Virus record (IMG/VR): IMGVR_UViG_3300043543_000020
Span: 1-42,092 of that record
Length of the DNA stretch: 42,092 nucleotides
Reading direction: 5' to 3' (one strand)
From: a virus
A model generated the notes under the pieces. That model worked only from the letters and a program-made list of their open reading frames with translations. It did no database searches and had not been told where the DNA came from. The position numbers and the translations under genes are program-made. The first letter of the stretch is position 1. The number at the start of each line of letters is the position of its first letter. Shown here in pieces: positions 1 through 42,092 of this stretch.

Positions 1-19
1 CGACAAGCTCTTCTAGCCT

Positions 20-1516
20 ATGGCAGAGATAAAGCTTAATCCCGGAGCACAGACGGCCTTCGTCCTCGACCAGCACAGAGCTTCAGCCTTCATCGGGGGC
101 CTTGGCGCAGGTAAGACCTTTGCCCTGTTGGCGAAGGGCTTCCTGCTTTCCCAGCAGCCAAGGAAGGGCTTCTACGGCCCTCGAGGCTGCGTCGCGGCCA
201 TCAACTACCCAGTCTTGAAGGATGTGGTGTTGCCGCTGTTCTTCGAGCTTGCAGAGAAGAGCGGTCTGCTGCTTGAGTACATAAAGAGCGAGAAGAAGGC
301 CCTGCTTATACCTTTCGACGAGTCCGGGAAACCGAACAAACGTTTGGTTGGCAAGCAAGGGCTGGGGGCAGCAGAAATCCTCTTCCGGTCTCTCGACCAG
401 CCGAACTGGATGCGAGGCTTGGAGCTTAGTTGGTTCGGCATAGACGAGGGCAGGCACGTGGACGGCGGAGCCTGGGACATCCTCTACGGCCGTCTCCGGC
501 AGAAGGGCTACGTCCATAGGGGCTTCGTGGCCTCGACGCCGAACGGCTATGACTGGATGTGGAGCAAGTTCCACCCAGATTCGCCGCACCACATAAAGGA
601 CTCGGCCTGGTACAACGCCGCTACGTTCGACAACCGGGCTAACCTCCCACCGGAGTACATAGATTCGCTGGTTGCCACGTACAAGGGGCGCTTCCTGCGC
701 CAGGAGGTCTACGGAGAGTTCGTGGGGGCCATCGAGGGCTCTGTCTACTTCGAGTGGGACCCGGCCAAGCACGTCCGGAAGGACCTTAAGTATAGGGCCG
801 ACCTGCCCTTGTACTCGTTCTGGGACTTTGGCATGGGCGACCTCGGTGTCGTGGTCTTCGCCCAGGTCGAGTGGAAGCCCGAGCGCCCGGAAGGCGCTAC
901 CAGGGACGTGATGGTGCCTTACGTCTATATACTGGACACACTAGAGGCTAAAGACAGAACGTCACAAGATTGGGTATACGAGTTTAAACGATTCATAAGT
1001 CGTAAGTATAACTTGACCCCAGAGCAGATGGCTGGGAACATATGCGACCCGGCCGGAGAACAGCGGAGCCTATCCACCGGTAGGAGCATCATCGAGGACC
1101 TGTACCAGCACGGTCTTAAAGTGTCCCCAGCGCCGAGGCGACACATCGACTACGGCGTCAGGCTCATAAACAACCTGCTGGCTGCCGACCGGGTCCTCGT
1201 CTCCCCGGACGCGGAGCGGGTCATCATGGCCTTCTCCTCGTACCACTGGCCGACGGACAGCTCCGGTTTCAGGACCGGCTCTCAGCCGGTTCACGACTGG
1301 AGTAGCCACTTCATGGACGCTGTGAGGTACGGCATCACCAGTCTGGTCGGTTTCCGGCCGCGCCCTGCTCCGGTTCTGCCGAACAGGAAGTACAGCCCGA
1401 ACCAGTGGGGCTTCATAGAACAGCAGCTGTTGAAGGACGATGACCCAGACCCGTGGGGCCTCTCCGGCGAAACCGAGGAGGAAATCGCGTGGGAGCCGGG
1501 CATCATCAGGATTTAA
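20..1516 (+). CDS. terL: Terminase large subunit
   Basis: Packaging motor ATPase and nuclease that translocates DNA into the prohead through the portal and cuts it. The 498-aa protein has a Walker A motif GGLGAGKT at residues 26-33, a Walker B WFGIDEG at about 138-144, a STPNG coupling motif near 170, and a C-terminal RNase H-like nuclease region with acidic residues in WDFG (about 267) and HDWSSHFMDAVRYG near the end. Length and order match the Terminase_6/17-like family. The ATG at 20 gives a full N-terminus, although the ribosome binding site is poor and the window begins just upstream. The portal follows after 10 bases. No small terminase is recognisable beside it. Eleven isoleucines use ATA, which fits the phage tRNA-Ile(UAU). 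Confidence 0.96.
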   Translation: MAEIKLNPGAQTAFVLDQHRASAFIGGLGAGKTFALLAKGFLLSQQPRKGFYGPRGCVAAINYPVLKDVVLPLFFELAEKSGLLLEYIKSEKKALLIPFDESGKPNKRLVGKQGLGAAEILFRSLDQPNWMRGLELSWFGIDEGRHVDGGAWDILYGRLRQKGYVHRGFVASTPNGYDWMWSKFHPDSPHHIKDSAWYNAATFDNRANLPPEYIDSLVATYKGRFLRQEVYGEFVGAIEGSVYFEWDPAKHVRKDLKYRADLPLYSFWDFGMGDLGVVVFAQVEWKPERPEGATRDVMVPYVYILDTLEAKDRTSQDWVYEFKRFISRKYNLTPEQMAGNICDPAGEQRSLSTGRSIIEDLYQHGLKVSPAPRRHIDYGVRLINNLLAADRVLVSPDAERVIMAFSSYHWPTDSSGFRTGSQPVHDWSSHFMDAVRYGITSLVGFRPRPAPVLPNRKYSPNQWGFIEQQLLKDDDPDPWGLSGETEEEIAWEPGIIRI

Positions 1517-1526
1517 GGAGAGCTAA

Positions 1527-3473
1527 GTGGCTGCCCCAGTCATATACCGGAAGTACAAGAACGACGAAGAGAAGACCAAGGTCTACAACCATAGGCTGAC
1601 GGTCTCCGACAAGGACTTCGAGACCTGGGAGGCTGCGGCCAAGAAGTGGTGGGAACGCTACGAGAACGTTCCGCAGCCACGACAGGCTAGCCGCAAGGGG
1701 CTTGTGGTCAACGCCCCTACTGCTGTGGCCGTTATCGACGCCCTGTTCAGCGGCATGACGGCCGTGGATGTTTCGTTCCGCTGTACGCCCACAGGTGATA
1801 CCACCCCTGAGCAGGCTATCCTCGCCGAGACGGCCCTGAACTACGAGTGGCGCGTTAACCGTGTTGACGAGGACCGTGACGACGCCATCAAGGACGCACT
1901 CATCGCCGGTATCGGTTGGGTTAAGGTCGGGTACGAGTACCTGGCCGACGAGGTGGAGGTTGACAGGGACGAGGACGAGATAGCCGCAGACATAGACCAA
2001 CTACTTGCAGAGGCTGAGGCTTCCGGTGTTGAAACTCCGAGCGCGGAGCAGATAGCGCAGCTGGTCCCGACCACGAAGAAGGTCGAGGTGCCTATCCGCG
2101 ACCGTATCGTCGTTGACTACGTGCCCTGGGACCGGGTTCGTTTCGACCCCACCGCCCGAAGGTTCAAGGATGTGCGCTGGATTGCCCAGCTCACCCCCAT
2201 GACCGTGGAGGAGGTCAAGAACAACCCCCAGTGGCGCGAGTACGTCAAGCGCACACGGGGCGGTCTCGACCGGCTGGAGCGACTGCAGGCCGACGCGGCT
2301 ATAGACAAGGACCTCTGGGTCGGCGACCGACCTACGGACGAGGACAAGCGCGTGACGGTTGTCGAGATGTGGGACCTTGAAGCCGGGACCTACTGCATCT
2401 TCGTCCGTGGCCAGAACTGGCTGCTCTACGAGGGCGTGAACCCGTTCGCCATGATGCCGGAACTGCAGGACCGGAGCCCGTTCGTGCCTATCGTCCTCAG
2501 GAAGTCTACCAGGCGGGTGCGCGGCATCTCGGAGATGGACGTGATGCTCCGCTCCCTCCGGGAGAAGGACCTGTACCGGTCGGCTGCGGCTACCTACATC
2601 GAGCGAATCGTGCCCAAGCTCATAGGGCCGGAGGACGCCCTGACCGACGAGGGCAAGGAGGCACTCTCGAACGCAGAGGTGGGCGCCTACGTCTCCATCT
2701 CCAGGGATGTTGACCCGAGGGTCATCCAGCCCCTCATCCCGCCGCCTCTCCCTGAGAAGGCGTTCGACATGGAGAACAAGATTGACGACGAGATACGCGA
2801 GGCTACGGGCGTGAACGAGCTTATGCGCGGGCTATTCCCGGACCGCCGCCGTACCGCCACGGAGACGGCTGAGGTGGTTGCCGCCTCGGCGGCCAGGCAG
2901 TCGGAGAAGCGGAACACGCTTGAGCGCTTCCACGTTGACATCGCCCGGCGCATGCTTGCGCTCATGATGCAGTTCTACGACCAGACGCGCATAGTGCGGT
3001 TGGTTGACCCCAACCTGGGGAACGTCCCGTGGGAGTTCACCGCCGACGACATAGCTGGCGAGTTCCTAGTGTCGGTGTCCCTGGAGCCCAGGGAGGCGCC
3101 GACCAAGGAAAGTATCCGTACCGAGGCTACCGTGGCCCTGAACGTGCTCGGCCCCTACGCCTCTCCCCAGCCGGACGGCACGGTCATCATCGACCCGACT
3201 TCGCTCCTTACTTGGTGGATGCGGAAGTACGGCTTCAGCGAGTACGACATCAACGAGCTGCTGAACTCGCAGGAGGAGCAGCAGGCTAAGCAGCAGGAGG
3301 CCATCGGCCTCATGGCTGCCAGTCGCGCCGCCGCGGAAGGGGTGGAACAGCTGCAGATGGCTGGGCTCCCGCCTGATATAGCCGCCGCTGCGGCGGCCTC
3401 ACAGGGAGCCCCGCTCACGCCTGAGGCTGCGAAGTTGGTGTCGGAGAACCGTGGCACCGTTCCAAGCTCCTAG
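1527..3473 (+). CDS. Portal protein
   Basis: Dodecameric head vertex channel through which DNA is packaged and ejected. The 648-aa length, position directly after the terminase and before an acidic scaffold and capsid gene, and podovirus-type portal features support this (YNHRLTVSDKD-like N-terminus, conserved VVDYVPWDRVRFDPTA near 193-208, long helical C-terminus rich in Ala and Gln). It starts with GTG at 1527, with AAGGAG 6 bases upstream overlapping the terminase stop region. The C-terminal 60 residues are Ala/Gln rich and probably disordered or barrel-forming. No enzyme motif is seen. The call rests on context and overall resemblance to phage portals. Confidence 0.9.
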   Translation: MAAPVIYRKYKNDEEKTKVYNHRLTVSDKDFETWEAAAKKWWERYENVPQPRQASRKGLVVNAPTAVAVIDALFSGMTAVDVSFRCTPTGDTTPEQAILAETALNYEWRVNRVDEDRDDAIKDALIAGIGWVKVGYEYLADEVEVDRDEDEIAADIDQLLAEAEASGVETPSAEQIAQLVPTTKKVEVPIRDRIVVDYVPWDRVRFDPTARRFKDVRWIAQLTPMTVEEVKNNPQWREYVKRTRGGLDRLERLQADAAIDKDLWVGDRPTDEDKRVTVVEMWDLEAGTYCIFVRGQNWLLYEGVNPFAMMPELQDRSPFVPIVLRKSTRRVRGISEMDVMLRSLREKDLYRSAAATYIERIVPKLIGPEDALTDEGKEALSNAEVGAYVSISRDVDPRVIQPLIPPPLPEKAFDMENKIDDEIREATGVNELMRGLFPDRRRTATETAEVVAASAARQSEKRNTLERFHVDIARRMLALMMQFYDQTRIVRLVDPNLGNVPWEFTADDIAGEFLVSVSLEPREAPTKESIRTEATVALNVLGPYASPQPDGTVIIDPTSLLTWWMRKYGFSEYDINELLNSQEEQQAKQQEAIGLMAASRAAAEGVEQLQMAGLPPDIAAAAAASQGAPLTPEAAKLVSENRGTVPSS

Positions 3474-3576
3474 AAGGGCCATTCCGGGCTCTGAGAGCCA
3501 CGGAGAGCGATTTAGGACGGCAGCTAAGCCCATCCTATTACCCTATCGTTTCAGAGGGGTTTCTGGGCGATTTTGG

Positions 3577-3607
3577 GTTTTTGGTTGATAAAGATACATA
3601 TAAGTAG
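3577..3607 (+). promoter_or_regulatory. Promoter-like element, copy A
   Basis: GTTTTTGGTTGA followed by an A-rich stretch and ATATAAGTAG. A closely related block lies at 41432-41463, before the tRNA-Met and right-end structured RNA. Here it precedes the folded leader of the scaffold-capsid operon. TATAAG (3599-3604) could be a -10 hexamer with GTTTTT 16 bases upstream as a poor -35. Because the match to the sigma-70 consensus is weak but the block is repeated, a phage- or alternative-sigma promoter is inferred. Confidence 0.5.
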
Positions 3608-3612
3608 GGAGC

Positions 3613-3775
3613 GCCTCCAACCTGTGGGCATTAGCAGGCGTCCATCCCGCGCGGGTTGGAGGCTTTCGCAGCTACTGGGAAGTGGGAACTAGGGATGGGG
3701 ACGCCGTAATCCCGGTAGCTGCACACAAGTCCGAGAAGTGGGACCGAGGCCATGCGATAAGGGTACAGTTCCCAC
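3613..3775 (+). promoter_or_regulatory. Structured 5' leader with predicted pseudoknot
   Basis: This fills most of the 313-base gap between portal and scaffold genes; no coding signal is seen in it. Stem 1 pairs GCCTCCAACC (3613-3622) with GGTTGGAGGC (3654-3663). Stem 2 pairs AGCTACTGGGA (3670-3680) with TCCCGGTAGCT (3710-3720), one pair being a U-G wobble in plus-strand RNA. GTGGGAAC (3682-3689), in the loop of stem 2, is perfectly complementary to GTTCCCAC (3768-3775), which ends 6 bases before the AGGAGGG ribosome binding site. That makes an H-type pseudoknot next to the start of the head operon. Regulation of scaffold/capsid translation is inferred, not shown. Confidence 0.6.
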
Positions 3776-3787
3776 GATTCAGGAGGG

Positions 3788-4660
3788 ATGATGGGTTCTT
3801 TGCGCGATGCTATCGCGGAAGCTGTTGCGGGTACCGAGACCGAGGGTACAGAGGTTACCGAGGCCACGGAGGAGGAAACCGCTGCCCCGCCGGACGCTGA
3901 GGCGGAGGGTGAGCCGCAGGGACACGCCGACGACGGTGAGGAGGTTGGGTCCGAGGCCCCAGATGAGGGTACAGATGACACTCCTACCGAGTATTTCGGC
4001 CTAGACCTGTCTGGCCTGGAGCCCGAACTCAGGGCCTCCATCATGGAGGAACTGAGGAAGCGAGACGATTACATCGGTCGGCTTCTACGAGAGAAGTCCA
4101 CTTCGGAGCTGACGACCGAGCAAGAGGAAGCCCTTGGCGAGGCCGCGGAGGAGGAGCTTTCCGACGAGGAAATCCTTAAGCTCCTTGGTCTCGACCCCGA
4201 GAGTAACCCTTGGGACGAGCAGACTGCCAAGATTGCCGTTCCCCTGTTCCGGCGACAGCTGGAGCAAGAGCGGTCCATCGCAGCTCTTATAGAGATGCAG
4301 GAGTTGGCAGAGATAGACCGTACCTGGCGCTCGACCCTCTCCGCACTGGAGAAGGAGTTCGGGTCGCTGCCGAAGGAAATCACCCACGACATGGTGATGG
4401 AGTTCGCGGCGGAGGAAGGCATAGCCAGCCCGCTTGACGCCTACTGGCGTATCATGGGACCGGCTAGGACCATCCTCACCAAGGCGGTTGACGAGGCTAA
4501 GACGAAGAAGGCTGCGGACAAGCCCAAGCCTCAGAAGCCTGTCATGGCTCGCCCCAGCGCCGAGCAGACCGCAGAGGAAGACATCCCTCTCGGCGGCGAG
4601 GTGCGGGACGCCACTCGGAAGGTAGCCAAGGACATCCTGTCTAAGCTCGGTCTCTCGTAG
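3788..4660 (+). CDS. Putative head scaffolding protein
   Basis: Likely scaffold that directs procapsid assembly and is then lost. The 290-aa protein lies between portal and major capsid genes, the classical scaffold position. Residues 1-80 are extremely acidic and Thr/Glu/Ala rich, so probably disordered. Residues 100-240 are predicted helical with many Glu, Leu and Lys. The C-terminus is basic-rich (KTKKAADKPKPQKP near 240-253), the usual coat-binding end of scaffolds. The start at 3788 follows AGGAGGG; a second in-frame ATG is the next codon. The call is based on order and composition, as scaffolds diverge too fast for motif recognition. Confidence 0.8.
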   Translation: MMGSLRDAIAEAVAGTETEGTEVTEATEEETAAPPDAEAEGEPQGHADDGEEVGSEAPDEGTDDTPTEYFGLDLSGLEPELRASIMEELRKRDDYIGRLLREKSTSELTTEQEEALGEAAEEELSDEEILKLLGLDPESNPWDEQTAKIAVPLFRRQLEQERSIAALIEMQELAEIDRTWRSTLSALEKEFGSLPKEITHDMVMEFAAEEGIASPLDAYWRIMGPARTILTKAVDEAKTKKAADKPKPQKPVMARPSAEQTAEEDIPLGGEVRDATRKVAKDILSKLGLS

Positions 4661-4685
4661 ATACGAGGTTACAGGAGACAGATAA

Positions 4686-6284
4686 ATGGCTACGCCTGCT
4701 GTGCAGCTCGATGAGCTGTTCGCAACCACGTTTTAGTTTTCTGGGACGTGGTGGGGTCTAGGCGTTAAATAAGACCCGATAAACCGCACTGATGCTGGAA
4801 CACCCTAAAGCCTTTCCACTACTAGGTAACGGAGAAAGGATGTTACAATGGGCAATCAGCAGTTGCTAACAAACACCGAACTAGCTTGGCTTGCTGGGTT
4901 CTGGGATGCTGACGGGACAATCTCGTTAAGCAAACAGAACGAAAGGGGTCGCTGGTCATTTGGTCCGCGTGTCGGTGTCTATAGCAGCGATACAGGAACT
5001 ATCACACGAATCCGGGAAATGCTCGACACGCTGGGCGTAAATCACGGAATCAGCGAGACCGGCGTACCTATGAACAAGCAAGTATGGTGCATCTATGTGA
5101 ATAATCTAACGAATGCACTCAAGCTACTCACGGCGCTATTACCCTATCTCTATACTAAGAGATTCCAGGCTGAACGCATGGTCGAGTTCTGTGAAGCTCG
5201 ACTAAAGGTGAAGAAGTCTGGTAATAAATCTAGACACTATACAGTTGCCGACTTTGAAAGGGTACTAGCAATACTTGAGGCCAACGGTGATAAGCACAGC
5301 AACTCAGAGACTGTACGTGCGGCCCTCGAAGAGGTGAAGAGACAGTCCGCTCTAACGGGAAACCGTTAGTTAACACAATGCCAGAAGGTCCGCAGTACGC
5401 TCGCGGACCAGGTCACCAAGGAGACGCCGCTTCTGGCTGCCCTGAGCACCAAGTCGCGCGTCACCGAGGATGGCGGTCTTACCATCCGCCGCCCGGTCCT
5501 GTACGACCTGAACGACACCGTTGGGTCGTACCAGGGTTACGACCTCATCGACGTGACTCCCCAGGACGGCTTCGGGTACGCTGAGTACTCCTGGAAGCAG
5601 CTGGCTGGGTCGGTCACCATCGATGGGCGTACCGAGGCCCTTAACGAGGGCTCTGCTCGAATCATCGCCATCCTTGAGGCGAAGATGGAGCAGCTGCGCC
5701 TGTCCATGGAGCAGGACCTGAACGCCATGCTCTGGGGCGACGGTACCGGTAACGGGGGTAAGGACTTCCTTGGCATCCAGGCTATCGTCGGCAACACCGG
5801 CGTGCTTGGCGGCATCGACTCCGCCACGGAGACCTGGTGGCAGTCCAAGGTGGTCACTTCGGCCATCTCCCTCGGCACCACCGCTGGGGTTAAGGCCCTG
5901 AACAGCATCCTGAACTCTCTCCGCATCGCCAAGTCGAAGCCGGACATCGAGTTCACGACCCAGGCCCTGTTCGAGGCTTACGAGGCCCTGGCTGTGCCGA
6001 ACATCCGGTTCCAGGACCTTAAGCTGGCGGACCTTGGGTTCGAGGTCATCGCTCACAAGGGCGCTGAGCTGATGTTCGAGGACAACGTGCCCGCTGGGCA
6101 CTGGTACTTCCTCAACTCGCGCCACCTGGAGTTCGTCCAGAAGGACAACCGCTGGATGAAGCTGCTGCCCTTCCGGCAGCCGGTGAACCAGGACGCCAAG
6201 ACCGCGCTCGTCGTGAGCATGGGCAACCTCATCACCGACGTGCGTCGGGCGCACGGGGTTGCTACCAACGTCTCGGCGAGCTAA
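4686..6284 (+). CDS. Major capsid protein, gene split by a group I intron (join 4686-4732 and 5381-6284)
   Basis: Main shell protein of the head. Unspliced, the frame from ATG 4686 stops at TAG 4734-4736 after 16 codons (…FATTF). Joining 4732 to 5381 restores 951 bases, encoding 316 aa, with the junction codon TT|C (Phe16) and the sequence FATTF-QKVRSTLADQ. The spliced N-terminus (MATPAVQLDELFATTF) resembles phage coat N-termini. The body includes an E-loop-like region and a GDGTGNGGKDFLG loop near 147-160. Without splicing only the C-terminal 243 residues could start from an internal ATG (5553), which lacks a good ribosome binding site. GAG/AGG signals at 4673-4681 (ACAGGAGACAG) precede the true start. 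It follows the scaffold gene by 25 bases. Confidence 0.93.
4733..5380 (+). mobile_element. Group I self-splicing intron in the capsid gene
   Basis: The complete core can be read. P1: exon ACCACGTT (4725-4732) pairs with the guide GACGTGGT (4745-4752), the last exon T opposite G4745 giving the diagnostic U-G pair at the 5' splice site. P10: guide TTCTGG (4739-4744) pairs with exon 2 CCAGAA (5381-5386). P2: GGGTCT/AGACCC (4754-4759/4772-4777). P3: CCGCAC (4784-4789)/GTGCGG (5317-5322). P4: TGCTG (4793-4797)/CAGCA in the ORF start. P5: CCC/GGG. P7: GACTGT (5309-5314)/ACAGTC (5342-5347). P8: CCTC/GAGG. P9: CTAACGG-GAAA-CCGTTAG (5352-5369). The last intron base is G5380, the expected terminal guanosine. 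The homing endonuclease ORF threads through P4-P9. Confidence 0.95.
4848..5369 (+). CDS. LAGLIDADG homing endonuclease (intron-encoded)
   Basis: DNA endonuclease that would cut intronless capsid alleles to spread the intron. The 173-aa protein has one LAGLIDADG motif, LAWLAGFWDADGTISL, at residues 12-27, with the catalytic Asp in DADG. A single motif and this length predict a homodimer. The basic C-terminus (KRFQAERMVEF, VKKSGNKSRHY) fits DNA binding. The start at 4848 follows AAAGGA by 8 bases. The first codons carry the 3' strands of intron P5 and P4, and the last codons form P7-P9, so coding and ribozyme constraints overlap. Base composition is clearly more AT-rich than the flanking capsid exons, as expected for a transferred element. 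Confidence 0.93.
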   Translation: MGNQQLLTNTELAWLAGFWDADGTISLSKQNERGRWSFGPRVGVYSSDTGTITRIREMLDTLGVNHGISETGVPMNKQVWCIYVNNLTNALKLLTALLPYLYTKRFQAERMVEFCEARLKVKKSGNKSRHYTVADFERVLAILEANGDKHSNSETVRAALEEVKRQSALTGNR

Positions 6285-6304
6285 GGCCGGTGAGTAGGTA
6301 GGTA

Positions 6305-6337
6305 GGTAGGGGGCTGGTTAGCGAGCAGCCCCCTACC
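6305..6337 (+). terminator. Intergenic GC hairpin after the capsid gene
   Basis: A 12-bp perfect stem GGTAGGGGGCTG / CAGCCCCCTACC with loop GTTAGCGAG, 20 bases after the capsid stop and 17 bases before the next ATG. No T-tract follows, so it may be a partial terminator or an mRNA-processing or stability element that lowers downstream expression rather than a full stop. It is preceded by four GTAG-type tandem repeats. Confidence 0.6.
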
Positions 6338-6354
6338 ACCCCAAGGAGGAACAT

Positions 6355-6792
6355 ATGGCTGTCATACGAGACTACATCCCGGAGGGGGAGGAGCTGACCC
6401 CTACCGAGAAGGCGTTCCGGCAGGCGCTCCGCGCTCGGGTTCAGCAGGGGTTGGTCATGGACTACATCCCGGTTGAGGGCGCGAAGGCTGCCCCGCCATC
6501 GGGTAGGGACTACCAGTTCGAGGAGGCGCTTGCTGCGGCACTCGCGAGGGCTGCAACAGCCGCAGAGGACGACTACCGAGATGCCGTTAATCGGCTCCGG
6601 AACATGCGGGTCGTCGAGGCTGTTCAGCACATAGCGACGCTTCCCTCAGCCATACAGGAGATGTATATCGTGGCTGAGATGCTGAATGGGAATCGCAAGA
6701 GCATCCTTGAGCGCTTCCCGGCCCCCGACCCTGGGGTTGTGGAGAAGTATACGGCCATCGACGAGAAGATTAAGACTAAGGAGGAAGAGTAA
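6355..6792 (+). CDS. Hypothetical protein in head operon
   Basis: 145 aa, not recognised. It is mostly predicted helical and acidic, with a repeated short element: DYIPEGEE near residues 6-13 and DYIPVEGA near 41-48. The C-terminus is KIKTKEEE. It starts at ATG 6355 after AAGGAGGAACAT and its last base overlaps the ATG of the next gene. Its location between capsid and adaptor suggests a head-associated or head-completion role, but nothing in the sequence proves this. Confidence 0.75.
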   Translation: MAVIRDYIPEGEELTPTEKAFRQALRARVQQGLVMDYIPVEGAKAAPPSGRDYQFEEALAAALARAATAAEDDYRDAVNRLRNMRVVEAVQHIATLPSAIQEMYIVAEMLNGNRKSILERFPAPDPGVVEKYTAIDEKIKTKEEE

Positions 6793-7247
6793 TGGCGGTT
6801 TCTAAGCGGCTTTCCGTCGCATCGGACTACGATTCAGGGCCGCTCGCCGCAGACAACACCGAGCGTGACGGCGATACGTTCCGCTCGGAGCCTTATGTGC
6901 TCGCCAACGAGGCAGGCGCTAAGGTTAGCTCACTGACCAGTACTCCGGCGGTTGATGCTGAGCTGCGGCTCAGCGAGTCGGCTGATGTGGCCGCGCCTAC
7001 TGGTGTCTCGGCTACCGCTACCGGCAACACGGTTGAGGTTAGCTTCACCGTGGGTGGGTCACAGAAGGCGCTGGTTACGTTGGTCAATACCGTTACCGGT
7101 AATCGAGCTAAGCCTACGGTTGTGGCTGCGACGACTCCAGCTACCTTCACCAATGTCCCTGCCGGTTCTTACGTTGCTGTTGTCCGGAGAATCACCGCAG
7201 CTGGGCGCGTGAGCCGTCCGGCTACGGCAGCGGTGACCGTTTCGTAG
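6792..7247 (+). CDS. Putative head decoration / Ig-like (FN3-type) virion protein
   Basis: 151 aa. Residues about 66-151 look like a fibronectin type III or Ig-like beta sandwich (APTGVSATATGNTVEVSF, then alternating hydrophobic strands ending PATAAVTVS). Such domains often decorate phage heads or tails and bind surface carbohydrates. The N-terminal 65 residues are Ser/Asp/Ala rich and may attach it to the capsid. The ATG overlaps the previous stop (TAATG), indicating translational coupling. A GC hairpin follows the stop. The decoration role is inferred from fold and position. Confidence 0.65.
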   Translation: MAVSKRLSVASDYDSGPLAADNTERDGDTFRSEPYVLANEAGAKVSSLTSTPAVDAELRLSESADVAAPTGVSATATGNTVEVSFTVGGSQKALVTLVNTVTGNRAKPTVVAATTPATFTNVPAGSYVAVVRRITAAGRVSRPATAAVTVS

Positions 7248-7256
7248 TGACGAGTT

Positions 7257-7285
7257 GGGGGCGGGTGGTTAGTCCGCCCGCCCCC
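7257..7285 (+). terminator. Intergenic GC hairpin
   Basis: Twelve-pair stem from 7257-7268 to 7274-7285 (GGGGGCGGG core, with one U-G pair in plus-strand RNA) and a TTAGT loop. It is followed by only two T residues, so it is a weak terminator at best. It lies 10 bases after one stop and 11 bases before the next start, the same layout as the hairpins at 6305 and 26610. Confidence 0.55.
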
Positions 7286-7296
7286 TTGCAAGGACG

Positions 7297-7614
7297 ATGG
7301 TGTTCGTTTTCAAGTGTAAGGTTTGCGGCGCTCGCGCTGAGATTACTTCCCGTGAGGCGCCGGTTTGTTGCGAGGCCACGATGGTGCGCGACTATCGCTC
7401 CGAGGGCGTGGGCCTCGGTTCTGGCGTTCGCGCCTCCAGGGAGCCGAACGTGCATGAGCAGGCTGCCCTGTTCCTTCCTACGAACGAAGATTTCAAGGGT
7501 CCTGGGGACCCTGACGGGACCAAGGGTATGCGGGCTTGGAGGGACGCCCACGGTCCGCGTGAGGGCAACAAGAAGCCCTATTGGCCCGGTGAGGTTGAGA
7601 AGAAGGTCTTTTAA
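7297..7614 (+). CDS. Small zinc-ribbon-like protein in head operon
   Basis: 105 aa, not assigned to a named family with certainty. The N-terminus has FKCKVCGARAEIT followed by VCCEAT (Cys at about 7, 10, 24 and 25), a plausible zinc ribbon of the FmdB-like type often seen in phage structural operons. The remainder is hydrophilic and rich in Gly, Pro and charged residues, including PYWPGEVEKKVF at the C-terminus. It starts at ATG 7297 after AAGGA. The final base of its stop overlaps the next ATG (TTTTAATGG). A virion or assembly role is suggested only by its place in the operon. Confidence 0.65.
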   Translation: MVFVFKCKVCGARAEITSREAPVCCEATMVRDYRSEGVGLGSGVRASREPNVHEQAALFLPTNEDFKGPGDPDGTKGMRAWRDAHGPREGNKKPYWPGEVEKKVF

Positions 7615-8357
7615 TGGACTACGCCACCGCTAAGACGGAGGTTCGTGCGCGCCTTCAGGAGCTTGCGCCGGACTTCTGGACCGATTCTGAAGTACTTAGG
7701 GCCTTGAACGAGGCCCTAACTCGCTTTTCTCTGGAGGAGAAGTGGACCTGGCTCCTTGCTGAGAAGACCGGTGTTAACCTGGCTGCCAACACACCTACCC
7801 TGGCCCTTGAGGCTGGGGTTAACTTCGAGCGGCACTTCAACCTTATGATGGAATTCACCGGCGACTCTAGGCCCCGCCTGCCTAGGCGCGTGAGCGCCGT
7901 CGAGGGTTACCAACTCAGGACCAGGTTCTTCAACACGGCCAGTGAGCCGATGTACTATTACATCGCCTACGACGCCACAGGGGCGACCGTGGTTCCTACG
8001 GTGCGCTTCGTGCCGGTACTGAACCGAGCCGCTACGGTCTCGTACCAGTACATAAGGGACCCGGCCACGTTGACCGGTTCAGATGCCCAGGTCCTGGACT
8101 GCCCGGACGAGTACGTCATGGCGGTCATCGCCTACGCTACCGGGCAGCTGTTCCTCAAGGAGCTGAGCACCTCTGCCAAGGCCGACGAGCAGTTCACGCT
8201 CTACCAGAAGATTGTCAACGACGCCAAGCGCCTGCACAGGAAGCTTATACCGGACTCCGGCTTCGCCTGGGGCCGGAACGAGCCCGAGTTCGGTGCTGCC
8301 GTCATAGAGGACGACTTCTACACCCAGCTTGTGACGCCGCCTACTCTTGGGAGCTAA
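7614..8357 (+). CDS. Putative head-tail adaptor (connector) protein
   Basis: 247 aa. The N-terminus, with helical YATAKTEVRARLQELAP, TDSEVLRALNEALTRFS and WTWLLAEKT segments followed by a beta-rich middle, matches the arrangement of phage gp6/gp11-type adaptor proteins that dock under the portal. The C-terminal half has YQKIVNDAKRLHRKL helices, also typical. It sits between head genes and tail-fibre genes. It starts with ATG 7614 overlapping the previous stop by one base. The adaptor call comes from size, secondary-structure pattern and position rather than from a catalytic motif. Confidence 0.72.
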   Translation: MDYATAKTEVRARLQELAPDFWTDSEVLRALNEALTRFSLEEKWTWLLAEKTGVNLAANTPTLALEAGVNFERHFNLMMEFTGDSRPRLPRRVSAVEGYQLRTRFFNTASEPMYYYIAYDATGATVVPTVRFVPVLNRAATVSYQYIRDPATLTGSDAQVLDCPDEYVMAVIAYATGQLFLKELSTSAKADEQFTLYQKIVNDAKRLHRKLIPDSGFAWGRNEPEFGAAVIEDDFYTQLVTPPTLGS

Positions 8358-8366
8358 GAAAACCCT

Positions 8367-9149
8367 ATGGCAGCTTCTACCAAGATATTCTCCAGTCAGG
8401 GAACCTTCCAATCCCATGAGTATCTTATTCTTGGTGCCTATGGTGCGGTACCGGGTGACTATGGCATCGGCGTTCTGTTGGTACCGAGCCCTGAGACGGG
8501 CGGATTCTACAGCCACGAACCCTTTACAGGAGATATGACGCTGCTGGGAACGTTCGCAGGCTACAAGGTCTATTGGTGGTACGTGGCGACAGAGATATAC
8601 GACTGGCTTGGCACCGGCTCCGCTGTATCTTTGATTACTACGGGAGGTACTGCCAGGTTCGGATATGCGGTGTTTCACAACCCAGATGGGTTTTTGACGC
8701 CGCATACCGACCCCAGCGATACGATGGAGGCCGCCGAGCCGACGCTACCGGCAAGTGTCACGGTATCGGCGGATGACTCAGACAGCGACCAGTCCGTGAA
8801 CCTAGCCATATTCCTGGGAACCGTGAGCAACGGCTACTGGCCACACGAAGTTGATACACATGGCCTGGCCTACGGTTTTAAACTTAGCTCTGGGTTCTCT
8901 TCGGCTCCGAGCATATTCGGCTACTGGTCCGAAGATTTAGGTGAGCCTGCGCAGACCGTAGACTTCGACCAAGTCGCAAGCGCAGACAACATCCCGGACA
9001 GTTTCAGGATGTTCCGCATCTCACTCCGCGTGAACAGCAAGGTTCCTACCCCACCTGGAGCCCCAAAGCTGAAGCTAAAGAAGGCTCAAATAACAGAGCT
9101 TCCTTACCAAGTACATACACAACTATTGGGAGCACAAGGATGGGTATAG
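8367..9149 (+). CDS. Tail appendage protein with shared C-terminal tail (paralogue 1)
   Basis: 260 aa, predicted beta-rich, no enzyme motif. The N-terminal half contains AVPGDYGIGVLLVPSPE, a PGD-then-hydrophobic-strand pattern common in phage jelly-roll appendage domains. The last 30 residues (PGAPKLKLKKAQITELP then VHT) closely match the end of the next protein, while the bodies differ. This suggests a conserved docking peptide on variable receptor-facing domains. The next gene overlaps its last 10 bases. A tail fibre or receptor-binding role is inferred. Confidence 0.65.
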   Translation: MAASTKIFSSQGTFQSHEYLILGAYGAVPGDYGIGVLLVPSPETGGFYSHEPFTGDMTLLGTFAGYKVYWWYVATEIYDWLGTGSAVSLITTGGTARFGYAVFHNPDGFLTPHTDPSDTMEAAEPTLPASVTVSADDSDSDQSVNLAIFLGTVSNGYWPHEVDTHGLAYGFKLSSGFSSAPSIFGYWSEDLGEPAQTVDFDQVASADNIPDSFRMFRISLRVNSKVPTPPGAPKLKLKKAQITELPYQVHTQLLGAQGWV

Positions 9150-9907
9150 AGTTTATAGGTACCAATAGCCTGGTAGTGCAGGATGACCCTACTTCGTTCA
9201 CCGTTAACTACCCAGCTGGAGTACAGCCAGGAGATACCGTTTTCGTACTTATATACAAACATGATTATATCTATAATTACCTTCCGCAAGCAAATCAATG
9301 GTATAGAGATTTCGGAGAGAACTGGTACATAGATGTATTTAATCGGACCATAGGTTCCGATACCAGTGAAATGTTTTCTACCGAATCATCTGCGGCTTCA
9401 CACCTCGCCATAATCACACTTGCATATAGGAACCTAGCTAGAGCATTTACTTATCCTTTCTCTGAGTCCCGGGCGAGTGCGATAGATGGTCCTTCGCCTG
9501 GCTCTAAAGCTCACATACACTTTTATTACGCGGGCATTCTTAGCCCTACGGAGCAATATCTGACTTTATACCTTCAAAGTACGCGCCACTATAGCGGCAC
9601 TGGAGACGTTTTTACCCAGCCAGGCGATGACCCACTTACTTTTCGGCAAGAAGTAATCTCTAACTTTGGGGGACAGAAGTTATATCTTAGTGTATCCGAG
9701 AAGATACTATCCAATACTTCGGATGTGCCACAGCAAAACCTTACGCTAAGTTGGGAATTAGTAGGAACGTCTCGTAACTACGAAAGTCTAGCACATATTA
9801 GCTATAAGCATTCACCCCCAGTACCTACTCCTGGCGCCCCGAAGCTGAAGCTAGAGAAGGTCCAAATCGAAGAACTTCCCTCTTTCGTACATACACGGAT
9901 GGTGTAG
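9140..9907 (+). CDS. Tail appendage protein with shared C-terminal tail (paralogue 2, AT-rich)
   Basis: 255 aa, beta-rich. Near residue 31 it has the same PGD pattern (VQPGDTVFVLIY) as the preceding protein, and it ends with PGAPKLKLEKVQIEELP then VHT, almost the same peptide as its neighbour. The body from about 9230 to 9780 is visibly AT-rich and uses codons such as TTA, ATA and TAT far more than flanking genes, whereas the C-terminal tail region returns to phage-like composition. That pattern suggests replacement of the receptor-binding body by recombination with the tail retained. The start at 9140 follows AAGG in the overlapping upstream gene. Confidence 0.65.
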   Translation: MGIEFIGTNSLVVQDDPTSFTVNYPAGVQPGDTVFVLIYKHDYIYNYLPQANQWYRDFGENWYIDVFNRTIGSDTSEMFSTESSAASHLAIITLAYRNLARAFTYPFSESRASAIDGPSPGSKAHIHFYYAGILSPTEQYLTLYLQSTRHYSGTGDVFTQPGDDPLTFRQEVISNFGGQKLYLSVSEKILSNTSDVPQQNLTLSWELVGTSRNYESLAHISYKHSPPVPTPGAPKLKLEKVQIEELPSFVHTRMV

Positions 9908-12019
9908 ATGCCTAAGAAGATAGACGACGTAACTGAGCTGCCGTCCGAGCTTAAGGGAGTCAAACACGGAGCATGGCAATCGGTGGTCAGGGCCGTGCAG
10001 GCCAACTTCGACCACCTCATGGGCATCCTCAGGGCCTTGGGTAAGGCCCACAATACCCTGGCCGACGACTTCCAAGCGCTTGAAGACTGGGTTGAGACGA
10101 CTTTAAGCGGCACGCCGGACGCGGACCATGCGCACGACGGCTCCCCAGATTCCGGCGGCGCGATTAGCCACGGCTCGCTTTCTGGGGTTACGGCGGACCA
10201 GCACCACGCGCAGCAGCACACGCTGGGCGGAGCAGACCACACCGGCAACCTGCCGCAGTCCAGGACGCACGATAGCGCGGACACTGACTCCTCGCCCACA
10301 GCCATACACCACACGCTGGGCACAGGGGCGAACCAGGCGGCACCTGGAACGCACAGCCATCCACATAACATACTGTCTACGGCGCATCCAGACACGGACG
10401 CCGACGACACGCCCGCCAGCGGAGAAGTCCTTACGTGGGACGGGACGAAGTGGGTTGCCGCGCCGGTTAGTGGCGGTGGGGGCGGCTCGGTCTCCGTCGA
10501 GGAGGACGACGTAGAGAAGGTTGCCACGGCCTCGGTCCTCGACTTCGGGCACGGGCTCGACGTTACCGAGTCCCCGGCGGGCGAGGCCAACATCAGCGTC
10601 GATGAGGCTGAGCTGAGCCACAACGCTCTCGGCGGTGTGGGGCCTGACGACCATCACGCCAGGGACCACCAGGCCCGCCACCAGACCGGCGGGGCGGACG
10701 CGCTGACTGGCACGCTCGACGCCAACGCCCGCGTGGCGGTGCGGAAGAACGCAGGTGCGGTCGTCGGTACTCGCCGTAGGCTGAACCTGGTCGAGGGCTC
10801 CGGCATCGCCATCACCGCTGCCGATGACCCGACTGACGAAGAGGTGGATATCACCATCGCTGCGGTTGGAGGTGGTGGCGAAGGCGTTACCTCGGCAACC
10901 ATCGTTTGGAACAGCAAGATTCAAATCGCTGCCGGGCAGGTCTCCCGCCGTATATACCTACCCTGGGACTGCGTCATCGACAACGTGTATGTTTCGGTGC
11001 CCGTCGCTCCGACCGGTACGTTCATCGTAGATGTCAGGAAGAACGGTACAACCATCTTTCCGACCTCGCCGAAGCCTCGCGTGACCGCCGGGAACCTAGT
11101 CGGGGATAACTACGCCCCAGACATCACCTCAGCACTTGAGAAGGACTACCTCACTGTACACATCCAACAGCTCGGCGGTGTTACAACTGGGCGAGTTCTT
11201 GTCTACATAGAAGTGCATCACACCGCCCTTGGGTTTGAGCTGAACCAGAGTGAGACTCACGGCAATCCAGACACTGATGCAGGTCCCACATCTCTACACC
11301 ACACCCTAGGTACGGGGTCTGGACAGGCTGCTCCGGGGAACCACGGTCACGCGCACTCGTCGCTCACGGGTATAGGCGCCGACGACCACCACGCGCGGGT
11401 TCACACCCTTGGGGGTTCGGACCACACTGGGAACCTAGCACAGTCTAGGACACATAACAACCCAGATACGGATTCCTCCCCTACGGCCCTTCATCATACG
11501 CTTGGTACCGGGGCTAACCAGGCGGCCGCGGGTAACCATGCGCACACGATGACGAAGCGGGTCCACTACACCCTCCGCGACCTAGGACCAGGCTCTACTA
11601 CTTTAAGTACGATAGGTACGGAGCCCAACATCACTGAGGTTCTAGTCTTCAACGATGGGGCTGCTAACTATGCTTATGGGAGCATCATGGTACCGTCAGA
11701 CTGGGCAGGCGGGGCTCTTACGCTAGTACTTTATATAACCATGCAGAATGCCTCCGGCGGGGACGTAAGACTTCGAGTGAACAAACTACCCTTCACTGGT
11801 ACTGAGCTGCCGGGCGATACTGGGACCGATATCACCGTGACCAGGACGCCTGCTGCCACAAGCGCTGTACAGGAGGTCACTATCGGTATCGGCACGCCAA
11901 CGGCTGCTAATCAGCTGTGGAGGCTTGTGATAGGGCGGTTGGGCGCTGCTGCTGCAGATACTTACGCCGCTAACATGCGACTCGTCGCCTGGGCCGTCGA
12001 GTACAGTGCTACTACGTAG
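9908..12019 (+). CDS. Tail fibre protein with His/Gly/Asp repeats
   Basis: 703 aa. The N-terminal 60 residues (starting MPKKIDDVTELPSELKG, then a helical segment) probably anchor it to the tail. His-rich repeat blocks follow: GVTADQHHAQQHTLGGADHTG with SRTHDSADTDSSPTAIHHTLG (nt about 10180-10340), and GIGADDHHARVHTLGGSDHTG with SRTHNNPDTDSSPTALHHTLG (nt about 11370-11510). A partial copy, HGNPDTDAGPTSLHHTLG, lies at about 11260. Other beta-rich blocks lie between them, and a beta domain near 555-703 ends the protein. Such HxH repeats are typical of trimeric phage fibres. It abuts the previous gene directly. Confidence 0.8.
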   Translation: MPKKIDDVTELPSELKGVKHGAWQSVVRAVQANFDHLMGILRALGKAHNTLADDFQALEDWVETTLSGTPDADHAHDGSPDSGGAISHGSLSGVTADQHHAQQHTLGGADHTGNLPQSRTHDSADTDSSPTAIHHTLGTGANQAAPGTHSHPHNILSTAHPDTDADDTPASGEVLTWDGTKWVAAPVSGGGGGSVSVEEDDVEKVATASVLDFGHGLDVTESPAGEANISVDEAELSHNALGGVGPDDHHARDHQARHQTGGADALTGTLDANARVAVRKNAGAVVGTRRRLNLVEGSGIAITAADDPTDEEVDITIAAVGGGGEGVTSATIVWNSKIQIAAGQVSRRIYLPWDCVIDNVYVSVPVAPTGTFIVDVRKNGTTIFPTSPKPRVTAGNLVGDNYAPDITSALEKDYLTVHIQQLGGVTTGRVLVYIEVHHTALGFELNQSETHGNPDTDAGPTSLHHTLGTGSGQAAPGNHGHAHSSLTGIGADDHHARVHTLGGSDHTGNLAQSRTHNNPDTDSSPTALHHTLGTGANQAAAGNHAHTMTKRVHYTLRDLGPGSTTLSTIGTEPNITEVLVFNDGAANYAYGSIMVPSDWAGGALTLVLYITMQNASGGDVRLRVNKLPFTGTELPGDTGTDITVTRTPAATSAVQEVTIGIGTPTAANQLWRLVIGRLGAAAADTYAANMRLVAWAVEYSATT

Positions 12020-12028
12020 GAGTAAGAC

Positions 12029-13000
12029 ATGAGCTGGACTACAGGTACTATAAACAGCGCTACCCCGGCAACCGCCCTTTATACCGCCATCGCGGCGGCA
12101 CTAACGAGCTGGACGTTCGTCGAGACCGTCCCCGCCGCCACGGCTGGAACCACTGCCGACGTGAAGGTGCTTAGAGCGCCCGACAACGACTGGTACCTAT
12201 TCATCGAGGTAGATGACACGAACAACCGGCTTCGGTTCAGGACGGCTAGGGAGTATAACACGGACACGAAGCAGATTCGGAAGCATTGCCCGAACACGGC
12301 AACTGGTACTAACTATATCCCAGCTGCCGATTACTCTGCTACTGGAAGCACATGGGTAAACATAGGGTCAACTACGTCTGGCGCGGGCGGTCTTAGTGGT
12401 GTCTTCTACGTGCCAGTGTTCGTGGTCACAAACGTCGGGTTCAACTATTACATCGGAGTAGGTCCCGGTAACGGTAGCCCACAGGACCTTATCCTGGTGG
12501 CAACAGACGTGGCGTCGGCAGGTTCGTATGGCTGGGCGCTCGTTGGTTTCTTCGCGCCTGTCAATGCGAATGACTTCCCGCTGTTCATCGCCGGTTCCAG
12601 CGGTACTGGGCTGACTTCAGAGGGCACAGGTACATGCCGCCTGGCCTACGAATATGGCATCACCACGACCCAAGAAGGTGCATTCACTGGACAGTTCAAC
12701 ATACATGGAGGTACTACTACACTTAGTATATATCTAGGGCAGCCATATGGTTCAGCTAGAAACCCTTACACTACGAACGGTATCTACGTCCTCGACGCTG
12801 TTCTACATGGTAACTCATCCACCGGTTCAACTGCGCGTTTCTATCGTGGACACCTACCTAACTTCAAGCTGTTCTACCTGGCCTCGCAAGTGGCTCCAGG
12901 AGACACGATTACCGTTGGTAGCACTACGTATTTCGTCATAGGCGTGTCATCTACGACTAGGAACGTTGGTATCTGTGTCAACACCGCACTCGCCTTCTAA
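12029..13000 (+). CDS. Putative tail/virion structural protein
   Basis: 323 aa, Gly/Thr/Ser rich and predicted mostly beta. It starts MSWTTGTINSATPATALYTAIAAALTSWTFVET, a pattern (short helix, then TSWTFVE) seen at the start of several phage tail appendage proteins. No catalytic residues can be proposed. It begins at ATG 12029 after AGGAGTAAGAC and is followed by a 58-aa gene 9 bases later. Given its neighbours (fibre upstream, nozzle downstream) a role in the tail tip or receptor contact is likely but not proven. Confidence 0.65.
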   Translation: MSWTTGTINSATPATALYTAIAAALTSWTFVETVPAATAGTTADVKVLRAPDNDWYLFIEVDDTNNRLRFRTAREYNTDTKQIRKHCPNTATGTNYIPAADYSATGSTWVNIGSTTSGAGGLSGVFYVPVFVVTNVGFNYYIGVGPGNGSPQDLILVATDVASAGSYGWALVGFFAPVNANDFPLFIAGSSGTGLTSEGTGTCRLAYEYGITTTQEGAFTGQFNIHGGTTTLSIYLGQPYGSARNPYTTNGIYVLDAVLHGNSSTGSTARFYRGHLPNFKLFYLASQVAPGDTITVGSTTYFVIGVSSTTRNVGICVNTALAF

Positions 13001-13009
13001 GGACTCGTC

Positions 13010-13186
13010 ATGGCAGAAAAGGGACCGGCTGATAACTACTCGCACGACCGGGCTACGTGGGCAGCTGATACGAAGCTGACGGCCCAGCAGTACTTCTCGC
13101 CCGACTCCGCCCAGGGCGAGGAGGTCTTTGAGCCCGAGGACGCTACCGGTATGTGGGCTATCATCGGCGGTCCGAACATAGCCTAA
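13010..13186 (+). CDS. Small hypothetical protein (58 aa)
   Basis: It begins MAEKGPADNYSHDRATWAAD and ends MWAIIGGPNIA; acidic, with no motif recognised. Start ATG 13010 follows TAAGGACTCGTC, with AAGGA as ribosome binding site, 9 bases after the upstream stop, and the nozzle gene begins 9 bases after its own stop. The tight packing and good initiation signal support a real gene. Function unknown; probably a minor tail component. Confidence 0.65.
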   Translation: MAEKGPADNYSHDRATWAADTKLTAQQYFSPDSAQGEEVFEPEDATGMWAIIGGPNIA

Positions 13187-13195
13187 AGGTACTAG

Positions 13196-15169
13196 ATGTT
13201 TGTAAACATACCACCGATATACGAACAGAGCGACTTCTCAGGCGGCTGGAACCCAGACCAGGAGTTCAGCGACGCTGAAGTGACTACACTCAGGGACGTG
13301 CTTAATCTGTTGCCGCCCCTAGCGGGCACCGGTGCTCTGGAAACGAGGAAAGGTTTCAGGCGCTTCTTGGGGCCTTTGGCTGGTGGCCGCTCAGACTACA
13401 CGGTAGTTAGTATGCACCCGTTCCGGGCCAATGGCACCATATACATGATTGTGGTGCTGGGCAAAGATGTGGCTGATGCGAATAATGTGCGCATCTACGC
13501 TGTAGACCTGGAGGCCAAGACCGCTCAGCGGATAGACACGGCTGGGGTCACCTGGAACAACCCTACCGCCCCGCACTGGGGTATGGGCATAGACGAGATA
13601 TACTACGGTGGGTCTAACGGAAACACCATGTACTCTTGGGACCCAGCCACGGACACGTGGAACGCGAACGCAAGCGTTAATCCGAACTGGAAAACCTGGA
13701 CCACGAAGACATTTGCTGACTCCGTAGCCAGTACCGAGTACGCGCGGGACTATGCCTTTACAGGCAAGGAAATCGTTAAGTACGGAGCGAAGCACTACCG
13801 CCCTGCAGAAGGCATACGTTTCAAGCAATGGGAATCCGGACAGCGCTACTCCAAGGGGGAGCGGGTTTCGCGCAAGGCTACCTGGTCCGGCGGCTCCAGT
13901 TACTACATCTCCTGGGAGTGCATAAAGTCACACACGGCAGGTACGGACAATGACCAGCCCGGCACCGGCTCGAACTGGCAGACGTACTGGAAGAAAGTCC
14001 GGCTGGCTGCCCCCGTTGGAGATGACAACGAAACCACGCCAGATTGGTTCTTCGTGCCTATAGCCTCTAAGACCTCTGTTGCCGTGTGGCATGCCAGCCG
14101 CCTGTGGATGCGCTACCACCGCAGCGGCGATAAGTCCCGGCTCCTGTTCTCGGCTCCACTTAAGCCGGACAAGGGCATGGACATCGCAGACCTCAGCTGG
14201 GACCCGACCGACTTCGCCCCCGGTAACGACATGAGCGGACCCGGTGGTGGGTGGATAGATTTCAACGACGGCACGCATGGCGGAGTCATAGAGGCCCTGC
14301 TGAGCTACGGCCAGTACCTTTTGGTCTTCAAGCGCCGAGCGATATGGACGCTCTCAGGCAACAGCGAAGAGACGTTCACCGTCCGCAGGCTCGCCAGGGG
14401 CGTGGGCGCGGTCGGCCAGCGCTGCGTGGTCGAGCTTGACGGCCTGGTTTACTTCCTGTCCGATGACGGACTTTACGTCACCGACGGCACAGCTGTTCAG
14501 CCCGTCCCCGGCTTCGAGAAGTTCGCCAGGGCTATAGAGGCCCGTATAGACCAGATGACCGCTGATGGTGCTCCACAGCCGACCATGGCTGTGTACCAGG
14601 ACAGGATATGGATTTCGCTGCCCGACCCCGCGGCATCAGACCCACACTGGACGCTGGTATATGAGCCCAGGACTGGGGCTATCTTCAAGACCGACATACC
14701 GGCTACTGTGCTTCGCACAGTGCGCATTGAGGGTGTGCCTAAGCTGTTCTTCGCTCCAGCCTCGTCTTACGGGAGCGTTCGCGACTTGCTGTTCCAGTAT
14801 GACAGGCCGAACGCGAACGACAAGGACGACACAGGAGCGGCCACGTACGGCAGCACAGATATCGCCTGGCACATGAAGACCGCATGGTTCCCGTTCGGGA
14901 CCGTCAGGGCCGAGCGGCGTATACGCCGCATATGGTTCGTGGTCCAGGGCGCATTGACGTACACGCTGAAGGCTTTCAGGAACTGGGCCGATACGGCAGT
15001 GAAGACGACCGTAAGGACTGTGACCGCCACCTCGCCTGTACACATAGAGGGGGAATGGTTCGCGGATTCACACGCTGTCTCGTTTAAGCTTTCGGCCTCG
15101 TCCGCCCCGGCCAAGGTCCTTGGTTTCGCGCTACACAGCGAGCCTCGCCGAGTTAGATACCATACGTAA
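13196..15169 (+). CDS. Tail nozzle / tubular protein with an inserted carbohydrate-binding-like module
   Basis: 657 aa. The N-terminus (YEQSDFSGGWNPDQEFSDAE, then LRDVLNLLPP…LETRKGF) and the repeated propeller-like blades (VVLDGLVYFLSDDGLYVTDG, LVFKRRAIWTLSG) are characteristic of podoviral tail nozzle proteins that close the tail tube. Residues about 210-262, with ERVSRKATWSGGSSYYISW, CIKSHTAG and NWQTYWKKV, look like a CBM5/12-type carbohydrate-binding module inserted between blades. This could help bind cell-wall glycans. It starts at ATG 13196 shortly after TAAAGG. Family assignment is good; the module is a pattern-based inference. Confidence 0.8.
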   Translation: MFVNIPPIYEQSDFSGGWNPDQEFSDAEVTTLRDVLNLLPPLAGTGALETRKGFRRFLGPLAGGRSDYTVVSMHPFRANGTIYMIVVLGKDVADANNVRIYAVDLEAKTAQRIDTAGVTWNNPTAPHWGMGIDEIYYGGSNGNTMYSWDPATDTWNANASVNPNWKTWTTKTFADSVASTEYARDYAFTGKEIVKYGAKHYRPAEGIRFKQWESGQRYSKGERVSRKATWSGGSSYYISWECIKSHTAGTDNDQPGTGSNWQTYWKKVRLAAPVGDDNETTPDWFFVPIASKTSVAVWHASRLWMRYHRSGDKSRLLFSAPLKPDKGMDIADLSWDPTDFAPGNDMSGPGGGWIDFNDGTHGGVIEALLSYGQYLLVFKRRAIWTLSGNSEETFTVRRLARGVGAVGQRCVVELDGLVYFLSDDGLYVTDGTAVQPVPGFEKFARAIEARIDQMTADGAPQPTMAVYQDRIWISLPDPAASDPHWTLVYEPRTGAIFKTDIPATVLRTVRIEGVPKLFFAPASSYGSVRDLLFQYDRPNANDKDDTGAATYGSTDIAWHMKTAWFPFGTVRAERRIRRIWFVVQGALTYTLKAFRNWADTAVKTTVRTVTATSPVHIEGEWFADSHAVSFKLSASSAPAKVLGFALHSEPRRVRYHT

Positions 15170-15180
15170 GGAGATACCAC

Positions 15181-15948
15181 ATGGCTACACTTAGCTTTCC
15201 TGGGCTGGCAGACATGAGTGGCCTGGCCGGTGCCAAGAAGAAGAAGGCCAGCACTTCTGACATGACCGGCAAGCGCATCCGCAATACGACCGCCAACAAC
15301 CTCTCGAAGGTGCAACAGCCCACTCCGGTTGCTCCCCTTCTTAGTCCGGCGTTCTACGCCGGGTACGCCCAGCAGGTCGCTGGGCTCCAGCAGAACCTCT
15401 CTGCTGCCCTGGCTCTCAAGCGGGCACAGATTCAGCAGGCCAGGGGAACGGCTACGCAGGCTCGGTTCGCCGCGCGAGAGCAGGCGGTGCAGGACACCGC
15501 AGCGGCCGTTAACGTTTCTCTGGAACGCGGCATCCTTGGTTCTTCCGTGGATATGGCCAACAGGGCCTCTGTGCTCTCACAGCTCGCAGCCAATAAGGCG
15601 GCCATAGCCGCAGACCGGGGCCAGGCGGTTGCCCAGGCGAAGCTCCAGGGCATGCAGGCTATCGGGGACTATTACTTGGGCCTCGGCAGCCTCGCTGCTC
15701 AACAGGCTGCGCAGCAAGCTGAGCTGGCTGTGCAGCAGTATCAGGCCGACCTGCTGAATGTGGCTACGCAGAAGTACAGTGACCTGTATAAGCGGGTTCT
15801 TAACAAGCTACTGCAGAACTACAGGGGGCGCAGGCGCGACCTTCCCACCGCAGCCGCAGCCGGGGCTACGCCGGGGAATATCCCTCAGGTCGCTCTTCAG
15901 AACTATTTGGCAGCGCGCCGGGCGCGGCTGCTCCGAGAACTGTACTAA
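15181..15948 (+). CDS. Putative internal virion protein (Ala/Gln-rich, helical)
   Basis: 255 aa. Residues 60-215 are one long run of Ala, Gln, Leu and Arg with heptad-like spacing (AQQVAGLQQNLSAALALKRA, RFAAREQAVQDTAAAV), predicting an extended coiled coil. The C-terminus is basic (YRGRRRDL, ARRARLLRELY). Such proteins are typical of the podoviral internal core ejected with DNA. It starts ATG 15181 after AAGGAGATACC and lies 9 bases upstream of another Ala/Gln-rich gene and the 2009-aa protein, making a three-gene ejection set. No enzyme motif is seen. Confidence 0.7.
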   Translation: MATLSFPGLADMSGLAGAKKKKASTSDMTGKRIRNTTANNLSKVQQPTPVAPLLSPAFYAGYAQQVAGLQQNLSAALALKRAQIQQARGTATQARFAAREQAVQDTAAAVNVSLERGILGSSVDMANRASVLSQLAANKAAIAADRGQAVAQAKLQGMQAIGDYYLGLGSLAAQQAAQQAELAVQQYQADLLNVATQKYSDLYKRVLNKLLQNYRGRRRDLPTAAAAGATPGNIPQVALQNYLAARRARLLRELY

Positions 15949-15957
15949 GGAGTAAAG

Positions 15958-17154
15958 ATGGCTAAGAGTGACAAGCTGTTTGCGCAGGCTAAGGCCAACA
16001 TCATAACTACCAGGAAGTTGGCTGCCCAGGCCCGCAAGGCTGGGTTCAAGTACACGACCGACGTTATCGGCGGCATCTACGGGAACCTGAAGACCACGAT
16101 GGGCGGGGTGCAGGCCGCCCTAACGTCAACCCAGAAGAAGCAGCTGCAGAGCCTCCAGCGGGTCCAGGCGCGGACCCAGATTATCACCCAAGGCCAGGTG
16201 GCACAGGCGAAGGAGCGGGTCGCGTCGCGGCTGGGGTCGGCAACCGCTGGCGGTACCAGCTTCCGGGCCGTCCAGGGCGTTGCTGCCGGGAGCGCCAAGG
16301 CTCAGAAGGGCCTGACGCAGGCTGGGGCTATCTTGGACAAGGGGTCTAAGGTGGCCATGTCTGCTCTCCAAGAGGGGACTGCCCAGGCTCAAGCCGCTGC
16401 GCAGTATGCTACGGCTCAGGCGCTCTCCTATAGGGCTAGGGAAGACGCCAGGCTCATAGCCGAGAAGCAGCTGGCCCTTAAGCAGATGCGCCTCCAACAC
16501 GCTCAACAGCTGGAGCAGCTACGGCTCCAGAGCAAGCTTGACCTAGAGAACTTCAAGGCCAAGCAGGACTACCTGAAGAAGCTTGAGCAGACGGGCAACA
16601 CCACCACAGGCGCTTCAGCGCTGGCTACCTCGGCAGCCGAGGCATTCCCGACCCTGCAGAAGCTGTTCAATACGCCGAAGGAAGATGGTACGCTGCCTAA
16701 CGCTACTGAGGTTGTGCAGATGTACGCACAGCAGTATGGCGTAACGAGTGAGCAGGAGACTGCACTTATCAAGGCTCTTGCCCGCGCTATGTATGCTGCT
16801 GGTGCTGGTGCGGCCCCTGGACAGCTTTACGGAAAGGGGCATCCGCCTGAGACCAGGCAGAAGCTGATAGTTGACTCCATCATGCAGACCATAATCCCGC
16901 TTTATGGCCTGGACGACAAGGCGGCAGCTGCTATCCGAGACATGCTGGAGGCCAAGGCACGGCTTGCTGCACTTAGCCCGCCGTTCGGTGCGCCTGGAAC
17001 ATCCCCGGAGTCCATCGCCCGGGCGGTCTTGGAGGGCCGCATGAGCCCTGAAGACGCGGCTGCGCTTCTGCAGGCGCTAGGCACGGGGGCGCCTACACCC
17101 ACACCCCCATCCGCGCAAACCGTCGCAGGCGCGCGGCTTGCTGCCCGCTACTAG
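15958..17154 (+). CDS. Putative internal virion protein
   Basis: 398 aa. Residues 1-215 are basic, Ala/Gln/Lys rich and predicted coiled coil (KQLALKQMRLQHAQQLEQL near 169-187). Residues 215-398 form a separate helical domain rich in Ala and Pro with MYAQQYGVTSEQETALIKAL and a Pro-rich tail. It starts at ATG 15958 after AAGGAGTAAAG. Its order after the nozzle and before a giant protein corresponds to the internal core genes of podoviruses. Specific function unknown; likely ejected with the genome. Confidence 0.7.
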   Translation: MAKSDKLFAQAKANIITTRKLAAQARKAGFKYTTDVIGGIYGNLKTTMGGVQAALTSTQKKQLQSLQRVQARTQIITQGQVAQAKERVASRLGSATAGGTSFRAVQGVAAGSAKAQKGLTQAGAILDKGSKVAMSALQEGTAQAQAAAQYATAQALSYRAREDARLIAEKQLALKQMRLQHAQQLEQLRLQSKLDLENFKAKQDYLKKLEQTGNTTTGASALATSAAEAFPTLQKLFNTPKEDGTLPNATEVVQMYAQQYGVTSEQETALIKALARAMYAAGAGAAPGQLYGKGHPPETRQKLIVDSIMQTIIPLYGLDDKAAAAIRDMLEAKARLAALSPPFGAPGTSPESIARAVLEGRMSPEDAAALLQALGTGAPTPTPPSAQTVAGARLAARY

Positions 17155-17168
17155 TTTAAAGTTCGGAC

Positions 17169-20100
17169 ATGGCTAATCTCCCAAATACTGCCATACCCAA
17201 TCCCATATCTCTCCCATTGAGCCCGGCGGTGCAGGACCCACTGTTCGGGGTAAACCTGTACGGCGCCGGGACGAACATGTTCTTCGCTTCGCAGCTGGAG
17301 CAGAACACGTCTGACGTGCTTGCGTACCGGGCGCAGAAGCAGCAGGCGCTATTCAACGCAGCTCAGGCTGCTGTAGCCAATGCCATGATTGGTCAAAGCG
17401 TGTTCGAGCCCGACCCTTCCCAATGGACGCCGGAGTCGGCAGCAGCGCAGACCGACAGGGCTCTGGCTAAGCTAGCTACTATCAACCCAGAACTGGCTGC
17501 CCAACTTGCGGCCGAGCGTGAGGGTAAGTCAGGTGAGGGCATCTTCGACATCATAAAGGGCGTATTCTCTCCCATCGGCAAGGCCCTTGACCTTCTGTTC
17601 GGTACCGCTTACATCATCCCCAACATGGTATTCGACATCGTAGATGGTGGCGAGTTTAGTCCTGGTAAGAACTTCGTCGGGGCCTTCACCGGTGAGGTGC
17701 GCCATAACTGGAATGCTGTGTTCCAGCAGATGGGTTGGAAGGGCGATGGAATCGGCGGAATCGCCCGCGCCATACTTGGCTTCATCGGTGATGTAGCTAC
17801 CGACCCGATTACTTGGCTTTTTCTTGGAACGGGCGGCCTGGTCAAGGCTGAAGCCCGCGCCGGTCTAGTTGCTGCCAAGGCCGCTACGGAGAGTGAGGGC
17901 ATACTTAAGCTCGCGCGCGGCGTAGAGCGATTCGCTAAGGCTACGGATGAGGAAATCGTCACACATTTGCGCGGAGTGTGGGAGGGCGTGATACACGACG
18001 TTGGTCACGAAGCTCTCAGGTACGGCAACATAGACGTTTTCGAGCGTGCTGCCGCTCTTACCAATGCCTCGTTTTCGGCTGCGGAGAATGAGCTGTACAA
18101 GACGCTCTTCGAGGTTGGGTCCAAGACCTATGACCTGGTTCGGACGCGCACCCTACGCCACGCCGTACAGAAAGGTCTGGTCCTGAGCGAGAAGGGAGTG
18201 GTTTCGGCTAAGGATGTAAAGGAGCTGCTTGAGACCGCTATACGCAATGGTGCCTTTAAGAACCCCAAGGACCCGCTGTGGCGGCAGGCAACTATCTTCG
18301 CCGACGCCCTTGGCGGCGTGCGGCTGCGCGTGCGGGTTCCCTTTACGTCGTTCAGATATATCAGCCCTCCGACCCTTTATGGCCGCCTTGGCCCCTTCAT
18401 GCTTGGCGGCGGCCTGGACATGGTGTCCCGGTTCTTCGCTGGGCAATCGGGTATGGTGCGCCTGGTCCATGAGATAGGGATGGGCAACGCTACTTGGGAA
18501 CATCTCCGCTACTGGATGGACGAGGGCTGGACCAGCTTCATGAAGCAGTTCCCCGACCTTGGGAGGCGCATAGCCGGTAACGGCATGCACTTCGGGAGCA
18601 TGTTCTACTCCACCGCTGAGCGGCTTTCTGCCATCACCGCCGTATTCGACCGTGGGGCGGCGATGACCCGCCACGGCCTGGCCGGTTACATGGCCTGGCA
18701 GGCAAGGCTTGAAGCTGACAGCGCTGGTAATGACTTCGTTCACAACACCATCCGTCGTGTCCTCGGGGAGGATGCATCGCTGAACGATGACTTCCACAAG
18801 ACGTTCGGTATACACGCCGACGAGAAACTGACAACGGCGACCGAGGAGGTGAAGGCCAGGATTTCTGAGTACCTCGACTGGTTCCCTGAGGACCTTGACC
18901 CGGGTAACTGGGACGAGTTCAAACAGTGGCTCCTAGACACGAATCCCGGTTGGGGTGACCTCATAAACAGCGTTGAGCCTGCAGGTTCGGGGCTTCATGC
19001 GTCTTACAGGTTCGTAGACGACCCAGAAGCCCACGACTTCTTCGTCCGGATGCAGCGGATGTGGAAGACCGCGCAGAGCTTCACGCCCGAGGAACGCCGC
19101 GTGCTTAAGCGCATGGGCGTCGTGCTCCGCATAGCGGGCGAGGAGGCTAGCAAGCACGGAGTCCATCATGGGAACGTTAAGTTCGCCTTCGACGAGGCAC
19201 TTGGCCTGCACCCTTCGCAGGTCAAGGACTGGCAGTATGGACGAGGGATGCCGCATCCGGCTACTCAGGTCGTCGAGGAGGCCGGTAAGAAGCGCGCTCC
19301 CAAGATTTACTACCTACACATAGAGGACCCCGACATCCGGCAGCAGATTCTGACCGGAGGCCAGCGGCTGGACGCTGCAGCGACCATAGACGAGTTCTCC
19401 GGTATCAAGGTCTATGAGAAGAAGATTCACCCTGACGACATTCCTGTAGCAATCCGTGGAGAGGATTTCGTCGAGCTTGACGCTATGGGGAACGGAGTAC
19501 TTCCGACCGAGGTGGCTCCGAACCGCACTATACACGACGCTCGCGAAGAGATAGATAAGTACCTTGATGAGCTTGCTAAGAAGGTTACGAAGGCCACAGC
19601 ATCGGCTAAGGAAGAGAGCCTGCTGGACCTGGTAGAGGCTACTGGGGTAGATGTGTTCCGCCAGGAATACAAGGAGAAGACGGTAGCCGAGTCGCTCACT
19701 AAGGAGATTCGCGCCCGCAGGGCCAACGCAGCTGGCATCATCCGCCCGTTGGAGGACGGCAACAAGGCCATCTACATCTTCGACCCAACGGACGTGAAGC
19801 TGGTGAGTGAGGAGTTCCCGGTCCTCAGGCCGCACCGGGGCTACTACCACCGCGTCCTCAAGAAGGAGGTCGCCGAGGCCATCCGAGGGCGCATCCCGAA
19901 GGATGAGCCGCAGATTCTGCTGGCTGAGCCCCAGCTTCAGGCAGAGCTTAACCGAACGCTGCCCTATGACCTCAAGACCTCCTCTGACATGGTCAAGGAG
20001 ATGCTGGCCGATAAGCTCGGCATCGACCCTTCCATGCTGCCTGATATCGTGTGGGACACCAACCCCATGGTTTCTTATACCAAGTACCTGCACGACCAGG

Positions 20101-23100
20101 CGCTCGCTATCCGCTCGCGCATCCTCGGGCGCACGTCTCAGCGGCTCATGACGCTTTCCCGCTTCGCTCCCTTCATGTTCTCTGCTGCCCCCAAGACACA
20201 GGAATATAGATGGACCATCTCTCCCGGCGTGATGAAGTACATCATCACCCGAGAGAAGGAGCTGGTGGAGAAGGTTCTTGCGGCCAACAAGCGCGCCATC
20301 AAGTACATGCAGGCGCAGAAGAAGCAGTTTAACTTCGTTGCCGAGGAGATGGGTCGCCTCACCGAGGAGGTGGAGGGGCGTTTCGTGCAGAAGCTTGGCC
20401 CTCCCGACGAAGAGGTTGCTGCCATCCTACGCTGGGGGCGCAACAGGGCTGAGGCCCAGCAGGCGATAACGAAGGCCCGTCCGGAGCTGGAGGGTAGGCT
20501 TGCCCAGCTCGACGAAGAGGAGAAGCTGGTTAGCCGTGTGCTGGACCAGGCAACTGGGCGGTTGGCTGACATATACAAGAAGACATCCGATGGGCGGCCG
20601 GACATTCCTGGTCATATTAAGGCTGCGCTGGACAAGTTCGACCGGCAGATAGATAGGCTTACGAGTCCTGGAGCCCCCGAGCCGCATAAGCTCATGCTCA
20701 AGAAGCACGACCCCAACATAGCCACCGACCTCGGTGACGGGGTATGGCGGTTGGGCGAGCCACATAGTATTCCGGGAGCAAGCACTATCAAGCAATGGGC
20801 GCAGCTTGGCACCGCGCCTAATATACCACCAGTTACGTATTATTACGTAGACGAGAGCGGCAAGATACTTGGTACGAAGCGCATCGCGTACTCGCCAATC
20901 GTGAAGAGCGATACTTTCGTACTGCCGGAGGCCCGCGGTCGGGGCATAGCCACTAAGCTAGCGAACGCGTTCTTCAGGGACCTTGAGGATATATCTAAGG
21001 ACCGTATAGCGAGCTTCGACCGTATCATAGAGAACTACCTTGAAAAGAACTCATTTACCCCAGGTGGCGCCGCTGCTACGAAGAAGGCGCTTAGGGAGTT
21101 CTACCCTGAGCACATAAACAGGCGCCTAGACGCTGTTCGTAAGGTCATCGAAGATATGATGGACAGGGGCGAGCTGTACTACCGCAAGGAACTCGACTCT
21201 GTGTTTACGAAGACAGGAAGCTTCGTCAGGAAGGGTGGTGGGCGTAGGCTTATCTCGCCTACGGAGCTTCAGCTTGAGCGAGAGCAGCTCCAGAAGCGGC
21301 TTGAGGACCTGAACTTCGTTCAGGAAATCCTGGACAGGAGCCTGAGGCCGGTTGAGCCCGAGACCGGGCGCTTCTTGCCCGTCGTGCCTCCGGACCCGAA
21401 CCGTCCGAAGTGGCAGCACCGCAACCCGCTGGAGCTGGCTGGTAGCCGCACTGAGAAGGCCCTTGGTAGCCGGTCGGCTGCGGCGCAGAAGCACAACGCC
21501 GCCATCAAGGAAGGCATGGAAATCTCTAAGCGCCTGGAGCGGGCGCGCGTTGAGCTAGTTCGGGCAACCAATGCCCTGAATAAGGCACTGGCCGAGGCGC
21601 AGCAGGCCAGGGCTAAGCTTAAGCCAGCGCTCATAGAGGTGCCGCTGGCTGGAGGCGGCAAGAACGTGGCCGCTGAAGCTACGGACACTCTCGGTCTGCA
21701 GGGCCTTACCCGTCTGCGTGTTCCCGGTTTGGAGTCTTACGCCATGCCGTCTTACATCGCCGAGGAGTTCCACAGCATGATTGACCGGCACGGGGTTGGA
21801 CACCTGCGCCAAGAGTGGCGGCGCTTCGTCCTTGGCCCGTGGAAGCGCTGGGCCACCTACCGCTGGCCGGGGTTCCACGCCCGTAACTTCTTCGGGGCCT
21901 GGTTCAACAACTGGCTCGGCGGTGTGATGGTGGCAGACTACGCCTTCTCGTACAAGGTCAACAATGAGAAGTTTTTCGAGAAGCTGGTAACGCCGGATGA
22001 GTTCAAGCGCTACCGGCTGGGGCTTCTCTTCGGTGAGGACAACGTCGGCTCCCTGACCTACGGAGATATCCGTGACCACCTGGCGCGGCTGGGCGTGGGC
22101 GAAGGGAACACACGTTCTGTTGCCGAGGCCGCGAACACCGTGGACGAGGCTTGGCAGATTTATACCGCGGCTGCCGCCAAGGACAAGACCAAGCTCCGCC
22201 GGGGATTCGAGCGCTTCGACAACCGCATGCGTAACATCGGTGCAAGCGTGGAGGAGTTCCACCGTACTGCCGCTTGGGCGCATGGCATGGCTATCACCAA
22301 CGGTGACACGTACGGCGCTAGGGCCTTCGTTATGATGCGCCACGGCGACTACGCCGACCTTACTCCGGCTGAGGACTATATCCGGGACCTGGTGCCATTC
22401 TACAAGTGGCTCAGGACTAACGTCCCGTACCAGATTCGTGCTCTGGCAGCCGAGCCTGGGAAGATGACCCTCGTCGCCGGTAAGCTGGAGAGGACTGCCT
22501 ACGACATAGCCGGGTTCGACGAGCAGAAGGCCCGCGCTTCCCAGCCGCAGTTCCTTAGGGAGGCCCTGGCCATCCCTATCCCGGACTGGGTGCCGGTAAT
22601 CGGAAGTAAGGGCCAAGACAACATCAAGTACGCCATACTTGACTTGCCATTCAATGACCTGTATAATGGGCTGAACGACTACATCTCTGCCACGCTTCCG
22701 GTGGTCAGGAACCTTCTTGAGTCTTACGCCATCAAGCAGCAGGTCTTCACCGGCAAGCCGCTGGAGGGCAAGCTGGTTAGGCTCTCTGGTGTGTGGAACA
22801 CTCCCGGTATCCGGGACGTGCTCAAGATGACCGGCATAGCCAAGGCTGACAAGGACGGCAACCTGTTCATAGACGACAGGCTTGAGAACGTCCTTACTGC
22901 CTGGCCCATCTACAGCCGGTTCCGCAACTTCATGGAGGCTGACCCTGCCCGAGTTGAGGCCCGTATGGGTGGGCTGTTCTCCATGATTGCTGGTATCGGT
23001 ATCCGGCCCGACAACTTCGTTCAGGCAGAACTGGACTTCTTCTACAACGAGGTCGAGCCGGTGCTTCAGCAGTACCGTCAGTTGGGGGTTAGGTTCCCGC

Positions 23101-23198
23101 AGGCGCGGGAGTTCGTAGACGCCGCAGACGCCATCGGCGCCACGCCCATCAAGCTTGACCTACCGACCGGCGATGAGCCCCTTGTCACGCTCGTCTAG
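17169..23198 (+). CDS. Giant internal virion (ejection) protein with a GNAT-like segment
   Basis: 2009 aa, about 14% of the window. The N-terminus has hydrophobic stretches (IIKGVFSPIGKALDLLFG, then YIIPNMVFDIV near 118-155) that could insert into membranes. The middle is helical. Around residues 1215-1290 a segment with DESGKILGTKRI, then FVLPEARGRGIATKLANAFF, matches the acetyl-CoA binding motif of GNAT N-acetyltransferases (R-G-x-G-I/A). A coiled coil lies near 1360-1490. The C-terminal 500 residues (GPWKRWATYRWPGFHARNFF onwards) resemble the conserved part of large phage virion proteins. Location and size match a podoviral ejection protein that crosses the envelope. No transglycosylase motif was recognised. 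Start at ATG 17169, weak ribosome binding site. Confidence 0.78.
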   Translation: MANLPNTAIPNPISLPLSPAVQDPLFGVNLYGAGTNMFFASQLEQNTSDVLAYRAQKQQALFNAAQAAVANAMIGQSVFEPDPSQWTPESAAAQTDRALAKLATINPELAAQLAAEREGKSGEGIFDIIKGVFSPIGKALDLLFGTAYIIPNMVFDIVDGGEFSPGKNFVGAFTGEVRHNWNAVFQQMGWKGDGIGGIARAILGFIGDVATDPITWLFLGTGGLVKAEARAGLVAAKAATESEGILKLARGVERFAKATDEEIVTHLRGVWEGVIHDVGHEALRYGNIDVFERAAALTNASFSAAENELYKTLFEVGSKTYDLVRTRTLRHAVQKGLVLSEKGVVSAKDVKELLETAIRNGAFKNPKDPLWRQATIFADALGGVRLRVRVPFTSFRYISPPTLYGRLGPFMLGGGLDMVSRFFAGQSGMVRLVHEIGMGNATWEHLRYWMDEGWTSFMKQFPDLGRRIAGNGMHFGSMFYSTAERLSAITAVFDRGAAMTRHGLAGYMAWQARLEADSAGNDFVHNTIRRVLGEDASLNDDFHKTFGIHADEKLTTATEEVKARISEYLDWFPEDLDPGNWDEFKQWLLDTNPGWGDLINSVEPAGSGLHASYRFVDDPEAHDFFVRMQRMWKTAQSFTPEERRVLKRMGVVLRIAGEEASKHGVHHGNVKFAFDEALGLHPSQVKDWQYGRGMPHPATQVVEEAGKKRAPKIYYLHIEDPDIRQQILTGGQRLDAAATIDEFSGIKVYEKKIHPDDIPVAIRGEDFVELDAMGNGVLPTEVAPNRTIHDAREEIDKYLDELAKKVTKATASAKEESLLDLVEATGVDVFRQEYKEKTVAESLTKEIRARRANAAGIIRPLEDGNKAIYIFDPTDVKLVSEEFPVLRPHRGYYHRVLKKEVAEAIRGRIPKDEPQILLAEPQLQAELNRTLPYDLKTSSDMVKEMLADKLGIDPSMLPDIVWDTNPMVSYTKYLHDQALAIRSRILGRTSQRLMTLSRFAPFMFSAAPKTQEYRWTISPGVMKYIITREKELVEKVLAANKRAIKYMQAQKKQFNFVAEEMGRLTEEVEGRFVQKLGPPDEEVAAILRWGRNRAEAQQAITKARPELEGRLAQLDEEEKLVSRVLDQATGRLADIYKKTSDGRPDIPGHIKAALDKFDRQIDRLTSPGAPEPHKLMLKKHDPNIATDLGDGVWRLGEPHSIPGASTIKQWAQLGTAPNIPPVTYYYVDESGKILGTKRIAYSPIVKSDTFVLPEARGRGIATKLANAFFRDLEDISKDRIASFDRIIENYLEKNSFTPGGAAATKKALREFYPEHINRRLDAVRKVIEDMMDRGELYYRKELDSVFTKTGSFVRKGGGRRLISPTELQLEREQLQKRLEDLNFVQEILDRSLRPVEPETGRFLPVVPPDPNRPKWQHRNPLELAGSRTEKALGSRSAAAQKHNAAIKEGMEISKRLERARVELVRATNALNKALAEAQQARAKLKPALIEVPLAGGGKNVAAEATDTLGLQGLTRLRVPGLESYAMPSYIAEEFHSMIDRHGVGHLRQEWRRFVLGPWKRWATYRWPGFHARNFFGAWFNNWLGGVMVADYAFSYKVNNEKFFEKLVTPDEFKRYRLGLLFGEDNVGSLTYGDIRDHLARLGVGEGNTRSVAEAANTVDEAWQIYTAAAAKDKTKLRRGFERFDNRMRNIGASVEEFHRTAAWAHGMAITNGDTYGARAFVMMRHGDYADLTPAEDYIRDLVPFYKWLRTNVPYQIRALAAEPGKMTLVAGKLERTAYDIAGFDEQKARASQPQFLREALAIPIPDWVPVIGSKGQDNIKYAILDLPFNDLYNGLNDYISATLPVVRNLLESYAIKQQVFTGKPLEGKLVRLSGVWNTPGIRDVLKMTGIAKADKDGNLFIDDRLENVLTAWPIYSRFRNFMEADPARVEARMGGLFSMIAGIGIRPDNFVQAELDFFYNEVEPVLQQYRQLGVRFPQAREFVDAADAIGATPIKLDLPTGDEPLVTLV

Positions 23199-23211
23199 TT
23201 AAGGAGGAATC

Positions 23212-23736
23212 ATGCGAACCTACGATATCCGACCCGGCCTTGCCTGCACTGCTGAGCTGACGGCAGCCATCGCCCGGCTTCGCCTGTCCAAGAAGTATAA
23301 GGAGCCCCTGGTCTCCCCCTCGTGCCGCACCGACGACCCTCCGGGTCTGGTCGTGCGCCGGTTCCACTTCAAGGGTAAGGGCCGTGATGTGGTCATCGAC
23401 GTTAAGCTCCACGCCAAGGTCATGGTTGCCTTCCTGAAGGCGCTGCGTAAGTGCCGTACCATCCAGGTTACACAGAGCCACACTTCGGTGTATTCCGGGT
23501 CCTACCGTACATATGAGCAGCAGAACACGCTGTACCAGCGCTACATCTCTGGTACCGGTCACAAGGCCGCTCACCCATGTCGTGGATATCACCGTACCGG
23601 GCGGGCGGTTGACCTCTTCCAGGTAACGGATACGGAGGCTGCCGCTATGCAGTCCGTGCGGGAAGACGGCAAGCGGTTCTACTGGGGTAAGGTGTTCGGC
23701 GACCCGCCGCATTTCAGTTTCGGGGAGCTAGGTTAA
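23212..23736 (+). CDS. Endolysin, peptidase M15 (VanY / D-Ala-D-Ala carboxypeptidase-like)
   Basis: Zinc peptidase expected to cut peptidoglycan stem peptides at lysis. The 174-aa protein has SGSYRTYEQQNTLY (about 95-108), then HRTGRAVD with His127 and Asp134 as zinc ligands. DPPHFSF near 164-170 supplies the third ligand His167 and an acidic residue, Asp164, at the catalytic-base position (usually Glu in the family). The spacing matches M15 enzymes. No signal peptide is seen, so it would need the adjacent holin candidate. Start ATG 23212 follows AAGGAGGAATC. The N-terminal 80 residues are basic and could contact the cell wall. Confidence 0.88.
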   Translation: MRTYDIRPGLACTAELTAAIARLRLSKKYKEPLVSPSCRTDDPPGLVVRRFHFKGKGRDVVIDVKLHAKVMVAFLKALRKCRTIQVTQSHTSVYSGSYRTYEQQNTLYQRYISGTGHKAAHPCRGYHRTGRAVDLFQVTDTEAAAMQSVREDGKRFYWGKVFGDPPHFSFGELG

Positions 23737-23737
23737 G

Positions 23738-24091
23738 ATGGAGTTTCCTACCAGCGACTACGTACAACTCGGCCTTGGTGGGGCGGCTATCGCCGCGCTG
23801 GTTGCTCTGGCTAGGGGATTCTTCCGCATGAATCGGGAGATACTGAAGAACAATAGAGAAACCACCGAGTATGTGGTCGAACAGTTCACGAACCACTTTA
23901 GCTCGGTGGCCTCTCAGTTGGAGTCTGTGTCTAAGAGTCTAACTACGCTGACCGAGGTTCAGCGCCAGCTCGTAGACGAGATTAAACAAGACCGGCGAGG
24001 TTCTGCTCCTGCTGCTCCCCAGTCGAAGGCGAAGCCGAAGGCTCCGGCTCCTGGTGGGTTCGGCTCGCTTCGGGTTCCGCCTGTGGTCTAG
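23738..24091 (+). CDS. Putative holin (single-TM)
   Basis: 117 aa. Residues 8-29 (LGLGGAAIAALVALARGFF core) form one transmembrane helix, followed by a charged helix with coiled-coil spacing (residues 40-90) and a Lys/Pro/Ala-rich tail. It lies one base after the endolysin stop. Position and topology fit a one-TM holin or a related lysis membrane protein; function is not demonstrated by motif. The end of the gene overlaps a convergent minus-strand ORF. Confidence 0.68.
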   Translation: MEFPTSDYVQLGLGGAAIAALVALARGFFRMNREILKNNRETTEYVVEQFTNHFSSVASQLESVSKSLTTLTEVQRQLVDEIKQDRRGSAPAAPQSKAKPKAPAPGGFGSLRVPPVV

Positions 24092-24266
24092 CCGAACCGA
24101 AGGGCGTACCACGCGGCGGGATGCGGGTGATGGTCTGCGCCAGCAGCCTGCTAGCCCGCCTACGGACCCCACGCGGGGCCATGAGAAGAAGAACCCACTC
24201 TGGCTGCATCTCCAGCCACTTCTCAAGCTTCTCCACCAGCCTACTGACGATACGCTCTTCAGTCAT
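23982..24266 (-). CDS. Hypothetical protein, convergent with holin
   Basis: 94 aa. The N-terminal 50 residues (MTEERIVSRLVEKLEKWLE onward) are helical and charged; residues 55-94 are Pro/Glu/Ser rich and antisense to the end of the holin gene. The ATG overlaps the stop of the upstream 51-aa gene (ATGACTGA), and the frame fills the otherwise empty 24092-24258 stretch, which supports it as real. The long 3' overlap of 110 bases leaves its C-terminus doubtful. Function unknown. Confidence 0.5.
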   Translation of the reverse strand: MTEERIVSRLVEKLEKWLEMQPEWVLLLMAPRGVRRRASRLLAQTITRIPPRGTPFGSARPQAEPEASRTHQEPEPSASPSTGEQQEQNLAGLV

Positions 24267-24414
24267 TCCTACCCTCCGTCAACATAGCGAGGCGCTGCTT
24301 CCACAACGCCTCATCCTCTCTGCGCGCCCTGCGCTCTTCGAAGTACTGCCTACGCTGCTCAGCGCGTATACGTGCCAGCTGCCTGCGGGTGTAGGGGCGC
24401 TTCTTCTTAGCCAA
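24259..24414 (-). CDS. Small basic protein (51 aa, TTG start)
   Basis: Starts TTG directly after the TAG of the deoxyribonucleotidase gene, with GAGAGGTG 6-7 bases upstream. The product begins MAKKKRPYTRRQLARIRAEQ and is strongly basic and helical, with further Arg/Glu-rich sequence up to LAMLTEGRND. It may bind nucleic acid, but no family is recognised. The downstream gene's ATG overlaps its stop, so the three reading frames look like one translationally coupled unit. Confidence 0.62.
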   Translation of the reverse strand: MAKKKRPYTRRQLARIRAEQRRQYFEERRARREDEALWKQRLAMLTEGRND

Positions 24415-25020
24415 CTAAATCACCTCTCTCACGATATCCAGCACGTCGTCCCAACAATACGCCGCCTCGTCTGGGCATTGCCCAAGCACGGCTGTCGCTT
24501 CTGAGGTAGACAGGAACTCCTGGACCCAAGGGACGAACCAGATAGACCTGCGGCCAGCCTCTACCCACTCCTTGCAGGTCTCCAGGCGGTCGTCCACGAT
24601 GAGCGAAGCATCCGTAGCCTCTAGCTTGCTGGCACCAGGAGCGACGATGGTCACCTGGTTGAATGGCGGGCGCCAGCGCCCGAGCCACTTCCATACCGCG
24701 AACTCAGCCCACTGGGGCTTGGCTGTGACGCACTCGACGTAGTAGCCCGCGTTCCGGAGCTGCTTTATGCCGCCGATAGCCCCCGGCACCGCCGGGAACG
24801 TGGCCCACAGCCAGTCGCGCTCCCTGAGCCAGTCCCACCAGCTGCTGTATCCACTCTCCTCGAACTTAGGGTGGTTGGCGAACCAGTGTGCCCAGTCACC
24901 CCACGGGTCACCATCCCAAGACTCCTTGACGCCCTCGCCGTACTCACGCTCGAAGGCGTCTATGACAGACCCGAAGAAGTCAAGAACTACATCATCCAGG
25001 TCTACTGCAATCTTCTTCAC
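24415..25020 (-). CDS. 5'(3')-deoxyribonucleotidase (HAD superfamily)
   Basis: Removes phosphate from deoxynucleoside monophosphates. The 201-aa protein starts KKIAVDLDDVVLDFF, with the HAD nucleophile and acid Asp7 and Asp9. VTAKPQWAEF near 122 supplies HAD motif II and KLEATDASLIVDDRLETC near 150-167 gives motifs III/IV with VDD. The length fits the family. A start at GTG 25020 is chosen because AGGAGGTAGC lies just upstream; an ATG 39 bases further upstream would overlap the kinase gene and has no such site. Together with the dNMP kinase next to it, it would tune the nucleotide pool during infection, perhaps removing a host or modified nucleotide. Confidence 0.88.
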   Translation of the reverse strand: MKKIAVDLDDVVLDFFGSVIDAFEREYGEGVKESWDGDPWGDWAHWFANHPKFEESGYSSWWDWLRERDWLWATFPAVPGAIGGIKQLRNAGYYVECVTAKPQWAEFAVWKWLGRWRPPFNQVTIVAPGASKLEATDASLIVDDRLETCKEWVEAGRRSIWFVPWVQEFLSTSEATAVLGQCPDEAAYCWDDVLDIVREVI

Positions 25021-25028
25021 GCTACCTC

Positions 25029-25664
25029 CTACAGAGCCTCGGGGACCTGTGCGGCCCAATATACCCGACTGTACGCATAGCAGTCGATGTCATGCTTGAC
25101 ACGCTTAACCGCCTCCCGCAGCTCTTCTAGGCTGCCGTCGTTATAGATGACGATGTTGTCCTGTATGTGCAACAGCTCGGTCTCAGAGACATGAGCCGCC
25201 GTAGTTCCATCCATAAACGTGATACCTGGCCGCACCACACGGATGATATATGCCTCGGTGCCCAGGCTTTTAGCCCAGTTACGTATAGCCGCTTCCTCGT
25301 TGACGAACCGAACATCGGTGATTACCACATCCCCGACACTCAAGTCCGCCAGCACCTGATTCTTGACGACCTCAAGCCAGAAGCTGTCATTCAGAGCGCG
25401 GATACGGGTACCCAGCTCTTGGAGCAGCCTGCGAACCTCACCACCGGCATCAGGGTTCTCCTTCAGTGCTTCCCAGTTGCCGTCCAGGAACTGGAGGTAC
25501 GACTGTATATGGTTGCCGTACTTATCCACTATAGGGTTGATGTCCCTGAGGAGGGACTTCAGCGCAGCAGCAAAGGAGTGCTGGACGAAACCATAGTCCT
25601 GCACCAGCACCTGCCCAACGGAATCCTTGCCGTTCCGCGCCTTGCCTGTGATGCCGATTATCAT
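25029..25664 (-). CDS. Deoxynucleoside monophosphate kinase
   Basis: Phosphorylates dNMPs to dNDPs for phage DNA synthesis. 211 aa with P-loop GKARNGKDS at residues 7-15, FAAALK near 31-36, LLQELGTRIR near 79-88, and DVVITDVRFVNEE near 111-123, the order seen in phage T4-type dNMP kinases. ATG 25664 overlaps the helicase stop (ATGA) and follows GGAGGTGGTC. It lies 8 bases upstream of the deoxyribonucleotidase. Confidence 0.9.
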   Translation of the reverse strand: MIIGITGKARNGKDSVGQVLVQDYGFVQHSFAAALKSLLRDINPIVDKYGNHIQSYLQFLDGNWEALKENPDAGGEVRRLLQELGTRIRALNDSFWLEVVKNQVLADLSVGDVVITDVRFVNEEAAIRNWAKSLGTEAYIIRVVRPGITFMDGTTAAHVSETELLHIQDNIVIYNDGSLEELREAVKRVKHDIDCYAYSRVYWAAQVPEAL

Positions 25665-26590
25665 GTGACCACCTCCATCTTCTGAGAGAGGCCCACGCTC
25701 CTCAACCTCAAACCCTGAGGATGAAGATGGACCCCAGGCCGGTTCTTTATGAGCTGCAACATCGTGTCGTCTCGGTAGGCGATTACGCGGTCAGACCGCT
25801 TAAGCCACTCTTCGTAGTCCACGCCCTCAGACTCAGCCTCTTCCCAAGTCATGTTCCCTATCGGGTCCAGAGCTGGTCTGTAAGTGGCGAGGATGATGTC
25901 GGCCTGCTGCTCACCGCCGTACATCAGCTGTTCCGGCGTAACCGGGCTGGAACCGTGGTACCTGGACGTGCTGTCGTACTGACGACCAACCTGGTGAAGG
26001 ACGATGGTCACAAGCTCATGCTTGTTCGTCCATACCTGTAACTCTTCGGCAAGCCGAGGGATGCGGCTTGTGTCCTTGCCGTCGAACTTGTTCCGCTCCA
26101 GCAGGGCCAGGTAGTCTATGAATACCACCCTGGGTAGGAAACCAGCCACATCGCACATCTCCAGCCAGTCGCTGAGAGAGTCCAGAGACGGCCTGTGCCC
26201 CTTGGTCATGGCTAGGTACTTGGTCTTGGAGAGATAGAGCTGGCGCACGTTCTCCATGTCTGGGGTGTTCCACAGCTCGTCTAGCTCCGTGTGTGGAATC
26301 TGTGTAAACACAGACGCCAACTTAGCCACATACATGTGTGGAGCCTCGTCGAGGCCAGCCCAGCCAACCGGAACACCAGCCTCTAGCATGTTGGCTGCCA
26401 GGTTCAGAGCCACTGCTGTCTTCCTGGTGTGCATCCGCCCGGCCAGGATTACGAAGGTACCAGGCCCGAAACTCTTGCGGTGCAGAAGCTTGTCCAGCTC
26501 TACCCAACCGGAGGCCACCCTCGGTGCTGGGTCGGTAGCTACCCGCTTGTACTCATCCCACTGTTCGTGCGAACTGAGCCACCCAAACAC
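25661..26590 (-). CDS. DnaB/RecA-like replicative ATPase with non-canonical Walker A
   Basis: Likely replicative helicase core. The 309-aa protein contains FGPGTFVILAGRMHTRKTAV (about 41-60), where the P-loop reads GRMHTRKT; the Gly before Lys in GxxxxGKT is replaced by Arg. Walker B is RVVFIDYLALLE (about 154-165) and LVTIVLHQVGRQ near 193-204 resembles the DnaB H3 motif. RVIAYRDDTMLQLIKNRPG near the C-terminus is typical of the SF4 end. It has no separate N-terminal DnaB domain. The start is GTG 26590 after AAGGAGGTTAT. In the replication operon it sits next to nucleotide enzymes and not far from a primase. Confidence 0.83.
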   Translation of the reverse strand: MFGWLSSHEQWDEYKRVATDPAPRVASGWVELDKLLHRKSFGPGTFVILAGRMHTRKTAVALNLAANMLEAGVPVGWAGLDEAPHMYVAKLASVFTQIPHTELDELWNTPDMENVRQLYLSKTKYLAMTKGHRPSLDSLSDWLEMCDVAGFLPRVVFIDYLALLERNKFDGKDTSRIPRLAEELQVWTNKHELVTIVLHQVGRQYDSTSRYHGSSPVTPEQLMYGGEQQADIILATYRPALDPIGNMTWEEAESEGVDYEEWLKRSDRVIAYRDDTMLQLIKNRPGVHLHPQGLRLRSVGLSQKMEVVT

Positions 26591-26609
26591 ATAACCTCCT
26601 TAACAGCAC

Positions 26610-26633
26610 GGGGCCGGGCACTCGCCCGACCCC
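26610..26633 (-). terminator. GC hairpin before the helicase gene
   Basis: Ten-pair stem (26610-26619 with 26624-26633) with a four-base loop. One pair is a U-G wobble when read as minus-strand RNA but a C-A mismatch on the plus strand, so it fits a minus-strand transcript. It lies 19 bases before the GTG start and has no T-tract; an mRNA-processing or attenuating element is more likely than a full terminator. Confidence 0.5.
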
Positions 26634-26648
26634 GCACCTTTATCGTCC

Positions 26649-27137
26649 TTAGCCCTGCTGCATGTTGTCCAGGACGACCTTAGCCCGAGCGCGGATGAAG
26701 GCGCGAGCAGGCTCGGTGTCGTTCAGGAGCCACTTAAGGTAGGATTGCCCGGTACGGGTGTACTTCCCGTCGGTGTACTCCCGAGCTTCGCTCGCTGTCA
26801 TCCGGGACACGGCCCCTAGAGTCAGGCCCTTGAACGCGCCGAAGTTGATAACCGTGTTCTCGGCGTCGTCAGGCGTGATGGCCTCCTTCTGGTGCCCACC
26901 ATCACGCCTACCGCCGAAAGGGCGGCTGGTGGTGATGGTGGTGTCCGGCGCGGCCTGGCGGTCGCGCTCCAGAGCAGGCGCAAGGAACGAGGTGTAAACG
27001 AACTGGACGTACTCGTCCATTGTGTCCTTGATGTGCTCAGACTCCAGCTGGGCCGTGTTGACCAGGGCAACCACGATGTCACTGGCGGCCTTCACAGCCG
27101 TCTGCATCGCGCTCGTCTCAGAGATGCTGTACGCCAT
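26649..27137 (-). CDS. Hypothetical protein with an exodeoxyribonuclease X C-terminal-like (DUF3820-type) motif
   Basis: 162 aa. The C-terminal half, NFGAFKGLTLGAV then SYLKWLLNDTEPARAFI, matches the small module found after exonuclease domains and in DUF3820 proteins (tight turn K-G, then YLKWLL). The N-terminal half is helical and acidic, followed by a Gly/Arg-rich linker near 70-85. It might be a single-strand DNA or replication accessory protein, given its place between the helicase and a RecB-like nuclease, but no catalytic motif is present. ATG 27137 follows AGGAGGAAGCG. Confidence 0.62.
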   Translation of the reverse strand: MAYSISETSAMQTAVKAASDIVVALVNTAQLESEHIKDTMDEYVQFVYTSFLAPALERDRQAAPDTTITTSRPFGGRRDGGHQKEAITPDDAENTVINFGAFKGLTLGAVSRMTASEAREYTDGKYTRTGQSYLKWLLNDTEPARAFIRARAKVVLDNMQQG

Positions 27138-27146
27138 CGCTTCCTC

Positions 27147-28070
27147 CTAGTTCTCAGGGGACTCCCAAACGAGCCCATCCGGGTACCGCTGAGCCATACA
27201 GTTAGGTAAGTAGCACAGCGGCGGACCACTACAGCGGAACGTAGGTGGGCCTGCCCAACCAGGGTAGTTCTCCAGGCCCTCTGGCCAGTCCGGGAAGGAC
27301 TCCCAGGCCACGTTCCAAGCCTCTATACGAGGCACCATCTCGGCCAGAACCTGGTCATCAGACCAGACATCCGGCTCCCTAACCTTTCGTGTACCACCTC
27401 CCCTAGTCTTGACCTCCACCGACCGAACCGACTCCAGAGTCTTGGGCCCCTTAGGTCCCAGGTAAACGATAACCAGATGCCGAATCTTGGTGTTGTGCGG
27501 GTCCAGTGGAATCTTCAGCGGGTCCTGTCCCGGCGGGGCATCCCACTTGGTGGCATGGTTAAAGATGTACCTGTTGAACTGGAGCTGCAGCTTGTGGCCC
27601 TTCCACATGTAGTCGAAGGGCGGCGGGTTCTCCGTCATCTTGTAGTCCCAGATGGTGTCATACGTCACCAGGTCTGGGCTGCCGGAAATCTCCACCCCAT
27701 CAACATCGGTATAGAACCGCCACTCAGCCAGGCTACCGGGCCTGTTGTACGTCTCAAGCACGTGGTGAAGCAGCTGCCCACGTAGGGCCGGGTAGAAGTT
27801 ATCCAGGTCGGCGATGTAATCCATCTTCCGCTCTACCAGCGTTCCTCGCATACAGCCACCAACCAGTGCCGTGACGCTGAGCCGTGACCCTCGCTCCTGG
27901 TGCTCCTCGGACATGGCCCGTATAAGCTCATACGTCCAGGAGGACCACTTAGGGCTGGCAATCTCGGCAGTCTCTAGCGCCTTCTCAAGCGTAATCCACT
28001 TGGGGTAGCGCCCAGGCATGGCCGAAGCCTTCTCCTTGTGCTCCGGCAGAACAATCCCTATCAGCGGCAT
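27147..28070 (-). CDS. Cas4/RecB-like PD-(D/E)XK nuclease
   Basis: Probable DNA exonuclease for recombination or end processing. 307 aa from ATG 28070, chosen because AAGGAGAGTG lies directly upstream. Residues include LRGQLLHHVLE (about 97-107, with the His of RecB motif I), GSPDLVTYDTIWDYKMTE (about 131-148, with Asp of GSPD and the D-x-K pair of DYK) and QLQFNRYIF (QxxxY-like motif). The C-terminus has CSGPPLCYLPNC, a cluster of Cys that could hold an Fe-S site as in Cas4/AddB. It is in the minus-strand replication operon. Confidence 0.82.
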   Translation of the reverse strand: MPLIGIVLPEHKEKASAMPGRYPKWITLEKALETAEIASPKWSSWTYELIRAMSEEHQERGSRLSVTALVGGCMRGTLVERKMDYIADLDNFYPALRGQLLHHVLETYNRPGSLAEWRFYTDVDGVEISGSPDLVTYDTIWDYKMTENPPPFDYMWKGHKLQLQFNRYIFNHATKWDAPPGQDPLKIPLDPHNTKIRHLVIVYLGPKGPKTLESVRSVEVKTRGGGTRKVREPDVWSDDQVLAEMVPRIEAWNVAWESFPDWPEGLENYPGWAGPPTFRCSGPPLCYLPNCMAQRYPDGLVWESPEN

Positions 28071-28081
28071 CACTCTCCTTC

Positions 28082-28228
28082 CTAGTCCTCGTAGTACTCC
28101 CACTCAATCAGTTGCCCCGGCGGCTGCATCTCCTCAACCATCTCCGCAAGCCGCAGGGCTATCCAACCTGCATCTTCCTCCGTTTCCAAATCCTCGAAGT
28201 AGAACGTTGTCGAAATCTCAATGCCCAT
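28082..28228 (-). CDS. Small acidic protein (48 aa)
   Basis: Starts at ATG 28228, 11 bases inside the end of the primase gene, after GGAGGAAGGTG. The product begins MGIEISTTFYFEDLETEEDA and ends IEWEYYED; strongly acidic, helical in the middle. Tight overlap, strong ribosome binding site and short gap to the nuclease gene support it. Function unknown. Confidence 0.62.
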   Translation of the reverse strand: MGIEISTTFYFEDLETEEDAGWIALRLAEMVEEMQPPGQLIEWEYYED

Positions 28229-29258
28229 CACCTTCCTCCAGCGCCTTCAGCGCCACCTTCGCCATCTCGGCGTCAGGGTGCTCTAGCTCTAAGATGTTCG
28301 AGCCTTCAACCCTTTTCGCGACGCGCAGCGTGACCGTCTCACCTTCGGCGGCGTTCCTCAGATAGCCAGCCTTTGGCCCTCCTTTCACTCTCGTCTTGAC
28401 ACAGTCTTCCGGCGCGCAGCGCCTGTTCTCCGGTAGCTGGTCACAAGTTGGACCAGAGTACCGAGAGTTCTCGATTATCCTGTCCATCTCGCCGTAATCC
28501 AGGTCTTCCTCAGGCACAAGTGCATTAAGTGCTGCCCTCACAACTACGTCGTTATACCCATAGCGCCGAAGGAAGCAGGCGAAGTGGAACAGGAGCACGT
28601 TCCGCTCACCAGGCTTGGGTGGGTCTTCCTGTATACTATCAACACAGAAGAAAGCTCCGGTCCCTCCTTCCTGCGGCGCTGCATCGGCGGCGCGTTTCAC
28701 CATCAGCAGCGCCAAGTCGAACACGACCTTGGCCGGAGTCAACGGCACTTCGTAGGGTAGAGCCCCTAGGAAGTAGGACCGCCGCTTGGAGACTCGGTGG
28801 AGGGCAAACGGAAGTTTAACCAGATTGCCCAGGTCCCGTGCCTTCGCCTGCTTGGGGAAGACCTCTCCAGTGAACTCAGCCTCGGACGCGATATAGCGTC
28901 CGGCGAGCAACGCCTGGCCTGCGGGCACCCATTCCTCAAGCAACACCCAGACATGGTAGCCCTTCTTGCCTGAGAACTCTATGAATGGCGTGAGGCCGTG
29001 CTTCCGCGCGACAGCGGCGATTCGTTGTGCCATAGCCAGCGGCTTATACTCGGGTCGCTCGTCCACGTCCCAGACGATGAAGCGCACCTGGTCGTTCCAC
29101 AGTACATAGGTACCTATGGTTGCTTTACCACCAAGGTGGCGAAGCAAGACTATATCGTCGAGAGGTTCACGGACTGGGCGATACGAGCCGTCGTCGAGCT
29201 GCACCGCGTAAACATCGGGGTTGCCAACGAACGCCCTTAGCTGGTATAAAGATGCCAT
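28218..29258 (-). CDS. AEP-type DNA primase (Prim-Pol family)
   Basis: Synthesises primers on the template. 346 aa with RFIVWDVDER (metal-binding Asp64 and Asp66), FSGKKGYHVW (Ser96 to His102, the SxH motif of archaeo-eukaryotic primases) and ARDLGNLVKLPFALH followed by SYFLGA, the usual third block. The C-terminal half contains a PriCT-like helical region and a Cys cluster (CDQLPENRRCAPEDC, near 275-290). ATG 29258 follows GGGAGATACGCTC. The separate DnaB-like ATPase in the same operon would supply helicase activity. Confidence 0.86.
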   Translation of the reverse strand: MASLYQLRAFVGNPDVYAVQLDDGSYRPVREPLDDIVLLRHLGGKATIGTYVLWNDQVRFIVWDVDERPEYKPLAMAQRIAAVARKHGLTPFIEFSGKKGYHVWVLLEEWVPAGQALLAGRYIASEAEFTGEVFPKQAKARDLGNLVKLPFALHRVSKRRSYFLGALPYEVPLTPAKVVFDLALLMVKRAADAAPQEGGTGAFFCVDSIQEDPPKPGERNVLLFHFACFLRRYGYNDVVVRAALNALVPEEDLDYGEMDRIIENSRYSGPTCDQLPENRRCAPEDCVKTRVKGGPKAGYLRNAAEGETVTLRVAKRVEGSNILELEHPDAEMAKVALKALEEGDGH

Positions 29259-29272
29259 GAGCGTATCTCCCG

Positions 29273-29566
29273 TTAATAGTTAGCCCATTGGTCTATAGCC
29301 TTCTTAAGGATTTCTGCTATACGAGTCCTAAATGCGGACATCTCGTGCTCTATATCATCTTCTAAGTTAGCTAGCAGGTCAGTAATAAATGTCTCAAGCT
29401 TGCTATCAACGAGCGTTTTATTGGGCGTAGCGGGAAGAAGTTTGCTGGCGGCGTTAACTCCGTCATCAAATCCGCGCTTATACCCGTCGTTGAAGCCTAG
29501 TTGCCTAGCATCTTCATAACCGCTGAGTTTGTACTCAACCGAGTCGAGCAGTTCAAAATCATCCAT
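29273..29566 (-). CDS. Hypothetical helical protein (97 aa)
   Basis: From ATG 29566, directly after the previous gene's stop with GGGGGAAAG upstream; a longer frame would overlap the resolvase-like gene. The product begins MDDFELLDSVEYKLSGYEDA and contains LGFNDGYKRGFDDGVNAAS, a Gly/Asp pattern, then a charged C-terminal helix (ETFITDLLANLEDDIEHEMS). Base composition is lower in GC than the neighbours. Function unknown. Confidence 0.65.
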   Translation of the reverse strand: MDDFELLDSVEYKLSGYEDARQLGFNDGYKRGFDDGVNAASKLLPATPNKTLVDSKLETFITDLLANLEDDIEHEMSAFRTRIAEILKKAIDQWANY

Positions 29567-29568
29567 CT

Positions 29569-29928
29569 CTACTTTCCCCCTAACCTCTTGTAAATCTTGG
29601 CGAACTTCTCTTCCCAAATCCGGTGTAAGGAGAACCTGGCGTACCGCTTTACCTCAATCTTCGGGCTGACCGAGTAAAACGCGTCGTCCTTAAGGTTGCG
29701 GAGCAGCCAAGCGAAATCCGCAAGGCTCATGGTGACGAGCCAGCGCCCGTAGTCGGGCCTAGTTGCCAATACGAACAACCATTCATCCGCGCCATCGTCG
29801 TCGCTATTCCGCTCCACATCCCAGGGGGTCCCAGGAAGCGTCCGCCTAAACGTCATGTCCGCGTCGTATAGGCCCGTGATTACCTCGTTCTCGGCTGCCG
29901 TCCCCTTCTTCTTGCTTGGATTAGCCAT
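29569..29928 (-). CDS. Holliday-junction-resolvase-like nuclease (PD-(D/E)XK candidate)
   Basis: 119 aa. KKKGTAAENEVITGLY near 6-21 resembles the start of phage/archaeal resolvases (K-G-x-x-x-E), RRTLPGTPWDVERN follows at 28-41, and SPKIEVKRYARFSLH near 88-102 supplies the E-x-K motif. No exact catalytic Asp is certain. It is the first gene of the minus-strand operon, starting ATG 29928 with GGAATACTA upstream. Resolving or trimming replication intermediates is the likely role. Confidence 0.68.
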   Translation of the reverse strand: MANPSKKKGTAAENEVITGLYDADMTFRRTLPGTPWDVERNSDDDGADEWLFVLATRPDYGRWLVTMSLADFAWLLRNLKDDAFYSVSPKIEVKRYARFSLHRIWEEKFAKIYKRLGGK

Positions 29929-30009
29929 TAGTATTCCTTTTCTTATCTCCGCCTCGCGCCGCGCCCTCGGCCTCGGATTTCGGGCGATTTCAAAGGACGT
30001 GCGCGGGCT

Positions 30010-30039
30010 TCAACCCGATTCGGACCGGTTTCGGGTTGA
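30010..30039. promoter_or_regulatory. Divergent-region inverted repeat (operator or origin candidate)
   Basis: TCAACCCGA (30010-30018) is a perfect inverted repeat of TCGGGTTGA (30031-30039), spacer 12. It lies between the minus-strand replication operon (starting at 29928) and the plus-strand polymerase (start 30083). A TTGACA overlaps the right arm but lacks a convincing -10. Binding by a repressor or initiator is inferred. Confidence 0.5.
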
Positions 30040-30082
30040 CATTGGCAGCCATCTCTCGCAGCGGATTGAAAGGAGGCGAAGG

Positions 30083-32020
30083 TTGCAGCTGATTTCCGAC
30101 GATAAGCCGCTGTTCCTTGACATCGAGGTCAGCGAGAACGATGAACTCCTGGCCGTCGGGTATGCCTTCGGCAACGGAGAAATCCGGGTATCTCCTGGCC
30201 TGCCGAGCGCCGTCGAGGCCACGCTGTTAAACCCGAACGCTGTCGTGGTGACGCACACCAAGTTCGACATCCGCTGGTTCCGGCAGCGCGGCGTGGATGT
30301 AAGGGCGGAGCTTCATGACACGCAGGTGCTGGGTTGGCTCCTGAATGAAAACACCGAACTGTCCCTAGCGGCTCTGGCGAAGCGCTACCTGGCTGTTGAT
30401 ATGGACAAGCGCGTCAAGCAGGTAGCCAACCGTCCGATGTTCACAACCGATGAGGGAAAGCAGGTCCCCATGTCTGAGGCCCCGTGGGACCAGATGGCCC
30501 GGTACTGCCGGGACGATGTTAAGGTCCTTAGGGAGCTGTATCAGCGCATGGTAGACACGCTCACGTACCGCTATCCAGAACTCGTAGAGCATTACCTGAA
30601 CCAGCAGGTACCGTTCACCAAGGCTCTTCTGGACATGGAGTTGAACGGCCTCCCGGTGAACCTGCAGGCGGTCGAGGAGCTGCGCAAGGAGTTTACAGCC
30701 GAGCGAGATGCGTTGGCTGCCGAGCTAACCAAGGATGCGCCTATGCTTAATCTGCGTAGCCCGCAGCAGGTGAAGTCTTACCTATACCTTCCCGAAGTGC
30801 GGATAGCTGACCGGCTCACAAAGACCGAAGACCTGTTGGCTGCGATGACTCTCGACATGTTAACGAATACAGGGGAAAGCAGTGGGGTCAGAACCTTAAC
30901 TATAGGGCCATATACTTTCGAAGTTACGAAGGTAGGGAGGCAGTATTTAAGTGGTCAATGGGTCTATCAAGGCTTAGATGACAAGGTTGCTCAGTATATG
31001 AAGGATGTGAACCGCAATACCCTGCTCACCACCAAGTTCGAGAAACCCGAGACTGAGAAGTGGGTTCAAAACTACCTGACTTGGAAGCGTTATGACAAGC
31101 TGCTTAACACGTACATCGAGGTCTTCCAGCGAGTGGCAGCCAAGGACGGTCGCATCTACGCCAACTTCAACCAGACTGGTACGGTGACCGGGCGCCTGTC
31201 TTCTTCGAACCCGAACCTGCAGAACATCCCGGCCCGAACCAAGGAGGGTCAGAAGATTCGTGAGGTTATACAGGGGAACCTCGTAGTTGGTGACTTTGCG
31301 CAGCTGGAGCCTCGGTTGATGGCGCACTTCTCTCAAGACCCGGTGCTTCTGGATATCTTCAACAACAACCGGGACCTGTACCAGGAAACGGCAGACCGCC
31401 TGAAGATTACGCGGAACGAGGCCAAGACCCTCATCCTTGCTATGGGTTACGGCGCAGGTGCTGACAAGATAGCCAGGTTGCTCTACATAGCCGGGTCGTC
31501 GCCGAATAAAACTGTATCGGAGCTAACCAAGTATGCTCAGGAGCTACTAGACGACCTCCGTAGGCTATACAAGCATTACTTCGCTTGGCGGCAGAATATC
31601 ATCCTCAGTGCCCAAAACCAAGGGTTCGTCACTACGCTGGACGGACGCTACCGCAGATTCACAAACTCTAGCTGGCACTGGAAGAGCGGCGATGGACGGC
31701 CTGACCGGCAAGCCGCGAACGCGGTGGTTCAGGGCAGCGCCGCCGACGTAGTTCGGCGGGTCATGCTCTACACCAGCCGCCGCTGGCCGAACCTTAAACT
31801 CCTCGCTCAGGTCCACGACGAGCTGTTGTGGGAGTACGACCCCGAGGACCCGCCCAGCCTTCCCGACCTTAAGTACGAGATTGAGACCGTGGCTGGGGAT
31901 GGGTTGTCGGTTCCGATGGTGTTCGATGTCCACTTCGGAAGCTCTTGGGCCTCCGCTAAGTCCGGTGCTGAAAACATCCTCGCCGAGCTGTTCGGCGATG
32001 AAGACGAGGAAGGAGATTAA
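30083..32020 (+). CDS. polA: DNA polymerase I (family A) with 3'-5' exonuclease
   Basis: Replicative phage polymerase, 645 aa. TTG 30083 is the start because AAGGAGGCGAAGG lies just before it; further upstream the frame runs into the divergent gene. The exonuclease domain has LDIE (Asp13, Glu15), THTKFDIRWF near 60-70 and YCRDD near 140 (YxxxD). The polymerase domain has TGRLSSSNPNLQN, motif A DFAQLEPR at about 404-411, motif B RNEAKTLILAMGYG near 444-457 and motif C QVHDE at about 576-580. A stretch near nt 30850-30990 is more AT-rich than the rest and may be a recently acquired thumb-region segment. No 5' nuclease domain. Confidence 0.96.
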   Translation: MQLISDDKPLFLDIEVSENDELLAVGYAFGNGEIRVSPGLPSAVEATLLNPNAVVVTHTKFDIRWFRQRGVDVRAELHDTQVLGWLLNENTELSLAALAKRYLAVDMDKRVKQVANRPMFTTDEGKQVPMSEAPWDQMARYCRDDVKVLRELYQRMVDTLTYRYPELVEHYLNQQVPFTKALLDMELNGLPVNLQAVEELRKEFTAERDALAAELTKDAPMLNLRSPQQVKSYLYLPEVRIADRLTKTEDLLAAMTLDMLTNTGESSGVRTLTIGPYTFEVTKVGRQYLSGQWVYQGLDDKVAQYMKDVNRNTLLTTKFEKPETEKWVQNYLTWKRYDKLLNTYIEVFQRVAAKDGRIYANFNQTGTVTGRLSSSNPNLQNIPARTKEGQKIREVIQGNLVVGDFAQLEPRLMAHFSQDPVLLDIFNNNRDLYQETADRLKITRNEAKTLILAMGYGAGADKIARLLYIAGSSPNKTVSELTKYAQELLDDLRRLYKHYFAWRQNIILSAQNQGFVTTLDGRYRRFTNSSWHWKSGDGRPDRQAANAVVQGSAADVVRRVMLYTSRRWPNLKLLAQVHDELLWEYDPEDPPSLPDLKYEIETVAGDGLSVPMVFDVHFGSSWASAKSGAENILAELFGDEDEEGD

Positions 32021-32024
32021 AAAC

Positions 32025-32429
32025 ATGGCACAGCCGCCGCTGCTGGCGTGCCCAACTTGTGGCACGGCCGTAGAAGACGCGAACCTAGGGCTGCGCGACT
32101 ATTCCCGTTGGCTAAGCCCGGTGCTTCCTGGGCATCTCGGGGCCACCGACCTAGACCTCGTGCTCGACCAGGCTAAAACCGGCCGCATCCTGGTCATGGA
32201 GTTCAAGGAGGCGAACAAGCGTTTGGGTCTCGGACAGCGCTTGCTGTTTAAGCGCCTGGTCCAGCTAGGGTTCGACGTGTGGGTGGTCTGGCAATACAGC
32301 AACAAGGAGGTTGTGGTTGGTGCGGTAGATTCAACAGGTAATGTAAGGTTCTCCGAGAAGATGAGCGAGACGAAGCTCGCTCAGCGAGTCAAGAACTGGT
32401 GGTACGATGGCCTCGAAGAGAAGCAGTAG
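32025..32429 (+). CDS. PD-(D/E)XK-like nuclease with zinc knuckle
   Basis: 134 aa from ATG 32025 (AAGGAGATTAAAAAC upstream, 4 bases after the polymerase stop). The N-terminus has CPTCG at 9-13, a partial zinc knuckle. Then ATDLDLVLDQ, with acidic residues, and ILVMEFKEANKR supply the D…E-x-K core of PD-(D/E)XK nucleases, followed by a QRLLFKRL helix and VWVVWQY strand. Probably cleaves branched or host DNA; substrate unknown. Its end overlaps the next gene by 23 bases. Confidence 0.75.
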   Translation: MAQPPLLACPTCGTAVEDANLGLRDYSRWLSPVLPGHLGATDLDLVLDQAKTGRILVMEFKEANKRLGLGQRLLFKRLVQLGFDVWVVWQYSNKEVVVGAVDSTGNVRFSEKMSETKLAQRVKNWWYDGLEEKQ

Positions 32430-32883
32430 TACGAGAAAGACGCCAGCAGTCACCTCTGCTGTCAACACCAGAGTCACGGCACAGGGTGGCGCGAAGACCC
32501 CGGTAACGACTACCAACGTAACACCATACGGTGTCTCTCCTGGTTATCAACCTATGGACCCTGCCCTGCTGAAGCAACTTCAGCAGCAGTGGACCCAGTG
32601 GTACAAGGCTACCGTTGGGGCAGCCGCACAGCAGAAGCAGCAACCAGGTAGCGAAGATGTCATCGTGTTTACAGATATCTCCGTCCGGGCTGTGGAGGGC
32701 AACACCAGATACCGAGTTATCCAGTACGAACGCCGGGCCTCCGGCCTCAGCACCGAGACGGTTCGCGGGGAGTTCATAAAGCTCGAAGACGCCTTCAAGT
32801 TCTGCTTCTGGCTCCGAGACGAGATAACCTTGGCTGCCCTGGCCGGGGAGGATGACAAGAAGAAATCTTCGAAAAAGGGTTGA
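32407..32883 (+). CDS. Hypothetical protein, polymerase operon
   Basis: 158 aa. The N-terminal 50 residues are Ser/Thr/Lys/Pro rich and probably disordered; residues 55-75 are Gln-rich; residues 85-135 (EDVIVFTDISVRAVEGNTRY…) look like a compact alpha/beta domain. The C-terminus is a Lys-rich tail (DDKKKSSKKG). Start ATG 32407 overlaps the nuclease gene by 23 bases with GGTGG ahead. Its stop TGA is inside the TTGACA of the next promoter. Function unknown. Confidence 0.65.
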   Translation: MASKRSSSTRKTPAVTSAVNTRVTAQGGAKTPVTTTNVTPYGVSPGYQPMDPALLKQLQQQWTQWYKATVGAAAQQKQQPGSEDVIVFTDISVRAVEGNTRYRVIQYERRASGLSTETVRGEFIKLEDAFKFCFWLRDEITLAALAGEDDKKKSSKKG

Positions 32884-32908
32884 CATCCCTAGGCGGGAGG
32901 CGTAATAT
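32880..32908 (+). promoter_or_regulatory. Sigma-70-type promoter
   Basis: Perfect -35 TTGACA (32880-32885), 17-base spacer, and -10 TAATAT (32903-32908). It is the best consensus promoter seen in the window. It would drive the membrane peptide at 32951 and the genes through 34567. It overlaps the previous gene's stop codon. Use by the host housekeeping sigma factor is expected. Confidence 0.8.
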
Positions 32909-32950
32909 CGCGTCACATCGCCACAGGGGCGATGAGAAGGAGGCGTCTTT

Positions 32951-33070
32951 ATGACACTGGTGCAAGTCATGCTAGCGTTCGCCGCTGGACTCTCTGCTGG
33001 GTTCACGCTCGGTCGGGTGTTCGAGCGGTGGGAGTTCATGCGTAAGGGCTACCGCCTGCCCAAGGAGTAA
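32951..33070 (+). CDS. Small membrane peptide (39 aa)
   Basis: First gene after the promoter at 32880. The product starts MTLVQVMLAFAAGLSAGFTL; residues 5-22 form a transmembrane helix, followed by a positively charged cytoplasmic tail (RVFERWEFMRKGYRL). AGAAGGAGGCG lies upstream. Its stop is five bases before the next ATG. Function unknown; single-TM early phage peptides often act on host membranes, but that is inference. Confidence 0.68.
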   Translation: MTLVQVMLAFAAGLSAGFTLGRVFERWEFMRKGYRLPKE

Positions 33071-33075
33071 GGATT

Positions 33076-33669
33076 ATGTACGAACACTACCGTAGTAACT
33101 GGGCTAAGGCAGGCCTCGGGTTCCTGGCAGAGGCGCTCTACTATGCTGGCGTGCGCTTCCCGTTCGATTGTGAAATCTTTCGGGTTAAGTGGCCAACAGA
33201 CGAGTGCAGCTGCAACGTAAGGGATACACTTGATGACCTTGAGCAGGCTCCGCATGCGGATGACTGCTTCCACACTAAGCTCATTCAGGCCTTGCCACCA
33301 AACTACAACGCGCTTGACCTGGATGTGCAGGACGCTATCTTGGAAAGGGTTCTGATTAGTTTCGGCGAGAGTCCAAAGAGCTTGGTAGGCGTCTTCAGCC
33401 GATGTACGTGCCCGAGGGAGGAAGCGCTGGAGAAAACTTACAAGGCTCCGCACGATATCTTCTGTGCTGCGTACGGACCAGACTTCTGGTACAAGCCACG
33501 CAACCTTAAGATTTGGTTCGGGCTGGATGGAAACTGGGAGTACACGGATGAGGTGTACTCCAACGTGAAGGACTCACCAAAGGACTGGGTAGAGATAATC
33601 TCGCACTGCGTGCGTTACTTGCTATACGCAAAGAAAAACATCCGTAAGGAGGCGAAGGCAAGTGGCTAA
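33076..33669 (+). CDS. Cys/His-repeat protein, putative zinc-binding
   Basis: 197 aa, no known family recognised. Two copies of the same spacing are visible: CSC…APHADDC (about 44-64) and CTC…APHDIFC (about 109-129), each C-x-C, eleven residues, A-P-H, three residues, C. The duplicated Cys-Cys-His-Cys arrangement would fit two zinc sites. The C-terminal part is aromatic-rich (PDFWYKPRNLKIWFGLDGNW). Start ATG 33076 follows AAGGAGTAAGGATT. The next gene's GTG overlaps its last 8 bases. Possibly a nucleic-acid- or protein-binding early protein. Confidence 0.72.
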   Translation: MYEHYRSNWAKAGLGFLAEALYYAGVRFPFDCEIFRVKWPTDECSCNVRDTLDDLEQAPHADDCFHTKLIQALPPNYNALDLDVQDAILERVLISFGESPKSLVGVFSRCTCPREEALEKTYKAPHDIFCAAYGPDFWYKPRNLKIWFGLDGNWEYTDEVYSNVKDSPKDWVEIISHCVRYLLYAKKNIRKEAKASG

Positions 33670-33877
33670 GAAGTGGAAGGTTTGGCCCTGGGTTGTATGG
33701 GCTGCTACGTCCTTGGGGGTGTTCGCCGTCCTTGAGTGGTGGAGCCTACGGAAGTCTGACGATGAGTACCCACCGCTCACCCACGTTATCCGCAAGTACG
33801 TACCTCGGTGGCTCTTCTTCGCTGGCTTCGGAGGCTTCGCTGTCTGGTTCCTGTTCCACATCGCTGGACTGGCATAA
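33662..33877 (+). CDS. Two-TM membrane protein (71 aa)
   Basis: Starts GTG 33662, overlapping the previous gene by 8 bases, with AAGGAGGCGAAGGCAA upstream. Two hydrophobic segments, VWPWVVWAATSLGVFAVLEW (about 7-26) and WLFFAGFGGFAVWFLFHIAG (about 50-69), flank a charged linker (RKSDDEYPPLTHVIRKYVPR). Function unknown; could alter host membrane or exclude other phages. Confidence 0.68.
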   Translation: MAKKWKVWPWVVWAATSLGVFAVLEWWSLRKSDDEYPPLTHVIRKYVPRWLFFAGFGGFAVWFLFHIAGLA

Positions 33878-33894
33878 CAGGAGGTGATGTAACG

Positions 33895-34338
33895 TTGAAT
33901 ACTAAGTTTGGTACCCACGAAATCGGGTACCGTAGGGAACGGCATGCCTCTATAGAGGCTATGGCCAAGAACGGCAACAGTGAGACGACCGTAGAGGAAC
34001 TCCTTATCTCCCAAGAGCCCAACTTCGAGGAAGCAGTTCGGAAGCTCATGGCCTACGGGCACACCTCAGGGCTCTCGTTGGCTCAGCTTGAGAAGCGAGC
34101 AAGGATGGAGAAGGTGTTGGCTGCCATGCGTGAACAGGATGTGGCCATCCTCGTGGACTACTACATCGCCAAGTACACCCTTAAACAAATCGCTGAGGAG
34201 GCTGGCGTGAGCCCGCAGGCGATTCACAAGCGACTCAAGCAGGCGAAGAAGAACTTCCTGGTAGCCTTCGCCGAGAACTGGAACAACCTCTCGAAGGACG
34301 ATTTCCTCCGAGAGCTGACCGACGATGTTCATAGGTAG
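33895..34338 (+). CDS. Sigma-region-4-like / HTH regulator
   Basis: 147 aa from TTG 33895, chosen because AGGAGGTGA is ideally spaced; an upstream ATG would start deep inside the membrane-protein gene. Residues about 90-130 (YTLKQIAEEAGVSPQAIHKR preceded and followed by helices) form a helix-turn-helix of the sigma-70 region 4 type. No regions 2 or 3 are seen, so it is either an anti-sigma-like or transcription-switch factor, or a small terminase with HTH. The non-canonical promoter-like elements at 3577 and 41432 would be natural targets of such a factor. That link is inference. Confidence 0.72.
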   Translation: MNTKFGTHEIGYRRERHASIEAMAKNGNSETTVEELLISQEPNFEEAVRKLMAYGHTSGLSLAQLEKRARMEKVLAAMREQDVAILVDYYIAKYTLKQIAEEAGVSPQAIHKRLKQAKKNFLVAFAENWNNLSKDDFLRELTDDVHR

Positions 34339-34351
34339 AAAGGAGAGGGAC

Positions 34352-34567
34352 GTGCCCAGACCTAAGCGAGACACGGAGGCCGAGATGCTGGCGGCAACCA
34401 AGGAACTTGAGTTGTGGTTCAAGGATATGGAAGAGAAAGGCTTGGCATACATGGCTGATGGTATACGCGATGTAATCGCCGCTAACCCAGACCTGCTGGA
34501 CGAGTTGGCGAGAATCCTTGGCGAGAACGCCGAGGCTCTTGAAGTACTGGACGAGCTTTCCGCCTAA
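34352..34567 (+). CDS. Hypothetical helical protein (71 aa)
   Basis: GTG 34352 is preferred, after AAGGAGAGGGAC; an in-frame ATG 27 bases earlier overlaps the previous stop. It begins with the basic PRPKRDTEAE and continues with charged helices ending in the acidic VLDELSA. It directly precedes tRNA-Ile. Function unknown. Confidence 0.62.
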   Translation: MPRPKRDTEAEMLAATKELELWFKDMEEKGLAYMADGIRDVIAANPDLLDELARILGENAEALEVLDELSA

Positions 34568-34576
34568 AATGGTGGC

Positions 34577-34650
34577 TGGGCACAGGCTAGCTGGTAGCTG
34601 GCGGCTGTCTTATAAACAGCTGGAGCGGGGTTCGATTCCCCGGTGCCCAA
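34577..34650 (+). tRNA. tRNA-Ile (anticodon UAU)
   Basis: A complete cloverleaf can be drawn: acceptor TGGGCAC / GTGCCCA (seven pairs), D-arm GCTA/TGGC with GCTGGTAGC loop, anticodon stem GCTGT/ACAGC with loop CTTATAA (TAT at positions 34-36), variable loop TGGAG, T-arm CGGGG-TTCGATT-CCCCG, discriminator A. CCA is not encoded. It reads AUA, a codon this phage uses heavily. Confidence 0.93.
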
Positions 34651-34664
34651 CTTACGCCGCTCCT

Positions 34665-34683
34665 GTAGCGTTTCACCATCTGC
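34665..34683 (+). repeat. 21-bp motif, copy 1
   Basis: GTAGCGTTTCACCATCTGC, the first of five sites with the core TAGCGTTTC N4 TCTGC. It lies between tRNA-Ile and the next gene. The related sites are at 39435, 39455, 40598 and 41252, all in non-coding right-arm gaps. Confidence 0.75.
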
Positions 34684-34765
34684 GGCGCAGCTTCGGTATC
34701 TCACCTACCCCGCACCGGCGGCTGCGAAAGACCTAGGGCTTCTGGATGTAAACTTCGCGCCGGGC

Positions 34766-34857
34766 GCCGAAAGACCTAGGCCATGAGCCCTAAGACCAAA
34801 GTAGGGGCAGTTCGAGACTTTCGGCCGATGGAAATGGACTTTCGGCCGGGCTATACT
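34766..34857 (+). promoter_or_regulatory. Right-arm control cassette 1
   Basis: In the 34651-34952 gap. GCCGAAAG (34766-34773), followed by ACCTAGG, is complementary to CTTTCGGC at 34818-34825 and again at 34839-34846. TAAGACCAAAG lies between. A plausible promoter, TGGAAA (34829-34834) with 17-base spacer and TATACT (34852-34857), overlaps the second arm. Related blocks occur at 39578 and 40702. Another copy of CGAAAGACCTAGG lies at 34727. Repressor/operator or RNA switch function is inferred. Confidence 0.55.
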
Positions 34858-34878
34858 GGTCCCAGGATTCCTGAGCAA

Positions 34879-34921
34879 GCCGCTACCGGGAAGGAGGTGA
34901 TGGGCCTAGTAGGGTAGCGGC
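34879..34921 (+). promoter_or_regulatory. Hairpin with a strong ribosome-binding-like sequence in its loop
   Basis: GCCGCTACC (34879-34887) pairs perfectly with GGTAGCGGC (34913-34921). The 25-base loop holds AAGGAGGTGATG, an ideal anti-16S sequence too close to its ATG for normal initiation; that ATG opens only a five-codon frame ending in TAG. It could capture ribosomes or be a regulated leader. It ends 31 bases before the gene at 34953. Confidence 0.5.
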
Positions 34922-34952
34922 GGTAGCCAGTAGCAGCGGAAGGGAGGTACCT

Positions 34953-35093
34953 ATGGCAAAGGCACAGCGTAAGGCGCAACTGAGGTTGGCACGTCGTATC
35001 CACGGCGGTAACGGGGAGCACCGAGAGAGCAAATGTGGTTGCGCCATCTGGGAGCAGCGGGGCTACCGTATGCCTGGTAGCCTCAAGAAGTGA
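34953..35093 (+). CDS. Small basic protein (46 aa)
   Basis: Begins MAKAQRKAQLRLARRIHGGN and ends GYRMPGSLKK; strongly basic, with HRESKCGC in the middle that could bind metal. AAGGGAGGTACCT precedes ATG 34953. It is the first gene of the MoxR/VWA operon after a repeated control cassette. Function unknown; nucleic-acid binding is plausible from charge. Confidence 0.62.
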   Translation: MAKAQRKAQLRLARRIHGGNGEHRESKCGCAIWEQRGYRMPGSLKK

Positions 35094-35107
35094 GAGAGGA
35101 GGCCGTT

Positions 35108-35437
35108 GTGGCCATCGTCAAGACGCTAAGGTGTAACAACTGCGCTTTCGAGGAGGACCACGGGAACGTCAGCCGTCCATGGCTGACGGTCAACCTGTTC
35201 ATGAGCAGTCAGTCTCAACTAGTGCAGTTGTATAATGACACTAAGTTCAAGACGCTCCTGGAGAACAGCAGCGGTGGCCTGGACTTCTGTTCATTCAACT
35301 GCCTAGCCAGTTGGGCGGAAGCCCAGTCTGGGCTAAAGGTTACGTTCGTCCCGATGCCGTCTAACAGCGGTAGGGACCTCAAGGAACTCATCCTCGGGGA
35401 CCGTAACAACGAGGATGACCAAAGGGGGTACCTGTAG
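35108..35437 (+). CDS. Zinc-binding hypothetical protein (109 aa)
   Basis: From GTG 35108 (GAGGAGGCCGTT upstream; an earlier GTG at 35090 overlaps the previous gene without a good site). It has CNNCAFEEDHG (near 8-18) and FCSFNCLASWAEA (near 59-71), two Cys pairs that look like a treble-clef or zinc ribbon of the MYND/TRASH-like kind. The acidic C-terminus (DRNNEDDQRG) is probably flexible. Its stop abuts the next GTG. Function unknown. Confidence 0.65.
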   Translation: MAIVKTLRCNNCAFEEDHGNVSRPWLTVNLFMSSQSQLVQLYNDTKFKTLLENSSGGLDFCSFNCLASWAEAQSGLKVTFVPMPSNSGRDLKELILGDRNNEDDQRGYL

Positions 35438-36190
35438 GTGGATAGCTCGCTTGTGAGCAAGGCTCTGGCAGAGTTGACCAGAGCCACAAATGCTTATATA
35501 GAAGCCATCTGCAGTAACCAAGACCACCACTACGCTAGTCGGAAGTACGACAAGCGTGTGGTGGTTCTGGCTGCACCGAAACCGTCACGGCAGCGGCGCC
35601 GTGGCTGGTACACGGAAGCTGTTTGGGCCAGTCAAACGGATAGCGCGTTGTCGCTACTGGCTAGTGACAGCGAGAAACTAGAACCGGTGGTAACCTCTAA
35701 CGAGGTCTTCGTGGATATCAGCCTGCTATCCACTCCAGTGGAAGCCTTGGCAGAGGCTGTAGGAAGAAGCTGCGAGCTGGCTGTCTCGCAAATGTCGGCG
35801 CACAACCCTACGTTCTGGATTGCAGAAATCCGGTGGCTATTTGGCTTGGAGACAGAGAATGGCTCCAGCGCAGTAATGGCCTACCGGCCGGGCAAGCAAC
35901 TCCGGGAGTGGGCTACGGTCAATCTGGACATCAGTGCGTTTGAGGGCATCCGGAAAGCACCGAACACTCCAGTGTCGTCAATCAACAGCGGTAGGCTGTT
36001 TAAGTACACGTGCCCAGGTTGTGGGCACAACCTACGAAGCAGCAAGCCGCTACTTGCTGAATGCTTGCGTTGTGGCAAGGCATTTGCATGGAACGAGAAG
36101 TTCATTAACTACCATGCATATGCCGATGTTCCGTGCTTCCCAGAACACTCGAAAAACTGCTACGTTTGTTCAGAGGAGGAAGTAAAGTGA
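35438..36190 (+). CDS. SprT-like fold protein lacking HExxH, with zinc ribbon
   Basis: 250 aa, GTG directly after the previous stop. The order of segments (EVFVDISLLSTPVEALAEAV, then AHNPTFWIAEIRWLFGLE, then a C-terminal ribbon CPGCGHNLRSS…CLRCGKAF at about 189-215) follows SprT-like metallopeptidases of phages and actinobacteria. The expected HExxH is replaced by GRSCE. If correct it is a non-catalytic SprT-like protein. This is pattern-based inference; a simple zinc-ribbon protein is the alternative. The last bases overlap the MoxR gene. The C-terminal 30 residues have further Cys (PCFPEHSKNCYVCSEE). Confidence 0.5.
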   Translation: MDSSLVSKALAELTRATNAYIEAICSNQDHHYASRKYDKRVVVLAAPKPSRQRRRGWYTEAVWASQTDSALSLLASDSEKLEPVVTSNEVFVDISLLSTPVEALAEAVGRSCELAVSQMSAHNPTFWIAEIRWLFGLETENGSSAVMAYRPGKQLREWATVNLDISAFEGIRKAPNTPVSSINSGRLFKYTCPGCGHNLRSSKPLLAECLRCGKAFAWNEKFINYHAYADVPCFPEHSKNCYVCSEEEVK

Positions 36191-37338
36191 ACGGCGAACT
36201 GGAAATCCTCAAGGCGTTGCTGGTTGCCAACGTTCCGGTTTGCTTGTACAGCGTTCCGGGGCAGGGCAAGACCGCTTTCCTTACTAACTTGATTGAGGAA
36301 AGCACTGGCGGTTACCTACATACCATGGTAGCGGTTACACACGACCCCACAGACTTCGGTGGGGTGCCGGTGCCGGATAAGGACAACGGCCACTACGTCC
36401 TGCTTCCCGGCAAGTGGGCTACCGACCTGGCCGCTAGCGTGAATACACATCCGTGGTCGGTCCTGTTCCTGGACGAGGCTAACACGGCACCCAGAAGTGT
36501 GCTAGCCGCGCTCTTGAAGGTTGTGGACGAGCGCAAGGTTGGTAACTTCCAGCTACCAAAGCAAGTGCGCATCGTGCTTGCCATCAACCAGGCAGAGGCC
36601 AACGGCGGTACCGACTTCACTCCCGCTATGGCCAACCGCATGGCCCACTTGGAGTTTAATGTCCCTATGGACCAGTGGGTCGAGGGGATGCGAACTGGCT
36701 CGTGGCCTAGCCACGAGCCACTCCCTAGGTTGTCTGTAGAGGACGAGCAGGCTATCGCGGAACTGCAGGCCAGTTGGCGTAATCGTATCGCTGACTTCCT
36801 GATTGCTCATAGCCAGTTCCTTACGGCCTACCCAGAAGATGTAGCCGCTAGGTCGGGACCGTGGCCCAGTAGGCGGACCTGGTATCTGGCTAGTTTGGCA
36901 CTCGGTGCAACCGAGTGGCTTCGGCCTAACAACAACTACCTGACCGAAAAGGCTATGGCCAGCCTGGTTGGTGCTAGCGTGGCAGCCAAGTTCATGACCT
37001 GGTACGACGTTACGTCGGCCATGGACAAGCCGGAAGTTGTTCTGGAGAGGGACAACTGGACTAAAGTCAACTGGCCTGCGCTGCTCTCTAACGGGACGCT
37101 GTCCACGGTACTGGAGGACATCGTTGCCTACGTTGTTAAGAACCCGTCCCAGGAAACTGTGAACGTGGTTGCGCAAATCCTGATGCATGTTGCGCGTAAC
37201 CTCAACTCGCCAGGGATGGCTGCCATGGCGGCTAAAGAGTTCGCCAAGTTCCTTAAGAACAATAGGCATCTGGCGAACTCTACTCAGGTGAAGGAACTGC
37301 TTATGCAGTTCCACAACATACTTACCGGGAGTGTCTAA
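36187..37338 (+). CDS. MoxR-family AAA+ ATPase
   Basis: 383 aa from GTG 36187 (AGGAGGAAGTAAA upstream, overlapping the previous stop by 4 bases). Walker A SVPGQGKT at 22-29, Walker B LFLDEA at 93-98 and AINQAEANGGTDFTPAMANR near 132-151, carrying sensor 1 and the NRM arginine motif. MoxR ATPases remodel or activate proteins, usually with VWA-domain partners. Here the partner is encoded immediately downstream. The C-terminal 180 residues are helical and family-specific. Substrate in the phage cycle unknown. Confidence 0.9.
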   Translation: MNGELEILKALLVANVPVCLYSVPGQGKTAFLTNLIEESTGGYLHTMVAVTHDPTDFGGVPVPDKDNGHYVLLPGKWATDLAASVNTHPWSVLFLDEANTAPRSVLAALLKVVDERKVGNFQLPKQVRIVLAINQAEANGGTDFTPAMANRMAHLEFNVPMDQWVEGMRTGSWPSHEPLPRLSVEDEQAIAELQASWRNRIADFLIAHSQFLTAYPEDVAARSGPWPSRRTWYLASLALGATEWLRPNNNYLTEKAMASLVGASVAAKFMTWYDVTSAMDKPEVVLERDNWTKVNWPALLSNGTLSTVLEDIVAYVVKNPSQETVNVVAQILMHVARNLNSPGMAAMAAKEFAKFLKNNRHLANSTQVKELLMQFHNILTGSV

Positions 37339-37364
37339 GGAGTGTCTAAGTGGGGAGCGCTTAA

Positions 37365-38834
37365 ATGGACGAGCAGAAGGCTAAAGCCGCTAAGGACAAG
37401 GTGTCGTTAGCTGCTTGGCGGTTGTCTACGCGGTTCCCATATCTGCGTAGGCTGTTGTCGGCACTGGACATCAAGCCTACCGACATGGAAGGCTTGGTGC
37501 TGGCTATCGACAACGAGCTAAAGCTCTATACCGGAGAACTGCTGTTTAAGCTGGAACCGTCAGAAGTGGCTGGTGTGCTGCTGCACGAAATCCACCATGT
37601 GCTGCGCAGCCACTTCGAACGGCTGCCATATAGCCAGTTCCCAGACGAGCAGCGGCTTGTCGTCAACATGGCCATGGACCTAGAGATTAACAACGAACTG
37701 GTAAGCAGCAGCGCGATAGACGACAACCACGTCAAGCTGCCGGATGGCGCGTTGATGCCAGAGCAGTTCAACCTAAAGGATGGCCAGCCTGCGGAGAAAT
37801 ACTTGCAGGAACTGCTCAAGCAGTTCCTGCAACAGCAGTCCATGGCCGGTAATGACGGAGACGGTGGAGACGAGCAGGAAGCCGGTGGTGACCAGGGCTT
37901 CCAGCAACAGCAGGAAGGGGGTGGTGGCAAGGGCACTAAGTTCAAACATCCGCATGGTGGCTGCTTGGCTACCAGCAAGGGCAACCAGGGAGGTGACGAC
38001 CAGGAACAGGACAACCAGGATAGCCCCAGTGGTAGTGGGGACAGCGAAAGGCAGGAGCGTATAGGGCGTACCTTAAGACAGGTAGCGGAGGACATCGTAG
38101 AGGCTACGGACAAGGGCGGCTATCGTCCCTACGGGGTCTCCGAAAGGCTGTACCAGCTAGCCAAGGAACGCTTAAACGCGTCCTCGGTGGACTGGCAGCA
38201 AATCCTCGGCATGCTGGTGCGGGATGCGCTGTACCGCGCCAGTGATGAAGCCGAGGACTTTACCTACCAGCGGCGTAGCCGTAGGCAGCTAGAGATTACC
38301 GATGTTGTGCTGCCGGGCACCCATAGACCGATTCCGGAGCTGTGGGTAGTGGCCGACGTAAGCGGTAGCATGAACTTCGAGTTGCTGTCTATGGCTTACG
38401 CAGAAGTGCGCCACATCCTGCAGCGGTTGGCTATGCCACAGTTCACTGGAGTGGCATGGTCAACCGCACTGGAGAACCAGCGGGTAATCAGGAACGTCAA
38501 CGACGTAAACCTGCTGTTTAACCGCGTCGGTGGTGGCACCGACATGCAAGCAGGTATCCGGTACGCCATAGAGCAGGGCGCTCAAGTGGTGGTGGTGCTT
38601 ACCGACGGCGACACCAGCTGGTACCAGCTTGAGCATACCTGCAAGGTGCCTACCATCATCGGCTTGCTGCCTACCGATGACAGGTACTACGGAGGTGAAA
38701 CCGAGTGGGTGTATAGCAACGAAACCCGGAAGCAGGAGCTGGCTAAGGCTATGCGGGCTAACCGCAACGTAAAGGTGGTGTTCCTGGTTCGTAAGGGCCG
38801 GGCACAGCCTAGACTGTTCGGAGAGGAGGTTTAA
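37365..38834 (+). CDS. Metallopeptidase-like + VWA domain protein (DUF2201-type), MoxR partner
   Basis: 489 aa. N-terminal domain: VLLHEIHHVLRSH, with HExxH (His74, Glu75, His78), and NMAMDLEINNEL near 102-113, the pattern of the putative metallopeptidase part of DUF2201. Residues about 160-235 are Gln/Gly/Asp rich and disordered. C-terminal VWA domain: WVVADVSGSM with MIDAS DVSGS at 331-335, GGGTDMQAGI and VVVLTDGDTSWY. This pairs with the upstream MoxR ATPase as in many bacterial MoxR-VWA operons. Proteolysis is suggested by HExxH but not proven. ATG 37365 follows GGGGAGCGCTTAA. Confidence 0.86.
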   Translation: MDEQKAKAAKDKVSLAAWRLSTRFPYLRRLLSALDIKPTDMEGLVLAIDNELKLYTGELLFKLEPSEVAGVLLHEIHHVLRSHFERLPYSQFPDEQRLVVNMAMDLEINNELVSSSAIDDNHVKLPDGALMPEQFNLKDGQPAEKYLQELLKQFLQQQSMAGNDGDGGDEQEAGGDQGFQQQQEGGGGKGTKFKHPHGGCLATSKGNQGGDDQEQDNQDSPSGSGDSERQERIGRTLRQVAEDIVEATDKGGYRPYGVSERLYQLAKERLNASSVDWQQILGMLVRDALYRASDEAEDFTYQRRSRRQLEITDVVLPGTHRPIPELWVVADVSGSMNFELLSMAYAEVRHILQRLAMPQFTGVAWSTALENQRVIRNVNDVNLLFNRVGGGTDMQAGIRYAIEQGAQVVVVLTDGDTSWYQLEHTCKVPTIIGLLPTDDRYYGGETEWVYSNETRKQELAKAMRANRNVKVVFLVRKGRAQPRLFGEEV

Positions 38835-38838
38835 AGCG

Positions 38839-39177
38839 ATGGCACGTAACAAGAACCGTATCGGTGACTGGCTTGTGCTCTACCTGGAGGACGCTAGCAC
38901 TTACACATCTAGTGAAGCTACCGCACCAGTCATCTTCGGTGTTAACTACGGCGAGGGTAGCGTCACTGCTGCTGATTGCTACCTCGAAACTAGGCTGAAT
39001 GAGGTACTCAGCGCTGTGCAAGACGAAGTAGAGGAATCCGTAGAGGATGCTGCACCAGAGGACGGCCTAATGGCTATCGTCTACGAGGGCACGCTCGGCG
39101 GCACCCTGACACCGGTTGCCGTGGTCCGGCCAGAGTTTAAGGTCAGCACCACCATGGCAGAGGATGGTGAGGACTAA
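38839..39177 (+). CDS. Hypothetical acidic protein (112 aa)
   Basis: Starts ATG 38839 after GGAGGTTTAAAGCG, four bases after the VWA gene stop. It begins MARNKNRIGDWLVLYLEDAS and contains a highly acidic helix (QDEVEESVEDAAPEDG) followed by a small beta segment (LMAIVYEGTLGG). It may interact with the MoxR/VWA pair as its operon partner. No family recognised. Confidence 0.62.
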   Translation: MARNKNRIGDWLVLYLEDASTYTSSEATAPVIFGVNYGEGSVTAADCYLETRLNEVLSAVQDEVEESVEDAAPEDGLMAIVYEGTLGGTLTPVAVVRPEFKVSTTMAEDGED

Positions 39178-39369
39178 GTGGATAGGTACTGCTGTAGCCT
39201 GTTGGCTCTTGACGCAGAAGTGAAGGACGTTATCACCTGGCTACTAGAGTACGTGCTGCCGTGTGACTTCGACCGCAGCTACTGTCTCACGCACCACGAA
39301 AGGGACTGCCACGCTAATATGGTCCGAGAGCGGGCTAAGGCCCTACTGCTGGAGGGCAGCCAGGACTAG
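39178..39369 (+). CDS. Small Cys/His-rich protein (63 aa)
   Basis: GTG 39178 directly follows the preceding TAA. Cys at 5, 6, 29, 36 and 44 with HH and HA between (YCLTHHERDCHANM) could hold zinc. Ends ALLLEGSQD, just before a terminator. It closes the MoxR/VWA operon. Function unknown. Confidence 0.58.
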   Translation: MDRYCCSLLALDAEVKDVITWLLEYVLPCDFDRSYCLTHHERDCHANMVRERAKALLLEGSQD

Positions 39370-39391
39370 CACATCCCTTCCGCTCTACTGC

Positions 39392-39429
39392 CTAGAGAGG
39401 CCGCCTACTCGGCGGTCTCTCTAGTTTAT
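39392..39429 (+). terminator. Rho-independent terminator of the MoxR/VWA operon
   Basis: Fourteen-pair stem CTAGAGAGGCCGCC / GGCGGTCTCTCTAG (one G-U pair in plus-strand RNA), five-base loop TACTC, followed by TTTAT. It lies 22 bases after the last stop. Confidence 0.85.
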
Positions 39430-39434
39430 ACAGC

Positions 39435-39492
39435 GTAGCGTTTCACCATCTGCAGTAGCGTTTCACCATCTGCAGTAACGTCTCACAGGTTG
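39435..39492 (+). repeat. Tandem 20-bp motif array (copies 2, 3 and a degenerate one)
   Basis: GTAGCGTTTCACCATCTGCA appears twice head to tail (39435 and 39455), and a third unit at 39475 is degenerate (GTAACGTCTCACAGGTTG). It lies just after the terminator in the 39370-39720 gap. Spacing of two helical turns per unit suggests cooperative protein binding, as an operator or iteron array. Confidence 0.75.
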
Positions 39493-39577
39493 AGTTTCCC
39501 CGGCGCTGCTAGCGCTTCGCGCCTAGTGGGCGGGTACCCGGTACATGGTACTGGGTAGTGCGCAACCCTTAAAGGCT

Positions 39578-39666
39578 GCGAGACCTAGGTCTTTGGGCCT
39601 AAGACCAAGAGACGGGAAGTTCGGGACTTTCGGCGGATGAATCCGGGCCTGCCCGGGGCGTACGCT
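39578..39666 (+). promoter_or_regulatory. Right-arm control cassette 2
   Basis: GCGAGACCTAGGTCTTT (39578-39594), then CCTAAGACCAA and TTCGGGACTTTCGGCGGATG match the layout of cassette 1, with TGAATC and, 17 bases later, TACGCT at the place of the promoter in cassette 1. A GGTCCCC/GGGGGCC hairpin at 39681-39700 and GAAGGGAGG follow, leading to the gene at 39721. Promoter call weak; conservation is the main evidence. Confidence 0.5.
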
Positions 39667-39720
39667 TGCAGCGTCGGTGTGGTCCCCACTACCGGGGGCC
39701 CGGATGAAGGGAGGTCGAAG

Positions 39721-39930
39721 ATGGCGCTAGTGGCGGAACTCTACAGCATCCCCATCACGGATGCGGGGGCTTTCGAGCCCGGCCGTGGCGGGATGCTCGC
39801 ATGGTACCGCGCCCCCGAGGGGCGCGGGGTTGTTCCGGGAATGCCCTACTACCCGGAACCCGCAAGCGCAACTAAATACAACCCAGAATACGATGCATTG
39901 CTTGCGGTCGCGGAGATGCTCTTTGGGTAG
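39721..39930 (+). CDS. Small right-arm protein (69 aa), paralogue A
   Basis: ATG 39721 follows GAAGGGAGGTCGAAG. It begins MALVAELYSIPITDAGAFEP and contains GGMLAWYR and, at the end, YDALLAVAEMLFG. The next protein shares the LYS-hydrophobic-P start, the GG-x-x-AWY block and the AE-hydrophobic end, so the two look like diverged duplicates. Function unknown. Confidence 0.65.
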   Translation: MALVAELYSIPITDAGAFEPGRGGMLAWYRAPEGRGVVPGMPYYPEPASATKYNPEYDALLAVAEMLFG

Positions 39931-39955
39931 TTCCTAGAACAGGAGACGATGAACC

Positions 39956-40210
39956 ATGACCACGGAAGTCCTCTACAGCGTTCCAGTTTGGACAGACAGC
40001 ATGGGCCGTCTGCACTACCAGGGTGGTGCCGGTGGTGTGCAAGCGTGGTACTGGCTTGGCCCGTGCCCCATCAGCGCCGAGAACGGTACCCCGCACATCG
40101 GTTGTGAGGAACAGTGGTACAAGTCTGCAGACATCCCGTGGTTCAACAACAACGCACAACGCCGGGCCATGGCCGAAGTTGTTGGGTACCTGCTCGAGGG
40201 TGGTGTCTGA
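39956..40210 (+). CDS. Small right-arm protein (84 aa), paralogue B
   Basis: ATG 39956 after ACAGGAGACGATGAACC. Begins MTTEVLYSVPVWTDSMGRLH, has GGVQAWYWLGPCP near 27-39 and MAEVVGYLLEGG at the end, matching the previous protein in three blocks. Two Cys are present. The stop overlaps the next ATG (TGATG). Function unknown. Confidence 0.65.
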   Translation: MTTEVLYSVPVWTDSMGRLHYQGGAGGVQAWYWLGPCPISAENGTPHIGCEEQWYKSADIPWFNNNAQRRAMAEVVGYLLEGGV

Positions 40211-40392
40211 TGTACTACGTCGTGTTGGCAGACGGTAACATCTGCTATGACGGTCACAACGGTGTCGCCGCTAGGCTGCTAGCGGATACCCTGTCGTGCA
40301 GTTGCGCAGTGGAGTTGTGGAGCATGGACGTTGGCGAGTACGACGCTACCGTGAGCGTGTTTGTGGAGGAGTGGGGGAGGGCAGCAAAGTGA
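40210..40392 (+). CDS. Small right-arm protein (60 aa)
   Basis: ATG 40210 overlaps the previous stop. Begins MYYVVLADGNICYDGHNGVA and has LSCSCAVELWSM near 28-39. Predicted alpha/beta. Coupled in a three- or four-gene run with its neighbours. No family recognised. Confidence 0.55.
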   Translation: MYYVVLADGNICYDGHNGVAARLLADTLSCSCAVELWSMDVGEYDATVSVFVEEWGRAAK

Positions 40393-40565
40393 CTAAGTAC
40401 GAAACGGTCGGGCCAACGGTAGTTGCCGTTTGGCACAAAGTCCGGCGTGAGACGTGGGTTCACGCTCCTGGGGAGCCTTGTTCCGTGAAAGACTGTACCC
40501 CGGAGCGTTTAACCATGGCACGTCGTACAGCGGAAGTGCTGTACGGCAAGCGTGAAGGGAGGTGA
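40389..40565 (+). CDS. Small right-arm protein (58 aa), possible third paralogue
   Basis: GTG 40389 overlaps the previous stop (GTGA). Begins MTKYETVGPTVVAVWHKVRR and ends ARRTAEVLYGKREGR; the AVW and AEVLYG ends recall AWY and AEMLFG in the proteins from 39721 and 39956. A Cys pair (CSVKDC) is in the middle. Function unknown. Confidence 0.52.
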   Translation: MTKYETVGPTVVAVWHKVRRETWVHAPGEPCSVKDCTPERLTMARRTAEVLYGKREGR

Positions 40566-40597
40566 CGGTAGAGTGTTCATACTGCTCGGTACCCACT

Positions 40598-40618
40598 GCA
40601 GCGTTTCACCATCTGCAG
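40598..40618 (+). repeat. 21-bp motif, copy 4
   Basis: AGCGTTTCACCATCTGCAGT flanked by CTGCA on the left, so that CTGCAG occurs at both ends. It is in the 40566-40835 gap upstream of a control cassette and gene. Confidence 0.72.
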
Positions 40619-40701
40619 TAAACCCAATCACTTCGTGGGTACCGAGCGCCGGTACAGGCTACCGGCAAGTGGGGAGCTGGTACACCGGAACCACGGTACC
40701 G

Positions 40702-40816
40702 GCCGAAAGACCTAAGACCAAGGCACTAGGCAACTTTAGGTCTTTCGGACGCTGTGTGGGCGAGGGCGCAGGGTGTACGGTCCCCAGTGCAGTCGCGGTC
40801 CCAGTGGGGGGACCGC
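40702..40816 (+). promoter_or_regulatory. Right-arm control cassette 3
   Basis: CCGAAAGACCTAA (from about 40702) pairs with TTAGGTCTTTCGG (ending about 40749), again with TAAGACCAAGG inside. TACGGT follows at the place of the other cassettes' -10, then a GCGGTCCC/GGGACCGC hairpin (40795-40816) and AAGGGAGG. It is therefore the clearest hairpin version of the repeated cassette. Confidence 0.55.
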
Positions 40817-40835
40817 ACGACAGAAGGGAGGGCCC

Positions 40836-41027
40836 ATGGCCACTACCGTCGAGATTCAGGTGGAGGGCGCGCTTGTCGCGACCACGATGGTCCTGAACCC
40901 GCGGACGTTCAAGACGGGGTCCGTCGGGTACTTCGGGACCGGCAAGGTTGAGACGGGCAACCCGGGCGAGCGGTACCAGGCGACCATCAGCCTTGTCCGT
41001 ATCGGCAGCAAGCCCGCTACCAAGTAG
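40836..41027 (+). CDS. Small beta-rich protein (63 aa)
   Basis: ATG 40836 after AAGGGAGGGCCC. Begins MATTVEIQVEGALVATTMVL and contains FKTGSVGYFGTGKVE and YQATISLVRIGSK: alternating strands, a compact beta fold resembling small single-gene phage proteins of unknown role. Its own cassette upstream and a strong terminator 17 bases downstream make it a monocistronic, probably highly expressed unit. Confidence 0.7.
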   Translation: MATTVEIQVEGALVATTMVLNPRTFKTGSVGYFGTGKVETGNPGERYQATISLVRIGSKPATK

Positions 41028-41043
41028 TCCGGTCCCCCTCAGG

Positions 41044-41076
41044 AGCCCCCGGCCCACTGGGCCGGGGGCTTCTTTC
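41044..41076 (+). terminator. Rho-independent terminator
   Basis: Twelve-pair stem AGCCCCCGGCCC / GGGCCGGGGGCT with loop ACT, followed by TCTTTC. It ends the 40836 gene. Confidence 0.88.
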
Positions 41077-41209
41077 GTGCCCGCTCGACCCCGGAGCGCG
41101 CCGAGCACGACGACCGGCCGAAATCACCCACCGGGACCGAACTTCACATGCCGGGGCGCCCTCCTCTTCCCCCTCTCGACCTTAGTAGGTCTAAAAACAA
41201 TCCGAGATG

Positions 41210-41238
41210 TTGCCGGGGCAGCAGAAAAAGGTTATTAT
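41210..41238 (+). promoter_or_regulatory. Promoter of the 41304 gene
   Basis: TTGCCG (41210-41215), 17-base spacer, TATTAT (41233-41238), in an AT-rich patch. The fifth 21-bp motif begins 14 bases downstream, where a repressor would block initiation or early elongation. Confidence 0.6.
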
Positions 41239-41251
41239 GCAGGCAAAACTG

Positions 41252-41273
41252 ATAGCGTTTCCTGTTCTGCAGT
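41252..41273 (+). repeat. 21-bp motif, copy 5 (diverged)
   Basis: ATAGCGTTTCCTGTTCTGCAGT differs only in the central bases from the other copies (TAGCGTTTC N4 TCTGCAGT kept). It overlaps the start region of the transcript from the promoter at 41210. Confidence 0.65.
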
Positions 41274-41303
41274 GAATCGCATTTTTGGCCTAAAAGGACA
41301 AAA

Positions 41304-41417
41304 ATGGAGCTTCGAAAACGCTCTGTAAAACGCCGGGCTGCCGCCGGAAGAACGCTCTGCAAGACGGCCAAGTCACGCCCAGGGCCGGGACCGGTGCCAA
41401 AGGGCCCGGAAGTTTAA
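41304..41417 (+). CDS. Short basic peptide (37 aa)
   Basis: ATG 41304 with AAAAGGACAAAA upstream, behind the promoter at 41210. Begins MELRKRSVKRRAAAGRTLCK and ends VPKGPEV; strongly basic N-terminal half. The clear initiation signal and promoter support it, but the size makes it uncertain. It could bind nucleic acid. Confidence 0.45.
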   Translation: MELRKRSVKRRAAAGRTLCKTAKSRPGPGPVPKGPEV

Positions 41418-41431
41418 AGAACCGAACCTGA

Positions 41432-41463
41432 GTTTTTGGTTGAAAAACTTTCTATATGAGTAG
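41432..41463 (+). promoter_or_regulatory. Promoter-like element, copy B
   Basis: GTTTTTGGTTGA, an A-rich run, and ATATGAGTAG, matching copy A at 3577 over the outer blocks with one base difference in spacing. It would drive the tRNA-Met and the right-end folded RNA. It lies 14 bases after the preceding small gene. Confidence 0.5.
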
Positions 41464-41486
41464 AGGCAGTTTCATAGCCGCCTCAG

Positions 41487-41526
41487 GGCGAGCCGCCGAT
41501 TAGGCCAGTGGTCGGAGGCTTCGCCC
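41487..41526 (+). other. Long hairpin upstream of tRNA-Met
   Basis: GGGCGAGCCGCCGA (41487-41500) pairs with TCGGAGGCTTCGCCC (41512-41526) with one mismatch and one bulge, loop TTAGGCCAGTGG. It ends 4 bases before the tRNA, so it could guide 5' processing or be part of a larger fold. Confidence 0.55.
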
Positions 41527-41530
41527 ACTT

Positions 41531-41601
41531 GGCAGCGTGGTGGAGGGGCACCATGCGGGGCTCATAACCCCGAGGCGCAGGTTCGAGTCCTGCCGCTGCG
41601 A
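41531..41601 (+). tRNA. tRNA-Met (CAU), initiator-like
   Basis: Acceptor GGCAGCG / CGCTGCG with a G-G mismatch at pair 1-72; D-arm GTGG/CCAT with a 7-base loop; anticodon stem CGGGG/CCCCG with loop CTCATAA; T-arm GCAGG-TTCGAGT-CCTGC; discriminator A; no encoded CCA. The unpaired 1-72 and the three G-C pairs in the anticodon stem are initiator features, but the D-arm pair 11-24 is of elongator type. A lysidine-modified tRNA-Ile2 (CAU) cannot be excluded. Length 71. Confidence 0.78.
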
Positions 41602-41617
41602 CTAGGTCTACGAAGCA

Positions 41618-41687
41618 GCAGTGGTCCGAGGGGCCGCTGCGACGACCTCTTGGTAGTGGCAGTGGTCCGAAGGGCCGCTGCGACGAC
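41618..41687 (+). repeat. Tandem duplicated 29-nt hairpins
   Basis: Two copies (41618-41646 and 41659-41687) differ at one base. Each begins with a ten-pair stem GCAGTGGTCC / GGGCCGCTGC, loop GAG or GAA. Two pairs are U-G only in plus-strand RNA. The 3' part, CCGCTGCGAC, equals the 3' end of the preceding tRNA-Met, so they may be partial duplications of it. Confidence 0.75.
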
Positions 41688-42060
41688 GAAAAAGGTTGAT
41701 GAACCGCCATATCTAGCGGAACAAGCCTCGAACCCCGAGTCTAGGGGAACGGCCTTTAAGGCTACGGGCGAGCCAGTAACCGTACGCGTCGCTACACGGG
41801 CCCGGCGCTTGCAACGGTTCCTCGTCGGAGGCAACAGAGTAGAACCTAGAACCCTAGGCCAACTATACCCTTTTTCTTTAGAGGGTAGGTAAAGTGCCTG
41901 GGTTCGGTTCTGAAGGAGAACACTTCTGGTTCTGGTTCTCCCGCCGGTCCTGGAAAGGACGGCGGCTGAAGGTTCCTTCCCCGGAGAGAACATCCGGTTG
42001 GACAACATAGGATGTATGAGGGAGGAAGGAACCGGAAGCTGCCGTCCCTCATTCGTACTT

Positions 42061-42076
42061 TCGAACGTTTGTTCGA
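42061..42076. promoter_or_regulatory. LexA (SOS) box match
   Basis: TCGAACGTTTGTTCGA, a perfect inverted repeat of TCGAAC with a four-base spacer, fits the actinobacterial/Gram-positive LexA box (CGAAC N4 GTTCG). It lies in the terminal stem at 42038-42091, and could instead simply be an RNA hairpin (loop GUUU). Confidence 0.5.
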
Positions 42077-42092
42077 TTCCGGGACGGCAGCA

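Follow-up and report, generated by a model that had tools for sequence, protein, structure and literature searches.

Does the right end of this phage genome encode a large structured RNA, and what might such an RNA do? The window analyzed here is the whole 42,092-base viral record IMGVR_UViG_3300043543_000020, which carries a large terminase gene near its start (20-1516) and whose 3' end falls inside a noncoding stretch. A preliminary description had noted about 0.6 kb without a gene at this end; the stretch is actually longer, beginning at 41028. One relative, contig IMGVR_UViG_3300036768_000311 (L002), was found through a search with the large terminase, which is 97% identical. The noncoding region recurs in L002 at 79-85% identity (blastn) and there, too, contains the tRNA-Met and the 3' folds. 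Between the two phages, identity is about 93% for genes on the terminase side and 70-87% for those on the other.

A folded noncoding region at the right end of the window

The features of the region, together with a related element near the left end, are as follows.

3579-3787, plus strand: second copy of the promoter-like element and the structured leader that follows it, up to the gene at 3788
40836-41027, plus strand: gene for a 63-amino acid protein, the last ahead of the noncoding region
41125-41200, no strand assigned: conserved noncoding DNA element (GGGACCG, a C-rich run and GACCT-N4-AGGTC), outside the RNA
41435-41463, plus strand: promoter-like element, with the second copy near 3580
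41464-41530, plus strand: hairpins between promoter and tRNA, in both phages with differing sequences (z -3.5 in the window, -4.2 in L002)
41531-41602, plus strand: tRNA-Met, CAT anticodon (Rfam 56.9 bits), also in L002
41611-41688, plus strand: large wobble-rich hairpin of two 41-nt near-repeats, in the window only
41690-41835, plus strand: sequence-conserved core, with a predicted junction that pairing of GCCTC (41725-41729) with GAGGC (41828-41832) would close
41840-41912, plus strand: long interrupted hairpin, on which independent folds of window and L002 agree
41915-41941, plus strand: hairpin GGAGAAC...GUUCUCC, with a loop 6 nt shorter in L002
41941-42091, plus strand: 3' three-way junction, on which independent folds of both phages agree (41943-42088); its helices are 41943-41955/42077-42088, 41957-41967/42037-42047 (end pair U-A in the window, C-G in L002), 41971-41980/42024-42033 and 42061-42066/42071-42076

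The tRNA-Met of the preliminary description was confirmed by both ARAGORN and Rfam. ARAGORN also called a tRNA-Ile (TAT anticodon, 34577-34651), which is absent from the Rfam list at the gathering score. Homologues of the 63-amino acid protein occupy the same position in L002 and in the more distant L147 and L152. An intergenic inverted repeat, CCGAAAGACCTAA...TTTAGGTCTTTCGG, lies at 40704-40750, and a related sequence is found around 39586. A protein-coding reading of the noncoding region was rejected, as open frame lengths differ between the window and L002 and their alignment contains indels on the 1-, 2- and 77-nt scale. An integration site was also rejected, neither phage record carrying a tyrosine or serine integrase.

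Folding energies were compared with those of dinucleotide shuffles and are expressed as z-scores. Folding of 41420-42092 yields -326.6 kcal/mol on the plus strand (z -11.6), compared with z -8.1 for the minus strand; the part beyond the tRNA (41603-42092) scores -7.4 and -4.6, respectively. Since the stretch just before the promoter-like element (41130-41435) has z about 0 in both the window and L002, the fold signal starts at that element. More than eight stems are predicted, in agreement with the original count of at least eight consecutive ones. The proposed plus-strand character holds for the region as a whole, which folds better on that strand, but not for the final 150 bases, where near-perfect inverted repeats give the minus strand an equally good fold. 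As for the wobble pairs that were said to work only in plus-strand RNA, the most wobble-rich hairpin (41611-41688) scores z -6.9 on the plus strand and -1.9 on the minus strand, but it is absent from L002. The near-repeats that form this hairpin (78%; 41592-41673) start with the 3' end of the tRNA-Met, and by their sequence they look like a recent duplication of the tRNA end.

Conservation of the fold in a relative

Compensatory change in relatives had been named as a check on the structure. In our test the fold was predicted from the window alone and substitutions were placed at random; two sequences carry all of the covariation. Four pairs of this fold are changed on both sides in L002, where 0.76 were expected (p 0.005), and 11 pairs are broken, fewer than the 16.4 expected (p 0.023). 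Because compensatory double changes are above and broken pairs below expectation in this one relative, we conclude that the region is a real plus-strand structured RNA. In the distal helix 41862-41869/41884-41890, three pairs are changed on both sides with pairing kept.

Consensus folding of the two phages was scored by shuffling alignment columns: z lies between -5.3 and -7.5 over 41801-42050, and from 41701 on the plus strand outscores the minus strand at every step. The coding controls have a mean of about -1; the lowest value among them, -5.3, is the leader of the head operon itself (see below). The consensus fold contains eight double changes, of which two fall within the tRNA and another two in the poorly aligned stretch before it. 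The best-supported part of the RNA is 41840-42091. Covariation and consensus folding together give good support to the 3' domain, weak support to 41690-41840 and none to the 41611-41688 hairpin, which L002 does not have. The middle part (41690-41840) is conserved in sequence, with a local fold no better than chance (z +0.26 and -0.63). Near-identity in the last 150 bases exceeds the neighborhood level only in part, given the roughly 93% identity of the terminase-side genes.

These results also bear on the idea that the region is a decayed tRNA cluster with little remaining function, that is, hairpin-rich debris at a place where relatives carry several tRNAs. There are tRNA clusters at the same position in L152 and L149, and copies of the tRNA 3' end open the 41611-41688 hairpin; debris, however, would not be expected to preserve pairing through double changes or to retain long blocks without change, and we regard this origin as very unlikely.

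Four segments of the 3' domain, CCGCCGGUCC (41941), GGACGGCGGC (41957), GCUGCCGUCC (42038) and GGGACGGCAGC (42081), have two alternative pairings: a nested fold (first with fourth, second with third) and a sequential fold (first with second, third with fourth). The alternative with 42038-42048 paired to 42081-42091 is weaker by 2.8 kcal/mol in the window and 5.9 kcal/mol in L002. The sequential fold could form first during transcription, and the modeled pairings make a structural switch possible; the sole covarying pair among these segments, 41967-42037, is compatible with both folds.

Flanking elements and position before the small terminase gene

The window stops before the small terminase gene (TerS), whose position is therefore invisible from it. 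L002 reads past this point: TerS lies 44 bases after the last stem, with a ribosome site GGGAAAGG and a start at 3595, and no convincing terminator or second promoter was found between the last stem and TerS in L002. At the other end of the RNA lies the promoter-like element (TTTGGTTGAAAAACTTTCTATATGAGTAG at 41435), of which a clear second copy, TTTTGGTTGATAAAGATACATATAAGTAG at 3579 (reading TTTTTGGTTGATAAAGATACATATAAGTAG near 3580), precedes the head genes. L002 retains both, and the earlier statement that the head operon shares this element is thus correct. TTGA-type elements of looser likeness, read by eye, occur upstream of TerS in L006, L007, L011 and L147. Judging from these sequences, the 41435 element probably acts as a promoter, and the RNA would start just after it.

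Downstream of that second copy there is likewise a folded leader (3605-3787; z -3.2 in the window, -3.45 in L002), with two paired changes relative to its L002 counterpart (8586-8770). This leader consists of two hairpins. Their loops carry complementary sequences in both phages (GGCGUCC in the first, GGACGCC in the second) and may form a kissing loop or pseudoknot.

Structured 5' untranslated leaders are known from phage late mRNAs. We propose, with a probability of about 0.5, that the late DNA-packaging transcript opens with this RNA as a long, folded, tRNA-bearing untranslated 5' leader. Its synthesis would probably start just after 41435-41463, pass through the tRNA-Met and about 490 bases of folded RNA, and continue into TerS; host tRNA-processing enzymes would cut out the tRNA, so that the remaining mRNA would begin with a compact folded domain. 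Most simply, this domain would shield the packaging mRNA from decay, pace its translation, or both. The proposal draws on the observed fold and its strand, conservation in one relative, the shared promoter-like element, the position before TerS in L002, and a fold signal that begins at the element and not before it. Like structured late-mRNA leaders, the RNA would, by the sequence layout in L002, begin at a late-type promoter, be untranslated and end just before a ribosome site, and the head operon of the same phage appears to have such a leader too. It is much longer than these, however, and carries a tRNA; more than 600 nt is long for a leader, and the conserved core (41690-41840) suggests more than mRNA protection. 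Since the second late leader is also folded, with paired changes, a shared role of both in late expression is plausible, whether in mRNA protection, translation pacing or polymerase action; an antitermination RNA of the HK022 put type was also considered.

The inverted repeats might instead function as DNA, as a cos/pac or terminase-binding site beside TerS, with the RNA fold as a by-product. Their place directly before TerS and the equal folding of both strands in the last 150 bases would suit such a site, but the preference of consensus folding for the plus strand throughout 41701-42050, the compensatory changes and the wobble pairs all argue against it, and we give it little credence. A better cos candidate is the upstream element at 41125-41200, because it is common to distant relatives: it precedes TerS in L006, L007, L010, L011, L147 and L152 and has no RNA-fold signal, and is a candidate cos or terminase-binding site. 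Copies of the element lie at L002 2650-2720, L006 2701, L007 3223, L010 52, L011 4336, L147 3452 and L152 503, and it can still be recognized in relatives whose terminases are only about 45-60% identical. A further GGGACCG is found at window position 41387, and L003 has two copies of GGGACCGATGC (107 and 193). Two AACGCTCTGTAAAACG-type direct repeats 34 nt apart (41317-41366; kept in L002 at 2835-2889) sit ahead of the promoter-like element, in the stretch without RNA fold.

Comparison with known RNA classes and wider relatives

The preliminary description had likened the region to GOLLD and ROOL, phage RNAs that are often found near tRNA islands and form RNA cages (PMC12286853). The likeness is confined to setting and size, in that the RNA is borne by a phage, lies beside a tRNA and is large; in a covariance search of Rfam the region matched only tRNA, both at the gathering score and at E up to 10, and the same was true of its relatives. 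GOLLD gave no match under either setting, and in the genome search the GOLLD control genomes matched only below cut-off. ROOL was absent from the window and L002 at E up to 10, a result that rests mainly on cmscan as the genome-search control was silent; HEARO gave no match, the whole-library cmscan returning tRNA only. With genome-search controls weak or silent, remote homology to GOLLD or ROOL keeps some probability, though cmscan at relaxed thresholds also returned neither family.

GOLLD (RF02032) resembles the RNA described here in being phage-borne, longer than 500 nt, conserved in its 3' and variable in its 5' part, and associated with tRNA, including tRNA-Met: GOLLD env-38 lies downstream of a Met-tRNA, and the GOLLD linker can itself contain tRNAs (PMC12286853). 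Unlike GOLLD, the RNA lies between a putative late-type promoter and TerS without an end signal of its own, and it has no match to the GOLLD model. ROOL (RF03087) is likewise a large structured phage RNA often near tRNA islands (PMC12286853), but its model does not match, and it is a widespread family whereas the present RNA has two known members.

The main rival to the leader interpretation is a free-standing large noncoding RNA similar to GOLLD or ROOL, freed after tRNA processing as a compact body that perhaps self-assembles. Its size, elaborate fold and phage location, a tRNA on the 5' side as in GOLLD env-38 (PMC12286853), and a conserved core in addition to the conserved 3' domain all fit this idea. 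The lack of a convincing terminator or second promoter before TerS, the lack of an Rfam match, and the recovery of one relative only by sequence-pattern and protein searches of viral contigs make it doubtful, and the position, from a putative late-type promoter to 44 bases before TerS, is no less suited to an operon leader than to a separate RNA. Still less probable is a new class of large tRNA-bearing phage RNAs that would leave the packaging transcript as free RNA bodies, resembling GOLLD and ROOL by convergence. A large plus-strand structured RNA beside a tRNA, as first described, is supported by its folding, by the difference between strands and by covariation with the sole relative found, but the two known sequences cannot establish the new class that was suggested with it.

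Further members were sought widely. Exact patterns from four conserved stretches located the RNA among viral contigs only in that of L002, the other matches having no similarity beyond the pattern itself; the same search of prokaryote genomes gave one match, by chance, and a search of genomes by terminase alignment gave none. There was no blastn match among isolated phages. A covariance model of the 3' domain, run on 31 related or candidate loci and eight whole viral records, found only the window and L002, along with weak reverse-strand echoes of their inverted repeats. Neither sequence comparison nor the covariance model revealed the folded RNA in L006, L007, L010, L011, L147, L149 or L152.

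L003, the next relative, does have a structured stretch before TerS (z -4.2 on the plus strand, -2.0 on the minus strand) and shares with the window and L002 the hairpin TCGAACGTNTGTTCG, which among 236 loci is otherwise confined to the window and L002 copies; this favors the leader interpretation, while the alignment of L003 to the RNA was not beyond shuffles. Against that interpretation, the TerS leaders of the distant relatives L006, L007, L011 and L147 are 120-180 nt long and have no fold signal. The picture suggested by these sequences is of a leader region that changes quickly, gaining and losing tRNAs and folded RNA.

Folded leaders apparently stand at the start of two late operons in one phage, suggesting that late expression in it relies on a common mechanism. 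Few large structured phage RNAs are known and their roles are obscure; this one is linked by its position with the terminase genes, a tRNA and a putative late-type promoter, and so offers a concrete, testable setting.
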